A stretch of DNA of 64,000 nucleotides from Acidovorax sp. 107. Lineage in GTDB: Bacteria; Pseudomonadota; Gammaproteobacteria; Burkholderiales; Burkholderiaceae_C. The stretch covers positions 2,684,001-2,748,000 of the forward strand of contig NZ_QBTZ01000001.1 of assembly GCF_003058055.1 (NCBI RefSeq), read 5' to 3'. Shown piece after piece: positions 1-64,000 of this stretch; the first letter of the stretch is position 1; every line of letters begins with the position of its first letter. The notes beneath the pieces were generated by a model, which had not been told where the DNA came from, did no database searches, and worked only from the letters and a program-made list of their open reading frames with translations. The translations under genes were made by a program, and so were the position numbers.

Positions 1-271
1 CCGACGGCACACGGCGCAGCACCCACCAACCCCATGCACCCGCGAAGGCAAAGGCCAGGTTGCTCAACACATCCAGCGCACAGGGAATGCCCCACAACGT
101 GCGCTGGTCGGCAAAGTCATGCTGGTGCGCACTGGCGGGCAGCACCGGGCCGAACAGCGCCAGGGCGAGCAGCGCGGCCGCGCCCAGCAGCAAGCCGGTT
201 TCGGCACCCGACAGGCGCGGCAGCCCTGCCAGGGCGCGCGAACGAAGGAGAGTCACAGGGGAAGAAGACAT
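1..271 (-). CDS. Ceramidase-family integral membrane protein (N-terminal part only)
   Basis: Only the first 90 codons lie in the window; the rest runs off the left edge. Reading leftwards from the ATG at 271 gives a basic start (MSSSPVTLLRSRALAGLPRL), a hydrophobic helix at about residues 25-45, then FADQRTLWGIPCALDVLSN followed by a second hydrophobic stretch. The ADQRT-x-x-GIP-x-x-x-DVLSN block resembles the first conserved motif of the alkaline ceramidase/CREST-type membrane hydrolase family, in which histidines further on bind zinc; those are outside the window, so activity cannot be judged. The gene is divergent from the XRE regulator at 405, with a palindrome in between. Confidence 0.6.
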   Translation of the reverse strand, partial: MSSSPVTLLRSRALAGLPRLSGAETGLLLGAAALLALALFGPVLPASAHQHDFADQRTLWGIPCALDVLSNLAFAFAGAWGWWVLRRVPS

Positions 272-368
272 CACACACACCATGGAAAGTGAACGATGCC
301 GCGCAGTGTGGGCAGCGGCCCCATCGGCCGCCCCAAGAAGTCGCGCAAGGGGCTACCCACGCACCTTC

Positions 369-389
369 GGGTATTGATAATCGATACCC
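369..389. promoter_or_regulatory. 21-bp near-palindrome, candidate operator of the XRE regulator
   Basis: Arms GGGTAT and ATACCC flank a centre that is itself nearly symmetrical; 18 of 21 positions match the reverse complement. It ends just before the CAGGAG ribosome-binding site of the XRE gene (start 405) and sits in the divergent region towards the ceramidase-like gene. A symmetric site next to a helix-turn-helix gene suggests autoregulation, which is inference only. Confidence 0.5.
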
Positions 390-404
390 AGGAGCCCCGT
401 CACC

Positions 405-1136
405 ATGAGCACGACCGCCGACCTCGTCACCGCCCTCAAAAAAGAACTCAAGACCGCACAGATGACCTACGCCGACCTGGCGCTGGCACTGGGGATGGCC
501 GAGTCCAGCGTCAAGCGCATGCTGGCCAAGGGCGACATGCCGCTGTCGCGCATCGACGCCATCTGCCGCGCGCTGGCGCTGGACTTTGCCGACCTGGCGC
601 GGCGCGTGGCCGACGAACAGCCCTTGCTGAAAGAGCTGACCCACGAGCAGGAAAAGGCCGTGGTGGCCGACAAGAAGCTGCTGCTGATGGCGATCTGTGT
701 GCTGAGCCAGTGGACGCTGGAGCAGGTGACAGGCTACTACCGCCTGACCGAGGCCGAGGGCATCAAGTACCTGGCGCAGCTGGACCGCATCGGCATCATC
801 GAGCTGCGGCCGCTCAACCGCTACCGCCTCAAGCTGGCCAAGACCTTCCGCTGGCGCCCACATGGCCCGGTGATGAACTACTTCCGCGAGCACGCGCTGC
901 TGGACTACTTTGCGGGCGGCTTTGATGGCCCAGGCGAAGGCGTGCTGCTGGTGCACGGCAACATCAGCCGCAGCCTGGCGCCCGCGTTCATGGAGCGCAT
1001 GCAGCGCGTGGCGCAGGACTTTGCCCAGCAGCACCTGGCCGACCAGAAGCTGCCCGACCGCGAGCGCGAGGGCTACACCCTGCTGCTGGCCATGCGCAGC
1101 TGGGAGTTCGAGGCGTTTGCCAGCATGCGGCGGTAA
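405..1136 (+). CDS. XRE-family helix-turn-helix transcriptional regulator
   Basis: This is a 243-residue regulator with an N-terminal cI/XRE-like helix-turn-helix at about residues 10-60 (TYADLALALGMAESSVKRML, then the LSRIDAICRALAL helix). The remainder is a winged or sensor-like region with no motif I can name; residues 90-140 (LLLMAICVLSQWTLEQV) look helical. Start: CAGGAG lies 10 bases before the ATG. The gene stands alone, followed by about 290 bases of non-coding DNA. The palindrome at 369-389 is a likely target. The ligand and target genes cannot be told from sequence. Confidence 0.85.
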   Translation: MSTTADLVTALKKELKTAQMTYADLALALGMAESSVKRMLAKGDMPLSRIDAICRALALDFADLARRVADEQPLLKELTHEQEKAVVADKKLLLMAICVLSQWTLEQVTGYYRLTEAEGIKYLAQLDRIGIIELRPLNRYRLKLAKTFRWRPHGPVMNYFREHALLDYFAGGFDGPGEGVLLVHGNISRSLAPAFMERMQRVAQDFAQQHLADQKLPDREREGYTLLLAMRSWEFEAFASMRR

Positions 1137-1269
1137 GCCTCACGCCGATTTCGCGGGCCCCTGCAAGCGGCAGCCGTCGCTGCAAGCCAACTTCTGCCCT
1201 TGGTTGAGCGCAGCGGCCGCCTCACAGGTGCGGGAGCAGGCCGCAGTGCCCTGGCCCCGCATTCAATCA

Positions 1270-1316
1270 CTATCTTTTTGATAGCTATCAGCGCATGAAT
1301 TACCTGCGCTTGAGGC
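1270..1316 (-). repeat. 47-bp dispersed repeat, copy 1
   Basis: Read on the minus strand it begins GCCTCAAGCGCAGG and ends GCTATCAAAAAGATAG, matching the other seven 47-bp copies in this window. It lies between the XRE gene (ends 1136) and the TetR operator. The surrounding 1137-1381 stretch otherwise shows no coding or RNA feature. Confidence 0.8.
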
Positions 1317-1381
1317 TAAAAACGCCTCAAAACCCCTGCTTGCGCCTGCCAAGAGGTGGCTTGACGCGACAAAGAGAAATA

Positions 1382-1422
1382 ACTATTCTTTAAATTGAAA
1401 ATTTACTCTATTTAAGAATAGT
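1382..1422. promoter_or_regulatory. Long inverted repeat, candidate TetR operator
   Basis: The left arm at 1382-1395 (ACTATTCTTTAAAT) and right arm at 1410-1422 (ATTTAAGAATAGT) pair with one extra base, around an AT-rich 14-base centre. The right arm ends four bases before the ATG of the TetR gene at 1426, in an AT-rich island within GC-rich DNA. Position and symmetry point to autorepression of the downstream four-gene operon. The site replaces any clear Shine-Dalgarno sequence. Confidence 0.6.
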
Positions 1423-1425
1423 CAA

Positions 1426-2337
1426 ATGAAAACCACCCGCCAGCAGCAAGACGCCACGCGCCGCCAGATCGTGGCCAGCGCGGTGGACCTCATGACCCGC
1501 CAGGGCTTTGACGGCACGACGATGAAAGACATCGCACGCGCCGCCGGCATTGGCGACGCCACAATCTACAAATACTTTCCGACCAAGGACCGCATCGTGC
1601 TGGGCTACCTGGACGACGTGGCCCACCAGGCGCTGGCCGACACGCTGCAGACGCCGGGCTTTGCGGGCTACGCCCTGCAAGAAAAGCTGCAGCGCCTGAC
1701 CGATGCCGTGCTGGAGCGCCTGCTGGCCGACCGCGAGTTTGTGGCTCAGGTACGCGGCCTGGCGCGACGCTCGCCGCTGTCGATGCTGGCCGAGCCGCTG
1801 GCCGCGCGCCAGAGCCTGCGCGAGGCGGTGGCAAGCTTTCTGGAAGCGGCCGAGGCCAGCGGCGAGATAGAGCCCTGCGACTTCAAGGGCCTGGCGGGCG
1901 GGCTGTACACCGACTACCTGGCCGGGGTGGTGACGTATTGGCTGGCCGACACCTCCGACGAATTTGCCGACACCACGCAGCTGGTGGACCTGTCGCTGGG
2001 CGTACTGGTGCAGGCGCTGCGCGGCGGGCTGGTCAACCGCGTGCTGCAACTGGGCGGCTTTGTGCTGCGCAGCCAGATGGCCCGCATGGTGCAACACGGC
2101 AGCGGCCTGATGGGCATGCTGCACATGGCCCAGCAGGCCATGGCCAGCGCGCCGATGGATCGCGCCCCTGCGCACACCGCAGCCGCCGCCTCATCCACTG
2201 CATCACAGCCTTCTGAGTCGCCCCGCAAGCCCAGCAAAACCGGTAAGCCACGCCAACCACGTGTAACACTCAAAGCCGCCAGCCCCGCACCTGCGGCAAA
2301 GCCCGCAGCCACGCCACGCAAGAGGAAGTCCGCATGA
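1426..2337 (+). CDS. TetR-family transcriptional regulator with basic C-terminal tail
   Basis: The 303-residue protein has a TetR helix-turn-helix at about residues 31-55 (TTMKDIARAAGIGDATIYKY, then FPTKDRI). Typical family members are near 200 residues; this one continues with a low-complexity Ala/Pro/Ser/Lys tail from about residue 245 (KPSKTGKPRQPR, AAKPAATPRKRKSA) that looks disordered and may add non-specific DNA contact. The central region is the ligand-binding domain with no recognisable ligand signature. It begins an operon: its stop overlaps the start of the DUF2867 gene (ATGA at 2334-2337). A strong inverted repeat directly upstream suggests autorepression. Confidence 0.88.
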   Translation: MKTTRQQQDATRRQIVASAVDLMTRQGFDGTTMKDIARAAGIGDATIYKYFPTKDRIVLGYLDDVAHQALADTLQTPGFAGYALQEKLQRLTDAVLERLLADREFVAQVRGLARRSPLSMLAEPLAARQSLREAVASFLEAAEASGEIEPCDFKGLAGGLYTDYLAGVVTYWLADTSDEFADTTQLVDLSLGVLVQALRGGLVNRVLQLGGFVLRSQMARMVQHGSGLMGMLHMAQQAMASAPMDRAPAHTAAAASSTASQPSESPRKPSKTGKPRQPRVTLKAASPAPAAKPAATPRKRKSA

Positions 2338-2891
2338 CCGCCGCCCCCACTGTGCGCGAGATCCCTGTGCCCGCGGGCACTGCCATCCACGCCACCCTGC
2401 CCGGCGCCCAGTTTTTTGACGCTTACGAAGTGGCTGACGACCACCCCGCACAGAACGCCCTGCAAACCTGGCTGGACGTTGTAGCCCGCACCCCGCGCTG
2501 GACGCAGCAGCTCATGGCCGTGCGCAACAAGCTGGTGCGGCTGGTGGGCCTGAAGGACCTGGGGCAACTGCACGACGGCCATCCGCCTGCCAGCGGCCGC
2601 TCTCCACGCGATGCCCGCAGCTACCGCGTGGGCGACCGTGTGGGCATCTTCCTGATCCGGCACCTGAGCGATACCGAAGTCGTGATGGGCCAGGACGACA
2701 AGCACCTGGACGTACAGGTGTCGCTGACCAAGCAGGGGCAGCAAGGCACGGCCCCAGCCACCGTCGTGGTCAGTACGGTGGTGCACATCCACAACGCCCT
2801 GGGCCACGCTTACATGGCCGTCATCACGCCCTTTCACCGCCGCATCGTGCGAGCCATGATGCAGCGCCTGGCAGACCATGGCCCGCACTGA
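2334..2891 (+). CDS. DUF2867-family protein
   Basis: The 185-residue soluble protein resembles DUF2867 proteins: an N-terminal segment with FFDAYEVADD, a central GDRVGIFLIRHLSDTEVVMG strand region, and a HAYMAVITPFHRRIVRAMM end. No catalytic motif is apparent and no function is established to my knowledge. It overlaps the TetR gene by four bases and the ABC1-type kinase gene by 14 bases, so the three are almost certainly translated from one mRNA. Relatives often occur beside TetR regulators, suggesting a role in a small stress or lipid response, which is inference. Confidence 0.75.
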   Translation: MTAAPTVREIPVPAGTAIHATLPGAQFFDAYEVADDHPAQNALQTWLDVVARTPRWTQQLMAVRNKLVRLVGLKDLGQLHDGHPPASGRSPRDARSYRVGDRVGIFLIRHLSDTEVVMGQDDKHLDVQVSLTKQGQQGTAPATVVVSTVVHIHNALGHAYMAVITPFHRRIVRAMMQRLADHGPH

Positions 2892-4203
2892 CGCCCCCCG
2901 CACCGGCAAGCTGGCCCGCAGTGCCATCACGGGGCTGGCAGCGGCGCGCATTGGCATGGCCGAGCTGGGGCACCGTGTGCGCACACCCACGGCCCAGGCG
3001 CAGGCCGAGCACGAGGCCGCGCTGGGCCGCATCCTGTTTGGCGCGCTGGGGCAGCTGCGCGGCTCGGCGCTCAAGGTGTCGCAGTTGCTCAGCATGCACC
3101 CGGGCCTGCTGCCCGACGGCGTGCGCAGCGAGCTGGCACGCGCCCACCAACAAGCCCCGCCGCTCAACCGCGCACTGGTGGGCCGCGTGTTCCGCCAGGC
3201 ATTCGGGCAAGAGCCCGAGGCGCTGTTCGACCAGTTCGAGCCCACCGCGTTTGCCGCCGCCAGCCTGGGCCAGGTGCACCGCGCACAGCTCGCAGGCCAG
3301 GGCACGGTGGCCGTGAAGGTGCAGTACCCCGGCATTGCCGCCACCATCGCCAGCGACGTGCAGCTGATGCGCGCCGCGCTGCGCGCCCTGGCCCACACCG
3401 ACATGCCGCTGCCCACCGATGCCGTACTGGACAGCGTGATGACCGAGATCGAGGCCACCCTGCTGCGCGAGGTGGACTACCTGCAGGAGGCCGAGCAGCT
3501 GCAATGGTTTGCCCAGCATGCCGCGCAGCCGGGCGTGGTGATGGCGCAGCCCATCCTCTCGCACACGCGGGCCCAGGTGCTCACGCAGCAATTCTTGCCC
3601 GGGCTACCGTTGCAGGCCTGGCTGGCCACACAGCCACCGCAGGCGCTGCGCGACCAGGCCGGGCAGCACCTGTGGGACTGGTTCATGCACTGCATCTTTG
3701 TGCTGGGGCGGGTGCATGCCGACCCGCACCCGGGCAACTTTCTGTTCGCGCCCGATGGCACGGTGGGCGTGCTGGACTTTGGCTGCACGCGCGCCCTGCC
3801 CAGCGCATTCCGGGCGCAGGTGGTGCAGGCATGGTCTGCCCTGCTGCGCAAGCCCACCTACCCCACGCGCAACGCGCAGGTGCTGCAGGCCTACCAGGCG
3901 CTTGGGCTCTTGCGCAAGGACCTGACGGTGCAGGCCTACGCCACCGAACTCGCCCCTGCCCTCGCCGAGATGCAGGCCTGGCAGATCGAGCCCTTGACCC
4001 AGCCGGTGTTTGACTTTGGCACCAAAACACCGCCACCCATCACCCCCAGCCGGCACCAGCGCGTGCTGGGCCAGCACCTGGCCCAGATACCCGGCGAGAT
4101 GCCCGCGTTCGAGCGCATGTGGATGGGGCTGATGCACCTGCTGACGCAGCTGGGTGCGCGGGTGCGTACCCAGGCCCACGATGTACTGACCATTCACCCA
4201 TGA
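2878..4203 (+). CDS. ABC1/AarF (UbiB-like) atypical kinase family protein
   Basis: The 441-residue protein carries ABC1/UbiB hallmarks: an N-terminal GSALKVSQLLSMHPGLLP block (the family KxGQ region, here KVSQ), an Ala-rich AAASLGQVHRA nucleotide loop, the VAVKVQYPG lysine near residue 145, VHADPHPGNF near 280, and LDFG near 300. Such proteins are atypical kinases/ATPases of isoprenoid or ubiquinone metabolism. It is shorter than UbiB (about 540 residues) and lacks its C-terminal membrane helices, so it is more probably an accessory ABC1 paralogue than the ubiquinone gene. The start overlaps the DUF2867 gene; the stop overlaps the next ATG. Confidence 0.85.
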   Translation: MARTDAPRTGKLARSAITGLAAARIGMAELGHRVRTPTAQAQAEHEAALGRILFGALGQLRGSALKVSQLLSMHPGLLPDGVRSELARAHQQAPPLNRALVGRVFRQAFGQEPEALFDQFEPTAFAAASLGQVHRAQLAGQGTVAVKVQYPGIAATIASDVQLMRAALRALAHTDMPLPTDAVLDSVMTEIEATLLREVDYLQEAEQLQWFAQHAAQPGVVMAQPILSHTRAQVLTQQFLPGLPLQAWLATQPPQALRDQAGQHLWDWFMHCIFVLGRVHADPHPGNFLFAPDGTVGVLDFGCTRALPSAFRAQVVQAWSALLRKPTYPTRNAQVLQAYQALGLLRKDLTVQAYATELAPALAEMQAWQIEPLTQPVFDFGTKTPPPITPSRHQRVLGQHLAQIPGEMPAFERMWMGLMHLLTQLGARVRTQAHDVLTIHP

Positions 4204-4589
4204 CCAACACCGCACTGACCCTTGCCGCCACCGGGCTGGCCCTGGTGGGCATGGCCCATTCCGTGCTCGGAGAAGCCCTGCTGTTTCGTAGCCTGCGCTC
4301 GCGTGCCGGCCCCAAGTCGCCCACCGCGGCGCGGCTGGTGCTGCGCACTTCCCATCTGCGCATCCTCTGGGGCACTTGGCATGTGGCCTCGGTGCTGTGC
4401 TGGGCACTGAGCGCCCTGCTCTGGCGCCTGGGTACCGCGCCCTGGGACGCCGCACTGGGCGCCTGGGTGGCCGATGTAGCGGGTATCGCCACCCTGGCCA
4501 GCGGCCTGCTGGTGTTTGGCGCCACCCGCGGCAGACACCCGGCCTGGTGTGCGCTGCTGGTGATTGCGGCGCTGGTGTGGTGGCGATGA
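4200..4589 (+). CDS. Small membrane protein, four predicted helices
   Basis: This 129-residue protein of unknown function is mostly hydrophobic, with helices at about residues 5-27, 55-75, 83-105 and 112-128. Start: the ATG at 4200 overlaps the TGA of the ABC1 gene, so it is the fourth member of the TetR operon. An ATG at 4119 in the same frame would extend into the ABC1 gene and is unlikely. The helix-loop layout, with charged residues near LFRSLRSRAGP, suggests an inner-membrane protein. No catalytic residues were recognised. Confidence 0.7.
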   Translation: MTNTALTLAATGLALVGMAHSVLGEALLFRSLRSRAGPKSPTAARLVLRTSHLRILWGTWHVASVLCWALSALLWRLGTAPWDAALGAWVADVAGIATLASGLLVFGATRGRHPAWCALLVIAALVWWR

Positions 4590-4763
4590 CGCGGGCCACA
4601 GGTTGCCTGCCGCAGGTGTGACAAAAGTCACGCGGCGGCCGCGTGTCTGCGAGATCGGCAACACACCTTCACAAAGCTTCGCAATTGGACTACACGGGCT
4701 TGACGCAGCCTGCGCACCATGAAGTCTCCGGTTCCGCAAGGAATCACTTCTGAGGAGAACCCT

Positions 4764-5216
4764 ATGGCCCGCAAAGCACTTGCCGCTGTGTCCATCGCCC
4801 TGCTGTCGCTGGGCGCCGCAAGCGCGGCGCAGGCGCAGACCAGCGCCACCGTCGTCATCCAGGCTGGCACGCCCGTCTATCAGCAACCCGCTCCGGTGCT
4901 CGTGCAGTACCAGGCACCGCCCCCACCCCGCTACGAGGTGGCGCCCCACCCGCGCCGCGGCATGGTGTGGGTGCCCGGCCACTGGGAGTGGCGCGGCCAC
5001 CGCCATGTGTGGATGCAGGGCTACTGGGTGAAGGCCCGCCCGGGCTATCACTACCGCGAGCCCCGCTGGGTCGAGAAAGGCGGCCGCTGGGACATGCAGG
5101 GCGGCGGCTGGGACCGCGATGGCGACGGTGTACCGAACCGCCACGACCGTGACCGCGACGGAGACGGCGTGCCCAACCGCTATGACCAGCGCCCGGACAA
5201 CCCGTACCGCCGCTAA
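4764..5216 (+). CDS. Secreted WXXGXW-repeat protein with Asp-rich tail (paralogue 1)
   Basis: The 150-residue protein has a signal peptide (MARKALAAVSIALLSLGAAS, cut near AQA-Q). The middle holds WVPGHWEWRGHRHVWMQGYW and a second W-x-x-G-x-W-like unit, as in BcpO-related WXXGXW proteins. The tail repeats DRDGDGVPNR twice, like thrombospondin type-3 calcium loops. The start at 4764 follows TGAGGAGA at 4751-4758; an upstream in-frame ATG at 4719 would spoil the signal peptide. A close paralogue begins 195 bases downstream. An exported, possibly calcium-binding or envelope-associated role is inferred; the true function is unknown. Confidence 0.8.
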   Translation: MARKALAAVSIALLSLGAASAAQAQTSATVVIQAGTPVYQQPAPVLVQYQAPPPPRYEVAPHPRRGMVWVPGHWEWRGHRHVWMQGYWVKARPGYHYREPRWVEKGGRWDMQGGGWDRDGDGVPNRHDRDRDGDGVPNRYDQRPDNPYRR

Positions 5217-5411
5217 GCCCCCTCGGTCACCCCGCAGCGCAAAGCGGGGGCCTGCGGCCCGCACCACCCCCACCCGCGCAGACCCGCGGACAAATGCCCA
5301 TGCGCCCATCGGCAACGATGGGCCCCAAAGGCGCAATACCCGGCCCCCTCTGGCTCCACCGGCACCCCCCTCTCGGCCTGAGCCAGGGCCCCTACCACCA
5401 GGAGTTTCACC

Positions 5412-5855
5412 ATGACCACCACTTCCCTTTTTAGCCAGACCCTCACCGCCTCGGCACTCGCCCTGGCGGCCCTGCTGGGCACCACCGCCCCGGCACAGGC
5501 ACAGGTTGCCACCCAGACCACCGTCATCGTGCAGCCGGGCGTCGTCATCCCGGCTCCGCCACCGCCCCGCCGCGAGGCCGTCCCGCACGCCCGCAGGGGC
5601 CAGGTGTGGGTGCCCGGGTACTGGGACTGGCGGGGCCACCGCCACGTATGGGTGCAAGGCCACTTTGAAAAAGTACGGCCCGGCTACCGCTACCGTGCCC
5701 CTCAGTGGGACCAGCGCGATGGTCGCTGGGAGCTGCACCGGGGTGGCTGGGACCGCGACGGCGATGGCATCGTCAACCGCAACGACCGGGACCGCGATGG
5801 CGACGGCGTGCCCAACCGCCGCGACCACCAGCCTGACAATCCGCGCCGCAACTGA
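5412..5855 (+). CDS. Secreted WXXGXW-repeat protein with Asp-rich tail (paralogue 2)
   Basis: The 147-residue protein is built like its neighbour: a signal peptide ending near APAQAQ, a Pro-rich linker (PAPPPPRREAVPHARRG), the block WVPGYWDWRGHRHVWVQGHF, and two Asp/Gly/Asn repeats (DRDGDGIVNR, DRDGDGVPNR). AGGAG lies eight bases before the ATG. Strong identity over the middle and tail but divergent signal peptides show an old tandem duplication. The 195 bases between the two genes hold no further ORF I would support. Function unknown; export and metal binding are inferred from the motifs. Confidence 0.8.
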   Translation: MTTTSLFSQTLTASALALAALLGTTAPAQAQVATQTTVIVQPGVVIPAPPPPRREAVPHARRGQVWVPGYWDWRGHRHVWVQGHFEKVRPGYRYRAPQWDQRDGRWELHRGGWDRDGDGIVNRNDRDRDGDGVPNRRDHQPDNPRRN

Positions 5856-5897
5856 TCGACGCACCGCTGGCGAGGCAGGGCGCAAGGCCCTGCGCAC

Positions 5898-6680
5898 TTA
5901 GCGCAGGTGCAACACCGCCCGCCCCAGGCCCGGAAAGTCTGCCACCACCTCGGAACCCGGCGCCACCAGCACCGTGCCTGTGCACGAGCCTGTGGTCACC
6001 CACTGCCCCGCACGCAGCCCCCCCAGGCTGCGTGCGCCTTCATTGGCCAGCCACACCAGCAGACGCACCGGGTCGCCTGCCGGGTTGCCCCAGGCGGCAT
6101 GCTGCACGGCCGCCGACCCGTTCACGGACAGCGTCACTCCTTGCACCAGGGGCTGGACCGCTCCCACAGCGTCTGTGCCGGACCCCACGATCAGCGCCCC
6201 ATGGCAGGCCTGGTCCGCCAGGCGGCTCCACTCGCCCTGCTGCGCCCAGGCGGCAAACCGCGTATCGCACACCTCGATGGCAGCACGCACCGACACCACG
6301 GCCGCCAGCACCTCGGCGGCGCTGTAGGGGGTGGCGCGGGCGGGCAGGTCGGCCCCCAGTTCGTAGACCAGTTCCGCCTCCACCCCCATCACGGCAAAAC
6401 CAGATGCAGCCAGCAACACGGGCTCGCTCGCTGCAGCCACCCACACCGAATCGCGGGTGAGCGCGGCGCGTGCCGGTTGGGCCTGGGGCGATGCAGCCCC
6501 GACCTTCCAGCCAGCGATGGGCCCGCGTGCACGCACCACCGCGTCTTGCACGGCATAGGCCTCGGCGGCATCGCGCGGGCGCAGCCCTGCGGGGAAGTCC
6601 AGCGGGCGAGGCGTGCGCCCTTCCCGGGCCTGGGTGATGACGGCGGCGCTGGCGGCAGGGTCCAAAGCGGTGGGGGACAT
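5898..6680 (-). CDS. 2-keto-4-pentenoate hydratase / FAH-fold family protein
   Basis: The 260-residue protein is of the hydratase/decarboxylase branch of the fumarylacetoacetate hydrolase fold (DmpE/DmpH, MhpD-like), which hydrates 2-hydroxypenta-2,4-dienoate or decarboxylates oxalocrotonate in meta-cleavage pathways. Signs are the early AYAVQDAVV and IAGWKVG motifs, GVEAELVYEL (metal-binding acidic pair), AIEVCDTRF and the late TTGSCTG block. Start: an ATG at 6680 preceded by GGAGAG is preferred; an upstream ATG at 6725 lacks a good site. No other catabolic genes are adjacent, so the physiological substrate is unknown. Confidence 0.78.
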   Translation of the reverse strand: MSPTALDPAASAAVITQAREGRTPRPLDFPAGLRPRDAAEAYAVQDAVVRARGPIAGWKVGAASPQAQPARAALTRDSVWVAAASEPVLLAASGFAVMGVEAELVYELGADLPARATPYSAAEVLAAVVSVRAAIEVCDTRFAAWAQQGEWSRLADQACHGALIVGSGTDAVGAVQPLVQGVTLSVNGSAAVQHAAWGNPAGDPVRLLVWLANEGARSLGGLRAGQWVTTGSCTGTVLVAPGSEVVADFPGLGRAVLHLR

Positions 6681-6828
6681 GGCAAAACTCTCCGTGGTGC
6701 AAGGGGTCGGCGGAATTATCGGCACCTTGCCCCATCGATCCCGCCCCGCTCCATCAGCAACGATTGCGCCCCATTAGCCGCCGCAGTTGATCCGGCGCAC
6801 AGGCTTGCCCCATAGAATCGGCCTCGCA
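6681..6828. promoter_or_regulatory. Intergenic region with probable riboswitch promoter
   Basis: No gene is visible between the hydratase start and the riboswitch. A TAGAAT hexamer at 6813-6818 lies about 11 bases before the first GGAGAG of the glycine aptamer and could be its -10 box. A TTGATC at 6787 is too far upstream (20-base spacer) to be a convincing -35. Confidence 0.35.
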
Positions 6829-7018
6829 GGAGAGCACGGCAGCCACCGGCCGCCGCTGCACCGAAGGCGCAAACTCCCATACACGCTCAGGTCCCGTACT
6901 GCACCATTCATCAAAGCCGTCTGGAGAGCCGCCTCGCGCAACGCGAAGCGCACCGAAGGAGCAAGCCGCAGCCCGGGTGGGTAGCGGTGAATCTCTCAGG
7001 TACCAAGGACAGGGGGAG
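6829..7018 (+). promoter_or_regulatory. Tandem glycine riboswitch (gcvT-type, two aptamers)
   Basis: Two glycine-aptamer signatures occur in a row. The first opens with GGAGAG at 6829, has CACCGAAGGCGCAAA and closes with the short CTCAGGTCCCGTACTG block. The second opens with GGAGAG at 6922, has CACCGAAGGAGCAAG, and closes with AATCTCTCAGGTACCAAGGA followed by CAGGGGG near 7016. Such tandem arrangements sense glycine. The next gene, 100 bases downstream, is a D-amino-acid dehydrogenase rather than the usual gcvTHP. A 47-bp repeat occupies much of the space where an expression platform would be. Confidence 0.92.
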
Positions 7019-7051
7019 CGGCAGCTAGGGCATTCATGCGCCAGCTGCACG

Positions 7052-7098
7052 CTATTTAATTCATAGCTGCAAGCGCATATTGTTCTAGCGCCAGAGCC
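7052..7098 (-). repeat. 47-bp dispersed repeat, copy 2 (in the riboswitch leader)
   Basis: On the minus strand it begins GGCTCTGGCGCTAG and ends GCTATGAATTAAATAG, aligning without gaps to the family. It lies between the second glycine aptamer and the dadA ribosome-binding site, so it is transcribed as part of the leader. Confidence 0.8.
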
Positions 7099-7117
7099 CA
7101 GAAAGGCTTTGAAAATC

Positions 7118-8437
7118 ATGCGCGTGATCGTTTTGGGCGCCGGCTTGCTCGGCGTGACTTCGGCTTATTTCCTCTCTCAACTTGGCCACGAAGTGACCGT
7201 CATCGACCGCCAGGGCTCGCCCGGCGCCGAGACCAGCTTTGCCAACGGCGGCCAGATCTCGGTGAGCCACGCCGAGCCCTGGGCCAACCCCAGCGCACCG
7301 CTCAAGGTGCTGCAATGGCTGGGCAAGGAAGACGCCCCCCTGCTCTTCCGCCTGCGCGCCGACATGCGACAGTGGCTGTGGGGCCTGTCCTTCCTGCGCA
7401 ACTGCACGCCCGCGCGCACGCGCCACAACATCGAGCAGATCGTGCGCCTGGGCACCTACAGCCGCGACACGCTGCAGCAGCTGCGCGCGGCCACCGGCAT
7501 CCAATACGACCAGCGCACGCAAGGCATCCTGCACTTCTATACCAACCAAAAGGAATTTGACGGAGCCCTGGCCCCGGCCGAGCAGATGCGTGCGCTGGGC
7601 TGCGAGCGCCAGGTCATCAGCGCTGACGAGGCCGTGCGCATCGAGCCTGCGCTGGCCCACATCCGCCCGCAGCTGGCCGGTGCCACCTACACGGCAGAAG
7701 ACGAATCCGGCGACGCCAACCAGTTCACGCGCGAGTTGGCCAAGCTGTGCGAAGCGGCGGGCGTGCAGTTCCGCATGGGCCACCACATCACCGCGCTGCG
7801 CGAGGCAGGTGGTCGCATCGACCATGTGGAAGTGACCAATGCCGAAGGCCGCTTCGAACGTGTGCGCGGCGATGCGTTTGTGCTGGCCATGGGCTCGTTC
7901 AGCCCGCTGCTGGCGCAGCCGCTGGGCATCCCGCTGCCCATCTACCCGGCCAAGGGCTACTCGGTGACCATGCCGGTGAAGGACGCGGCCAAGGCACACC
8001 AGGTGAGCCTGACGGACGATGAATTCAAGCTGGTGTTCTCGCGCTACACCAGCGAACGGGGCGGCGACCGCCTGCGCATCGCGGGCACGGCCGAGCTGAA
8101 CGGCTATGACCGCCACCTGAACCAGGTGCGCTGCGAGGCCATCGTGCGGCGCGTGGAGCAGCTGTTCCCCGGCGCGGGCGACGCGACCCAGGCGCAGTTC
8201 TGGAGCGGCCTGCGCCCCGCCACACCCAGCAACGTGCCGCTGATCGGCAAGACGAAGGTGGGCAACCTGTTCCTCAACACCGGCCACGGCACGCTGGGCT
8301 GGACGCACGCCTGCGGCTCTGGCAAGGCGCTGGCCGACATCGTGAGCGGCCGCGTGCCCGAGGTGGACTTTGCGTTCCAGGGTTTGCAAGGACGTGCGGC
8401 GGGAGCGACGCTGGTGCCTTCGCGCACAGCTGCCTGA
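7118..8437 (+). CDS. dadA: D-amino-acid dehydrogenase, small (FAD) subunit
   Basis: The 439-residue flavoprotein opens with the FAD dinucleotide motif VLGAGLLGVTSAYFLSQLG and VIDRQ, carries ETSFANGGQISVSHAEPWA near residues 38-55 as in DadA, and ends with the GLRPATPSNVPLIGKT and NTGHGTLGWTHACGSGKALA blocks typical of the family. It oxidises D-amino acids (D-alanine best) to 2-oxo acids and passes electrons to the respiratory chain at the inner membrane. Start: ATG 7118 with AGAAAGG 13 bases upstream; a TTG at 7109 is less likely. Control by the upstream glycine riboswitch suggests a glycine or D-amino-acid catabolic role. Confidence 0.92.
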   Translation: MRVIVLGAGLLGVTSAYFLSQLGHEVTVIDRQGSPGAETSFANGGQISVSHAEPWANPSAPLKVLQWLGKEDAPLLFRLRADMRQWLWGLSFLRNCTPARTRHNIEQIVRLGTYSRDTLQQLRAATGIQYDQRTQGILHFYTNQKEFDGALAPAEQMRALGCERQVISADEAVRIEPALAHIRPQLAGATYTAEDESGDANQFTRELAKLCEAAGVQFRMGHHITALREAGGRIDHVEVTNAEGRFERVRGDAFVLAMGSFSPLLAQPLGIPLPIYPAKGYSVTMPVKDAAKAHQVSLTDDEFKLVFSRYTSERGGDRLRIAGTAELNGYDRHLNQVRCEAIVRRVEQLFPGAGDATQAQFWSGLRPATPSNVPLIGKTKVGNLFLNTGHGTLGWTHACGSGKALADIVSGRVPEVDFAFQGLQGRAAGATLVPSRTAA

Positions 8438-8447
8438 AGCATCGCGC

Positions 8448-8473
8448 GGTTGTAGCGAGGGAGCGCTGCAACC
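8448..8473. terminator. Hairpin between convergent dadA and cytochrome genes
   Basis: GGTTGTAGCG (8448-8457) pairs with CGCTGCAACC (8464-8473) with one G-U pair. It sits between the two convergent stop codons and could end transcription from both sides, although there is no T-run. Confidence 0.45.
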
Positions 8474-8490
8474 GACGCGAAAGCCTGCGC

Positions 8491-8829
8491 CTACTTGGCC
8501 GCGCCTGTGGCGTGCGCCACAAACTGCGCCACAGCTTGCATGTCCTTCTCGCTCATGCGCTCGGCATACGAGGGCATCGCGCCAATGCCCCCCTTGAGCG
8601 CGCGCAGCACACGGCCTGCGTCGGGCTTCAGCTCATCCAGCACCGGGCCCACCTGCCCCTCGGCGCCCGCCGCCTGCAGCGTGTGGCACACGGCGCAGGC
8701 GGGCTGGATCTTGGTAAACAGCTCCTTGCCGCGCGCCAGTTCGGCCGGGTCGGCGGCCCAGGCCGACGCACAGGCGCCAGCGGCCCACAACGCCGCTGCG
8801 ACGCGGCGCGCTCGGTTGCACCCACCCAT
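8491..8829 (-). CDS. c-type cytochrome, probable electron acceptor of the sulfite dehydrogenase
   Basis: The 112-residue periplasmic monohaem cytochrome c has a signal peptide at residues 1-25 (ends ASAWA-A), the haem attachment site CAVCH at 45-49, and a likely axial methionine in GAMPSYAERMS (Met85). The ATG at 8829 lies one base past the stop of the molybdoenzyme gene, so the pair is co-translated. Size and pairing match the SorB-type subunit that takes electrons from sulfite oxidation and passes them to the respiratory chain. The family supports this role; the sequence alone does not prove the partner. Confidence 0.85.
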   Translation of the reverse strand: MGGCNRARRVAAALWAAGACASAWAADPAELARGKELFTKIQPACAVCHTLQAAGAEGQVGPVLDELKPDAGRVLRALKGGIGAMPSYAERMSEKDMQAVAQFVAHATGAAK

Positions 8830-8830
8830 G

Positions 8831-10045
8831 TCAGGCCACGGAGACGGTGACGGCGTGGTCGCGCCAGCTGGCGTTGTTGTAGCCGCCCAGGTTTTCTTCG
8901 CGCTGCTCGGCCTGCACATTGCCTGCCGTGTCGGTGGCGCGGCTCGCCAGCACATGGGAGCCCGCCTCCAGGCGAATGGGCAGCGCAAACTGCCGCCAGG
9001 CAAACGGCCCCAGGTCGGGGCCGATGAGCTTGGCCGCCTGCCAGGTCTTGCCGCCATCGGCCGACACCTCCACACCCTTGATGGCGCGCGTGCCGCCAAA
9101 GGCCACGCCATGCACCAGCACCTGGCCGGGCTTGAGTGGACCCTTGTCGGCCAAGGGACCGTTGATCCACGACTTCACGCCCATCTCCCACACCGAAGGC
9201 TGGTCGGGGCTGGCCTTGCTGCCGGGCGGCGACATGCGGTAGCCATGCGACATGATGCGCGCCTGCGACTGAGCGCTGCCGAAGGCCACACGCTTGACGT
9301 ACTTGATGTTGTTCACACCCTGGTAGCCGGGCACCACCAGGCGCAGCGGGCCGCCATGCGCCAGCGACAGGGGCTCGCCATTCATCTCCCAGGCGAGCAG
9401 CGCGTCGTCCATCGCCTTCACGGGCACCGAGCGCTCCACCAGCACCGTGAGCGGGTCCACCCCCTCGGGCAGCTTCTCGCCGCCCGTGCCGGTCAGGTAG
9501 GCCGCGCCATCGGCCAGCCCGCCCAGGGCCGCTACCACGTTGCGCAGCGGGACGCCGCTCCAGACCACGCAGCCCGCGGCGCCCACCGACCAGGGCGTGC
9601 CGCTGGGCTTGCTGGGAAAGAAGCCCCGGCCGTTGCCCGAGCACTGCAGCACGGTGGCCACGGTTTCCACGCCCAGCGTCTTGAGCTCAGCCAGCGTGAG
9701 GCTGCGCGGGTTCTTCACCCCTTCGACGGAGACCGTCCATGCGTCACGGTTGTCGAGGATGGCTGCGTCGGGCGCAGGCAGGTTGTTGCGCACATACAGC
9801 TGGTTGGACGGCGTGATGACGCTGGTGCCGAACGCGGAGCGCCGGGTTTCCAGGGTGCTGCTGCTGTGCACGATCAGCGCATCCGGCGACTTCCACCCTG
9901 CATAGGCGGGCAGCGGCTTGGCTGCGGGGGCGGCGGCCTGCTGGGCGCGCGCACTGCCCGTCCATCCGGCCAGGCCCAGCGCGCTCAAGGCGGCAGCACT
10001 TCCGGCCAGCATGTGGCGGCGCGGCAGGGTCATCGAATCTTTCAT
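8831..10045 (-). CDS. Sulfite dehydrogenase, molybdenum subunit (SorA/SoxC-like)
   Basis: The 404-residue molybdopterin enzyme of the sulfite oxidase family carries a Tat signal (LPRRHMLAGSAAALSALG) and is exported folded with its cofactor. VLQCSGNGR supplies the molybdenum-ligating cysteine (Cys135); GVPLRNVV and GYQGVNNIKYVKRVAFG follow. The C-terminal third (from about GTRAIKGVEVSADGGKTW) is the Mo-co dimerisation domain. GGAGAC precedes the ATG at 10045; longer upstream starts would hide the Tat signal. A cytochrome c lies directly downstream. It could act in thiosulfate oxidation (SoxCD) or in direct sulfite detoxification; no other sox genes are nearby, so SorAB-like use is favoured. 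Confidence 0.85.
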   Translation of the reverse strand: MKDSMTLPRRHMLAGSAAALSALGLAGWTGSARAQQAAAPAAKPLPAYAGWKSPDALIVHSSSTLETRRSAFGTSVITPSNQLYVRNNLPAPDAAILDNRDAWTVSVEGVKNPRSLTLAELKTLGVETVATVLQCSGNGRGFFPSKPSGTPWSVGAAGCVVWSGVPLRNVVAALGGLADGAAYLTGTGGEKLPEGVDPLTVLVERSVPVKAMDDALLAWEMNGEPLSLAHGGPLRLVVPGYQGVNNIKYVKRVAFGSAQSQARIMSHGYRMSPPGSKASPDQPSVWEMGVKSWINGPLADKGPLKPGQVLVHGVAFGGTRAIKGVEVSADGGKTWQAAKLIGPDLGPFAWRQFALPIRLEAGSHVLASRATDTAGNVQAEQREENLGGYNNASWRDHAVTVSVA

Positions 10046-10266
10046 GCGAACGTCTCCAAAGAGTGGGGTGGACAAAACCTCTCGCCCCCGATTCCCCTCG
10101 CAAGCGCAGGGCATCGGGCCAGCCCGCATTCTGTGCGGCAGCCCCTCGCACCGCACGTTCGGCGTCGTTAGCAGAAGTAACAAAAACAAAACATCGGAAA
10201 CATTCGTACGCAGGTGCGGAGGCCGTGGGCATATTCGCGCTTTGTTGTGGGGAGAGGAAAAGCGCT

Positions 10267-11442
10267 ATGAACATCATCAAAAAACGATCTTGGCGACCAC
10301 TCGGGCTGCTCCTGCTCTGGGGCCTGGGCTGCAGCGCTGCGCAGGCCCAGCTGACGGCCATGGTGGCGGTGGAGCCCACCGCCCGCAAGGCGGCGCACTC
10401 CATCCTGCGCACATCGGCCGAGTCGGGCCTGTCCAAGGCCGCGGGCCAGCCTGTGGCACTGACCACCAGCGACGACCTGGCCGACGTGATGCGGGCCACC
10501 CGCAGTGCGGGCTACGACATCTTCATTGGCCCGGCCCAGGTGGCGGCGTCTGCACTGCAACGCGGCTATGAGCTGGTGGGCGCGACGCACAAATCAGACA
10601 AATACCTGCTGGTCGGGCTGCAGCAGATCGCGGCGGTGCCCGCGATGAAAGGGAAAAGGCTGTACCTGCCCCAGCAGGACTCGGTCTACACCTACTTGGC
10701 ACGCGGCATGCTCAACGAGGCGGGGCTGTCTCTCCAGGACCTGCGGGCCGTGCAGTACGAGAAATTCCCGCAGGCGGGCCTCACGGCCCTGACCCTGGGC
10801 ACGGCGGACGCCACCGTGGTGCGCGAGGACGACTGGGCCGAATGGTCGGCGGCGCACCCCGGCATCGCGCGGGTGCTGGCCACGTCACAGCCCGTGCCGG
10901 GTGGGTTCTCCATCGTGGTGAAGAAGGACCTGCCGGCGGATGCCCGCAACAAGCTGGCCCAGTGGTTCGGCACATCGTCCTCCGCCAGCGGCCTGCCGCT
11001 GGTCTCGGTGCGCCCGGAGGCTGTTGAATACCGCCGCGTGGCCGAGCTGGGGCTGTTCACCCCCACCAGCCTGCCCGGAGTAAACCGCGTCAGTGCGCGC
11101 GAAGCCCAGACCCTGCTGACGCAAGGCGCCACGCTGGTGGACACCCGCACCGAAAAGGAATTCAAGACCAAGCGCATCCGTGGCGCCGTGTTCGCCGCGT
11201 ACGTCGAAAAGAGCCTCAAGGACGTGGCCTTCAATGCGGCCCAGGATGATTTCCAGGCACTGGACAAGCTCAAGGGTCTGGACAAGGCCAAGCCGGTGAT
11301 ATTTGCGTGCAACGGCGCCGAATGCTGGAAGTCGTACAAGGCCGCCAAGGTGGCCACCACCAAGGGCTTCCAGTCGGTGTACTGGCTGCGCGGGGGGCTG
11401 CCCGAATGGGACGAAACCGGCCTGCCCACAGAAGGCGGCTAG
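10267..11442 (+). CDS. Periplasmic binding protein fused to a rhodanese domain
   Basis: The 391-residue exported protein has a signal peptide ending near AQA (residue 27), then a PhnD/phosphate-phosphonate-type binding domain (about 30-265, with ARGMLNEAGLSLQDLRAV and GTADATVV), then a rhodanese domain from about 280 to 385. The rhodanese loop is CNGAECWKSYKAA, with catalytic Cys348 and a second cysteine five residues on; TLVDTRTEKEFKTKRIRGAV is the usual entry motif. ATG 10267 follows GGGGAGAGG. It is divergent from the sulfite dehydrogenase operon, so handling of sulfane sulfur or a sulfur oxyanion in the periplasm is a plausible inference. Confidence 0.82.
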   Translation: MNIIKKRSWRPLGLLLLWGLGCSAAQAQLTAMVAVEPTARKAAHSILRTSAESGLSKAAGQPVALTTSDDLADVMRATRSAGYDIFIGPAQVAASALQRGYELVGATHKSDKYLLVGLQQIAAVPAMKGKRLYLPQQDSVYTYLARGMLNEAGLSLQDLRAVQYEKFPQAGLTALTLGTADATVVREDDWAEWSAAHPGIARVLATSQPVPGGFSIVVKKDLPADARNKLAQWFGTSSSASGLPLVSVRPEAVEYRRVAELGLFTPTSLPGVNRVSAREAQTLLTQGATLVDTRTEKEFKTKRIRGAVFAAYVEKSLKDVAFNAAQDDFQALDKLKGLDKAKPVIFACNGAECWKSYKAAKVATTKGFQSVYWLRGGLPEWDETGLPTEGG

Positions 11443-11498
11443 GAGTCGGCGCAGGGTCTCTGGCCCCTGTCCTTACAATTGGTCGCTTCTCAACACCC

Positions 11499-11519
11499 AA
11501 GGGCGTGCAAGGCGCCCTT
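11499..11519 (+). promoter_or_regulatory. Hairpin immediately before the CNNM/CorC start codon
   Basis: AAGGGCG (11499-11505) pairs with CGCCCTT (11513-11519); the ATG is at 11523. No separate Shine-Dalgarno sequence is visible, so the stem may mask or set initiation. A TACAAT at 11474-11479 could be the -10 box. Confidence 0.35.
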
Positions 11520-11522
11520 TGT

Positions 11523-12848
11523 ATGGAAATAGCAATACTGTTCGCCCTCATCTGTCTCAACGGCCTGTTTGCCATGTCAGAGATCGCTCTGGTCACGGCC
11601 CGCAAGGTGCGGTTGCAAAAGCTGATTGATGAGGGCGATAGCGGTGCCGCCGCTGCCGTGAAGCTGGGCGAAGACCCCACGCGCTTTCTCTCCACCATCC
11701 AGATCGGCATCACGTCGATCGGGGTGCTGAACGGTATCGTGGGTGAGGCCGCTCTGGCCGCCCCGCTGGCCGCCTGGCTGGATCGCATGGGCGTGCCTCT
11801 GCCCTATGGCGGCTATGCAGCCACCGGCCTGGTGGTGGTGCTGATCACGTACTTCTCCATCGTGGTGGGCGAGCTGGTGCCCAAGCGCATCGGCCAGTCC
11901 TACCCCGAGACCTTTGCACGCCTGGTGGCGCGGCCCATCAACTTCCTGGCACTGGCCACCAAGCCGTTTGTGTTGCTGCTGTCCACCTCCACGCGCACGC
12001 TGCTGCGCCTTTTGGGCGTGAAGGAAACCAGTGGCAGCCCGGTGACCGAAGAAGAGATTCACGCCATGCTGGTCGAAGGCACCACCGCAGGGGTCATCGA
12101 ATCGCACGAGCACACCATGGTGCGCAACGTGTTCCGTTTGGACGACCGCCAGATCGGCTCGCTGATGGTGCCGCGTGGTGACGTGGTGTGCCTGGATGTC
12201 GATGCGTCGTTTGAAGAAAACCTGAAGTGCATCGAAGAGTCCGACCACGCGCGCTTTCCAGTGGTGCGCGGCGGCATGGACAACATCCTGGGCGTGATCA
12301 ACGCGCGCCAATGGCTGTCCCGCACCCTGCGCGACAAGGCGCGGGGCAGCCTGGCTGACCAGCCGCTGCAGACCGCGCTGTATGTGCCCGAGACCATCAC
12401 GGGCATGGAGCTGCTGGACAACTTCCGCCTTTCGGACGTGCACATGGCGTTTGTGATCGACGAGTATGGCGAGGTGCAGGGCATCGTCACGCTGCAGGAC
12501 CTGATCGAGGCCATCACGGGCGAGTTCCAGCCGCGCGACCCCGAGACCTCGTGGGCGCTGCAGCGCGAGGACGGCAGCTGGCTGCTGGACGGCCACATCC
12601 CCGTGCCCGAGCTGAAAGACCGCCTGAACCTGGACGCCGTGCCCGAGGAAGAACGCGGCCGCTACCACACGCTCAGCGGGATGATCATGCTGCTGACCGG
12701 CCGCCTGCCCAAGGTGACCGATACGGTGCAGTGGGAGGACTGGAAGCTCGAAGTGGTGGACATGGATGGCAAGACCATCGACAAGATCCTGGCCACACAG
12801 CTGACGCCCGAGGAAAAAGCCGAGTCCGACGAGAACGGCGCGGGCTGA
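11523..12848 (+). CDS. Hemolysin-family CNNM/CorC-type membrane protein
   Basis: The 441-residue protein has a DUF21 (CNNM) transmembrane domain with helices near residues 3-20, 60-80, 98-120 and 130-150, then two CBS domains (about 205-330; LMVPRGDVVCLDVD and FVIDEYGEVQGIVTLQDLIEA), then a CorC_HlyC domain to the end. Family members are linked to magnesium or other cation efflux. The start at 11523 was chosen because MEIAILFALICLNGLFAMSE begins the first helix cleanly and upstream codons are low quality. It stands alone, convergent with the FIST gene. The hemolysin name is historical; pore activity is not implied. Confidence 0.88.
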   Translation: MEIAILFALICLNGLFAMSEIALVTARKVRLQKLIDEGDSGAAAAVKLGEDPTRFLSTIQIGITSIGVLNGIVGEAALAAPLAAWLDRMGVPLPYGGYAATGLVVVLITYFSIVVGELVPKRIGQSYPETFARLVARPINFLALATKPFVLLLSTSTRTLLRLLGVKETSGSPVTEEEIHAMLVEGTTAGVIESHEHTMVRNVFRLDDRQIGSLMVPRGDVVCLDVDASFEENLKCIEESDHARFPVVRGGMDNILGVINARQWLSRTLRDKARGSLADQPLQTALYVPETITGMELLDNFRLSDVHMAFVIDEYGEVQGIVTLQDLIEAITGEFQPRDPETSWALQREDGSWLLDGHIPVPELKDRLNLDAVPEEERGRYHTLSGMIMLLTGRLPKVTDTVQWEDWKLEVVDMDGKTIDKILATQLTPEEKAESDENGAG

Positions 12849-12902
12849 CCGGCATTGGGGATTGCGAGGGCGGCTGTGCCAGCCAGCCCCCTCTTCTTCA
12901 GA

Positions 12903-14237
12903 TCAGGGCGGTGAGGGCTCGCCGTCCACAAATACCGTGAGCACCCCGGTGTAGCCGTACAGGTGGTGGTGCGCGATCTCACCGCCCGCAAAGAAACCGG
13001 CCAGTGGTACGTCGCCCAACGCATGTCGCACGATCTGCAGCTCGGCGCTGGGCCCACCAAAATGCGGGCCGCCCCGGCCCGAGCAACTCACGTAGATCGC
13101 GCCGCAAATGCGCCGTCCCGCCTGCGGCTGCACACCCAGTGCGGCCATGCCGGGCGCGGGCGCCAACCCGCTGCCCTGCGCGGAGGACGCCAAAGGTGGC
13201 GCGGGCTCCAGCTCCTCGGGTTCCAGCTCCTCCCGAATCTCTGCACAGATGCGCATGAGGTCGGCCCGCGCGGCCGCCACGTTGCGCTGGCAGAACGCGA
13301 GGTGCATGCCCGGCTCCACATGGTCGGCCACGGCCACGCCCCGGCGGCTGCCGTCCAGCCCCACGATGTGGCGCACACGCGTGTCGGTGCCAAAGTGGCC
13401 CGTGCGGCGCTGGCCCGGGGGCTGTTCACCGGCATTGACCAGCCCGGCCAGCGTGGCGCGCACCTTGCGCAATGCGGGCTGCGGGTCGCTGCCATCGAGC
13501 GACACCTGCAGCGTGTCGAGCAACACATCGAGCGCGGGCTCGCCATCGAGCGTGAGCACCACGTTGTCCTGCGCTGCGGTGATGGTGTGGAGCGCCCCGA
13601 CGGGCTGGCAACCTTGCGTGACACGCGACACCATCGCCACCCCGGCGCCAAATGCCACGCCCGACAAGCCACCGTCAAACACCCCACCGGCACCGCCCTG
13701 CCCGGCCATGTTGCCGTCGCCGCCCACGGCAAACTGCACGCTGGCCGTGCGGCTGGCAGAGAGACCGCCAAACAGGTAGCCCGTTTCGGTGCGTGCGGCC
13801 ATCTCGGTCAGCAGCTCGGCCAGCTCGGGCGTGTGGCCGTCTGCATGCACCAGCGCGGTATGGGCTGCAAAGCCGGCGCCTGGGTGCGGCGCATGGGTGG
13901 GCAGCGGTGCCACACCCGAGAACACGCGGTATTGGTCCGCAGGCACATCGAGCAGCATCACCGACAGCGCAGGCTCGTCAAAGTACTCAGCGTTGTTGGC
14001 CGACACGCCCACGCCCACGGTACCGCTCCAGTCGGTCACCTCAGGCAGCTCAGCGCTCAGGTAGTCGAGCAGCGACTGGGCGTCGCTCGCATAGTGGTCG
14101 GTGATGTAGAGCAGGCCCAGCGTGGGGGCGGGTGCGTAACCGGGCAGCGCCATCTGAGCGCGCAGCTGCGCCAGCACCAGGGCAGCAGCCATGCGCCACT
14201 GCGGGTGGGTGGCGTGGCCGGTGGGAAAGAGTTTCAT
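12903..14237 (-). CDS. FIST-domain signal-sensing protein
   Basis: The 444-residue protein has a FIST N domain (about residues 20-230; TLGLLYITDHYASD, GVGVSANNAEYFDEPALSVMLLD) and FIST C domain (about 240-440; FCQRNVAAARADLMRI, GAIYVSCSGRGGPHFG, AGFFAGGEIAHHHLYGYTGV). FIST proteins are intracellular small-ligand sensors often paired with histidine kinases or chemoreceptors; none is adjacent here. A low-complexity EELEPEELEPAPP insert lies in the middle of FIST C. GGAGA lies five bases before the ATG at 14237; an in-frame ATG at 14252 is possible. The ligand is unknown. Confidence 0.82.
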   Translation of the reverse strand: MKLFPTGHATHPQWRMAAALVLAQLRAQMALPGYAPAPTLGLLYITDHYASDAQSLLDYLSAELPEVTDWSGTVGVGVSANNAEYFDEPALSVMLLDVPADQYRVFSGVAPLPTHAPHPGAGFAAHTALVHADGHTPELAELLTEMAARTETGYLFGGLSASRTASVQFAVGGDGNMAGQGGAGGVFDGGLSGVAFGAGVAMVSRVTQGCQPVGALHTITAAQDNVVLTLDGEPALDVLLDTLQVSLDGSDPQPALRKVRATLAGLVNAGEQPPGQRRTGHFGTDTRVRHIVGLDGSRRGVAVADHVEPGMHLAFCQRNVAAARADLMRICAEIREELEPEELEPAPPLASSAQGSGLAPAPGMAALGVQPQAGRRICGAIYVSCSGRGGPHFGGPSAELQIVRHALGDVPLAGFFAGGEIAHHHLYGYTGVLTVFVDGEPSPP

Positions 14238-14312
14238 GGTGGTGGTCTCCATGCCTGGGCGGGGGTAGGCCAGTAGGGCGCACCTGCGGGTTGCAACACC
14301 CGCCCGCGGGCG

Positions 14313-15182
14313 TCAGCCCGCTCGCTTGCGGGCCGCCGGGCTGCGGGTGCTGCTGGCCTTCTTGGCGGCGGGCTTCGTGTTGGTTTTGCGGGCTGCGGGC
14401 TTTTTGGCGGCAGCGGCCTTTTTGGCGGCGCCTGCGGATGATGCCGCCGCGCGCTTGGCACCGCCCTGCATGGTCTGCATGCCTTTGGCGGCAAACTGGC
14501 TGGCCATGCCGGTGGCCGTCTTCAGAGCTTCCTTTGCCAGGCCCGTGGCCATGTTCTTGGTGGTGTCTATGGCGGTCTGCTTGGCCGCATCCTTCATGGC
14601 GTTGGCCGCAATCTGCTGGAACTGGCTGGTGAGCGCACCCCACCATTGCATGGGGTCCACCACGGCGGGCTCGGCCGCAGCCGAGGTCTTGCCCTTGGCT
14701 TTGGGCCTGGCTTTCGCAGCGGGTGCGGACTCGGCGTCGGCCTCGTCTGGGGTTTCCTCTTCAGCGGCGGCGCGGCCCGTGACGCGGGCCGCCGCGCCAG
14801 CCACTGCTTCGGCAGCGCCGGTGACGGTGTCGGCGGCCTTTTGCACGCCACTCATCACCGTGTCGGCGGTCTTGAGCTTGAAGGCGTTGGCCACATCGCC
14901 CATGCTGAAGTTCATGCCCTTGAGCGTGGCCAGGGTCATCTTCTGCACCTCCAGCGCCTGGATGGTGGCGGCCAGCGCGCGCGAGTTCTGCTCCAGCCAG
15001 AACTGCACGGCCTTCAGTTCTTCGATGCGCTTTTCCAGCTCTTCCACGCTGATGGTGGGGGCCACCCAGTTGGAGAGGTTGGGCAACTGCGGAATGCTGC
15101 TGGACGCCCCCTTGGCCAGGCTTTGCAGAAAGTCAAAACCGGGGACGAATTTGCCGAAACCGAAGTTGGATGTGTCGCTCAT
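14313..15182 (-). CDS. phaM: PhaM-family PHA granule regulatory protein
   Basis: The 289-residue protein begins with the PhaM signature FGFGKFVPGFDFLQSLA and the amphipathic core VSVEELEKRIEELKAVQFWL-like helix that binds PHB synthase and granules, followed by LEVQKMTLATLKGMNFSMG. The C-terminal 60 residues are a histone-H1-like tail of Ala/Lys/Pro repeats (AAKKAAAAKKPAARK), which in PhaM of Cupriavidus contacts DNA and links granules to the nucleoid. The long Ala-rich middle is compatible with disorder. It is a single-gene unit between FIST and the copper cluster. Presence of PHA synthase elsewhere is expected but not shown here. Confidence 0.88.
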   Translation of the reverse strand: MSDTSNFGFGKFVPGFDFLQSLAKGASSSIPQLPNLSNWVAPTISVEELEKRIEELKAVQFWLEQNSRALAATIQALEVQKMTLATLKGMNFSMGDVANAFKLKTADTVMSGVQKAADTVTGAAEAVAGAAARVTGRAAAEEETPDEADAESAPAAKARPKAKGKTSAAAEPAVVDPMQWWGALTSQFQQIAANAMKDAAKQTAIDTTKNMATGLAKEALKTATGMASQFAAKGMQTMQGGAKRAAASSAGAAKKAAAAKKPAARKTNTKPAAKKASSTRSPAARKRAG

Positions 15183-15287
15183 GGCCGCTCCGCAAGAGGT
15201 GGGTCTTTAGAACCTTGGGAAGGTTCTGAGGAGGCACAGCTTACTCCAATGCACTGCATCCGCGAAGGCGCTGCGGCGGCCGGGATC

Positions 15288-15773
15288 TCAGTGTTTATGC
15301 CCATCCATCATGCTGCCTGCCGTGGCGCCGCCGGGCGCCGAGGTGCCCACCGGCACTGTCAGGTTCAGCTTGCTTTCCACGCCCTTGGCATCCTGGAACA
15401 CCAGGGTGATCGGCACCGAACTGTCCTTGGCCAAAGGCGCCTTCAGGTCCAGCAGCATGACGTGGTAGCCGCCGGGCTTGAGTTCCACCGTCTTGCCTGC
15501 CGGCAGGTCCAGCGTGGGCACGGCGCGCATCTTCATGATGTCGCCTTCCATCTTCATCTCGTGCACTTCGGTAAGGCCGGCCGCAGGCGACTCGGCACGC
15601 ACCAGGCGGGCACCGTCCTTGGCCGTGAGGCGCATGAACGCGCCCGTGGCCTTCTGGCCCTGCACGCTGGCGCGTGCCCAGGCGCCTTCGACCTTGACGG
15701 GTGCTGTCTGTGCCCATGCGGGGGTGCCGAGCAGTGCGGCAACGACGGCAGCGGTGTGGAGCAGTTTTTTCAT
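15288..15773 (-). CDS. Periplasmic copper chaperone PCu(A)C
   Basis: The 161-residue exported protein has a signal peptide (MKKLLHTAAVVAALLGTPAW). The PCuAC copper motif H-x-M ... M ... H-x-M is present: EVHEMKMEGDIMKMR followed by GGYHVMLLDL. It carries Cu(I) in the periplasm, usually delivering to cytochrome oxidase or storing copper. The C-terminal end is His-rich (DGHKH). The ATG at 15773 gives a clean signal peptide; a longer in-frame start would prepend a non-signal sequence. It is the last gene of a cluster containing a YcnI-like protein and a TonB receptor, supporting a copper-uptake role. Confidence 0.9.
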   Translation of the reverse strand: MKKLLHTAAVVAALLGTPAWAQTAPVKVEGAWARASVQGQKATGAFMRLTAKDGARLVRAESPAAGLTEVHEMKMEGDIMKMRAVPTLDLPAGKTVELKPGGYHVMLLDLKAPLAKDSSVPITLVFQDAKGVESKLNLTVPVGTSAPGGATAGSMMDGHKH

Positions 15774-15829
15774 GAGGAATGTCTTTCGGTTGGCAAGAAG
15801 GGAAAGGGATGCGAGAGCAGGCCCGACTG

Positions 15830-16390
15830 TCAATGATTGTGCGCAGCGGCGCCACCGGTGGGCAGAATCTCCAGCGCGGCCGCAGGGGACTTCAGGTCCG
15901 ACAGTTTCTGTCCCGCCGTCGGCACCTCGGTCCAGTCGTTGCGGCCCTCGGTGCAGACCTGGCGCACCGGCCAGTACACAGTGCCGGCCTGCTCGGGCGC
16001 TTGAGCGACCAGCACAAACTCGTCGTAATGGGCGCTCTGCAGCATGTCGTCCGGCGTCTTGGCTGTCCAGGTGATGCGCACCACGTCTTCGGTGATGCTG
16101 CGGCCGTGGCTGGTGTACGGCTGGGCCAGTTTGTCGCGCTGCACGTCGAGCGTCCAGCCCGGCTTGGGCATGGGGCGCGCGCCGCGCATGCCTGCGGGGA
16201 TGTCCACCACCACCTGCCGCGTGGGCGCCGCGCCGCAGCCATGGCCCACCTTGAAGGCGGCCTTGTAGCTAGCGCCAGCCGGGGCCACCTGGTATTCGAG
16301 CACCACATGGGCAGATGCAGGTACCAACAGGCCGCAAGTGCCAGTCAGCAATACGGCAGCAGCTATCCTTTTTATAGTATTCAGAGACAT
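15830..16390 (-). CDS. YcnI/DUF1775-family exported copper-associated protein
   Basis: The 186-residue exported protein has a signal peptide (MSLNTIKRIAAAVLLTGTCG, cut near PASA-H) and a DUF1775/YcnI domain starting with the mature N-terminal histidine HVVLEYQVAPAG. In family members this histidine, with a tryptophan, binds copper. The ATG at 16390 follows AAGGAAAA; an upstream TTG at 16408 is unlikely. Residues 6-20 of the signal peptide are encoded by a copy of the 47-bp repeat (16331-16377). It lies between the TonB receptor and PCuAC. Confidence 0.85.
   Translation of the reverse strand: MSLNTIKRIAAAVLLTGTCGLLVPASAHVVLEYQVAPAGASYKAAFKVGHGCGAAPTRQVVVDIPAGMRGARPMPKPGWTLDVQRDKLAQPYTSHGRSITEDVVRITWTAKTPDDMLQSAHYDEFVLVAQAPEQAGTVYWPVRQVCTEGRNDWTEVPTAGQKLSDLKSPAAALEILPTGGAAAHNH
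16331..16377 (+). repeat. 47-bp dispersed repeat, copy 3 (inside the YcnI-like signal peptide)
   Basis: On the plus strand it starts GCCGCAAGTGCCAGTCAGCA and ends GCTATCCTTTTTATAG. The reverse complement is in frame with the YcnI-like gene and supplies codons 6-20, giving IKRIAAAVLLTGTCG. One of two copies lying within coding sequence. Confidence 0.8.
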
Positions 16391-16404
16391 GGGATGTTTT
16401 CCTT

Positions 16405-18735
16405 TCAAAGGGAGACCTTCAACTCAGCCATGTAGCTGCGCTGTGGGTAGGGGTGGAAGTTCCAGAACTGGTAGTTGTTGAGGTTGTCGATGCCCATGGC
16501 GACGCTGACCGCTTTGGTGATCTGGTAGCGCACGCGCACATCGGTGGTGAAGTAGCGGCTCGCGCCCTGGTAGGCAAAACCGTTGGGATCGCTGTTGTCG
16601 AGCGTGCTGTATTGCTTGCCGCTGTAGCGCGCGCCCAGGGTGTACGACCATTTGTCATCGGGCCGGTAGGTGGCCACGGCAGTGGCGCGCCACTCGGGGA
16701 TGCGCGGCTGCCATTGGCCGACGCTGGCGGGGAACTTGTCGTTGCGCGTGATCTTGGAATCCGTCCAGGTCAGGCTGCTGCCCAGCTCCAGCCCGCGCAC
16801 GAAGACGTTGGTGGCCTGGTACGCCAGCTCGATGCCCTTGGTACGAATCGCGTCCACGTTCTGCACATTGGTGACGTTGGGGGTGACGAGCACATTGGTC
16901 TGCGAGTACAGCGCGTCTTTGGTGCGCTCAAAAAAAGCCGTCAGGCGCAGCAAACCGTTGCCCATGTCGCGCTCCGCTGTCAGCTCGGTGGTCCAGCTCT
17001 TTTCGGGCCGCAGGTTGGGGTCGTTGTTGATGAGCGTGCCGCTGCCGCTGATGCCGCCCTGGTACAGCTCGGCCACGGTGGGCATGCGCACGGCGCGGCC
17101 GGTGGAGGCCTTGAGCACCCACAGATCATTGGCCTGGTAGGCCACCGCAGCCTTGGGTGAGAAGTAGGTCTCGTTGCGCTCAGGGTGGTTCACCGTGGTG
17201 GTGGCGTTGCCCGTCTGGCCGTTGCTGGCACTCCAGCGCTCGGCGCGGGCGCCCAGTACGGCCTTCCATTGGGGTGCGATCTTCCAGGTGTCTTGCGCCC
17301 ACAGGCCCAGCAGTTGTGTGTCGCCATTGAAGGCCTGGTTGCGGGCGCCCGAAGCGCCGTTGATCCAGTTGCTGGTGGCGTTCTCCACCGTGCGCAGCTG
17401 GTAGCTGTCGCGCTGCAGGCCAAAGTCCACGATGTGCGCGCCCAACACGCCATCCGGCCGCCAGGTGCCCTTGGCAGCCAGCGTGTTCCAGCCCGTGCCC
17501 TTGCTGTTGACGATGCGCCCTGCCCCGCCGTTCATCGCCGCAGGCAGCGCCACCGTGGCGGCGCGCAGGGTGTCGGTCTGGTAGTCATACAGGCTGGCGG
17601 CCACTTCCCAGTCGAACGCGCCCTTGGTATTGCTCTTGACCGACAGGCCGTGCATGAAATGCGTGAGGTCTTCGTTGGAAACGTTGAAGTCGGTGGGCGC
17701 GAGCGTATACGAACGGCCGTTGATGTTGACCGTGCCCGCGTACACCGCATTGCCATTGGCATCGCGCAGGTAGCTGGCAGGGCGGCCTTCGGATTCGTTG
17801 TGCCACCAGCCGAAGGTGTACGCGGCCCGCACGGTGGGCGAGAAGTCGTAGGCGATCTTGGCCTTGATGTGGTCTTGCTGCGTGTGGTACTGCGTGGCGG
17901 TGCCCAACAGGTACCAGGGCTGGTTGCTGCGGTTGTTGCCCAGCACAGCGCCCGTCACGGGTGTGCCTGCACTGCCCACAGTGCCTGCGGACACCAGGCG
18001 CGTTGGGAAGGTGAGCGGCTGGCCTTCGCTGTCGGTCTTGTTGAAGTTAAGGAACCAGGACCAGTCACCGTTCTTGTTGCCCACCGATGCGCTGACTTGC
18101 TTGCCTCCGTAGGTGCCGCTGGTGTTGTACAGGTCGAACGGCTGGTGCTGGTAGCTGACCTGCCCGTGCGCCTCGAACTTCGTCGGCATGCGCGTGACGT
18201 AGTCCACCACTGCGCCCACCGAGTTGCCCGCGTACGCTGCAGAGAAGGGCCCGTAGAGCACGTCCACCCGCTCGATCTCCTCGGGCGTAACCAGCATCCA
18301 GCGCGGCGCGTTGGTGGGGCCGTTGCCCAGGTAGTTGCTCAGCAAGATGCCGTCGGCAAACACCATGGACCGCGCCGGGTTGCCGGTGCCCGAAGCGCGG
18401 GTGGACAGCACGGCGTGGTTGTAGTCGCCGATGTAGCGCTTGCGCACCAGCAGGCTGGGCAGGTACTTGAGGGCGTCTTCGCTGTCGGTGGCATTGATCG
18501 CATGCTCGATCTGCTCGCGCGTCACGCCCTCGATGGTGGTGGGTATCTGCGTGGGCAGCGAGGTCGGCTGGCCACCGCTGATGGTGACCACGCCCAGCTC
18601 CTTGACCGGGGCATTGGAGCTGGCAGGGACGCTGTCGGTGGTCTGTGCGAATGCGGGCACGGCCCCGGTGACCGTGAAGGTAAGGACGAGGGGAAAGGCA
18701 CTGGCCACGGCCAGCGCCATGCGGCTTTTGCGCAT
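16405..18735 (-). CDS. TonB-dependent outer-membrane receptor, probably for copper
   Basis: The 776-residue protein has a signal peptide at 1-30 (ends AFAQ), a plug domain at about 45-190 (GVVTISGG as TonB box region, EDALKYLPSLLVRKR, IERVDVLYGPFSAAYAGNSV), and a beta-barrel to the end, closing with a terminal aromatic strand (RSYMAELKVSL). GGAG lies eight bases before the ATG. Its place between a DUF2946 gene and YcnI/PCuAC copper genes argues for a copper or copper-complex substrate, as with OprC/NosA relatives; this is inferred from context. The internal WXXW/Met content was not scored. Confidence 0.9.
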   Translation of the reverse strand: MRKSRMALAVASAFPLVLTFTVTGAVPAFAQTTDSVPASSNAPVKELGVVTISGGQPTSLPTQIPTTIEGVTREQIEHAINATDSEDALKYLPSLLVRKRYIGDYNHAVLSTRASGTGNPARSMVFADGILLSNYLGNGPTNAPRWMLVTPEEIERVDVLYGPFSAAYAGNSVGAVVDYVTRMPTKFEAHGQVSYQHQPFDLYNTSGTYGGKQVSASVGNKNGDWSWFLNFNKTDSEGQPLTFPTRLVSAGTVGSAGTPVTGAVLGNNRSNQPWYLLGTATQYHTQQDHIKAKIAYDFSPTVRAAYTFGWWHNESEGRPASYLRDANGNAVYAGTVNINGRSYTLAPTDFNVSNEDLTHFMHGLSVKSNTKGAFDWEVAASLYDYQTDTLRAATVALPAAMNGGAGRIVNSKGTGWNTLAAKGTWRPDGVLGAHIVDFGLQRDSYQLRTVENATSNWINGASGARNQAFNGDTQLLGLWAQDTWKIAPQWKAVLGARAERWSASNGQTGNATTTVNHPERNETYFSPKAAVAYQANDLWVLKASTGRAVRMPTVAELYQGGISGSGTLINNDPNLRPEKSWTTELTAERDMGNGLLRLTAFFERTKDALYSQTNVLVTPNVTNVQNVDAIRTKGIELAYQATNVFVRGLELGSSLTWTDSKITRNDKFPASVGQWQPRIPEWRATAVATYRPDDKWSYTLGARYSGKQYSTLDNSDPNGFAYQGASRYFTTDVRVRYQITKAVSVAMGIDNLNNYQFWNFHPYPQRSYMAELKVSL

Positions 18736-18763
18736 AGGGACTCCTGAAAATCAAGCCAAATAG

Positions 18764-18810
18764 GCCGCAAGCGCAGGTGAACAATGCGCAAGCAGCTATC
18801 GAATCAATAG
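18764..18810 (+). repeat. 47-bp dispersed repeat, copy 4
   Basis: It begins GCCGCAAGCGCAGGTGAACA and ends GCTATCGAATCAATAG. It fills the gap between the DUF2946 stop (18816) and the TonB-receptor start (18735) and would be transcribed in the copper operon mRNA. Confidence 0.85.
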
Positions 18811-18815
18811 CGATT

Positions 18816-19181
18816 TCAGGAGAGCGATGGGGGCCCGCGCGGCGGCAGCGGCGCGGCGGTGCGCGCAGCAATGTGCGCGGCAGGGATGGGGCGCAAGGCA
18901 TGCGCCAGGGGGTGAACCACAGGCAGCTGGGCCTGCGACACGGGAGGGGGGGCGCCCACGTGCGCACACAGCGGGCAGTCCAGCGTGTGGCTGGACAGCT
19001 CCTTGGCGCCGTCGTCGGTCTTGACCAGCACCTTGATCGCGCCCGAACCCGAGCAGATCAGCTCCATGGACTGCGGATGCACCAGGGGCGACGCCACGGC
19101 CACGCCGATCGACAACACAAACCACGCCAGCACAAGGCGGGCGAGCCAGCGAAGGCTGCGGATGGTTTGCAGGGGGGACAT
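18816..19181 (-). CDS. DUF2946-family exported protein, first gene of the copper cluster
   Basis: The 121-residue protein has one N-terminal hydrophobic segment (LVLAWFVLSIGVAVA) and the conserved DUF2946 block HTLDCPLCAHVG around residue 70. DUF2946 proteins commonly precede copper-related TonB receptors; the CPLC and His residues suit metal binding. It is separated from the TonB receptor by only 80 bases, mostly a 47-bp repeat, so the four genes probably share one transcript. A TTGAC-N4-GTCA motif at 19217-19230 lies in its upstream region. Function inferred from context. Confidence 0.75.
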   Translation of the reverse strand: MSPLQTIRSLRWLARLVLAWFVLSIGVAVASPLVHPQSMELICSGSGAIKVLVKTDDGAKELSSHTLDCPLCAHVGAPPPVSQAQLPVVHPLAHALRPIPAAHIAARTAAPLPPRGPPSLS

Positions 19182-19216
19182 GGGTGCGGATTGTAGGGGG
19201 CCGGAGCACGCACTCC

Positions 19217-19230
19217 TTGACCGAGGTCAT
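19217..19230. promoter_or_regulatory. FNR/DNR-like half-site pair, TTGAC-N4-GTCAT
   Basis: TTGACCGAGGTCAT matches the spacing of CRP/FNR-family sites (TTGAN-N4-NTCAA) with one mismatch. It lies in the divergent region between the DUF2946 cluster (start 19181) and the GST gene (start 19304). Similar to a better site at 20001. Confidence 0.4.
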
Positions 19231-19303
19231 CTGCGCGACGGCCTACGGCCTCGCCCGCACCTAGGATGCGGGCTGCATTCACCACCCCAACGGAGACACC
19301 GTC

Positions 19304-19951
19304 ATGCTCACACTCTGCGGCTTTTCGGCCAGCAATTACTACAACAAGGTCAAGCTGGCCCTGCTCGAAAAGGGCCTGCCGTTCACTGAAGAACTGGCCT
19401 GGGTGGGCGAGACCGACCGCAGCGCCAGCCCGCTGGGCAAGGTGCCCTACCTGCGCACGCCGCAAGGCGCACTGTGCGAGTCGGCCGTGATGGCCGACTA
19501 CATCGAGACCGCCCACCCCGAGCACCCGCTGATCCCGGCCGACCCCTTCCAGGCCGCCAAGGTGCGCGAGCTGATCACCTTTCTGGAGCTGCACCTGGAG
19601 CTGGTGGCACGCAACCTGTACCCCCAGGCGTTCTTCGGCGGCACGGTGAGCGACACCGCACGCGAGAAGGTCGGCGCACAGCTGCAGAAGAACATCGCTG
19701 CCTTCGGCCAGCTGGCAAGGTTCAGCCCCTATGTCGCCGGCGACACGTTCACGATGGCCGACTGCGCCGCCATCGTGCACCTGCCGCTGGTCAGCTCTGC
19801 CACCAAGATCATCTACGGCCGCGACTACCTGGCCGACCTGCCCGTGCGCGACTACCTGGCCCGCATGGCCGAGCGCCCCCATGTGCAGCGCGTGAACGCA
19901 GACCGCAAGACCAACACCGCCGAAATGCTGGCGCGCCCGCCCAAGCGCTGA
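19304..19951 (+). CDS. Glutathione S-transferase family protein
   Basis: The 215-residue soluble protein has a thioredoxin-like N domain with MLTLCGFSASNYYNKVKLAL (active-site serine/tyrosine region), the cis-proline site GKVPYLRT, and the glutathione-contact pair ESAVMADYIE at about 60-69. The all-helical C domain follows, with FTMADCAAIV near residue 148. It conjugates or reduces substrates with glutathione in the cytoplasm; the substrate cannot be told. CGGAGACACC precedes the ATG. A perfect nine-pair hairpin at 19964-19990 follows and may end the transcript. Confidence 0.88.
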   Translation: MLTLCGFSASNYYNKVKLALLEKGLPFTEELAWVGETDRSASPLGKVPYLRTPQGALCESAVMADYIETAHPEHPLIPADPFQAAKVRELITFLELHLELVARNLYPQAFFGGTVSDTAREKVGAQLQKNIAAFGQLARFSPYVAGDTFTMADCAAIVHLPLVSSATKIIYGRDYLADLPVRDYLARMAERPHVQRVNADRKTNTAEMLARPPKR

Positions 19952-19963
19952 GCCCGCCCCGCA

Positions 19964-19990
19964 GCGGTGTCACCCGGGCAGTGACACCGC
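19964..19990 (+). terminator. Hairpin after the GST gene
   Basis: GCGGTGTCA (19964-19972) pairs perfectly with TGACACCGC (19982-19990) over a nine-base loop. It lacks a T-run, so strength is uncertain. Confidence 0.5.
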
Positions 19991-20000
19991 GCGCCATCCC

Positions 20001-20014
20001 TTGACCCTGGTCAA
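20001..20014. promoter_or_regulatory. FNR/DNR-like site, TTGAC-N4-GTCAA
   Basis: TTGACCCTGGTCAA is a perfect inverted repeat with FNR-family spacing, 60-75 bases before the DksA-like gene. It suggests oxygen- or NO-responsive control of the next two genes; inference only. Confidence 0.5.
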
Positions 20015-20074
20015 CCCCCGGCACCGCGCGCAGGCGCACCATGCAGGTATCCGATCACACCGAGGAGACCCCGC

Positions 20075-20446
20075 ATGGACAAGACCCAAGCCGCACCTTT
20101 CCGCCAGCAGTTACTGGCCCAGCAATCCGAGTTGCTGGCCCAACTGGCCGCGCAGCGCGGTGGTGTCATCGGCCGCGCCGAGGCTGCGGCCGATCACTTT
20201 GGGCAGCCCGAAGACCCACGCGCCCAAGTGGCCACCGAGCGCGAACTGGAATTCGCCCTGGGTGAACGCGAAACCGAACACCTCGCAGCCGTCGAGGCCG
20301 CCCTGGCCCGCATCGACACAGGCACCTACGGGGAGTGCACCGACTGCGGCGCCCACATCACTGCCGCCCGCCTGCACGCCACCCCCGAAGCTGCGCGCTG
20401 CGTGCACTGCCAGGAGAAGGCTGAGCAACACCACCACGCTGCGTGA
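20075..20446 (+). CDS. TraR/DksA-family zinc-finger protein
   Basis: The 123-residue protein has an N-terminal coiled-coil-like helix pair (RQQLLAQQSELLAQLAAQ, then RELEFALGERETEHLAAVE) and a C-terminal zinc finger with Cys88-x2-Cys91 and Cys109-x2-Cys112. The family acts in the RNA polymerase secondary channel. The usual DksA acidic tip motif (DxxDxA) is not obvious, so the effect may differ from DksA. GAGGAG lies before the ATG. A palindrome over the stop codon (20439-20460) and an FNR-like box upstream frame it; the next gene is 63 bases away and may be co-expressed. Confidence 0.85.
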   Translation: MDKTQAAPFRQQLLAQQSELLAQLAAQRGGVIGRAEAAADHFGQPEDPRAQVATERELEFALGERETEHLAAVEAALARIDTGTYGECTDCGAHITAARLHATPEAARCVHCQEKAEQHHHAA

Positions 20447-20460
20447 GCTGGCTCACGCAG
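20439..20460 (+). terminator. Hairpin over the DksA-like stop codon
   Basis: CTGCGTGAG and CTCACGCAG form a perfect nine-pair stem with a four-base loop, spanning the TGA of the DksA-like gene. It could be an attenuator or processing site between that gene and the next. Confidence 0.4.
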
Positions 20461-20509
20461 TCAGACACCTCGTTTCCCCGTTATGTCCTCACTTCAAGAA
20501 AGTCGATTC

Positions 20510-20884
20510 ATGAGCACTTTTCACGCCGTTGTCTGGATGGACCAGTCCGAAGCCCACGTGGTGATGTTCGACCGCGAACACGCCGAAGCCCAGCGCATCA
20601 AGTCCCGCAGCCACCACAAGCACCAGGGCAAGGCCGACGACCTGGCCCCGTTCTTTGCAGACATTGCCCAGACGCTCACGCACACCCGCGAGGTGCTGCT
20701 GGCAGGGCCAGGCTTGGTGCGCAATCAGTTCCGCGACTGGGCCGCCAAGCACCATGCCGCGGTGGCGGATGTGGTGGTGGACTCCGTGGCGGCCGACCAC
20801 CCGACCGACGCTCAGCTCGTGGCCATGGCGCGCCAGTATTTCAAGAAGTTTGACAACATGGCTGCCGATCCATCAGCCGCTTGA
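20510..20884 (+). CDS. Small protein of the 'translational machinery' (eRF1 domain-3-like) family
   Basis: The 124-residue soluble protein opens STFHAVVWMDQSEAHVVMFD and contains HHKHQGKADDLAPFFADIA, LAGPGLVRNQF and DVVVDSVAADHPTDAQLVA, a pattern I associate with proteins annotated as translational machinery proteins related to eRF1 domain 3. Function is not established. The ATG at 20510 has AAGAAAG nearby; an in-frame ATG at 20483 lacks a site. It follows the DksA-like gene and may share an FNR-type promoter, suggesting a stress-linked translation or ribosome role. Confidence 0.65.
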   Translation: MSTFHAVVWMDQSEAHVVMFDREHAEAQRIKSRSHHKHQGKADDLAPFFADIAQTLTHTREVLLAGPGLVRNQFRDWAAKHHAAVADVVVDSVAADHPTDAQLVAMARQYFKKFDNMAADPSAA

Positions 20885-20936
20885 CCTGCCCCCACATCGC
20901 GCCCATAGCGCGGCCCTGGCTGCTATCCTTTGCAGG

Positions 20937-21350
20937 ATGCGCAGCCTCTTTCACCTTGCCTTTCACGTCACCGACCTGGACGCCGCGCGCCGCTTTTATG
21001 GCGGCGTGCTGGGTTGCCAGGAGGGCCGAAGCACCGACACCTGGGTGGACTTCGATTTTTTTGGCCACCAGATCTCGTTGCACCTGGGTACGCCGTTTGC
21101 CAGCGCCCGCACCGGGCATGTAGGGGACCACTTGGTCCCCATGCCGCACTTCGGCGCCATTCTGGAGCTGCCCGACTGGCATGCACTGGCCGCACGGCTG
21201 AAGTCCGCCGGCACCGCCTTCGTACTGGAACCGCAAGTCCGTTTTGAAGGCCAGCCCGGCGAGCAGTGGACGATGTTCTTTCACGACCCCAGCGGCAACC
21301 CGATCGAGATCAAGGGCTTTCGGTTGCTGGACGCGGTGTACGCAGCGTGA
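20937..21350 (+). CDS. Glyoxalase/bleomycin-resistance (VOC) family protein
   Basis: The 137-residue protein has one VOC module pair: FHLAFHVTDLDAARRFYGGV at the start (first metal histidine), HLG near residue 52, and PSGNPIEIKGF at the end (final metal glutamate region). VOC enzymes use a divalent metal for lyase, dioxygenase or resistance reactions; the substrate is unknown here. AGGATG gives a start with only a short AGG spacing. Its stop codon overlaps the GTG start of the MarC gene (GTGA at 21347-21350), so the two are translationally coupled. Confidence 0.85.
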   Translation: MRSLFHLAFHVTDLDAARRFYGGVLGCQEGRSTDTWVDFDFFGHQISLHLGTPFASARTGHVGDHLVPMPHFGAILELPDWHALAARLKSAGTAFVLEPQVRFEGQPGEQWTMFFHDPSGNPIEIKGFRLLDAVYAA

Positions 21351-21940
21351 GCTACACCTTCGCGTCAGCCACCATCCTGCTTCTGCTGATCACCGATCCG
21401 CTGGGCAACATCCCCATCTTTGCCAATGCCCTGCGTGGCGTGGCGCCCGAGCGGCGCGCGCGGGTGATCCTGCGCGAGGTGCTGATTGCGTTTGCCCTGC
21501 TGCTGGTGTTTTTGTTCTTCGGGGCGGAGTTCCTGCGGGTGATGAACCTGAGCGACCTGTCGCTGCAGATTGCAGGTGCGGTGGTGCTGTTTCTGATCGC
21601 GCTGCGCATGATCTTTCCGTCGGCAGACGGTCCGCAGGCGGAGCTGCCCAGCGAGCCGCTGATCGTGCCGCTGGCCATTCCGGCACTGGCAGGCCCTTCG
21701 GCCCTCGCCACCGTCATGCTGCTGGTGGCCCAGGCGCCGGAACGCCGCTGGGAGTGGGTGGGCGCGCTGTGCGTCACCATGGCTGTGTGCGCCGTGGTGT
21801 TGCTGCTGGCCGAACGCATCCAGCGCCTGGTGGGCGAACGCGTGGTGATGGCGTTTGAACGCCTGATGGGTCTGATCCTGGTCGCCATCTCGGTGGAGAT
21901 GCTGATCCGGGGGATCAAGCAGCTCGCGCACCAGCTGTAG
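21347..21940 (+). CDS. MarC-family integral membrane protein
   Basis: The 197-residue protein has about six membrane helices (near 3-22, 43-65, 70-90, 105-125, 140-160, 175-195) and the MarC block LLITDPLGNIPIFANALRG at the start and IPALAGPSALATVMLL in the middle. The biochemical role of MarC is not settled; it is not proven to be an antibiotic exporter. A GTG start at 21347 overlapping the VOC stop gives the first helix correctly. Coupling to the VOC protein is seen from the overlap but the functional link is unknown. Confidence 0.85.
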   Translation: MSYTFASATILLLLITDPLGNIPIFANALRGVAPERRARVILREVLIAFALLLVFLFFGAEFLRVMNLSDLSLQIAGAVVLFLIALRMIFPSADGPQAELPSEPLIVPLAIPALAGPSALATVMLLVAQAPERRWEWVGALCVTMAVCAVVLLLAERIQRLVGERVVMAFERLMGLILVAISVEMLIRGIKQLAHQL

Positions 21941-22030
21941 CCGTCGGCGAGCTGGCGGCCGCCGCTGCGCCAGCCTAGGTGGGCTTGGCGCCGCATCCGA
22001 CACCTCGCACCACCGCCTGATCCATTCGCC

Positions 22031-22579
22031 TCAGCGGCGCTGCAGGATCGGCATGCTCCCCAAGGCAAACACCGAATTGGGCACGTTGACCCGCGCCATC
22101 AGCGGACGGGGCTTGGGCGCCAGGGGCAGCTTGGTCCGCGCAGGGGGCGCCTTGTCCTCCACGACCGTGCCTTGCTTCAGTGCCTGGGTGACCAGGTCCT
22201 GCAGCGTTACCGACTGCAGGTATTCCATCACTTGGGAGTTGAAGCTGGTCCACAGCTCGCCCGTCATGGATTTGACCTGCGCGGCCTGGCCGGCTCCCAG
22301 ATTCTGCAGTTCGTCGTTCTTGAGATTCTCCACCGCCAGGATGATTTCAGCCACCGACACCTGCTCCGCGTGCCGCGCCAGCGTGTAGCCGCCGCCTGGC
22401 CCGCGGGTGCTGTCCACGAGGCCGGCACGGCGCAGCGCGCTGAACAGCTGTTCCAGATAGGACAAAGAAATCCCCTGCCGCGCGCTGATGGTGGACAAGG
22501 GCACAGGCCGCATCTTCTGGCGCAGGGCCAGGTCGGTCATGGCAGATACCGCCAGCTGTCCTCGGGTCGTGATACGCAT
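22031..22579 (-). CDS. Rrf2-family regulator, IscR paralogue without Fe-S cysteines
   Basis: The 182-residue protein matches IscR in layout: MRITTRGQLAVSAMTDLALR, the winged helix around PVPLSTISARQGISLSYLEQ, the wing RGPGGGYTLAR, then VSVAEIILAVEN. In IscR this is followed by three cysteines and a histidine that bind a 2Fe-2S cluster; here the region reads NLKNDELQNLGAGQAAQVKS and the protein has no cysteine at all. It therefore cannot hold the canonical cluster. GGAGTAG precedes the ATG. It is divergent from the NhaR-like gene across an AT-rich region. No isc genes are adjacent. Confidence 0.85.
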   Translation of the reverse strand: MRITTRGQLAVSAMTDLALRQKMRPVPLSTISARQGISLSYLEQLFSALRRAGLVDSTRGPGGGYTLARHAEQVSVAEIILAVENLKNDELQNLGAGQAAQVKSMTGELWTSFNSQVMEYLQSVTLQDLVTQALKQGTVVEDKAPPARTKLPLAPKPRPLMARVNVPNSVFALGSMPILQRR

Positions 22580-22665
22580 CGTTGCTACTCCTTGTGAACA
22601 CAGGCAGCTCCAGGCCGCAGCGCAGATCGCCACGGAAGCTGCCAAACGTCAATGTAGAGATTTTC

Positions 22666-22720
22666 ATACTTCGCGTATATTCGTTTTATTGCGTTTTATT
22701 CTTCGCTTTAATCGAAGTAT
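22666..22720. promoter_or_regulatory. AT-rich divergent promoter region with inverted repeat
   Basis: ATACTTCG (22666-22673) and CGAAGTAT (22713-22720) are perfect inverted arms. Between them CGTTTTATT occurs twice, ten bases apart. The site lies just before the NhaR-like ATG (22731) and is a candidate LysR-type operator. Confidence 0.45.
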
Positions 22721-22730
22721 TGAGAGCACC

Positions 22731-23627
22731 ATGAACTTCAAGCATCTGCGTTATTTCTGGACAGTAGCCAAGGCGGGTGGTGTCATGCGTGCGGGTGAGC
22801 AGCTCAACACCACGCCCCAAACCCTGTCGGGCCAGATCAAGCAGCTGGAGGAATGGCTCGGCCATGACCTGTTCCGCAAGCGGGGGCGGGGTCTGGAACT
22901 GACCAGCGAGGGGCGCGTGGCCCTGGGGTATGCCGAGCAGATCTTTGCGCTGGGTGACGAGCTCGAAAAATCCATTCGGCTGGCCCGCGGCCAGGAGAAA
23001 CCGCTGGAGTTCCGCGTAGGCGTGGCCGACTCGATTGCCAAGTCAGTGGCCTACCACCTGCTGGAGCCCGCGCTGGGCATGCCCCAGCGCGTGCACATGA
23101 CCTGCCATGAGGGCAAGTTTCCCGAACTGATTGCGCAGCTGAGCCTGCACCGGCTGGACCTGGTGCTGGCCGATGAGCCGGTGTCCAAGAAAATCGGTGT
23201 CAAGGCCTTCAACCACCCGCTGGGCACCAGCAGCATGAGTTTTCTGTGTGCTCCTGCCTTGCGGGCGCAGCTGGAGGGCCCCTTTCCCCAATGCCTGCAT
23301 GGCGCGCCCATGCTCATCCAAGGCCCCATGTCGTCCGTGCGCCAGCAACTCGACCACTGGCTCAACAAGCATCACCTGCAACCCCGTCTGGTCGGTGAAT
23401 TCGACGATAGCGCCCTGATGAACGCTTTTGGCCGGGAAGGCCGGGGGATCTTTACGTCCCCGTCTGTGCTGGACGACGAGACGACGGCCCAATTCGGCGT
23501 GGAGGTGATTGGACGCTCTGCAGACTTGGTCGAGGAGTTTTTCGCCATCTCCATCGAACGGCGCATTACCCACCCTTGCGTGGTAGCCATCACCAAAGCC
23601 GCCAAGGCAGATCTGTTTGCGCGTTGA
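22731..23627 (+). CDS. nhaR: LysR-family regulator, NhaR type
   Basis: The 298-residue protein opens MNFKHLRYFWTVAKAGGVMR and AGEQLNTTPQTLSGQIKQLE, an N-terminal winged helix very like NhaR, the activator of sodium/proton antiporter genes. The effector domain follows with VGVADSIAKSVAYHLLEPAL and DLVLADEPVSKKIGVKAFNHP. The C-terminal half keeps NhaR-like features (GREGRGIFTSPS). ATG 22731 is preceded by GAGAG. No antiporter gene is adjacent, so targets lie elsewhere. Function by family; the sodium link is not demonstrated here. Confidence 0.85.
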   Translation: MNFKHLRYFWTVAKAGGVMRAGEQLNTTPQTLSGQIKQLEEWLGHDLFRKRGRGLELTSEGRVALGYAEQIFALGDELEKSIRLARGQEKPLEFRVGVADSIAKSVAYHLLEPALGMPQRVHMTCHEGKFPELIAQLSLHRLDLVLADEPVSKKIGVKAFNHPLGTSSMSFLCAPALRAQLEGPFPQCLHGAPMLIQGPMSSVRQQLDHWLNKHHLQPRLVGEFDDSALMNAFGREGRGIFTSPSVLDDETTAQFGVEVIGRSADLVEEFFAISIERRITHPCVVAITKAAKADLFAR

Positions 23628-23721
23628 CGGTGCTTGGCGCCAAGGACCGCGGCGGGCCAAGGGCAGCCACGGAGTCAAGCTTCACGCCACACCGGATGGC
23701 GCAGATCTTTGCGCACAAACA

Positions 23722-23749
23722 AAAACGCCCACTGTGAAGTGGGCGTTTT
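23722..23749. terminator. Bidirectional rho-independent terminator
   Basis: AAAACGCCCACT and AGTGGGCGTTTT form a perfect 12-base inverted repeat with a GTGA loop, giving a T-run on each strand. It lies between nhaR (plus) and the tRNA (minus). Confidence 0.9.
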
Positions 23750-23771
23750 GCTGCAGCAGTTGCTGTTTTTT

Positions 23772-23848
<77 letters not shown>

Positions 23849-23859
23849 GTAAGAAATAA

Positions 23860-23865
23860 ATTATA
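23860..23865 (-). promoter_or_regulatory. -10 box for the initiator tRNA
   Basis: On the minus strand TATAAT lies 12 bases before the first tRNA base. The region upstream falls inside the 3' end of rplQ; no strong -35 was seen. Confidence 0.5.
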
Positions 23866-23870
23866 CCCTA

Positions 23871-24263
23871 TTATTCGGCTGCTGCCGAATTATTTTCGGT
23901 TTCTGCAGCGCGGTCCACCAGTTCGACCAGCGCCATAGGAGCATTGTCGCCCACGCGGAAGCCCATCTTCAGAATGCGGGTGTAGCCGCCAGGACGCACC
24001 TTGAAACGGGGGCCCAGGTCATTGAACAGCTTGGTCACGCTGTCACGGTCGCGCAGGCGGTTGAATGCCAGACGGCGGTTGGCGACAGAGTCTTCCTTGG
24101 CCAGGGTGATCATGGGTTCGATCACGCGGCGCAGTTCCTTGGCCTTGGGAACGGTGGTCTTGATGACTTCGTGCTCGATGAGCGAGTTCATCATGTTCTG
24201 CAGCATCGCGAGGCGGTGCGAGCTGGTGCGGTTGAGTTTGCGGAGGCCGTGTCCGTGGCGCAT
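23871..24263 (-). CDS. rplQ: 50S ribosomal protein L17
   Basis: The 130-residue protein begins [20 protein letters not shown], the L17 signature, and has [20 protein letters not shown] in the middle. L17 sits near the peptide exit tunnel of the large subunit. It is the last gene of the alpha operon, after rpoA, from which it is separated by 154 bases holding two stem-loops. The C-terminus ([12 protein letters not shown]) is slightly extended and its codons form part of a hairpin at the stop codon. Confidence 0.97.
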
Positions 24264-24329
24264 GGTGCTTTCCTTCTACTGTCTATGTAATTAAATCGGG
24301 CAGCCGGATCAGGTACTGTCCGAGGCACT

Positions 24330-24345
24330 GTTCCCCTTGGGGAAC
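24330..24345 (-). promoter_or_regulatory. Stem-loop in the rpoA-rplQ gap (second of two)
   Basis: GTTCCCCTTGGGGAAC is a perfect inverted repeat with seven-base arms and a two-base centre. It follows the larger stem at 24351-24368 in the direction of transcription. Confidence 0.5.
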
Positions 24346-24350
24346 GAAAA

Positions 24351-24368
24351 GTCCCCCTTGCGGGGGAC
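24351..24368 (-). terminator. GC-rich stem-loop followed by TTTT in the rpoA-rplQ gap
   Basis: GTCCCCC and GGGGGAC pair around a four-base loop, and on the minus strand TTTT follows directly. It looks like an intrinsic terminator or attenuator between rpoA and rplQ, which would lower rplQ transcription or process the mRNA. Confidence 0.5.
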
Positions 24369-24417
24369 ATCAAATCAGGTGCCCAAACTTTGGGCAGCCT
24401 TCTATTATAGCTTTGGC

Positions 24418-25410
24418 TTAACGCTTGTCCAGACCAGCTGGCGGCCAGTTCTCGAGCTTCATGCCCAGCGTGAGACCACGCGAGGCCAACACTTCTTTGA
24501 TTTCGTTGAGCGACTTTCGGCCCAGGTTAGGGGTCTTGAGCAACTCGTTCTCAGTACGCTGGATCAGGTCACCGATGTAATAGATGTTCTCGGCCTTCAA
24601 GCAGTTGGCAGAACGCACGGTCAGTTCCAGCTCATCCACAGGACGCAGCAGGATCGGATCGAACGTGGCGTTGCCGCGTGGGCCTGCTGGTGCGTCAAAC
24701 GCAGCCAACTCGCCACCTTCCAGCTGTGCAAACACAGCCAGCTGCTCCACCAGAATCTTGGCCGAGGCACGCACTGCGTCTTCGGCAGTGATGGCACCGT
24801 TGGTCTCGATTTCAACCACCAGCTTATCCAGATCGGTGCGTTGCTCCACACGGGCGCTTTCCACGGTGTAGCTCACGCGCTTCACGGGGGAGAACGACGC
24901 GTCCAACACGATACGGCCAATGGACTTGGTCGATTCGTCGGCATAGCGGCGCAGATTACCTGGCACGTAGCCACGGCCCTTCTCGACCTTGATCTGCATG
25001 TCCAGCTTACCGCCGGCAGACAGGTTCGCAATCACGTGATCAGGATTGACGATTTCCACGTCGTGAGGGGTCTGGATGTCACGGGCCGTGACAACGCCTT
25101 CGCCATCTTTGCGCAGGCTCAACGTCACTTCATCACGGTTGTGCAGCTTGAACACCACACCCTTGAGGTTCAACAGGATGTTGACCACATCTTCTTGAAC
25201 GCCGTCAATGGACGAGTACTCGTGCAGTACCCCTGCAATCGTGACTTCCGTCGCTGCGTAACCCACCATGGACGAGAGCAGGACGCGCCGGATGGCATTG
25301 CCCAGCGTGTGGCCGTAGCCACGCTCGAACGGCTCCAGCGCGACCTTGGCACGATTGTGGCCAAGCTGTTCGACATTGATCGCCTTGGGTTTCAGCAAAT
25401 TGGTTTGCAT
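24418..25410 (-). CDS. rpoA: RNA polymerase alpha subunit
   Basis: The 330-residue protein has the N-terminal assembly domain (residues about 1-235; [28 protein letters not shown]-type block) and C-terminal DNA/activator domain (about 250-325; [40 protein letters not shown]). Full length matches other betaproteobacterial RpoA. It follows rpsD in the alpha operon. The two halves are joined by a normal flexible linker ([10 protein letters not shown]). Confidence 0.98.
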
Positions 25411-25523
25411 TCAGACTTCCTCTCAATACCCCCAGCTCGTTACACCGGTAAGGCTGGTGAAGCGCCTAAACCGCGATGCCTCGCGGTTCAGGGACGGTTT
25501 TCTTGAATTACGTACTCGACCGA

Positions 25524-26147
25524 TTAGCGCGAGTACAACTCAACGATCAGCGATTCGTTGATGTCGGCGCCAAACTCGTCGCGGTCCGGCACCTTCTTGA
25601 AGATGCCTTCTGCCTTCTCGGCATTCACTTCCACCCACGCAGGCATACCCACTTGGGCGGCCAGTTGCAGGGCTTCCACCACACGGTTTTGCTTCTTGGA
25701 CTTTTCGCGCACAGCCACCACGTCGCCCGTCTTCACGAGGTACGAAGCGATGTTCACGGACTTGCCATTCACGGTGATCGCCTTGTGCGACACCAGCTGA
25801 CGTGCTTCGGCGCGGGTCGAACCGAAACCCATGCGGTACACCACGTTGTCCAGACGCGATTCCAGCAGGAACAGCAGGTTGGCGCCGGTGTTGCCCTTCT
25901 TGCCTTCAGCGGCTTCGAAGTAACGGCGGAATTGCTTTTCCAGCACGCCGTACATGCGCTTGACCTTCTGCTTTTCACGCAGTTGCAGACCGTAGTCCGA
26001 AGTACGGGCACCGGAGGTGCGGCCGTGCTGACCAGGCTTGGAGTCGAATTTGGACTTGTCAGCGATCGAGCGGCGAGCGCTCTTCAGGAACAGGTCCGTG
26101 CCTTCACGGCGGGAGAGTTTGGCCTTGGGGCCGAGGTAACGTGCCAC
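25524..26147 (-). CDS. rpsD: 30S ribosomal protein S4
   Basis: The 207-residue primary 16S-rRNA-binding protein has the start [20 protein letters not shown] and the S4 RNA-binding domain [37 protein letters not shown]. It also represses the alpha operon by binding its mRNA in E. coli; a matching site was not searched for here. It lies between rpsK and rpoA with normal short spacing. The Lys/Arg-rich N-terminus lacks the zinc-binding cysteines of some S4 forms. Confidence 0.97.
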
Positions 26148-26239
26148 TTGAGCTTCCTTTGTGTCATCTACCGCAAACCATTGCGGGAGCCGCCTGAGGC
26201 GCTTGCGCGTTCACAGGCGGCGGTGGGCTTAGAGAGAGA

Positions 26240-26644
26240 TTAGATACGACGACGCTTTTGAGGGCGGCAGCCGTTGTGAGGCACCGGGGTCACATCGGAG
26301 ATCGACGTGATACGGATGCCCAGTGCGCCCAGTGCGCGCACCGACGACTCACGGCCAGGACCTGGGCCCTTGATTTCAACGTCAAGGTTCTTAATACCTT
26401 GATCGATGGCAGCGCGGCCAGCCACTTCCGAAGCCACTTGGGCTGCGAATGGAGTGGACTTGCGCGAGCCCTTGAAACCTTGGCCACCGGACGAGGCCCA
26501 CGACAGGGCATTGCCCTGGCGGTCGGTGATCGTGATGATGGTGTTATTGAACGAGGCGTGCACGTGTGCAATGCCGTCCGAAACATTCTTCCGGACCTTC
26601 TTGCGGACGCGCTGAGCTGCGTTATTGGCAGGAGACTTAGCCAT
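26240..26644 (-). CDS. rpsK: 30S ribosomal protein S11
   Basis: The 134-residue platform protein of the small subunit near the mRNA exit site has the core [40 protein letters not shown] and the end [18 protein letters not shown]. Length and C-terminal Cys/Arg tail match the family. It starts 16 bases after rpsM and belongs to the alpha operon. Confidence 0.97.
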
Positions 26645-26660
26645 GATGATCTTTCAATCT

Positions 26661-27026
26661 TTATTTCTTCAGTGCAGCGGCACCCTTGCGCGGACCCTTG
26701 CGGGTACGGGCGTTGGTACGGGTGCGCTGACCACGCATTGGCAGACCGCGGCGATGGCGGAAGCCACGATAGCAGCCGATGTCCATCAAACGCTTGATGT
26801 TCATCGTGGTTTCGCGGCGCAGGTCACCTTCAATGGTGAACTGCTCGATTTGCTCGCGAATTTTTTCCAGGTCGCCGTCCGTCAGATCCTTGATCTTCTT
26901 GGAGTAAGCGATACCAGTTGCTTCGCAGATCTTGCGAGCGCGGGTGCGACCAATGCCAAAAATGGCGGTCAAACCGATTTCCGCGTGCTTGTGCGGCGGA
27001 ATGTTAATGCCAGCGATACGTGCCAT
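26661..27026 (-). CDS. rpsM: 30S ribosomal protein S13
   Basis: The 121-residue head protein of the small subunit contacts the tRNA and the 50S through intersubunit bridges. It begins [20 protein letters not shown] and carries the helix-hairpin-helix [16 protein letters not shown] and the basic C-terminal tail [19 protein letters not shown]. Encoded 23 bases after rpmJ in the alpha operon. Confidence 0.97.
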
Positions 27027-27049
27027 ATGCGTCCTCTAATACTTTCCAA

Positions 27050-27163
27050 TCAACCTTGGCGCTGCTTGTGACGCAGATCCGTGCAGATCACGCGCACCAC
27101 ACCCTTGCGGCGGATGATCTTGCAGTTGCGGCAGATTTTTTTGACCGAAGCCGAAACTCTCAT
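27050..27163 (-). CDS. rpmJ: 50S ribosomal protein L36
   Basis: The 37-residue zinc-ribbon protein reads [20 protein letters not shown] then [17 protein letters not shown]. Cys11, Cys14, Cys27 and His32 form the zinc site, so this is the zinc-binding (C+) form. It is too short for many gene finders. It lies between secY (ends 27301) and rpsM; infA, which often sits here in related bacteria, is absent. Confidence 0.95.
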
Positions 27164-27300
27164 TGCATTCTCCTAAAACTTTTCCATCCGTCCCGGCTGC
27201 TTCGCACGGAACACAATTTGTGCCCGCGAAAATCGTGGGGCGCCAACTCAACCGATATCCAACTCTTTGCAGTCAGCGCTGAACGCTGCCTTTGTCGCCA

Positions 27301-28620
27301 TCAACCGCCTGCACTGCCCTTGAAGTTCGCCTTCTTGAGCAGCGACTCGTATTGCTGAGACATCATGTAGTTCTGGACCTGGGCCATGAAGTCCATGGTC
27401 ACCACCACTATGATCAGCAGCGAAGTTCCACCAAAGTAAAACGGTACGTTGTACTTCAGGATCAGAAACTCCGGCAGCAGACACACGAATGTGATGTACA
27501 CAGCACCAGCCAAGGTCAGGCGAACCAGGATCTTGTCGATGTAGCGTGCCGTTTGCTCACCTGGACGAATGCCCGGAATGAACGCGCCACTCTTCTTCAG
27601 GTTGTCTGCTGTTTCACGGCTGTTGAACACCAAGGCCGTGTAGAAGAAGCAGAAGAAGATGATCGCAGCAGCATAAAACATCACATAGATCGGCTGACCA
27701 GGGGTCAGTGCGCCGGAGATGTCCTTGAGCCAGCGCATCGATTCACCCGCGCTGAACCAGTTCACCACCGTAGCAGGTAGCAAGATGATCGACGATGCAA
27801 AGATCGGTGGAATCACACCGGCCATGTTCAGCTTCAGCGGCAAGTGCGACGATTGACCGCCATACACCTTGTTGCCGACCTGCCGCCGTGCATAGTTCAC
27901 CAGAATCTTGCGCTGACCACGCTCCACGAACACCACGAAGTAGGTCACGAGACCGACCACGATGACGATAAAGATGGCGGCCAGAATGCTCATCGCACCG
28001 GTACGAACCAACTCCAGAAGACCACCAATCGAACTAGGCAATCCGGCAGCAATACCACCGAAAATCAGGATCGAGATCCCGTTGCCGAGTCCACGCTCGG
28101 TAATCTGCTCACCCAGCCACATCAGGAACATCGTGCCTGCCGTCAGGCTGACGACTGCAGTCAGTCGAAAGCCGAAACCGGGGCTCAACACGAGACCTGC
28201 CGAGCTTTCCAAGGCCACAGCGATACCCAGCGACTGAAACAGGGCCAGGCCCAAGGTTCCATAGCGCGTGTATTGCGTGATCTTCCGGCGACCAGCTTCG
28301 CCTTCCTTCTTCAACTGCTCAAACGCGGGCAGCACATAGGTCATCAGCTGCATGATGATCGATGCCGAGATGTACGGCATGATCCCCAGAGCAAACACCG
28401 TGAAACGCGACAGCGCGCCACCCGAGAACATGTTGAACAGGTTCAGGATGCCACCCTGCTGGCCACTGAACAGCTGCTGAAGTTGGGCTGGATCGATACC
28501 AGGCACAGGGATGTGAGCCCCGATGCGGTAAACGACCAGCGCCAGCAACAGAAAAACCAGACGCCGACGCAGGTCGCCGAATTTTCCGGTCTTTGCAATT
28601 TGAGCCGCGCTAGTAGCCAC
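27301..28620 (-). CDS. secY: Protein translocase channel subunit SecY
   Basis: The 439-residue inner-membrane protein with ten helices forms the SecYEG channel. Signatures: the plug and first helices with [33 protein letters not shown] block (here [19 protein letters not shown]), the cytoplasmic loop [17 protein letters not shown], and the SRP/ribosome loop [18 protein letters not shown]. It follows rplO by 24 bases. Normal length and helix order. Confidence 0.98.
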
Positions 28621-28644
28621 AGATGCCTTCCTTCAGTGCCACAC

Positions 28645-29076
28645 TCAGGCGACGCTGCCGCCAGCAGCTTCAATCGCTGCCTTGGCACCAGCCGTAGCAC
28701 CCACGCCAGACAGTTTGACTGCCTTGGTCAGGGAGCCGCTCTTGATGACCTTGACCACCTTGGCCAGCTCACCCACCAGACCTGCCTGCTTGAGTGCCAG
28801 CACGTCCACTTCGGCCAAGCCGAGTTGGTCCAGAGCCGTCAGCGTGACTTCTGCATTGAACTTGAGCAGATGCGACTTGAAGCCGCGCTTGGGCAAGCGA
28901 CGTTGCAGAGGCATTTGACCGCCTTCGAAGCCCACCTTGTGGTAGCCACCGGAGCGGGACTTTTGGCCCTTGTGACCACGGCCAGCGGTCTTGCCCAGGC
29001 CGGAGCCGATACCACGGCCTACGCGGCGCTTGGCATGCTTGGCGCCGTCAGCGGGCTTGATGCTATTGAGTTCCAT
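28645..29076 (-). CDS. rplO: 50S ribosomal protein L15
   Basis: The 143-residue late-assembling large-subunit protein has the Gly/Arg-rich start [40 protein letters not shown], and the C-terminal globular domain [20 protein letters not shown]. It begins 10 bases past the rpmD stop codon in the spc operon. Confidence 0.97.
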
Positions 29077-29086
29077 GATCTATCTC

Positions 29087-29269
29087 TCAGACGATTTTGA
29101 CCAGGTAGCTGATCTTGTTAATCATGCCGCGAACTTCGGGCGAATCCTTCAATTCGCTGACGCTGTTCAGCTTGCGCAGACCCAGGCCACGGACTGTGGC
29201 GCGGTGCGATTCCTTGGTGCCGATCGGGCTGCGCACCAGTTGAATCTTGACGGTTTGTTGCGTTGTCAT
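29087..29269 (-). CDS. rpmD: 50S ribosomal protein L30
   Basis: The 60-residue protein reads [20 protein letters not shown] and ends [16 protein letters not shown], a typical short bacterial L30. It binds 23S and 5S regions of the large subunit. It lies between rpsE and rplO with about 10-15-base gaps. Confidence 0.95.
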
Positions 29270-29283
29270 ATTCAGGCTCCGGT

Positions 29284-29802
29284 TCAGGCGAAGATGTCTT
29301 CGACTGTCTTGCCGCGCTTGGCTGCCACATTCGACGGGGTGGTCGAATTGACAAGTGCGTCAAAGGTGGCACGGACCATGTTGTAGGGATTGGACGAACC
29401 GTGGCTCTTGGCCACAATATCGGTCACACCCAGCACTTCAAAGACTGCGCGCATTGGACCGCCAGCGATGATACCGGTACCCTTGGGAGCCGGAGCCATC
29501 ATCACCACGGCCGCGCCATGATGGCCGGTCACGTTGTGATAGATGGTGCCGTTCTTCAGAGAAACCTTGACCATGTTGCGGCGGGCTTCTTCCATCGCTT
29601 TTTGCACGGCAGCAGGCACTTCCTTCGACTTGCCCTTACCCATGCCCACGCGGCCATCACCGTCGCCGACCACCGTCAGTGCGGCGAAACCGAGAATACG
29701 GCCACCCTTCACGACTTTGGTCACGCGGTTGACCGCGATCATTTTTTCGCGCAGACCGTCGTCACGACCTTCGTCTTGCACTTTGGGTTGAAATTTAGCC
29801 AT
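29284..29802 (-). CDS. rpsE: 30S ribosomal protein S5
   Basis: The 172-residue small-subunit protein is involved in decoding accuracy and mRNA entry. The N-terminal double-stranded-RNA-binding domain has [20 protein letters not shown] and [20 protein letters not shown]; the C-terminal fold has [20 protein letters not shown]. Length is normal. Spc operon, between rplR and rpmD. Confidence 0.97.
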
Positions 29803-29819
29803 TTTTTATTCCGCTCCGC

Positions 29820-30185
29820 TTAGAACTGCAGGCCGGCTTCACGGGCTGCGTCGGCCAGGGCCTTGACGCGACCGTGGTAGGCAAAGCCTGCGCGATCAAA
29901 TGCAACCTTCTCGACACCTGCAGCCTTCGCCTTTTCAGCGATACGCTTGCCGATGATCTGGGCTGCAGCGGCATTGCCACCCTTGCCCGAACCGCCGAGC
30001 GACTTGCGCACGTCGGCTTCTGCCGTCGAAGCGCTTGCCAGCACCTTGCTGCCGTCGCCGGAGATCACACTGGCGTAGATATGGAGGTTCGTGCGGTTCA
30101 CGGTGAGACGCGCCACGCCTTGCTGTGCAATGCGGATGCGGGTCTGGCGCGAACGACGAAGACGCTGCTCTTTCTTGGTCAACAT
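29820..30185 (-). CDS. rplR: 50S ribosomal protein L18
   Basis: The 121-residue 5S-rRNA-binding protein has the Arg/Lys-rich start [20 protein letters not shown] and [40 protein letters not shown] at the end. Together with L5 and 5S rRNA it forms the central protuberance. It lies 11 bases after rplF. Confidence 0.97.
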
Positions 30186-30196
30186 GTTGCAGCTCC

Positions 30197-30730
30197 TTAT
30201 TTCTTCTTGGTCTCTTTGATCGTGATCTTTTCGTCCGCATAGCGGATGCCCTTGCCCTTGTAGGGCTCGGGTGGACGAACAGCACGGATCTCAGCAGCGA
30301 TCTGACCGACGCGCTGACGATCGGCACCCTTGATCACCACTTCAGTGGGGGTCGGGGTGGCAACCGTGATGCCAGCAGGCATGTCGATGTTGACCGGGTG
30401 CGAATAACCTACGGCCAGGTTCAGCTTGGAACCGGCTGCAGCAGCCTTGTAACCCACACCAACCAAGCTCAGCTTCTTCTCAAAGCCCTTGCTGACACCG
30501 ACCACCATGTTGTTGACCAACTGGCGAATCGTGCCGCTCATGGCATTGGCTTCGCGGGAATCATTGGCAGGCTCAAAGCTGAGCTTGCCTTCATTGCTGG
30601 ACACCTTCACCAGCGCGTTTTGCGCCAGCGACAAGGTACCACCAGAACCCTTGACAGAGATCTGGTCGCTTTTCACGGACACATCCACACCTGCGGGGAT
30701 GGTCACGGGCATTTTTCCTACTCGGGACAT
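30197..30730 (-). CDS. rplF: 50S ribosomal protein L6
   Basis: The 177-residue protein has two related L6 domains: [20 protein letters not shown], and the second with [20 protein letters not shown] and the C-terminal [21 protein letters not shown]6 supports elongation-factor binding near the sarcin-ricin loop. Spc operon, between rpsH and rplR. Confidence 0.97.
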
Positions 30731-30755
30731 TTCAGTTTCTCCTCAATGCCGCGGG

Positions 30756-31151
30756 TTAGGCCACGTAGCAGAGCACTTCGCCACCAACACCGGTAGCTCG
30801 CGCCTTGCGATCGGTCATCACGCCCTTGGGCGTCGTGACAATTGCCACACCCAGACCGTTCATGACTTGTGGAATGGAATCACGGCCTTTGTAGACACGC
30901 AGACCAGGGCGGCTGACACGCTCGATGCGCTCAATCACGGGACGGCCTGCGTAATACTTCAGGGCAATTTCGAGTTCGGACTTGCCAGCTTCGGTCTTGA
31001 CCTGGAAGCCGTCGATATAACCTTCGTCCTTCAGCACTTGGGCGATGGCGATCTTCACTTTGGAAGAAGGCACCAGAACCGTGGCCTTGGAGACCATCTG
31101 TGCATTACGGATGCGGGTCAGCAAGTCAGCGATGGGATCACTCATGCTCAT
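30756..31151 (-). CDS. rpsH: 30S ribosomal protein S8
   Basis: The 131-residue primary 16S-binding protein begins [20 protein letters not shown] and ends [26 protein letters not shown] precedes ATG 31151; a second in-frame ATG six bases on is an alternative. In E. coli S8 represses the spc operon through a leader hairpin upstream of rplE; no such site was sought here. Confidence 0.97.
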
Positions 31152-31171
31152 GTTTAATCTCTCCTGCCTGC

Positions 31172-31477
31172 TTACCAGCTGGCCTTGGTGACACCAGGGA
31201 TGTCGCCATTGAAAGCCAGTTCGCGGATCTTGGCGCGAGCCAGACCGAATTGACGGAAGGTGCCACGTGGACGACCGGTGATTTCACAACGGTTGCGCTG
31301 ACGTGTGGGATTGGCGTTGCGTGGGAGCTTTTGCAGGCCCAGGCGGGCTGCATCACGCTCTTCGTCGCTACGCTTGGCATCGCCAGCGATTGCCTTCAGT
31401 TCCGCATACTTGGTTGCGTACTTGGCTGCCAGTTTTTCGCGCTTCAGTTCGCGCTGGATCAAAGCTACTTTAGCCAT
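31172..31477 (-). CDS. rpsN: 30S ribosomal protein S14
   Basis: The 101-residue head protein of the small subunit is the long form without a zinc ribbon: [20 protein letters not shown], then [20 protein letters not shown] with one cysteine only. It contrasts with L36, which keeps its zinc site. It lies between rplE and rpsH. Confidence 0.97.
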
Positions 31478-31485
31478 GCTTCGCC

Positions 31486-32025
31486 TCAGTTCTTGAACGG
31501 GAAACGGAAACCAGCGAGAAGCGCCTTGGCTTCTTCGTCGGACTTGGCCGTCGTGGTGATGCTGATATTGAGACCGCGCAAAGCGTCAACCTTGTCGTAC
31601 TCAATTTCAGGGAAGATGATCTGTTCTTTGACGCCGATGTTGTAGTTGCCACGGCCATCGAAAGCGCGACCGGAGATACCACGGAAGTCACGAACGCGGG
31701 GCAGAGCCACGGTCACGAAACGGTCCAGGAACTCATACATCTGCACGCCACGCAGCGTGACCATGCAACCGATGGCCTGGCCTTCGCGGATCTTGAAACC
31801 GGCGATAGCCTTCTTGGCCTTGGTCACCACAGGCTTCTGACCAGCAATCTTGGTCAGGTCAGCCACGGCGTTGTCCATCACCTTCTTGTCCGAGACTGCT
31901 TCGCTCACGCCCATGTTCAGGGTGATCTTGGTCAGACGGGGAACCTGCATCGGCGAGGTGTAACCGAACTGCTTGGTCAGCTCGGGAGCGATCTTGTCGC
32001 GGTAAATTTCTTGGAGTCGTGCCAT
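31486..32025 (-). CDS. rplE: 50S ribosomal protein L5
   Basis: The 179-residue 5S-rRNA-binding protein of the central protuberance begins [20 protein letters not shown] and has [20 protein letters not shown] and [20 protein letters not shown]. It lies nine bases after rplX and eight before rpsN. Length is typical. Confidence 0.97.
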
Positions 32026-32034
32026 GTTTACCCC

Positions 32035-32355
32035 TTAGGCCGCCTTGATTTCAGCGCCGCTGGACTTGAACACGCGAACGCGCGTGCCGTCAGCCTGCAC
32101 CTTGATGCCCACGCGATCCGCCTTGCCGGTGGCGGCATTGAAGATAGCGACGTTGGACTGGTGAATCGGCATGGCCTTTTCGATGATGCCGCCGGTCGTG
32201 CCCTTCATGGGGTTTGGCTTGGCGTGCTTCTTGACGAGGTTGATGCCGTCGATGACGAGGTGGGAGTCATCCTTGCGCAGCGACACAGTGCCGCGCTTAC
32301 CCTTGTCACGGCCGGTCAGCACGATGACTTCGTCGCCCTTGCGAATCTTATTCAT
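32035..32355 (-). CDS. rplX: 50S ribosomal protein L24
   Basis: The 106-residue assembly-initiating protein has the KOW motif [20 protein letters not shown] and the block [20 protein letters not shown]. It binds 23S rRNA near the exit tunnel. Second gene of the spc operon in this window, nine bases after rplN. Confidence 0.97.
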
Positions 32356-32364
32356 GGCGCGTCC

Positions 32365-32733
32365 TTAGAGAACTTCAGGAGCCAGGGACACGATCTTCAT
32401 GAACTTCTCGGTACGCAGTTCACGCGTCACGGGTCCAAAGATGCGGGTGCCGATGGGCTCCAACTTTGCATTCAGCAACACTGCAGCATTGCCGTCGAAT
32501 TTCACGAGCGAACCATCGCCGCGACGAATACCCTTCGCCGTGCGAACCACCACTGCGCTGTAAACCTCGCCTTTTTTGACGCGGCCACGTGGAGCGGCTT
32601 CTTTGATGCTCACCTTGATGATGTCGCCAACGCTTGCATAGCGACGCTTCGAGCCACCCAGCACCTTAATGCAAAGGACGGACTTGGCGCCGGTATTATC
32701 GGCAACCTCTAACCGAGATTCTGTCTGGATCAT
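32365..32733 (-). CDS. rplN: 50S ribosomal protein L14
   Basis: The 122-residue protein starts [20 protein letters not shown], the conserved L14 start, so ATG 32733 is chosen over an upstream ATG at 32754. The end has [21 protein letters not shown]14 bridges the subunits with L19. It is the first gene of the spc cluster here; rpsQ and rpmC of the S10 operon do not precede it, and a consensus-like promoter lies about 160-185 bases upstream. Confidence 0.97.
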
Positions 32734-32864
32734 TTCAATATTCCCAACTTGCACCAGAAGACAACAGCCCCAGAGAACTTCTCAAGGGCTGCAGATCAGC
32801 CAGTCAGTCTTGGGCCCGTCGTCCGCACCGCAAACCATTTGCAGCACTTCCCGCTGGGCAGAAA

Positions 32865-32885
32865 CTTCGCGCTTTAAACGCGAAG
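32865..32885 (-). promoter_or_regulatory. Stem-loop at the predicted 5' end of the spc mRNA
   Basis: CTTCGCG (32865-32871) pairs with CGCGAAG (32879-32885) around CTTTAAA. The transcription start predicted from the -10 box is near 32885, so the mRNA would begin with this stem, which could protect its 5' end or act in control. Confidence 0.5.
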
Positions 32886-32891
32886 CCCTCG

Positions 32892-32920
32892 ATTATTGCA
32901 AAGGACTTTCAGGAAGTCAA
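32892..32920 (-). promoter_or_regulatory. Sigma-70 promoter of the spc ribosomal operon
   Basis: On the minus strand, -35 TTGACT (32920-32915) and -10 AATAAT (32897-32892) are separated by 17 bases. The -35 begins only eight bases past the glpD stop codon. Confidence 0.75.
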
Positions 32921-32927
32921 GCGTGTG

Positions 32928-34535
32928 CTACGCAGGCACATGCAGATACTGTTGCGCCAGGGTCAGAAAGGCCGCCAGCTGCGGGTCTGCACCCAACTCC
33001 TCACGCAGAATGTCCGCAACGAGGGGGGCCAGCTCAATGGCCTTGCGGGCGTCCAGGAACAGCAGGCGCGAGCGGCGAGCCAGCACGTCTTCCACGGTGC
33101 AGGCGTATTCGTGGCGGGCAGCAAAGCGCACCATCGCTTCCGTGAGGCCTTCGCCCAGACTCCTCTCGGCGCCCGGGGTTCGCAGCACCTCAGCCGCCTC
33201 ACTGCCGTACGAATGCAGACCCTGGGCATCGCTGATACGGTGCCGCACCGGCTCCCGCGGCGTTCCCACCAGGGGCAGGTGATTGGTCACGCCTGCAGGC
33301 TTTTCTGGCAGCAGTCCCGTGGTGAAGCATTTTTGCAACACATCTTCGGCCATGGCGCGGTACGTGGTCCATTTGCCACCGGTCACGGTGATCAGACCAC
33401 TGCGGCTCGCCAGCACCGTGTGCTCCCGGCTGATTTTCTTGGTGTTATCGCCGTCGTCGTCCTGCGGCTTGACCAGCGGGCGCAAGCCCACCCAGATGCT
33501 GCGGATGTCCTCGACGCGGGGCGCGCGGGTCAGGTAGCGGGCGGATTCCTCCAGGATGAACCGCACTTCCTCCCGGAAGGGCTCGGGCTCACGCACTACG
33601 TCCTGGCGTGGGCTGTCGGTGGTGCCCAGAATGAGTTTGCCCAGCCAAGGCACCGCAAACAGCACGCGGCCATCGGCCGTCTTGGGCACCATCAAGGCGT
33701 GGTCAGACGGCAAGAATTCCCGGTCCACCACGATGTGCACGCCTTGGCTGGGCGCCACCATGGGCTTGACGGGCCGACCGATGGCTTCACCATCCATCTG
33801 GCGCAAGGTGTCCACCCACACGCCCGTGGCGTTGACCACCGACCGGGCGCGCACGGAGAACTGCTGGCCGCTGTCCGCGTCCTCGCAGACAAAGCCCACG
33901 ACCTTGCCGGCCTCATGGACCAAAGATTTGGCTGGGCAGTAATTGACCACCAAGGCGCCCAGGCTGGCCGCCGTGCGCGCCAGCGCCAGCGCCAGGCGCG
34001 CATCGTCGAACTGGCCATCCCAGTATTTGACCCCGCCTTTGAGGCCCTCGGTCCGGGCGGTGGGCAGGCACCGCAGGGTGCTCTCGCGCCCCAGGAACTG
34101 CGTGGCGCCCAGGCCCGCCTTACCCGCCAGCGCGTCGTACATCATCAGCCCGACACCATAAAAGGGGGTTTCCCAAAAACGGTACGACGGCATTACGAAG
34201 GGCAATGGCTGCGCGAGGTGGGGCGCGTTGTGCAGCAGCGTGGTGCGCTCATGCAGCGCCTCGCGCACCAGGGCGATGTTGCCCTGCGCCAGATAACGGA
34301 CTCCGCCATGCACCAGCTTCGTGGCGCGGGACGACGTCCCTTTGGCGAAATCGTGGGAATCCACCAGGACCACGCTGAAGCCGCGCGCCGCAGCATCCAG
34401 CGCCACCCCCAGGCCCGTCGCGCCCCCGCCGATCACGGCGAGGTCATAGTGGTGCGGCTGGGCAAGGCGGGCCAGGAGGTCGGCGCGCCGTGTGGGGAGG
34501 GGAGCGGTGGCAATGGTCATGGGGTGATTGTCCAT
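32928..34535 (-). CDS. glpD: Glycerol-3-phosphate dehydrogenase (aerobic, FAD)
   Basis: The roughly 535-residue membrane-associated flavoenzyme oxidises glycerol-3-phosphate to dihydroxyacetone phosphate and feeds the quinone pool. It has the FAD motif YDLAVIGGGATGLGVALDAA, SRATKLVHGGVRYLAQG, and the ANATGVW-type block (here VVNATGVWVDTLRQM), with the C-terminal DAO_C domain. ATG 34535 and 34520 are both possible starts; neither has a strong Shine-Dalgarno. A terminator upstream separates it from the ABC transporter genes, and a palindrome at 34552-34565 may be its operator. It directly precedes the spc promoter. Confidence 0.93.
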   Translation of the reverse strand: MDNHPMTIATAPLPTRRADLLARLAQPHHYDLAVIGGGATGLGVALDAAARGFSVVLVDSHDFAKGTSSRATKLVHGGVRYLAQGNIALVREALHERTTLLHNAPHLAQPLPFVMPSYRFWETPFYGVGLMMYDALAGKAGLGATQFLGRESTLRCLPTARTEGLKGGVKYWDGQFDDARLALALARTAASLGALVVNYCPAKSLVHEAGKVVGFVCEDADSGQQFSVRARSVVNATGVWVDTLRQMDGEAIGRPVKPMVAPSQGVHIVVDREFLPSDHALMVPKTADGRVLFAVPWLGKLILGTTDSPRQDVVREPEPFREEVRFILEESARYLTRAPRVEDIRSIWVGLRPLVKPQDDDGDNTKKISREHTVLASRSGLITVTGGKWTTYRAMAEDVLQKCFTTGLLPEKPAGVTNHLPLVGTPREPVRHRISDAQGLHSYGSEAAEVLRTPGAERSLGEGLTEAMVRFAARHEYACTVEDVLARRSRLLFLDARKAIELAPLVADILREELGADPQLAAFLTLAQQYLHVPA

Positions 34536-34551
34536 GGGCGGAGCAAAAACC

Positions 34552-34565
34552 AAGGGTTTACCCTT
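34552..34565. promoter_or_regulatory. Palindrome before glpD (candidate GlpR or promoter element)
   Basis: AAGGGT and ACCCTT flank TT, 16 bases upstream of the glpD ATG. The core GGTTTACCCTT recurs at 40852-40862 in the divergent glpR/transporter region, suggesting a shared regulator. Confidence 0.5.
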
Positions 34566-34631
34566 GAATTCCTGACACTCCCGGGGTGAGAACCCGCCCC
34601 AAGCCCAATGGAGGCCGGGGCGGTATGGAGC

Positions 34632-34669
34632 AAAAAAGGCAGCCAGAGACCTTGTGAGCCCTGGCTGCC
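34632..34669 (-). terminator. Rho-independent terminator after the glycerol binding protein
   Basis: On the minus strand GGCAGCCAG pairs with CTGGCTGCC over a 13-base loop, followed by a six-T run. It ends the ABC transporter transcript, so glpD needs its own promoter downstream. Confidence 0.9.
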
Positions 34670-34706
34670 GATCAATGGTGGTTACATGAACCCCTTGATC
34701 TGTGGA

Positions 34707-36437
<1,731 letters not shown>

Positions 36438-36550
36438 AGTGCCTGTCTCCTCATAGTCATCTCCCCTTTGGATGCAAGGGTCGCGCAGCTCCGGGGAAGG
36501 GTTGAGCCGCACGACGGGAACCATTGAAATCAAAGCTGCCCGGAGGCATC

Positions 36551-36859
36551 TCACCCTTTGCGCAGGATGAACACCAGCAGCGCCATCGACAGCACAAAGC
36601 TGATCCAGATCGACGGATCGCCTTGCAGGCTGAACCACTGGGCCAGCTTGCCGCTGATGCCCACAAAAATCAGATTCACATAAGCCGCTGACAACAGGCC
36701 GATAAACAGCCGGTCGCCGCGCGTGGTCTCCAGCGGCAAAAAGCCCCTGCGCATCACTGTGGGGGACTTGATCTCCCACACCGTCATGCCAATCAGCATC
36801 AGCACGATGCAAACGAAGAACACCGCCACAGGCAGCGTCCAGGCCATCCAGTCAAACAT
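36551..36859 (-). CDS. glpU: DUF2160 small membrane protein of the glycerol transporter (GlpU-like)
   Basis: The 102-residue protein has three membrane helices (about 3-25, 50-68, 82-98; MFDWMAWTLPVAVFFVCIVL, VLSMALLVFILRKG). DUF2160 proteins accompany the glycerol ABC transporter in rhizobia and related groups (GlpU), perhaps stabilising the complex. It lies 12 bases after the permease gene and before the binding protein, in the expected operon order. Confidence 0.82.
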   Translation of the reverse strand: MFDWMAWTLPVAVFFVCIVLMLIGMTVWEIKSPTVMRRGFLPLETTRGDRLFIGLLSAAYVNLIFVGISGKLAQWFSLQGDPSIWISFVLSMALLVFILRKG

Positions 36860-36871
36860 GTCGCTGCCTCC

Positions 36872-37676
36872 TCAAACACGCCCCATCGCAAAGCCTTTTG
36901 CGATGTAGTGGCGAACAAACCAGATCACGATGGCACCCGGCACGATGGTCAGCACCCCAGCAGCCGCGAGCGTGGCCCAGTCCATGCCCGAGGCGCTGAC
37001 GGTGCGTGTCATCGTGGCCACGATGGGCTTGGCATTCACGCTGGTCAGCGTGCGCGCCAGCAGTAGCTCCACCCAGCTGAACATGAAGCAGAAGAACGCC
37101 GCCACACCCACGCCCGCCTTGATGAGCGGCAGGAAGATGGTCATGAAAAAGCGCGAAAAGCTGTAGCCGTCGATGTAGGCCGTCTCGTCAATTTCACGAG
37201 GGATGCCGCTCATGAAACCTTCGAGAATCCACACCGCCAGCGGCACGTTGAACAAGAGGTGCGCCAGCGCTACGGCGATGTGCGTGTCCATCAGCCCCAC
37301 GGTCGTGTACAGCTGGAAGAACGGCAGCAAAAACACGGCCGGCGGCGTCATGCGGTTGGTCAGCAGCCAGAAGAACACATGCTTGTCGCCCAGGAACTGG
37401 TAGCGGCTGAACGCATAAGCCGCAGGCAGCGCCACGGTGAGCGAGATCACCGTGTTGATGCCCACGTAGATCAGGCTGTTGATGTAGCCCGAATACCAGG
37501 ACTCGTCCGTGAAGATGGTCTTGTAGTTATCCCAGGTGAAATGCTGGGGGAAGAACGAGAACGTCGACAGGATCTCCGCGTTCGTCTTGAAGCTCATGTT
37601 GACCATCCAGTAGATGGGCAGCACGGCGAAGATGAGGTAGACGACAAGGAAGATCGACCGCTTCTGGAAGCGCTTT

Positions 37677-37684
<8 letters not shown>
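36872..37684 (-). CDS. glpQ: Glycerol ABC transporter permease (GlpQ-like)
   Basis: The 270-residue inner-membrane permease has about six helices and the EAA loop with REIDETAYIDGYSFSRFF followed by IFLPLIKAGV, which contacts the ATPase. It begins MNEKRFQKRSIFLVVYLIFA. Its start overlaps the end of the upstream permease by eight bases. The pair forms the membrane channel of the importer. The name glpQ follows the rhizobial transporter, not the glycerophosphodiesterase of E. coli. Confidence 0.88.
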
Positions 37685-39646
<1,962 letters not shown>

Positions 39647-39647
39647 G

Positions 39648-40739
39648 TCAGCGCCCTCCTTGTGCGGTAGCAGGCCGGGCGGGCGCCCAGGCCAGTCGGC
39701 CGTCGGCACCAAACACGTAGGCCTGGGCGGGGTCCAGGTGCAGCGTGATGGGCGTGCCCAGTTCAAAGTAATGCACGCCGGTCAGCTGCGCCACCAGGTC
39801 ACCCCAGGGCGTGGCCGCGTGCACAAAGGTGTCGGAGCCCGAAATCTCGGCCAGCTCCACCACCCCTGCCACACTGACGTCGCCCGGGCGGGCCGCCACG
39901 CGCAGCGCACTGGCGCGCACGCCCACCGTGAGGCCGGCAGCTGCCGCCACGCCTTGTGGGAGCGGCACGCTCAGCTCCAAGCCGCCCTGCAGGCGCACAC
40001 CGGCAGGCGTGGCCGAGGCGGCAATCAGGTTCATCGGCGGGTCGCTGAAAGCGCGCGCCACGCGCAGTGAATTGGGCGCATGGAACACCTCGGCCGTGGG
40101 GCCGTACTGCAGCAGCTGGCCTTCGTCCAGCACCGCCGTGTAGCCTCCCAGCAGCAGGGCCTCGCCCGGCTCGGTGGTGGCATAGACCACGGTGGACTGG
40201 CCGGCGGCAAACAGCTGGGTCAGCTCTTCGCGCAGTTCTTCGCGCAGCTTGTAGTCCAGGTTCACCAGGGGCTCATCTAGCAGCATCAGGGGCGCACCCT
40301 TGGCCAGGGCGCGGGCCAGTGCCACGCGCTGCTGCTGGCCGCCCGACAGCTCGGCCGGATAGCGGTCCAGGAACATGTCGATGTGCAGGCGGCTGGCAAT
40401 TTCACGCACGCGGGCGTCGATGTTCTTTTCGCCGCGCAGCTTCAGGGGCGACGCAATGTTGGCCGCCACCTTCATCGAGGGGTAGTTGATGAACTGCTGG
40501 TACACCATGGCCACATTGCGGTCGCGCACGGGGGTGCCCGTCACGTCCTTGCCATCCACCAACACACGCCCGTGGGTGGGCACATCCAACCCCGCCATGA
40601 TGCGCATCAGGCTGGTCTTGCCCGCCTGGGTCGCCCCCAGCAGCACCGTCACGGCATTGGGCTGCAGCGACAGGTTCATGTCGTACAGCCAGGTCTGCGC
40701 CCCGACTTTTTTGCTGATGCTGTCCAACGCCAGCTGCAT
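39648..40739 (-). CDS. glpS: Glycerol ABC transporter ATPase (GlpS-like)
   Basis: The 363-residue ABC ATPase is the first gene of the importer operon. It has Walker [13 protein letters not shown], the full signature [15 protein letters not shown] and Walker [13 protein letters not shown], then a C-terminal regulatory domain. It keeps LSGGQ, unlike its partner, so the ATPase pair is asymmetric. ATG 40739 was chosen ([10 protein letters not shown]); a start at 40784 would add a non-conserved tail. It is divergent from glpR across a 235-base control region. Confidence 0.88.
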
Positions 40740-40820
40740 GAAGCATCCTCTTCCGGCCCTGCGGCCTGTGTGAAAGGGCTGCACACACGCACGGCAGCCC
40801 TCAAATTTCGATCTTTTTCA

Positions 40821-40882
40821 TTTTTGTTCCTTTTTGTTCGAATCGAATCAAGGTTTACCCTTAATCAATTCGTTTTTGTTCG
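40821..40882. promoter_or_regulatory. Repeats in the divergent glpR/transporter promoter region
   Basis: TTTTTGTTC occurs at 40821, 40831 and 40873 (last two followed by CGA): two copies ten bases apart, the third 42 bases from the second, i.e. whole helical turns. GGTTTACCCTT at 40852-40862 matches the site before glpD. Such phased repeats fit DeoR-family binding by GlpR. Confidence 0.6.
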
Positions 40883-40974
40883 ATTTACAGTCTTTGGCGT
40901 GTCACCGGGCACCAAAGCGAATGTTTCATATTCGTTACGATTCGGTGACAAACCACTGCGCACCACACCCCACC

Positions 40975-41739
40975 GTGAACACCAATCCCCGCCAACTCCA
41001 ACTCCTCGAAGAAGTGCGCGCGCGCAAGTCCGCCACGGTGGAACAACTTGCCGACACCCTGGGGGTCACGCTGCAGACGGTGCGCCGCGACGTGCAGCGC
41101 CTCGCGGAGTCGGGACTGCTCACGCGCTTTCATGGCGGCGTGCGCGTGCCCAGCTCCACGGTGGAGAACCTGGCGCACACCCAGCGCGAAAACCTGCATG
41201 CCGAAGGCAAAGCGCGCATTGCGCGCGCCGTGGCCGAACAGGTGCCCAACGACTGCTCGCTGATCCTGAACATCGGCACCACCACCGAGGCCATTGCCAA
41301 GGCGCTGCTGCACCACCGGGGCCTGCGCGTGATCACCAACAACCTGAATGTGGCCGCCATCCTGAGCGGCAACCCCGAATGCGAGGTCATCGTGGCCGGC
41401 GGCGTGGTGCGCGCGCGCGACCGGGGCATCGTGGGCGAAGCGGCGGTGGACTTCATCCGCCAGTTCAAGGTGGACATTGCGCTCATCGGCATTTCGGGCA
41501 TCGAGCCGGACGGGTCGCTGCGCGACTTTGACTACCGCGAGGTGAAGGTGGCGCAAACCATCATCGAGCACGCGCGCGAGGTCTGGCTGGCGGCCGACTT
41601 CAGCAAGTTCAACCGCCCGGCCATGGTGCAACTGGCCACTCTGGCGCAGATCGACCGCCTGTTTACCGATGCACCGCCGCCTGAGCCGTTTCCTGCCCTA
41701 TTGCAAGACGCCGAAGTCCTCTGCACAGTCGCCGCCTGA
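40975..41739 (+). CDS. glpR: DeoR-family regulator, glycerol regulon repressor
   Basis: The 254-residue protein has an N-terminal DeoR helix-turn-helix (KSATVEQLADTLGVTLQTVR, then RDVQRLAESGLLTRFHGGV) and the C-terminal sugar-phosphate sensing domain (NIGTTTEAIAKALLHHRGLR, VGEAAVDFIRQFKVDIALIG, ISGIEPDGSL). The GTG at 40975 gives the standard DeoR start NTNPRQLQLLEEV; an ATG at 40921 is an alternative. It is 20 bases upstream of glpK and divergent from the glycerol importer, so it likely represses both, with glycerol-3-phosphate as inducer by analogy to GlpR. Confidence 0.9.
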   Translation: MNTNPRQLQLLEEVRARKSATVEQLADTLGVTLQTVRRDVQRLAESGLLTRFHGGVRVPSSTVENLAHTQRENLHAEGKARIARAVAEQVPNDCSLILNIGTTTEAIAKALLHHRGLRVITNNLNVAAILSGNPECEVIVAGGVVRARDRGIVGEAAVDFIRQFKVDIALIGISGIEPDGSLRDFDYREVKVAQTIIEHAREVWLAADFSKFNRPAMVQLATLAQIDRLFTDAPPPEPFPALLQDAEVLCTVAA

Positions 41740-41759
41740 ATTCCTGAATCTTCCTCACC

Positions 41760-43253
41760 ATGACCTACTTGCTCGCCCTCGACCAAGGCACCTCCAGCTC
41801 CCGCAGCATCGTTTTTGACGAAGGCGGCCACATCGTGGCGCAGGCGCAGCTGGAGCTGCCGCAGATCTACCCCCAGCCCGGCTGGGTGGAGCACGACCCG
41901 CTGGAGATCTGGCGCACCCAGCTCGCCACCGCGCGCGATGCGCTGGCCAAGGCGGGCATCGCGGCCCGCGACATCCGTGCCGTCGGCATCACCAACCAGC
42001 GCGAAACCACGGTGCTGTGGAACCGCAAAACCGGCCAGCCCGTGCACCACGCCATCGTGTGGCAGGACCGGCGTGCCGAACCCGCCTGCGCCCAGCTGCG
42101 TGAGCAAGGCCATGCCGCCACCATCCAGGCCAAGACCGGCCTGCTGGTGGATGCGTACTTCTCCGGCACCAAGCTGCAGTGGATGCTGGACCACGTGCCC
42201 GGCGCCCGCGACGCGGCCGAGCGCGGCGAGCTGGCCTTTGGCACGGTGGACAGCTGGCTGATGTGGAAGCTCACCCACGGCAAGGTGCATGTGACGGACG
42301 TGAGCAACGCCTCGCGCACCATGCTGTTCAATGTGCACACCAACCAGTGGGACGACGAGCTGCTGGCGCTGCTGCGCATTCCCAAGGCGCTGATGCCCGA
42401 GGTGCTGCCGTCCAGCGCCCACTTTGGCGACATTGCGGCCGACCTGCTGGGCCACGCCATCCGCATCGGCGGCGTGGCGGGCGACCAGCAAAGCGCGCTG
42501 TTCGGCCAGGCCTGCTTCACCGCCGGCATGGCCAAGAACACCTATGGCACGGGCTGCTTCATGCTCATGCACACGGGCGGCACGTTCCAGACCTCGCAGA
42601 ACGGCCTGCTCACCACCAGCGCAGCGCAGGCGACGGCGCAACCTGAATTTGCGATGGAAGGCAGTGTGTTTGTCGGCGGCGCGGTGGTGCAGTGGCTGCG
42701 CGACGGCCTGCGCGCAATCTCCACCAGCGGCGAGGTCGAGTCGCTGGCCCAAAGCGTGCCCGACTCGGGCGGCGTGATGATGGTGCCGGCCTTCACCGGC
42801 CTGGGCGCCCCGTACTGGAAGCCCGACGCACGCGGCACCATCACCGGCCTCACGCGTGGCACCACGCTGGGCCACATTGCGCGCGCAGCACTCGAAAGCA
42901 TTGCCTACCAGAGCGCCGCCCTGCTGCTGGCCATGAGCCGCGACGCCGTGGCTGCCGGTGGCGCCCCAGTGAGCGAGCTGCGCGTGGACGGCGGCGCCTG
43001 CATCAACGACCTGCTGATGCAGTTCCAGGCGGACCTGCTGGGCATCCCGGTGGTGCGGCCCGCGGTCATCGAGACCACGGCCCTGGGCGCTGCTTACCTG
43101 GCCGGGCTGTCGAGTGGCGTGTACCGCAGCACGGATGAACTCTCGCAGCTGTGGCGCGCCGACCGCCGCTTTGTGCCCACGCTCAGCAGTGCGCGCGCGC
43201 AGGAGCTGATGGCGAACTGGGAACACGCCGTTCGCCAAACTGTTGCGGAGTAG
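41760..43253 (+). CDS. glpK: Glycerol kinase
   Basis: The 497-residue FGGY-family kinase converts glycerol and ATP to glycerol-3-phosphate. The start [20 protein letters not shown] is the phosphate-1 motif; [33 protein letters not shown], and [17 protein letters not shown] follow, with [20 protein letters not shown] near the end. Length is normal. It lies 20 bases after glpR on the same strand. Its product is the substrate of GlpD, encoded on the opposite strand at the far end of the importer operon. Confidence 0.97.
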
Positions 43254-43255
43254 CC

Positions 43256-43330
43256 CCCCTGAGTCGCCTTCGGCGCCTTCCCCCCGCTCTCACATCGCTG
43301 CGCGTTGCGGGCGGGGGGACGCTCCCAGCG
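43256..43330. repeat. GC-rich intergenic repeat, copy A
   Basis: It begins CCCCCTGAGTCGCCTTC directly after the glpK stop codon and continues to GGGGGGACG. The opening 17 bases recur at the far end of the copy near 57411-57469. It may fold and act as a terminator for glpK. The rest of 43331-43461 shows nothing further. Confidence 0.45.
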
Positions 43331-43461
43331 CCCCTACCTGGGAATGCTGGCGGCCCTTGCGTGGGAGCACTGGCATGGGCCGCGCCAGTTGCGCAGGCCA
43401 TTCGGACAATCACAGGTCTCCGGCGCTACCATGGCGCCTCCCTTTCTCGCCTGACCGTAGC

Positions 43462-44307
43462 ATGACCTCCTCCGCTTCCGCCGCAGCAAATTCCCAACTC
43501 CCCACCATCGCCTTCATTGGCGGCGGCAACATGGCCAGCGCCATCATTGGCGGGCTGATCCGCCAGGGCCACCCGGCCAGCCAGATCGAGGTGGTTGAGC
43601 CCTACGCCCCCACGCGCGAGGCGCTGCTCAAGAATTTCGGCCTCACGGCACAACCCGACGCAGGCCCCGCGCTGCTGCGCGCCAGCATCGTGGTCTGGGC
43701 GGTCAAGCCCCAGACCTTCAAGGACGCCGCCGTACAGGCCAAGGCGCACACCCACCAGGCCCTGCACCTGAGCGTGGCCGCAGGCATTCGCTCGGACAGC
43801 ATCGCCCAGTGGCTGGGCACCGAGCGCATCGTGCGCACCATGCCCAACACGCCCGCGCTGGTGGGCAAGGGCATGAGCGCGATCTACGCGCGCCCCGCCG
43901 TAACCAGCGCCGAGCGCCAGAGCGTGGAAGCCATCATGACGTCCACCGGCGAATTCCTATGGGTGGAGAGCGAGACCCAGCTCGACGCAGTCACCGCCCT
44001 GTCGGGCTCGGGCCCGGCCTATGTTTTCTACTTCCTCGAAGCCATGACACGCGCCGGCGTGGGCATGGGCCTGACCGAAGCGCAGGCGCACCAGCTGGCC
44101 GTGGGCACGTTTGTGGGCGCGTCCGAGCTGGCCCGCCGTTCCGACGAATCCCCCGCCGTGCTGCGCGAACGCGTCACCTCCAAGGGCGGCACGACCTACG
44201 CGGCCTTGCAGTCGATGGAAGCCAGTGGCGTGTCGCAGGCGTTCGAGGCCGCCATGCGCGCTGCCGAAAAACGCGCCAACGAATTGGGCAACGAGTTCGG
44301 ATCTTGA
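43462..44307 (+). CDS. proC: Pyrroline-5-carboxylate reductase
   Basis: The 281-residue NAD(P)H enzyme makes L-proline from pyrroline-5-carboxylate in the last step of proline synthesis. The nucleotide motif IAFIGGGNMASAIIGG starts at about residue 16, and the C-terminal helical dimer domain has VTALSGSGPAYVFYFLEAMT and GVTSKGGTT-type motif (RVTSKGGTTYAALQ). A 15-residue Ser/Ala start precedes the fold. It is followed after nine bases by a 47-bp repeat, then the convergent ubiA gene. Confidence 0.95.
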   Translation: MTSSASAAANSQLPTIAFIGGGNMASAIIGGLIRQGHPASQIEVVEPYAPTREALLKNFGLTAQPDAGPALLRASIVVWAVKPQTFKDAAVQAKAHTHQALHLSVAAGIRSDSIAQWLGTERIVRTMPNTPALVGKGMSAIYARPAVTSAERQSVEAIMTSTGEFLWVESETQLDAVTALSGSGPAYVFYFLEAMTRAGVGMGLTEAQAHQLAVGTFVGASELARRSDESPAVLRERVTSKGGTTYAALQSMEASGVSQAFEAAMRAAEKRANELGNEFGS

Positions 44308-44315
44308 TGTTTTTG

Positions 44316-44362
44316 GGCGGTAGCGCCAGTCGATAAAGCACTAGCTGCTATTAATTTGTGAG
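44316..44362 (+). repeat. 47-bp dispersed repeat, copy 5
   Basis: It begins GGCGGTAGCGCCAGTCGATA and ends GCTATTAATTTGTGAG, nine bases after proC. The ubiA stop codon (44351-44353) and its last codons lie inside it. Copy 6 lies 152 bases away in the opposite orientation. Confidence 0.75.
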
Positions 44363-45244
44363 TGCCGCCCGCACGAGGTAACTGCCCGCAATGCCCGCAA
44401 ACACCGTGGCGCCCAGCCAGTGGTTGATGCGGAACGCCTTGAAGCAGCCCTCTCGGGTGCGGGTGCGGATGAGCGTGAAGTGCCACACGGCCTGGGCCAG
44501 CGCCGCCGCAAGCGCTACATAAAAAATAGCACCCAGGGCATACGGTTGTAGCACTACCGCCCAAATTCCCAAGAAAAGCAGATAGAACACCACGATGGCG
44601 GCCACATCCAGCCGCCCCAGGGTGATGGCCGAGGTCTTGATGCCGATCTTGAGGTCATCGTCGCGGTCCACCATGGCGTATTCGGTGTCATAGGCCAGCA
44701 CCCAGAACAGGTTGCCCAGCCACATCCACCACGCCACCGCCGGCACGCTGCCCTGCACGGCAGCAAACGCGATGACGATGCCAAAGTTGAACGCAATGCC
44801 CAGCACCGCCTGGGGCATGGAAATGAGGCGCTTGGTGAACGGATAGGCAATGGCCACCAGCACGGCGGGCAACGACCACGCGATGGCGGCGGCGCTGGTG
44901 GTGAGCACCAGACTAAACGACACCAGCGCCAGCACCGCGCCCAGGCCCAGTGCCTCCTTCACGCTCACAGCACCCGTGGTCACGGGCCGCTGCGCGGTGC
45001 GCTTGACGTGCTTGTCAAAGTCGCGGTCGGCCACATCGTTCACGCAGCAGCCCGCGCTGCGCATGAGGATGGTGCCCAACACAAACACCGCCAGCAAATG
45101 CCAGCCCGGAAACCCGTCGGCCGCGATCCAGAGCGCGCTCAGCGTGGGCCACAGGCACACCAGCCAGCCGGCAGGGCGGTCCCAGCGGATCAGGTCGAGG
45201 TAGAGCGAAAGGCGGCTGCGGGGGGCTGTGGTGGTGGCGGTCAT
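44351..45244 (-). CDS. ubiA: 4-hydroxybenzoate octaprenyltransferase
   Basis: The 297-residue inner-membrane prenyltransferase of ubiquinone synthesis has about eight helices. The first aspartate motif [19 protein letters not shown] (near 73) and the second [20 protein letters not shown] (near 195) bind the magnesium-diphosphate substrate. The C-terminal part near residues 228-244 ([17 protein letters not shown]) is encoded within a 47-bp repeat copy, and the stop codon lies within another. ATG 45244 was chosen; an in-frame ATG at 45292 is possible. It is downstream of dps but separated by a terminator. Confidence 0.95.
44515..44561 (-). repeat. 47-bp dispersed repeat, copy 6 (inside ubiA)
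   Basis: On the minus strand it begins GGCGGTAGTGCTACAACCGT and ends GCTATTTTTTATGTAG. It is the most diverged copy but keeps the length exactly. It lies in frame within ubiA, giving helix residues about 228-244. Confidence is lower because the match is partly AT/GC simple. Confidence 0.6.
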
Positions 45245-45304
45245 GGCGCGGGATTTTCCCAGATGCCCGGTACCCGGCGCCGGTTGCTCCATGGCACCCC
45301 ATTG

Positions 45305-45338
45305 AAAACGCCCGGGAGCTTTGCAGCCACCGGGCGTT
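45305..45338 (-). terminator. Rho-independent terminator of dps
   Basis: On the minus strand ACGCCCGG pairs with CCGGGCGT over a large loop, with TTTTC after. It lies 27 bases past the dps stop codon. A perfect palindrome TCACCACGTGGTGA at 45343-45356 lies just before it. Confidence 0.75.
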
Positions 45339-45364
45339 CGGTTCACCACGTGGTGACGGTCTTA

Positions 45365-45883
45365 CTACTCTTCCAGCAGAGAGCGCAGCATCCAGGCCGT
45401 TTGCTCGTGCACCGTCAGGCGCTGGGTCAGCAGGTCAGCCGTGGGTTCGTCGCTGGCCTTGTCGGCCAGGGGGAACAGACTGCGCGCGGTGCGGGCCACG
45501 GCCTCGTGGCCTTCGACCAGCACACGCACCATGTCCAGCGCCTTGGGCGGCTTGGCGGGTGCGTCGGGCACCGTGGCCAGCTTGCCAAACTCGGCATACG
45601 AGCCGGGGGCCACATGGCCCAGCGAGCGGATGCGCTCGGCAATCGGGTCCACCGCGTTCCACAGCTCGGTGTACTGCGCCATGAACATGGTGTGCAGGGT
45701 GTTGAACATCGGGCCCGTCACGTTCCAGTGGAAGTTGTGGGTGGTGAGGTACAGGGTGTAGGTGTCGGCCAGCAGGCGCGACAGGCCCTGGGCGATGGCC
45801 GCGCGATCTTTGTCGCTGATGCCGATGTTGATGCTGGGGGCAGAGGTCTTGCCGGGTGCGGCTTTGCCAGGAGCTTTGGCCAT
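45365..45883 (-). CDS. dps: Dps-family DNA-protection ferritin
   Basis: The 172-residue ferritin-like protein forms a 12-mer that stores iron and shields DNA in oxidative stress. The ferroxidase residues are in [20 protein letters not shown] and the [17 protein letters not shown] region, with the C-terminal helix [16 protein letters not shown]. The Lys/Ala-rich start [17 protein letters not shown] can bind DNA. GGAGG precedes the ATG. It lies downstream of the M20 peptidase gene and close to oxyR, a usual activator of dps. Confidence 0.93.
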
Positions 45884-46067
45884 GGAGGTCCTTCCGTGCT
45901 GAAAGATGAAACGCCCCGCGCTGGCTGGCCCGTGAGAGCGCTGCGCGCGGAGTCCGCAGCCACTGTAGCGCAAGGCGCCAACATCGCCCGTTCGTCGAGG
46001 CTGATGCCTTGCACCTGGGTCAAGAACCCGGGTCAAGAAAACACGCGGGCGGCTACCACCCGCAGGC

Positions 46068-47807
46068 TCACTGCATCTGCGGCAGGTTGCCGATGCGCAC
46101 CAGCATCTCGGTGAACATCTGCATGTCCGCATCCAGGTCCACCACTTCCTTGAACTCCTTGGCGTTGTGGGCCGTGTACTTCTTGCCGGGCATGGCGGGG
46201 CCAAAGTTGATGGCATTGGGCATCAGCTTGGCAGTAGTGCTGCCGGCCGTTGGCACGGGCTGCGCGGGCAGGCCAGTGGTATCGCCAAAGGTGTTGAGCA
46301 GCGTGGCCAGCCAGGCGCCCTTGGGGTCGCGTGCCATCCAGTTGCCCTGGTTGTGGTCCACCTCAACCGCCACACCCGCCCGGGTGCCCCAGGCTTTGAT
46401 GCGTTCGGTGGTGGCCTTGGCCAGGGCCTCGGGTGTGTTGCCACGGGGCATGCGCACGTTCACCAGCACATCGACCTTGCCGTCCTTCTCGCGGATCAGG
46501 TTGGGCGACATGGTCAGCGGACCCATGAAGTCGTCGCTGTAAGCCAGGCCCATGGTGCGGCCCAGGTAGTCCATGCCATACAGGTCGCCGATGTACTTCA
46601 CAGCCTGGGCATAGCCATTGGCTGCCACGGCCACCCCGGATTGCTGCAGGAACAGTGCCAGGCGCGGCAGCGGGTTCACGCCTTCTTCGGGGCGCGAGCC
46701 GTGGGCCGAGACACCTGTGACCTTGACCAGCACGTCTGCGCCTTCACGCGTCACGTCGATGCTGAATTGGCCGCCCTGGCCGGTGTACTTGCCAACAAAG
46801 GCGTCCTTGGCAGCGCTGAGCTGGCGGGCCGTGGCCTCAGCGTTGCCGCCACGCAGGCGGGCCGTAGCGGTCTGAGGCACGGCATTGGCCGATGCGGCGC
46901 CAGCCATGGCCACGATGGTGGGCTGGCTGCCAGCAGCGGCGCCCAGTGCAAAGGTGGTGCGCAGCGCGCCAGAGCCCTTCTCGGCCACCACGGCGGGGTA
47001 CTTGCTGTCGAGCACGATGTTGTACTCGGGCAGCGACGTCTTGGCGCGGTAGTACTTCATCGCGTCGCCGCCGGTTTCTTCGGTGGTCTCGATCATGAGG
47101 CGGATGGTGCGGGCCAGCGGCAGACCGCTGTCCTTCACGGCCTTCATCGCGAACAGCACGGTGGCGATGGAGCCCTTGTCGTCGATGGAGCCCCGGCCGT
47201 ACAGGTTGCCAGCCACACGGGTCAGTTGGAAGGGGTCGAGCTTGGTGCCGTCGTCCAGCACCCATTCATCAGCCACCACAGGTACCACATCCGCATGGGT
47301 CAGGATGCCGAACTCTTCGGGGCCAGTGCCAGGCAGCTTCACTTCAAAGATGCGGTTGTCCACGTTGCGGTATTGCAGGCCGAACTCTTTGGCCATGCCT
47401 TCGACCAGGGTGCCAAAGGCAATGATGTGTTTGTCTTCGTGCGGCGGCACCTTGTCGGATCGCACGGTAGGGATGGCCACCATGCGCGCGGTCGCATCGA
47501 TCACAGCGGCCTGGTTGCGCAGACGGTTGTGCAGGCCCAGCAGGCGGCCGATGTTGACCAGATCGTCACCGGCCAAGGGCTGCTTCGCCAGGTAGGCCGC
47601 CACGGCCGGGTGCAGCACGGGCTGCATCTGGGCCGCCAGCGCCAGAAACTGTCGGAAGTCCGCCGCAGCGGCTGCGGCGGGCGCTGCGGCAATGCGGTCG
47701 AGCGCCGGTTTCTTCAGTGTGGCGGCTGTGGGCGCCGTGGTGGGGGAGATGGACGAACATGCCGTCAAGGCGGCAGCCAGGGTGGCGGTGAGCCAAAGCT
47801 TCTTCAT
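46068..47807 (-). CDS. M20-family metallopeptidase, exported lipoprotein
   Basis: The 579-residue protein has a lipoprotein signal ([19 protein letters not shown]; lipobox LTAC) and a two-domain M20 peptidase. The metal ligands are in [10 protein letters not shown] (HxD), [10 protein letters not shown] and [14 protein letters not shown]; the dimerisation domain spans about residues 290-430 ([12 protein letters not shown]). It cleaves small peptides or acyl-amino acids at the cell surface or in the periplasm; the exact substrate is unknown. ATG 47807 follows AAAAGG. It is downstream of oxyR on the same strand. Confidence 0.9.
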
Positions 47808-47963
47808 GGGAACCTTTTGTGTGGAGCGGGGCCGCAGCCGGACGCGGGTCAACGGACGCTGCGGAACATGCATACCCGGCTTGCGCAGGCCGGGTGGGCC
47901 AGCACAGGGGCGGCGCGAGTGTAGCGCCGATTCCCTGCAGCCCGTCGATGCCAGGCGGACTGC

Positions 47964-48929
47964 TCAGGACAGCCGGGTCACTCCCGGTAACTCGCACGCA
48001 TAGATGGCATTGCGCAGTGCCGCGATGGCCTCGTAGCGCGTGAAGCTGCGGCGCCAGGCCAACACCACGCGGCGCATGGGCGGCGGGCCCCCGTCTTCCT
48101 CACGGATGGGCAGGTAGCGGATGTAAGTCTCGTCGCTCTTGCGGCGGCGCGACACCGTGAGCAGCGCGTCGCGCGGCACCGACAGGCGCGGCACCAGCGT
48201 CACGCCCATACCGGCGGCCACCATGTGCTTGATGGTCTCCAGCGACGACCCCTCGAACGACTTGCGGATGCCCTCGGCATTGCTCGCAAAGCGCGCGAAC
48301 TCAGGGCAGACCTCCAGCACATGATCGCGAAAGCAGTGACCAGCGCCCAGCAGCAGCATGGTTTCGTTCTTCAGCTCGGCCGCCGTGACCGACTTCTTGG
48401 CCGCCAGCGGGTGCATGCTGGGCACTGCGGCCATGAAGGGCTCGTCGTACAGCGGCGCCATGGCCAGACCGGTGTCGGGGAAAGGCTCGGCCAGGATGGC
48501 GCAATCGATCTCGCCCGTGCGCAGCATCTCCAGCAGCTTGACGGTGAAGTTCTCCTGCAGCATCAGCGGCATCTGCGGTGTGCGCGTGATGGACTGGCGC
48601 ACCAGCTCGGGCAACAGGTAGGGCCCGATGGTGTAGATCACGCCAAGCGTGAGCGGCCCGGCCAGCGGGTCCTTGCCGCGCTTGGCAATTTCCTTGATGG
48701 CCGCCGCCTGCTCCAGCACGCTTTGCGCCTGGCGCACGATGTCTTCGCCCAGTGGGGTGATGGTCACCTCGCCCGCGCTGCGCTCGAACAGTTTCACGTC
48801 CAGCTCTTCTTCGAGCTTCTTGATCGCCACCGAGAGCGTGGGTTGCGACACATAGCAGGCATCGGCCGCATGGCCAAAGTGCTTTTCGCGGGCCACCGCA
48901 ACGATGTACTTGAGTTCGGTGAGGGTCAT
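47964..48929 (-). CDS. oxyR: Hydrogen-peroxide regulator OxyR
   Basis: The 321-residue LysR-family activator has the N-terminal winged helix ELKYIVAVAREKHFGHAADA, CYVSQPTLSVAIKKLEEELD. The peroxide-sensing cysteines are present at 199 and 208 (GAGHCFRDHVLEVCPEF), the same positions as in E. coli, so the thiol-disulfide switch is intact. It is placed 38 bases after recG, a pairing common in betaproteobacteria. It likely controls katG/ahp genes elsewhere and dps nearby. Confidence 0.95.
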   Translation of the reverse strand: MTLTELKYIVAVAREKHFGHAADACYVSQPTLSVAIKKLEEELDVKLFERSAGEVTITPLGEDIVRQAQSVLEQAAAIKEIAKRGKDPLAGPLTLGVIYTIGPYLLPELVRQSITRTPQMPLMLQENFTVKLLEMLRTGEIDCAILAEPFPDTGLAMAPLYDEPFMAAVPSMHPLAAKKSVTAAELKNETMLLLGAGHCFRDHVLEVCPEFARFASNAEGIRKSFEGSSLETIKHMVAAGMGVTLVPRLSVPRDALLTVSRRRKSDETYIRYLPIREEDGGPPPMRRVVLAWRRSFTRYEAIAALRNAIYACELPGVTRLS

Positions 48930-48967
48930 GGTGTGTTCCTGCGGGCCACGTCAGCGTTGTGAACGTC

Positions 48968-51127
<2,160 letters not shown>

Positions 51128-51238
51128 GTGGAGCAAATTGCTAGGGAAAACGTGCGGAAATCGCAGCCTGAAAAGGCTACCATGGTTACCATTGCTAACG
51201 TCTGATCAGGGCGTGTTTTCGAGTCCCAGGCCATTGCC

Positions 51239-52519
51239 ATGCTCAAGCGCATCCACATCCAACACCTTACCCTGGGCATGTACCTGCACGAGTTCTGCGG
51301 CTCGTGGATGGACCACCCCTTCTGGCGGGCCAAGTTCCTGCTCAAGGACCCCAAGGACCTGGCCAGCATCCAGGCCACGGCCATCCAGGAAATATGGATC
51401 GATACCGACAAGGGCCTGGATGTGGCCGTGGGCACCGCCTCGATGTCGCGCGAAGAGGTGGACGCACAGATCGAGACCGACTTCAGCCGCCTGGAGGACC
51501 TTCCACCCATCAAGGTGAAGCTGCCCTCCCCGCCCCTCCCGCCCAAGCGAGACCGCAAACCGGCGGACATGCACAGCGAACTCAGGATGGCCGCCGCCAT
51601 CTGCGTGAAATCCAAGGAGGCCGTGGTCTCGATGTTCAACGAGGCCCGCATGGGCCGCGCGGTGGACTCGGCAGGTGCGCAAAGCCTGGTGGAGGAGATT
51701 TCGGACTCCGTCACCCGCAATCCGGGCGCGCTCATCAGCCTGGCACGGCTGAAGACGGCCGATGACTACACCTACATGCATTCGGTGGCCGTGTGCGCGC
51801 TGATGGTGGCGCTGGCCAAGCAGCTCAAGCTCAAGGAAGACCAGCAACGGCTCGCCGGCATGGCAGGCCTGCTGCACGACCTGGGCAAGGCCGCCATCCC
51901 GCTGACCGTGCTCAACAAGCCCGGCAAGCTCACCGACCAGGAGTTCTCCGTGGTGCGCAGCCACCCGGTGGAGGGCTACCACATGCTCAAGGAGGGCGGC
52001 AACGTGCCCGACGCAGTGCTGGACGCCTGCCTGCACCACCACGAGAAAGTGGATGGCTCGGGCTACCCGGACAAGCTGCTGGGCGACGGCATCAGCGTGA
52101 TCGCCCGCATGACGGCCATCTGCGACGTGTACGACGCCATCACCTCCGACCGGCCCTACAAGCGTGGCTGGGACCCGGCCGAGTCGCTGCGGCGCATGGC
52201 CGAGTGGACCAAGGACCATTTCGACGCGCGCATCTTCCAGGCGTTTGTCAAAAGCATTGGCATCTACCCCGTGGGCTCGCTGGTGCGGCTGACCTCGGGC
52301 CGCATCGGGATCGTGACGGAACAATCGCCCACCGCGCTCACCACCCCCATCGTCAAGGTGTTCTTCTCGACCAAGTCCGACCTGCGCATCCCACCCGAGG
52401 TGGTGAACCTGGCCGCCCCGGACTGCTCCGAAAAGATCGTGGCACGCGAAGACCCCGAGAAGTGGCGCTTTCCCGACCTGGACGAGCTGTGGTCCGGCTT
52501 CTCCGACAAGGTCTGGTAG
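51239..52519 (+). CDS. HD-GYP domain phosphodiesterase with DUF3391 N-domain
   Basis: The 426-residue cytoplasmic protein has a DUF3391-like N-terminal domain (about 1-110) and an HD-GYP domain (about 130-350). The HD motif is GLLHDLGKAAIP, with the later HHHEKVDGSGYP supplying the GYP signature and metal ligands. It probably hydrolyses cyclic di-GMP, linking it to motility or biofilm control. ATG 51239 is clear. It lies three bases before the PfkB gene, so the two are co-transcribed. No REC or PAS sensor is fused. Confidence 0.93.
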   Translation: MLKRIHIQHLTLGMYLHEFCGSWMDHPFWRAKFLLKDPKDLASIQATAIQEIWIDTDKGLDVAVGTASMSREEVDAQIETDFSRLEDLPPIKVKLPSPPLPPKRDRKPADMHSELRMAAAICVKSKEAVVSMFNEARMGRAVDSAGAQSLVEEISDSVTRNPGALISLARLKTADDYTYMHSVAVCALMVALAKQLKLKEDQQRLAGMAGLLHDLGKAAIPLTVLNKPGKLTDQEFSVVRSHPVEGYHMLKEGGNVPDAVLDACLHHHEKVDGSGYPDKLLGDGISVIARMTAICDVYDAITSDRPYKRGWDPAESLRRMAEWTKDHFDARIFQAFVKSIGIYPVGSLVRLTSGRIGIVTEQSPTALTTPIVKVFFSTKSDLRIPPEVVNLAAPDCSEKIVAREDPEKWRFPDLDELWSGFSDKVW

Positions 52520-52522
52520 CCC

Positions 52523-53485
52523 ATGCCCGCACTGATCACCCTGACACTCAATCCCGCCCTCGACCTGGCGACCACCACCGACCACGTGGCCCCCACGCAC
52601 AAGCTGCGCTGCGGCCCGGTGCGGCGGTTTGCGGGCGGCGGCGGCATCAACGTGGCGCGGGTGCTGCACCGCCTGGGCGCGGATGTGTGCGCCTGGGCCC
52701 TGGCGGGCGGCGCGGCGGGCACGCAGGTGCAGCAGCTGCTGGCCGACGAGGGCGTGCCCACGCAGCTGCAGCGCATTGCGGGCGACACGCGCGAGAACTT
52801 TTCGGTGGTCGAAACCTTCACGGGCCAGGAGTTTCGGTTTGTACTGCCCGGCCCCACGCTGCAGGCCGGCGAGTGGCAGGCCTGCCTGGATGCGCTGGCA
52901 ACCCACGCCCCACCACCCCGCTGGCTCATTGCCAGCGGCAGCCTGCCGCCCGGCACGCCCGACGACTTCTATGCCCAGCTGGTACGCGCTGTGTCCGCTG
53001 TATCTGGCCAAGGCGTGCGGGTGGCCGTTGACACCTCGGGCCCGCCGCTGGCGGCGGCATTGAAAGCCGGAGTGGCGCTGGTCAAACCCAGCCTGCGTGA
53101 GCTGCGCGACCTGTTGCAACAGCCGCTGGAGCACGCCACCGACTGGTGCACGGCTGCCCAGTCGCTGGTGCGCAGCGGCGCGGCCGACACCGTGGCCCTG
53201 TCGGTGGGCGAGCAAGGCGCCGTGCTGGCCACGCGGGAGGGGGTATGGCAGGCCCCCGCCCTCGACGTGCCCGCCACCACCGGCACCACGGGCGCGGGCG
53301 ACTGCTTTTTGGCCGCGCTGGTCTGGGCGCTGGACCGGGGTGATGCGCCTGCCGAGGCGCTGCGCTGGGGCGTGGCCGCAGGCGCCGCCGCGCTGCTGCA
53401 CCCGGGCACCACCCTGTCCCAAGCCAATGACGTGCAGCGGCTGGTGCGCAGCGTGCCCGCACCGGTGGCGTTCACCACCGATTGA
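52523..53485 (+). CDS. PfkB-family hexose-phosphate kinase (1-phosphofructokinase-like)
   Basis: The 320-residue ribokinase-fold protein has the N-terminal sugar-binding TLNPALDLATTTDHVAPTHK and GGGGINVARVLHRLGADV, and the C-terminal ATP site TTGTTGAGDCFLAALVWALD with the catalytic Asp in GAGD. Closest in pattern to the FruK/LacC/PfkB group that phosphorylates fructose-1-phosphate, fructose-6-phosphate or tagatose-6-phosphate. No PTS genes are adjacent, so the specific substrate is open. It begins three bases after the HD-GYP stop codon. Confidence 0.88.
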   Translation: MPALITLTLNPALDLATTTDHVAPTHKLRCGPVRRFAGGGGINVARVLHRLGADVCAWALAGGAAGTQVQQLLADEGVPTQLQRIAGDTRENFSVVETFTGQEFRFVLPGPTLQAGEWQACLDALATHAPPPRWLIASGSLPPGTPDDFYAQLVRAVSAVSGQGVRVAVDTSGPPLAAALKAGVALVKPSLRELRDLLQQPLEHATDWCTAAQSLVRSGAADTVALSVGEQGAVLATREGVWQAPALDVPATTGTTGAGDCFLAALVWALDRGDAPAEALRWGVAAGAAALLHPGTTLSQANDVQRLVRSVPAPVAFTTD

Positions 53486-53579
53486 AAGCACCGCGCCTGC
53501 AGAGCCCTGCAGCCCCGTGGGACAATCGCGCCCTCTGTAATTTTTACCTTGGCACGGGCCCGTTCGGCCCTCAAGCACG

Positions 53580-54743
53580 ATGACTGATCTCTCCAGCGGC
53601 GCAGCCAATGCGCCCCTCGCCTCCGGCAGCCCTTCCACACCCCGCGTGTTCACCCTCAGCGACTTCGACTTCTCGCTGCCCCCCGAACTCATTGCCCAGC
53701 ACCCCGCGCCCGAGCGCAGCGCCTCGCGCCTGCTCGATGGCCGCGCCATGCAGCCGGTGGACCGCATCTTTCGCGAGCTGCCCGGCCTGCTGCGCGAAGG
53801 CGACCTGCTGGTCTTCAACGACACGCGCGTGGTCAAGGCGCGCATCTTTGGCGAGAAGGCCAGCGGCGGCAAGCTGGAGCTGCTGATCGAGCGCGTGCTG
53901 CCCGCCGAGGCGGGCAACCCGGGCAACGAAGTCGTGGCCCACATGAAGGTCAGCAAGAAGCCCCTGCCCGGCAGCGTGGTGCACATGGCCGGAGGCCGCC
54001 AGGCAGGCGGCTTTGACGCGCAGCTGCTGGGCCGCTGGCCCACCGAAGACGGCCCGCTGTTCCGCTTTGCACTGCACGGCCCGGCGGGCGAATCGCCCTG
54101 GGAGCTGATGGACCGCCATGGCCACCTGCCGCTGCCTCCCTACATCGAGCGCCACCAGAACAGCGACCACGACCCCGACGAGGCCGAGGACAGCCAGCGC
54201 TACCAGACCGTGTTTGCCCGGAACCCTGGCGCCGTGGCAGCCCCCACGGCCGCGCTGCACTTTGACGAAGGCGTGCTGGCCGACCTGGCCGCGCGCGGCA
54301 TCGAGCGCGCCAGCGTCACGCTGCATGTGGGCGCAGGCACCTTCCAGCCCTGCAAGACCGAGAACCTGGCCGAGCACCAGATGCACAGCGAGTGGTATGA
54401 GATACCGCTGGCCACGCTCGCGGCGCTGGAGCGCTGCCGCCAGCGCGGCGGCCGCGTGGTGGCCGTGGGCACCACCACCGTGCGCACGCTGGAGTCGTGG
54501 GCCAAGACAGGCCAGGCCACGGGCGACACCAACATCTTCATCACGCCGGGCTTTGCGTTCCAGGTGGTGGATGTGCTGATCACCAACTTCCACCTGCCCA
54601 AGAGCACGCTGATGATGCTGGTGAGCGCGTTTGCGGGCTACGCCCACATCATGGGCCTGTACCGGCACGCGATTGCGCAGCAGTACCGCTTCTTCAGCTA
54701 TGGCGACGCGATGCTGCTGGAACGCGCACGCAGCACGCCGTGA
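53580..54743 (+). CDS. queA: tRNA preQ1(34) S-adenosylmethionine ribosyltransferase-isomerase
   Basis: The 387-residue enzyme of queuosine synthesis transfers ribose from SAM to preQ1 in tRNA. Signatures: [65 protein letters not shown], and [18 protein letters not shown] end. An N-terminal Ser/Ala extension of about 25 residues and a short acidic insert ([13 protein letters not shown]) make it longer than the usual 345-355. Its stop overlaps the GTG start of the next gene. Confidence 0.95.
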
Positions 54744-55645
54744 GCCCCCCAGGCCCTGCGTTGTCGACCACCCCTGCGGCCCGCCGGCGTGCGGCGCTGG
54801 CAGGCATCGCGCTGGCCGTGGTGGCCTGCGCGTTCTTTGCGCTGCTGGACACCGCCAGCAAGCTGGTCAGCGCGGGCGTGCCCATCGTCATGGCGCTGTG
54901 GATGCGCTATGTGTTCCAGTCGCTGCTGACCACGGCCTTTGTGCTGCAGCGCGCGGGGCGCTCTGCGCTGCGCACCACACAACCCCGCTTCCAGGCCCTG
55001 CGCGGTGCGCTGTTCGCCATGACCAGCCTGTTCGGCTTCATCAGCCTCACGGCCCTGCCGCTGGCAGAGTTCACGGCCATCGTGGCGACGGTGCCGCTGT
55101 GCGTGACGGTGGTGGCTGCCCTGTGGCTGCACCAGCCCGTGAGCCCTTTGCGCTGGCTGCTGGCGGTGGCTGGCCTGGCGGGCACGCTCGCCATCATCCG
55201 ACCCGGCGGCGAGGCCTTTACCTGGGCGCTGCTGTGGCCGCTGTGCATGCTAGCAGCGGGCACGGGCTACCAGGTACTCAGCAGCAAGATGGCCGGGCAC
55301 GAGAGCCCCGCCACCACGCAGCTCTACACCAGCTGGATCGCCACCGCGCTGGTGTCGCTGGGCGTGCCGTTCTTCTGGCAGCCGGTGAGCGACCCGTGGA
55401 TGTGGGCGGGCATGTTCACCATGGGTCTGTCGAGCGCGGTGGGCCACATGCTGCTGCTCAACGCCTATGCGCGCACCACGCCGGTGACGATTGCGCCGTT
55501 TCTGTATTCACAGATCGGGTTTGCCATGCTGGCGGGCTGGCTGGTGTACCGCCATGTGCCGGACGCATGGTCGCTGGCGGGCATGGCGGCCATCGTGCTC
55601 AGCGGCGCAGCCAGCGCCTGGCTGACCGTGCGCGAGACACGTTAA
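54740..55645 (+). CDS. EamA-family (DMT) transporter
   Basis: The 301-residue membrane protein has ten helices in two EamA repeats ([20 protein letters not shown] first; [20 protein letters not shown] second; [20 protein letters not shown] last). DMT exporters move metabolites such as amino acids or nucleosides; the substrate cannot be told. The GTG at 54740 overlaps the queA stop (GTGA), so the pair is coupled, though a functional link is not obvious. Confidence 0.87.
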
Positions 55646-55656
55646 GCATCAAAACA

Positions 55657-55703
55657 GCCGATAGCGCTGGTGCAATATGCCTGAGCAGCTATCCATTCAA
55701 TAG
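55657..55703 (+). repeat. 47-bp dispersed repeat, copy 7
   Basis: It begins GCCGATAGCGCTGGTGCAAT and ends GCTATCCATTCAATAG. It lies between the EamA gene (ends 55645) and the convergent gamma-glutamyltransferase gene (ends 55730). Confidence 0.85.
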
Positions 55704-55729
55704 CACCACACTCGCCATCTGAGGATGGA

Positions 55730-57331
55730 TCAGAACGCCACCGCGTGTCCGTCCTTGCGCGGGTCCGAACCTGCGATGTAGCTGTTGCCGTTGCGCAGCA
55801 CCAGCTGGGCGCCGCCAAAGGCGAACACGCCGTTGCCCTCTTCCACCGTCACCTCGTGCCCACGTGCGCGCAGCGCGGCGACCACAGCAGGGTCAAAGCC
55901 CGGCTCCACCGCCACCCCCTTGCCACCCGTCACGCGCCAGCGGGGCGCATCGGCCGCGGCCTGCGGGTTCTGGCCGTAGCGCAGCACGCGCAGCGCCATC
56001 TGCGTGTGGCCCTGGCTTTGCATGGGGCCGCCCATCACGCCAAAGGCCATCTGCGGCGTGCCATCGGCATGCATGGCAAAGGCCGGGATGATGGTGTGCG
56101 AGGGGCGCTTGCGCGGCGCCACCTGGTTGGCGTGGCCCGGGATCAGGTTGAAGCCGTGGCCCCGGTTCTGCAGGCTGATGCCCGTGCCCGGCACCACCAC
56201 GCCCGAGCCAAAGCCCATGTAGTTGGACTGGATGAACGAGACCATCATGCCGGACGCATCGGCCGCTGCCAAGTACACCGTGCCACCGGGGCGTGGCGCG
56301 CCGTAGCCAGGGTCGCCAGCGCGCGTGGTGTCGATCAGCGCAGCGCGGCTGCGCAGGTAGTCGGGGTGCAGCAGCGCATCGGGCTTGACGTGCATGGCCT
56401 CGATGTCGGCGTTGTACTGGTGCAGGTCGGCAAACGCGAGCTTCATGGCCTCGATGCTGGCGTGCACGGTTTCCACGTCGTCCAGCGGATGCTTGCCAAT
56501 GCCATGTGCGTCGAGCATGCCCAGCGCCATCAGCGCCGCAATGCCCTGCCCGTTGGGCGGAATCTCGTGGATGACCGAGTCACCAAACCGCTGCTGGATG
56601 GTGCCCACCCAGTCGGCCTGGTGGGCGGCGAGGTCGGCCATCGTCATGGCGCCGCCGTTGGCTTGCGCATGGGCGGCGATGCGCTCGGCAATCACGCCGC
56701 GGTAGAAGGCCTCACCCTCGGTTTCGGCAATCAGCTCCAGCGTGCGGGCGTGGGCCTCGCTGCGGAAGACTTCACCTGCCTTAGGCACCCGACCGTTCGG
56801 CATGAAGCACTCGGCAAATCCGGGCTGCGTGCCCAGCTTGGCCGCGCCCAGCGCCCACAGGCGGGCGATGGTGGGCGACACCGGAAAGCCGTTGCGCGCG
56901 TAGTCGATGGCGGGCTGCGCCAGTTGCGCAAACGGCAGCTTGCCCAGGCGCTTGGACAGCGCCACCCAGGCCGACACGGCGCCCGGCACGGTCACGGCAT
57001 TCCAGCCCGTTTCAGGAATGCCGCCCAGCTTCTCGAAGTATTCAGGCGTCCACGCCGCAGGCGAGCGGCCCGAGGCGTTCAGGCCGTGCAGCTCCTTGCC
57101 ATCCCACACGATGGCAAACCCATCGCTGCCCAGGCCGCAGCCCGTGGGCTCCACCACCGTGAGCGCCATGGCAGCGGCAATGGCGGCATCCACCGCGTTG
57201 CCACCCGCCAGCAGCATGCGCAGGCCCGCCTGCGCGGCCAGCGGCTGCGAGGTGGAGACCACGTTGCGGCCCATGACCGCACTGCGGTTTGAGGCGTAGG
57301 GAAGGGACCAGTCGAGAGAATTGGAATTCAT
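55730..57331 (-). CDS. Gamma-glutamyltransferase family hydrolase
   Basis: The 533-residue Ntn-hydrolase family member resembles GGT and cephalosporin acylase. It has VVSTSQPLAAQAGLRMLLAG, VVEPTGCGLGSDGFAIVWDG, PPNGQGIAALMALGMLDAHG; the autocleavage Thr is in GGTVYLAAADASGMMVSFIQ, with FGVMGGPMQSQGHTQMALRV near the end. No Sec signal peptide is evident. ATG 57331 is chosen. It is downstream of a Bug-type binding protein and a divergent LysR gene, suggesting uptake and hydrolysis of a glutamyl or related amide compound. Confidence 0.85.
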   Translation of the reverse strand: MNSNSLDWSLPYASNRSAVMGRNVVSTSQPLAAQAGLRMLLAGGNAVDAAIAAAMALTVVEPTGCGLGSDGFAIVWDGKELHGLNASGRSPAAWTPEYFEKLGGIPETGWNAVTVPGAVSAWVALSKRLGKLPFAQLAQPAIDYARNGFPVSPTIARLWALGAAKLGTQPGFAECFMPNGRVPKAGEVFRSEAHARTLELIAETEGEAFYRGVIAERIAAHAQANGGAMTMADLAAHQADWVGTIQQRFGDSVIHEIPPNGQGIAALMALGMLDAHGIGKHPLDDVETVHASIEAMKLAFADLHQYNADIEAMHVKPDALLHPDYLRSRAALIDTTRAGDPGYGAPRPGGTVYLAAADASGMMVSFIQSNYMGFGSGVVVPGTGISLQNRGHGFNLIPGHANQVAPRKRPSHTIIPAFAMHADGTPQMAFGVMGGPMQSQGHTQMALRVLRYGQNPQAAADAPRWRVTGGKGVAVEPGFDPAVVAALRARGHEVTVEEGNGVFAFGGAQLVLRNGNSYIAGSDPRKDGHAVAF

Positions 57332-57410
57332 AAAGCGTGTGTCTCCAGGGCCCATGTCCGGTGAGCCAGACACGGGTAGATCAGGCATGGCGCAGGCGAG
57401 AGACGCCGAG

Positions 57411-57469
57411 GAAGGGCCGCCCCCCGCACCGAGGGCGTCGTCCCCCTTGGGGGAAGGCGACTCAGGGGG
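57411..57469. repeat. GC-rich intergenic repeat, copy B
   Basis: On the minus strand it begins CCCCCTGAGTCGCCTTC, as in the copy after glpK, then has CCCCCAAGGGGG. It lies between the Bug gene stop (57470) and the gamma-glutamyltransferase gene and could attenuate readthrough. Confidence 0.45.
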
Positions 57470-58453
57470 TTAATCGATATTTATTTTGTGCTGGCGAATC
57501 ACCGTCGCCCACCGGTTGCTGTCGGCCTGCACCATCGCCGCGAACTGCGCGGGCGTGCGGGGCGCTGCAGGCTCCACGCCCAGCTTGGCCAGGCTCTCGG
57601 CCACTTCGGGCGCCTGCACGGCCTTGGCAAAGGCCTTGTGCACCTTCTCGACCAGCGCGGGCGATGCGCCCGCAGGCAGGTACACACCGAACCAGGTCAC
57701 CGACGAATAACCGGGCAGACCGGACTCGGCCAGCGTGGGCAGCTCGGGCGCCAGGGTGCTGCGCTTTTCGCTGGTCACGGCCAGCGCGCGCAGGCGGCCG
57801 GCCTTGGCGTGGGGCATGCCGGTGGGCAGCGAGTCAAACAGCACATGCGTCTGCCCGGCGATCAGATCAGGGATGGCCAGGGCCGTGCCCTTGTAGGGAA
57901 TGTGGGTCATCTCCACACCCGCCTGGGCGCTGAAGGCCGCTGTGTTCAGGTGCACGATGGTGCCGTTGCCGCTGGTGGCGTAGTTGAGCTTGCCGGGGTG
58001 GGCCTTGGCATACGCAATCAGTTCGCCCACGGTCTTGACGGGCAGCGAGTTGGTGACCAGCAGCACGCTGGGTGCGTCGGCCACATGGGCCACGGGCGTG
58101 AAGTCCTTGCGCGGGTCGTAGGCCAGCTTGGGCATGAGGTGGGGCGAGATGGCGTGCGTGCTGCTGGTGGTCAGTAGCAGCGTGTAGCCGTCGGGTGCGG
58201 CCTTGGCCGCCTCGGCCGTGCCCAGGGTGCCGCCCGCGCCGGGCTTGTTGTCCACCACCAGTTGCTGGCCCAGGTCGGCCGCCACGCGTTGGGTGACCAC
58301 GCGCGCCACCAGGTCGGTCGCGCCGCTGGCCGGGAAGGGCACGATCACCCGCACGGGGCGGTCTGGCCAGTTGGCTTGCGCGTGCGCGGCAGATGCCAGC
58401 ACCAGCAGGCCGGCCAGGCCCCAGACACCACGGCCCCAGGAAAGTAGACGCAT
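57470..58453 (-). CDS. Bug-family tripartite tricarboxylate transporter binding protein
   Basis: The 327-residue periplasmic binding protein has a signal peptide (LAGLLVLASAAHAQ). The Bug signature WPDRPVRVIVPFPASGATDL, VDNKPGAGGTLGTAEAAKAA and DGYTLLLTTSSTHAISP are present. Bug proteins bind carboxylates or aromatic acids; many act without a linked TctA/TctB, as here. ATG 58453 has GGGAG upstream. It is divergent from a LysR regulator, and the gamma-glutamyltransferase gene follows. Confidence 0.9.
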   Translation of the reverse strand: MRLLSWGRGVWGLAGLLVLASAAHAQANWPDRPVRVIVPFPASGATDLVARVVTQRVAADLGQQLVVDNKPGAGGTLGTAEAAKAAPDGYTLLLTTSSTHAISPHLMPKLAYDPRKDFTPVAHVADAPSVLLVTNSLPVKTVGELIAYAKAHPGKLNYATSGNGTIVHLNTAAFSAQAGVEMTHIPYKGTALAIPDLIAGQTHVLFDSLPTGMPHAKAGRLRALAVTSEKRSTLAPELPTLAESGLPGYSSVTWFGVYLPAGASPALVEKVHKAFAKAVQAPEVAESLAKLGVEPAAPRTPAQFAAMVQADSNRWATVIRQHKINID

Positions 58454-58603
58454 ACAGAGCACTCCCGCAAAGAAATCGGACACAACAAAGGATGGAACCA
58501 TCTTAGGAAGCTGCGCCTTGCTTGACCACCAGCATTTCAGCAACCTGCTTTGCCGTCACGGCAAACCGGCGCATACTGCGGGCTTCCCTCTGCCCCTTCC
58601 CCC

Positions 58604-59515
58604 ATGCGCCCCCACCTGCTGCAAGACACCACCCTGCGCTACTTTCTTGCAGTGGCGCAGAGCGGCTCGCTGACCGAGGCCTCGGCCCGCCTGCATGTGG
58701 CCGCCTCGGCGCTGAGCCGCCAGATCGCCGGGCTGGAGGCCCAATTGGGCACCCCTCTTTTCGAGCGCCACCCGCGCGGCATGGTGCTGACGGCGGCGGG
58801 CGAGATCCTGGCGGTGCACGCACGCCGCACCCTGCTGGACGCCGAGCGCGCGCTGGGCGAGATCGGTGCGCTGCAGGGCCTGCGGGCCGGGCAGGTGCGC
58901 CTGGCCACGTCCGACGCGTTTGCCAACGAGCTGGTGCCGCGCCTGTGCGTGGAGTTCCAGCGCACGTATACAGGCGTGCAGTTCAGCGTGATCGCCTTAC
59001 CCACGGCCCAGGTGCCCGACGCCGTGCGCAGCGGTGCGGCCGACATCGGCCTGTGTTTCAGCCGCGCGCCGCACAAGGACATCGACGTGGCCTACCGCCA
59101 GAGCGCGCCGGTGCTGGCCCTGCTGCCGCCCGGCCACCCCCTGGCCAGCGCAGGCAGCGTGACCCTGGCGCAGATGGCCGGGTACCCCCTGGCGCTGCCC
59201 CCGACGGAGACCACAGTGCGCCAGATGATCGACATCGTCTGCAGCCGCCAGGGCCTGCAACTGGAGGCCGTGCTCATCAGCAACCACGCCAAGACGGTGG
59301 TCAACTTTGTGCAGCTGGGCGGCGGGCTGTCGGTAGCCAGCGAGATCGCCGTGCGCCATCTGGTGGCCGAAGGCGCCATCGTGGCCCTGCCCATCAGCGA
59401 CCCCGGCATGGACCTGCGCGACATCGAAATCCAGACCCTGGCCGGGCGCAGCCTGCCGGTGGCGGCGCAGGCGTTTCTGGAGTTGCTCAAGGAGCGGCTG
59501 CCCAGCCCCTGGTGA
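58604..59515 (+). CDS. LysR-family transcriptional regulator
   Basis: The 303-residue regulator has an N-terminal winged helix (LRYFLAVAQSGSLTEASARL, HVAASALSRQIAGLEAQLG) and a C-terminal periplasmic-binding-like effector domain (VRLATSDAFANELVPRLCVE, ADIGLCFSRAPHKDIDV). ATG 58604 was chosen; an ATG at 58550 would add residues before the helix. It is divergent from the Bug/gamma-glutamyltransferase pair and probably regulates it; the inducer is unknown. Confidence 0.87.
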   Translation: MRPHLLQDTTLRYFLAVAQSGSLTEASARLHVAASALSRQIAGLEAQLGTPLFERHPRGMVLTAAGEILAVHARRTLLDAERALGEIGALQGLRAGQVRLATSDAFANELVPRLCVEFQRTYTGVQFSVIALPTAQVPDAVRSGAADIGLCFSRAPHKDIDVAYRQSAPVLALLPPGHPLASAGSVTLAQMAGYPLALPPTETTVRQMIDIVCSRQGLQLEAVLISNHAKTVVNFVQLGGGLSVASEIAVRHLVAEGAIVALPISDPGMDLRDIEIQTLAGRSLPVAAQAFLELLKERLPSPW

Positions 59516-59531
59516 GGGGAAGCAAGGCCGC

Positions 59532-60248
59532 TCAGTAGCCGTGCTGCTGGCGGAAATCCCGCGCCTGGCTGAAATGCCCGTTGCCGATGAAAGGCACGGG
59601 CGGGCGCAGTGCCGACAGGGGCGAGGGGTGGTTGGATGTGAGCACCAGGTGCCCCCGATCGGTGGGAATCCACGCGCGCTTGGATTGGGCATGCGAGCCC
59701 CAGAGCATGAACACCACCGGGCGCGGCCCCTCGGCCACGTGGCGGATGACGGTGTCTGTCAGCTCCTCCCAGCCCTTGCCTGCATGGCTGGCGGCCTGGC
59801 CCTCTTCCACCGTGAGGCAGGTGTTGAGCAGCAGCACGCCGTTTTTGGCCCACTTGACCAGACTGCCGCCCGGGTTCGGGAAGGGGGGGAAAGCCACTCC
59901 CAGGTCGCGTTGCATCTCTTTGAAGATGTTCTGCAGCGAGGGCGGCAGGCGCACGCCCGGTGCGACGGAAAACGCCAGCCCCTCGGCCTGGCCCCGGCCG
60001 TGGTACGGGTCCTGTCCCAGGATGACCACGCGCACCTCCTCGGGCGGCGTCAGCTCCAGCGCGCGCAGCGGCTGGGGCGGAAAAATCGCCGCCCCCGCCT
60101 GCAACCGTGCCTGCAAAAACGCGAGCAACGCCTGCCCGCGCGCACCGGCAAAAAACGCATCCACCAAGGACTGCCAGCCAGGGGCCACCGGCCAGTCGGC
60201 GGGTTGGGCCGTCTGGAGTTGCGTGGCGGGCATTTCAGAGGGATTCAT
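59532..60248 (-). CDS. ung: Uracil-DNA glycosylase
   Basis: The 238-residue family-1 enzyme removes uracil from DNA. The catalytic block [20 protein letters not shown] carries the general-base Asp and His context, with [20 protein letters not shown] in the middle and [20 protein letters not shown] (HPSPLS DNA-intercalation loop) at the end. It follows trpC on the same strand, with a 47-bp repeat between them. Convergent with the LysR gene. Confidence 0.96.
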
Positions 60249-60258
60249 GGCGAAATGA

Positions 60259-60305
60259 GCTGGTAGCGCAGGTGAGATATGCGCCAGCAGCTATCAAAAA
60301 CATAG
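60259..60305 (+). repeat. 47-bp dispersed repeat, copy 8
   Basis: It begins GCTGGTAGCGCAGGTGAGAT and ends GCTATCAAAAACATAG. It fills the gap between trpC (stop 60319) and the ung start (60248). Confidence 0.85.
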
Positions 60306-60318
60306 TGATCGATCACTG

Positions 60319-61122
60319 TCAAGCAAACAGCTTGGCCAGCGCCAGGCCGGGGTCGTCGGCGCGCATGAAGGCCTCGCCCACCAGGAAGGCGTGAACGCCC
60401 GCGTCGCGCATGGTCTTCACGTCGGCAGGCTTCAGGATGCCCGACTCGGTGACCAGCAGGCGGTCTGCGGGCACGTCCTTGAGCATGCCCAAGGTCGTGT
60501 CCAGCGTGACTTCGAACGTGCGCAGGTTGCGGTTGTTGATGCCGACCAGCGGGGTCTTGAGCTTCAGCGCGCGCTCCAGCTCGGCGCGGTCATGCACCTC
60601 CACCAGCACCGCCATGTCCAGGCTGTGGGCGATGGCCTCGAAGTCGGCCATCTGGGCATCGTCCAGGCAGGCAGCGATCAGCAGGATGGCATCAGCGCCC
60701 ATGGCGCGCGATTCGTAGATCTGGTACGCGTCCACCATGAAGTCCTTGCGCAGCACGGGCAACAACGTGCTGGCGCGGGCCTGCTTCAGGTAGTCGGGCT
60801 GGCCCTGGAAGAACTGCCGGTCGGTCAGCACCGACAGGCAGGCCGCGCTGACCTTGCCATCGCCTTCCATGTAGCTCTGGGCGATATCGGCCGGCTCGAA
60901 GTTGGCACGCAGCACGCCCTTGCTGGGGCTGGCCTTCTTGACTTCGGCGATCACGGCGGCCTGGCCCTTGGCGATCTTGGCGCGCAGCGCGCCTTCAAAG
61001 TCGCGCGTGAGCACGCGGCTCTCGGCATCGGCGCGCATGGCGTCAAAAGGCAGGCGCTTTTTGGCGGCGGCCACTTCTTCGTGCTTGACGGCCACGATCT
61101 TGTTGAGGATGTCACTGCTCAT
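60319..61122 (-). CDS. trpC: Indole-3-glycerol-phosphate synthase
   Basis: The 267-residue TIM-barrel enzyme closes the indole ring from carboxyphenylaminodeoxyribulose phosphate. Signatures: [20 protein letters not shown] start, [20 protein letters not shown] (catalytic Lys/Glu), SCLSVLTD-type loop (here [15 protein letters not shown]) and [20 protein letters not shown]. It is monofunctional, without a fused TrpF. The start overlaps a small membrane ORF upstream by 11 bases, indicating coupled translation in the trp cluster. Confidence 0.96.
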
Positions 61123-61264
61123 GGTGGGCTGCCTTGTCGGTTTCAGTGGGCTCGGCAGAGCCCTGTTTCAGAATGCGGGTGAACACGCGGTGCATCACGA
61201 CCCCGGCCACGATGAACAGGGCAGAGACGCCCAGTGCAATCCAGGTGCCAGGGTCGTGCCACAT
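61112..61264 (-). CDS. Small single-helix membrane protein in the trp cluster
   Basis: The 50-residue ORF has one strongly hydrophobic helix, [20 protein letters not shown] (about residues 9-28), and a charged end [22 protein letters not shown] 61264 follows trpD by 20 bases and its stop overlaps trpC by 11 bases, so it is likely translated. The N-terminus is short and neutral, the C-terminus long and polar. I do not recognise a family. It may be a small membrane protein conserved next to trpC in related bacteria, which could not be checked. Confidence 0.5.
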
Positions 61265-61284
61265 GGCTAGGTCAGGCCGTCGTA

Positions 61285-62322
61285 TCAGACCGTTGTGGCC
61301 AGCGCGTGCGTGCGCGTGACCACCTGCTCCAGCTTGGCCAGCGCGGCGCCGGAGGCAATCGCGGCGCGTGCCTTGGCAATGCCAGTCTGGATGGAGTCGG
61401 CCACATTGGCGGCGTACAAGGCCACGCCTGCGTTCAGGCAAACAATGTCCTGCGCAGCGCCGGGCTCGCCCTTGAGCACGCCGATCAACATCTCACGCGA
61501 CTGCTCGGGCGTTTCGACCTTGAGGGCGCGGTTGCTCGCCATCGGCAGGCCAAAGTCCTCGGGGTGGATTTCGTACTCGGTGATCTGGCCGTTTTTCAGT
61601 TCGCCCACCAGCGTGGCGGCGCCCAGGCTGACTTCGTCCATGCCGTCACGGCCATACACCACCAACGCATGCTCGGCGCCCAGGCGCTGCAGCGCGCGCA
61701 CCTGGATACCGACGAGGTCGGGGTGGAACACACCCATCAAGATGTTGGGGGCACCTGCCGGGTTCGTCAGCGGGCCCAGGATGTTGAAGATGGTGCGCAC
61801 GCCCAACTCCTTGCGCACCGGGGCCACGTTCTTCATGGCGGGGTGGTGGTTGGGCGCGAACATGAAGCCGATGCCGACTTCAGCGATGCACTGGGCGATC
61901 TGCTCGGGCTTGAGGTTGATGTGGATGCCCAGGGCTTCCATCACATCGGCGCTGCCGCTCTTGCTCGACACGCCGCGCCCGCCATGTTTGCTGACCTTGG
62001 CGCCCGCTGCGGCGGCCACGAACATCGAGCAGGTGGAGATGTTGAAGGTGTTGGCACCGTCACCGCCCGTGCCCACGATGTCCACCATGTGGGTCGCGTC
62101 TTGGACGTGCACCTTGGTGCTGAACTCGCGCATCACCTGCGCGGCGGCGGTGATCTCGCCGATGGTCTCCTTCTTCACGCGCAGGCCGGTGATGATGGAC
62201 GCCGTCATGACGGGCGAGAGCTCGCCGTTCATGATGAGCCGCATCAGGTGCAGCATCTCATCGTGGAAGATTTCGCGGTGCTCGATGGTGCGCTGCAGCG
62301 CTTCCTGGGGGGTAATGGGCAT
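61285..62322 (-). CDS. trpD: Anthranilate phosphoribosyltransferase
   Basis: The 345-residue enzyme joins anthranilate and PRPP. Signatures: [20 protein letters not shown] (PRPP loop), [40 protein letters not shown] and [20 protein letters not shown] precedes ATG 62322. It is separate from trpG (not fused). Between the two sits a LysE-like gene, an uncommon insertion in a trp operon. Confidence 0.97.
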
Positions 62323-62339
62323 GGAATGTCTCCTGGTAT

Positions 62340-63011
62340 TTAAGCAGAGGGCTGGTCTGTGAAGGCCAGCTTGAGCCCGAAGCCGATGAACATGGCGCCC
62401 GCCACGCGGTCCAGCCAGTGCATGCCGCGCTGGATCACCCCGGCGCGGCGCGCCATCCACGACGCGGCCAGTGCCCAGCCCACGTTGACGGGGATGGCGT
62501 TGACGTTAAACAGCACGCCCAGCAGCACAAAGGCCAGCGCCTTGTTGTCCGCGCCCGGCGCGATGAACTGCGGCACGAAGGCCAGGAAGAAGATGGCGAC
62601 CTTGGGGTTGAGCACATTGGTCCAGAAGCCGCCGAGGAACACCTTGGAGAGCGGCGTGTGATGCACTGGCGCCGCCTGCGCCGCCATCAGCGCTGCACTG
62701 TTGCCCCCATCGGCCCCGGGCTTGGACAGCAGCATGCGCACGCCCATCCACATCAGGTACGCCGCACCGATCCACTTGAGCACGGTGAACGCCGTGGCCG
62801 ATGCGGCCAGCAGCGCGCCCACGCCCACAGCGGCCGCAAAGATGTGCACGAAGCACCCGGCCGTGATACCCAGCCCCGCCACGATGCCCGCGCGCGTGCC
62901 GGACTTGAGTGCGTTGGTCACGATGTAGAGCACATCAGGCCCGGGCGTGAGGTTGAGCAGCCAACCGGCGGCGATGAACATCACTAACTGGTGGGCGTCG
63001 ATGAAGTTCAT
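62340..63011 (-). CDS. LysE/RhtB-family amino-acid exporter
   Basis: The 223-residue protein has six membrane helices ([20 protein letters not shown] start; [20 protein letters not shown] with the family N-P-K motif). LysE-family exporters release amino acids or related compounds. Its start overlaps the trpG stop codon by four bases, so it is part of the trp transcript. Export of an aromatic amino acid or intermediate is plausible by context but unproven. Confidence 0.88.
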
Positions 63012-63595
63012 GCGCGCTGCTCCAGAAAGTTCTTGAGCATGGCGTGACCATGTTCGGTGAGGATGCTTTCGGGGTGGAACTGCACGCCCTCGATCGCCAA
63101 CGTCTTGTGGCGCACGCCCATGATCTCGCCGTCATCCGTCCAGGCCGTCACCTCCAGCACATCCGGGCAGGTGGCGCGCTCGATTGCCAGCGAGTGGTAG
63201 CGGTTGACCGTGAACTTTTCCGGCAAGCCCGCAAACACGCCCTTTTGCGTGGTGGTGATGACGCTGGTCTTGCCGTGCATCAACTCCTGAGCGCGGACGA
63301 TGGTGCCGCCGAAGGCTGCGCCAATGGCCTGGTGGCCCAGGCACACGCCCAGGATGGGCAGCTTGCCGGCAAAGTGCTGGATCGCGGCGACCGAGATGCC
63401 GGCCTCGGCGGGGGAACAAGGACCGGGCGAAATCACCAGGCGGTCAAGCTGCCCAGCATTCAGTCGCGCCTCGATCTCAGCCACGGTGATTTCGTCGTTG
63501 CGGAACACCTCCACATCGGCACCCAGCTCGCCAAAGTACTGGACGATGTTGTAGGTGAAGCTGTCGTAGTTATCGACCATCAAGAGTTTTGTCAT
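63008..63595 (-). CDS. trpG: Anthranilate synthase component II (glutamine amidotransferase)
   Basis: The 195-residue class-I glutamine amidotransferase supplies ammonia to TrpE. The nucleophile block is [18 protein letters not shown] with catalytic Cys, and the His-x-Glu of the triad is in [16 protein letters not shown]. It could also serve PabA in folate synthesis. It overlaps the chorismate mutase gene by four bases (ATGA) and the LysE gene by four bases. Confidence 0.95.
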
Positions 63596-63927
63596 GCGGC
63601 GCTCCCAGCAAGGGCGGGCTCGCGCAGACGGACGAACTCGCGGTGTTCATAGGCAATGCAGGCTTCCATGAGGCTGCGGTAGATGGCTTCCATCACATCG
63701 GCGTCGCCGCCTTCGGCCTGGGCACGTTCGCGCACGCGGGCCACGATGGCTTCGATGCGGGCTTCGTCGCGCACTTGTTCCACGCCTTGCTTGATGCGGG
63801 CGGCCTGGGTCATGTAGCCCACGCGCTCCACCAACAGGGGCACCAGCACGTCGTCCAGCGCGTTCACTTCGCGGCGCACGTCCTGCATGGTGGTGCAGGG
63901 TTTGACCTTCTCAATCGCGGGGGTCAT
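63592..63927 (-). CDS. AroQ-class chorismate mutase
   Basis: The 111-residue all-helical protein has [20 protein letters not shown], the first chorismate-mutase helix with catalytic Arg, and [38 protein letters not shown] at the end. It converts chorismate to prephenate, competing with TrpE for the same substrate. Its ATG overlaps the trpE stop codon (ATGA) and its stop overlaps trpG, so it is embedded between the two anthranilate synthase subunit genes. Isochorismate-pyruvate lyase activity (PchB-like) is an alternative. Confidence 0.8.
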
Positions 63928-64000
63928 TCCAGGCCCTCCTCGACGAGTTCTGCCGCGCGCAGCAGCGCGCGGGCCTTGTGCTCGGTTTCTTTCCATTCCA
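63924..64000 (-). CDS. trpE: Anthranilate synthase component I, C-terminal end only
   Basis: Only the last 25 codons lie in the window, reading EWKETEHKARALLRAAELVE then EGLE and a stop at 63924. The W-x-E-T-x-x-K-A-R-A-L-L-R-A pattern is the usual TrpE C-terminal helix. The rest is past the right edge. The position before chorismate mutase and trpG supports the call. Confidence 0.75.
   Translation of the reverse strand, partial: EWKETEHKARALLRAAELVEEGLE

Follow-up and report, generated by a model that had tools for sequence, protein, structure and literature searches.

A short interspersed repeat of Comamonadaceae read in frame within the predicted signal peptide of a YcnI-like DUF1775 gene

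Signal peptides diverge fast, and their origin and turnover are poorly known. The closest described system comes from Yersinia, where, in the parts of the two sources that treat it, the RU-2/YPAL repeat is part of the signal peptide of YPO1552, and homologues of YPO1552 in other genera carry unrelated signal sequences (PMC2759123; review PMC2229807). The same parts name a few further Yersinia cases, YPO2495 and YE2643, the latter with RU-1f (PMC2759123; PMC2229807). Thus, repeat-derived signal peptides are already in print for Yersinia RU-2 and YPO1552.

The stretch of DNA analyzed here (64,000 nucleotides, referred to below as the window) contains a comparable arrangement in a YcnI-like gene of Acidovorax sp. 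107. As in the portions of text that describe RU-2, repeat DNA is read in frame as signal peptide and relatives of the protein carry an unrelated one. According to the same portions, RU-2 is a 168-bp element and the proteins concerned are putative exported proteins, whereas the window repeat is only about 55-60 bp long, has no conserved fold, occurs in at least ten exported families, can be used on both strands and is conserved across the genus. What is new here is that the use recurs in at least ten families, involves both strands, is conserved throughout the genus and starts from a very short donor repeat.

Other known elements share some of these features. The Rickettsia palindromic elements also have in-frame copies inside conserved genes; however, they are 105-146 bp in length and form long hairpins, and the outcome described in the relevant part of the review is not an export signal (PMC2229807). 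BRE is a short repeat of Betaproteobacteria, including Comamonadaceae, with some copies within genes (PMC3110155). In the available portion of that source, BRE of Bordetella is ca. 90 bp long with 69% GC, compared to 58-69 matched bp and 41-49% GC in the seven clear window copies, and the two elements were distinguished by size and GC content alone.

Two unnamed motifs reported in PMC5217627 are probably variants of the window repeat family: ATAGCT(N)22CAAAAG, with 125 copies in Polaromonas naphthalenivorans, 18 of them in genes and 6 over a gene start or end, and GCTTAT(N)5AAGCG, with 114 copies in Acidovorax ebreus. They are mostly intergenic, and neither a coding role nor signal peptides are described in the available portion of that paper. 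Among 13 Polaromonas loci, the first motif was matched once, in a copy of 37.2 bits (L161), and 18 other Polaromonas copies lack it; the second has 3 matches in an 800-kb sample, at least 2 of which are located at strong opposite-strand copies. In the literature searched, we found no name for the repeat family and no report of a coding use of the window repeat.

The repeat copy in the YcnI-like gene

Repeat copies were searched for with a model, R1, and with a weight matrix, both derived from an alignment of 31 other copies of the same genome from which the window YcnI copy was excluded (the SCO1 and glucose/sorbosone dehydrogenase (GSDH) copies of this genome were in the training set). The features of the locus are as follows:

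18750..18815, minus strand: repeat copy just upstream of the start of the TonB-receptor gene (R1, 62.8 bits)
16405..18735, minus strand: TonB-dependent receptor gene, upstream of the DUF1775 gene (PF00593, PF07715)
16400..16405, minus strand: AAAGGA, likely ribosome-binding site of the DUF1775 gene (sequence)
15830..16390, minus strand: YcnI-like DUF1775 protein, 186 aa (PF07987, E=3.6e-42)
16324..16383, minus strand: copy of the Comamonadaceae interspersed repeat inside the coding sequence (model R1 and weight matrix)
16322..16378, minus strand: codons 5-23 (TIKRIAAAVLLTGTCGLLV) from the repeat, frame +0 (translation)
16310..16390, minus strand: putative 27-residue signal peptide MSLNTIKRIAAAVLLTGTCGLLVPASA (translation; cleavage before His predicted from the family, as treated in part of PMC8424229)
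15288..15773, minus strand: PCu(A)C copper chaperone gene, downstream of the DUF1775 gene (PF04314)

With a PF07987 score of 144.6 bits against a curated cut-off of 25, the protein belongs to DUF1775. The ATG of the gene is located at 16390 on the minus strand, with the repeat stretch in frame. The AAAGGA site lies outside the repeat and overlaps the stop codon of the upstream TonB-receptor gene; the weight-matrix positions in the window include no repeat match at the start of the PCu(A)C gene.

R1, built without the YcnI copy, matched positions 16326-16383 with 32.8 bits (E=2.4e-9), and the weight matrix, for which the same 31 training copies were used and the YcnI copy was also left out, matched positions 16324-16378 with 44.7 bits. 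The best otherwise unexplained place in the window scored 3.7 bits with the matrix, the maximum in 40 simulated 64-kb windows was 3.9 bits, and 864 kb of reversed DNA yielded 10.0 bits. A sequence-only reading had earlier placed a 47-bp repeat copy in frame in this gene, covering residues 6-20. The frame was correct; the extent was not, since the element measures about 55-60 bp and accounts for residues 5-23, so that the 47 bp represent its core.

Codons 5-23 supply the positive charges K7 and R8 and the hydrophobic core, and MSLN at the start and PASA around the cleavage site come from sequence outside the repeat. By eye, the n-region MSLNTIKR, the core IAAAVLLTGTCGLLV and an ASA cleavage site make up the layout of a Sec signal peptide, in agreement with the functional-looking arrangement (positive start, hydrophobic core, cleavage near PASA) that the sequence-only reading had described. 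Judging from this anatomy and its conservation, the window protein is probably exported by the Sec route and cleaved at ASA/H. The N-terminal His of Bacillus YcnI binds Cu(II) via its amine and side chain and, according to the pertinent part of the same source, is expected to be freed by signal-peptide cleavage (PMC8424229). In the window protein, His directly follows PASA (PASA/HVVLEYQ). If the Cu(II)-binding role of the family carries over to this residue, function would depend on precise cleavage after a signal peptide derived largely from the repeat.

When the window peptide was recoded synonymously with the window's codon use, the maximum score was 17.3 bits, and none of 20,000 recodings reached the observed 44.7 bits. 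Each of the 26 genus orthologues tested likewise scored above all of its 2,000 recodings. Since recodings never reproduce the match, the likeness reflects DNA ancestry and not protein convergence, and the DNA-level tests bear out the proposal that an interspersed, mostly intergenic repeat was captured as coding sequence. Codon choice can be seen to follow the repeat as well. Its part of the gene uses ATA for both Ile residues and ACT for all three Thr residues, both rare codons in the long ORFs of the window (10 of 423 Ile codons and 18 of 735 Thr codons, respectively), and GC3 is 0.44 in codons 5-20 versus 0.86 in the mature part. N-termini of the MKKIAA type are characteristic of signal peptides, and one could suppose that Ala-rich signal peptides resemble the repeat by chance at the protein level; with no recoding reaching the score of the window or of the genus orthologues tested, and the rare codons sitting at repeat positions, such convergence is hardly credible. 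In a filtered set of 434 ORF starts of the genome sample, which misses the window DUF1775 gene, three exceeded 12 bits, one of them that of the cyclophilin described below.

Translated in the frame used here, the repeat gives approximately (M/I)KKIAAxALxxSAxxxF. Because positive charges are followed there by an Ala-rich hydrophobic stretch, the repeat can serve as a signal peptide. A 12-residue hydropathy above 1.5 was reached by 21% (frame +0) and 31% (frame -1) of 96 sampled copies; the remaining four frames gave 0-4%, shuffled copies 5% and random 48-mers 4%. In frame +0, the hydrophobic part is preceded by Lys codons in some copies, and where one particular base is G, the sequence reads ATG AAA AAN ATA GCT GCT, i.e., it contains an in-place start codon. 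With stop codons in 49% of the 96 copies in frame +0 and 38% in frame -1, some copies cannot serve as a signal peptide.

The 30 genus orthologues examined all lack a stop in the repeat (best 12-residue hydropathy 1.42-2.40), compared to 51% of the 96 sampled copies in this frame. This bears on the alternative that the repeat is an untranslated leader and that translation starts downstream of it. Some copies are indeed located just before genes, e.g., that at 18750-18815. However, a good AAAGGA-ATG start precedes the repeat in the DUF1775 gene, and initiation beyond the repeat would deprive the protein of a signal peptide, which, together with the stop-free orthologues, makes a leader very improbable.

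Orthologues in and outside the genus

The gene is present in 36 of 47 genomes of the genus, and in all 36 orthologues the repeat is located 57 nt ahead of the His codon and read in one and the same frame, with scores of 23.4-60.3 bits. The window copy is outscored by 23 of the other 35, and 12 score lower. The Acidovorax delafieldii locus L165 has the same signal peptide as the genus orthologue L034. In a protein search with an orthologue's signal-peptide region, 64 of 65 matches were DUF1775 proteins, the other being P0042.

Outside the genus, 58 loci were read, and the mature start could be placed in 51. The repeat was found in the same frame in 12 of these (L131, L132, L136, L139, L143, L145, L146, L154, L259, L273, L274 and L283), 45, 57 or 69 nt before the His codon and with 6.1-38.7 bits. 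In the recoding test, performed with seven of the 12, six exceeded all 2,000 recodings; L146 (25.8 bits) did not, the maximum of its recodings being 27.6 bits. L137 has a repeat-like peptide encoded by ordinary DNA (1.5 bits, z 1.7) and was not counted among the 12. Both L146 and L137 speak for convergence, but they also fit codon amelioration.

The other 39 placed loci show no clear repeat and, by eye, mostly have ordinary, unrelated signal peptides (e.g., MNKTLIAGLLALAGTAQA), which indicates that the repeat replaced an existing export signal; weak off-frame repeat matches are present upstream in L265 and L267. The sequence-only reading had left it undecided whether an export signal was created or replaced. 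The complete, unrelated signal peptides of most repeat-free orthologues favor replacement, and creation is less supported. No orthologue with the same nucleotides turned up from a repeat-free genome, repeats having been counted in some of the orthologue genomes only.

In the mature-domain tree, the repeat trait needs 7 changes, at least 3 of them forced by well-supported branches, with L138 labelled as present (its copy is found 99 nt ahead of the His codon, beyond the signal-peptide core). The loci in this tree do not include L137 and L139. The scattered presence in other genera is compatible both with one capture followed by losses and with several captures; several captures by YcnI are likely to have taken place.

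We therefore favor, with a probability of about 0.92 for the explanation as a whole, the displacement of an older Sec signal peptide of the DUF1775 gene by a repeat copy. A copy of about 55-60 bp would have come to the 5′ end of the gene in an ancestor of the genus, and we infer that it arrived by insertion rather than by copying through recombination. Its sequence would have taken the place of the n- and h-regions of the older signal peptide; the ribosome-binding site, the start and the cleavage region are located outside the repeat, and cleavage before His would free the Cu(II)-binding N-terminal histidine of the family.

One can also envisage that the repeat is kept for a role in DNA or RNA (protein binding, mRNA 5′ structure or homogenization through recombination among copies), with the signal peptide as a second use. 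In YcnI, synonymous codon identity, calculated over pairs that are not independent, is 0.80 in the repeat part versus 0.74 in the mature part, and for Ile codons it is 0.95 versus 0.69; the signal peptide of the neighboring PCuAC gene at the same loci reaches only 0.55, in a control that is not codon-aligned. However, the effect is small in SCO1 (0.73 versus 0.69) and reversed in cyclophilin (0.68 versus 0.80), the repeat has no conserved fold, and AT-rich codons are generally favored at gene starts. We consider this alternative unlikely; a second DNA-level role or homogenization of the repeat is possible.

Recurrence in other protein families

Comamonadaceae are a family of soil and water bacteria. 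A scan of genome contigs for the pattern ATGAAAAANATAGCTGCTNNCGC retrieved 92 stretches, and 80 loci were read; they belong to Acidovorax, Comamonas, Polaromonas, Rhodoferax, Curvibacter, Xenophilus, Xylophilus, one Rubrivivax, or unresolved bins. A signal peptide apparently built from the repeat was seen in 26 of these 80 loci: DUF1775 (10 loci), M16 peptidase (7), Chalcone_3 (3), SLT (2), a lipoprotein without a Pfam match (2), SIMPL (1) and SCO1 (1). Four more loci (MlaA, FlgH and two ABC_trans_aux) are ambiguous. Pfam was run on three of the seven M16, two of the three Chalcone_3, one of the two SLT and one of the two lipoprotein loci and on all SIMPL, SCO1, MlaA, FlgH and ABC_trans_aux loci; the ten DUF1775 loci and the remaining pattern-selected loci were assigned by likeness.

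Since the pattern fixes part of the match, only bases after it were scored, with the codon table of the window genome used for other genera too; an earlier codon table of 30 pattern-selected genes was partly circular and was replaced by this scoring. Beyond the pattern, 27 of 30 loci lie outside 1% of synonymous recodings, which again argues against convergence, and L200 (M16), L229 (SCO1) and L223 (FlgH), which fall within it, are on the side of convergence.

Not every repeat-capped ORF was accepted as a signal-peptide case. In FlgH (L223), ABC_trans_aux (L185, L235) and MlaA (L219), the protein keeps a hydrophobic core of its own or has another possible start, so the repeat may be a leader there. 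Long ORFs without a Pfam match (L194, L212), unscanned ORFs and short ORFs were left uncounted, and no export signal is claimed for UbiD (L352), an HD-domain protein (L202), a methyltransferase (L220) or the gene of L024, which we take from its sequence to be CysN.

A signal-peptide profile, which itself contained the own YcnI and SCO1 peptides, returned four matches below E=1e-6 in the own genome: SCO1, YcnI, an M16 peptidase and Chalcone_3. The profile had 85 matches, and reading 30 of these loci by eye added DsbD and a cupredoxin; most of the others were not such genes. The own-genome M16, Chalcone_3, DsbD and cupredoxin copies each exceeded all of 3,000 recodings. The opposite strand is used as well: in the own genome, a cyclophilin has a signal peptide read from frame -1, as probably does GSDH. 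For SCO1 and for the cyclophilin, 47 genomes of the genus were matched in each case; the copy was present in all 30 SCO1 loci examined and in all 29 placed cyclophilin loci of 30. All of these 59 loci scored above 2,000 recodings each, a further result that is at odds with convergence. The ten families are DUF1775, SCO1, M16, Chalcone_3, SLT, SIMPL, DsbD, cupredoxin, cyclophilin and the unnamed lipoprotein; GSDH is a probable eleventh.

A copy in an FtsX-like permease (L373:148-1545, minus strand) appears to encode part of a putative membrane segment; it scored 38.7 bits versus a maximum of 14.3 in 3,000 recodings.

A broader reading, which we offer tentatively and hold to be somewhat doubtful, is that the repeat family acts as a portable export-signal cassette and that its captures are a standing route of signal-peptide turnover in Comamonadaceae. 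Two of the six frames, one per strand, would then specify Sec signal peptides or membrane helices that are ready for use; at least ten unrelated families of exported proteins would have had their signal peptides replaced, with the putative membrane segment of the FtsX-like permease as a further case of use; and the DNA consensus would afterwards have been kept by recombination or by a second function. In this system, the sequence directly reveals which DNA was the donor, which frame is used and which genes received it, and the bacterial family offers many natural replicates. The case shows a route from a non-coding repeat to a protein part, in which exaptation can be tested with simple fusion assays, and cautions that a repeat found in frame at an N-terminus is not necessarily a misannotation.

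In-frame copies of the family also lie inside conserved genes, comparable to those of the Rickettsia palindromic elements. One is inside PurL, before KVETHNHPTAISP (L120:15615-19694, minus strand), and another is inside the molybdopterin-binding domain of MoeA (L121:1883-3304, plus strand). In other Comamonadaceae, such copies are found in a tRNA-ligase gene, presumably of the leucyl type (L207, L216 and L222; Anticodon_1 by Pfam in L207), and in aconitase (L187 and L203; Aconitase_C by Pfam in L187). A 25.9-bit in-frame match in a conserved GcvP domain (L117:18587, plus strand; also in L021) may be an old repeat or a chance likeness.

Copies and structure of the repeat family

The R1 search matched at least 150 places in the genome. 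In an 864-kb sample, consisting of the window and 40 evenly spaced 20-kb stretches of the genome, 96 places scored above 20 bits, i.e., about one copy per 9 kb. The exact 14-base core of the repeat occurs 55 times in the 5.1-Mb genome and 0 times when read backwards. In the window, R1 produced seven clear matches, of which the YcnI copy ranked last, and the next match had 12.5 bits; five of the seven were training copies, the untrained ones being the YcnI copy and that at 1264-1331. The weight matrix found eight copies in the window. In addition to the copies at 16324..16383 and 18750..18815, these are:

1264..1331, plus strand: repeat copy (R1, 34.1 bits)
7046..7112, plus strand: repeat copy (R1, 48.4 bits)
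44306..44368, minus strand: repeat copy (R1, 42.5 bits)
44509..44568, plus strand: decayed repeat copy (R1, 8.8 bits, E=0.075; matrix, 28.6 bits)
55642..55710, minus strand: repeat copy (R1, 51.2 bits)
60246..60312, minus strand: repeat copy (R1, 55 bits)

The copy at 18750-18815 has the top score in the window and is located in the leader or promoter region of the TonB-receptor gene. The copy at 7046-7112 follows a glycine riboswitch (6911-7022, Rfam) within 25 nt on the same strand; at gathering cut-offs, Rfam matched only a tRNA and the glycine riboswitch in the window.

According to a crude codon test of 105 sampled copies above 15 bits, 18 are in a coding frame and 87 are in none. The YcnI copies of some species are near the consensus, with up to 60.3 bits, as would suit a repeat family that descended from a signal-peptide gene and not the reverse. 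Such an origin is scarcely believable, since most sampled copies are in no coding frame by this test, the host genes are unrelated and use both strands, and YcnI orthologues without the repeat exist.

No conserved RNA fold of the repeat was found, the consensus of the 31 copies folding with -0.66 kcal/mol and 2 pairs. A length of about 55-60 bp and this 2-pair fold do not correspond to a bacterial MITE, which is ca. 100-200 bp long and has terminal inverted repeats and a stable hairpin. REP/RAYT systems, some with transposase genes, consist of 20-40-bp GTAG/CGTC palindromes; for comparison, one Y1_Tnp gene is present in the genome. A palindromic form of the repeat, perhaps ancestral or dimeric, is seen in L003 near 1490-1540 (ATAGCTGCTACCGC ... 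GCGGTAGCAGCTAT). The window also contains two 300-nt direct repeats, at 4910-5209 and 5549-5848, which are 74% identical to each other.
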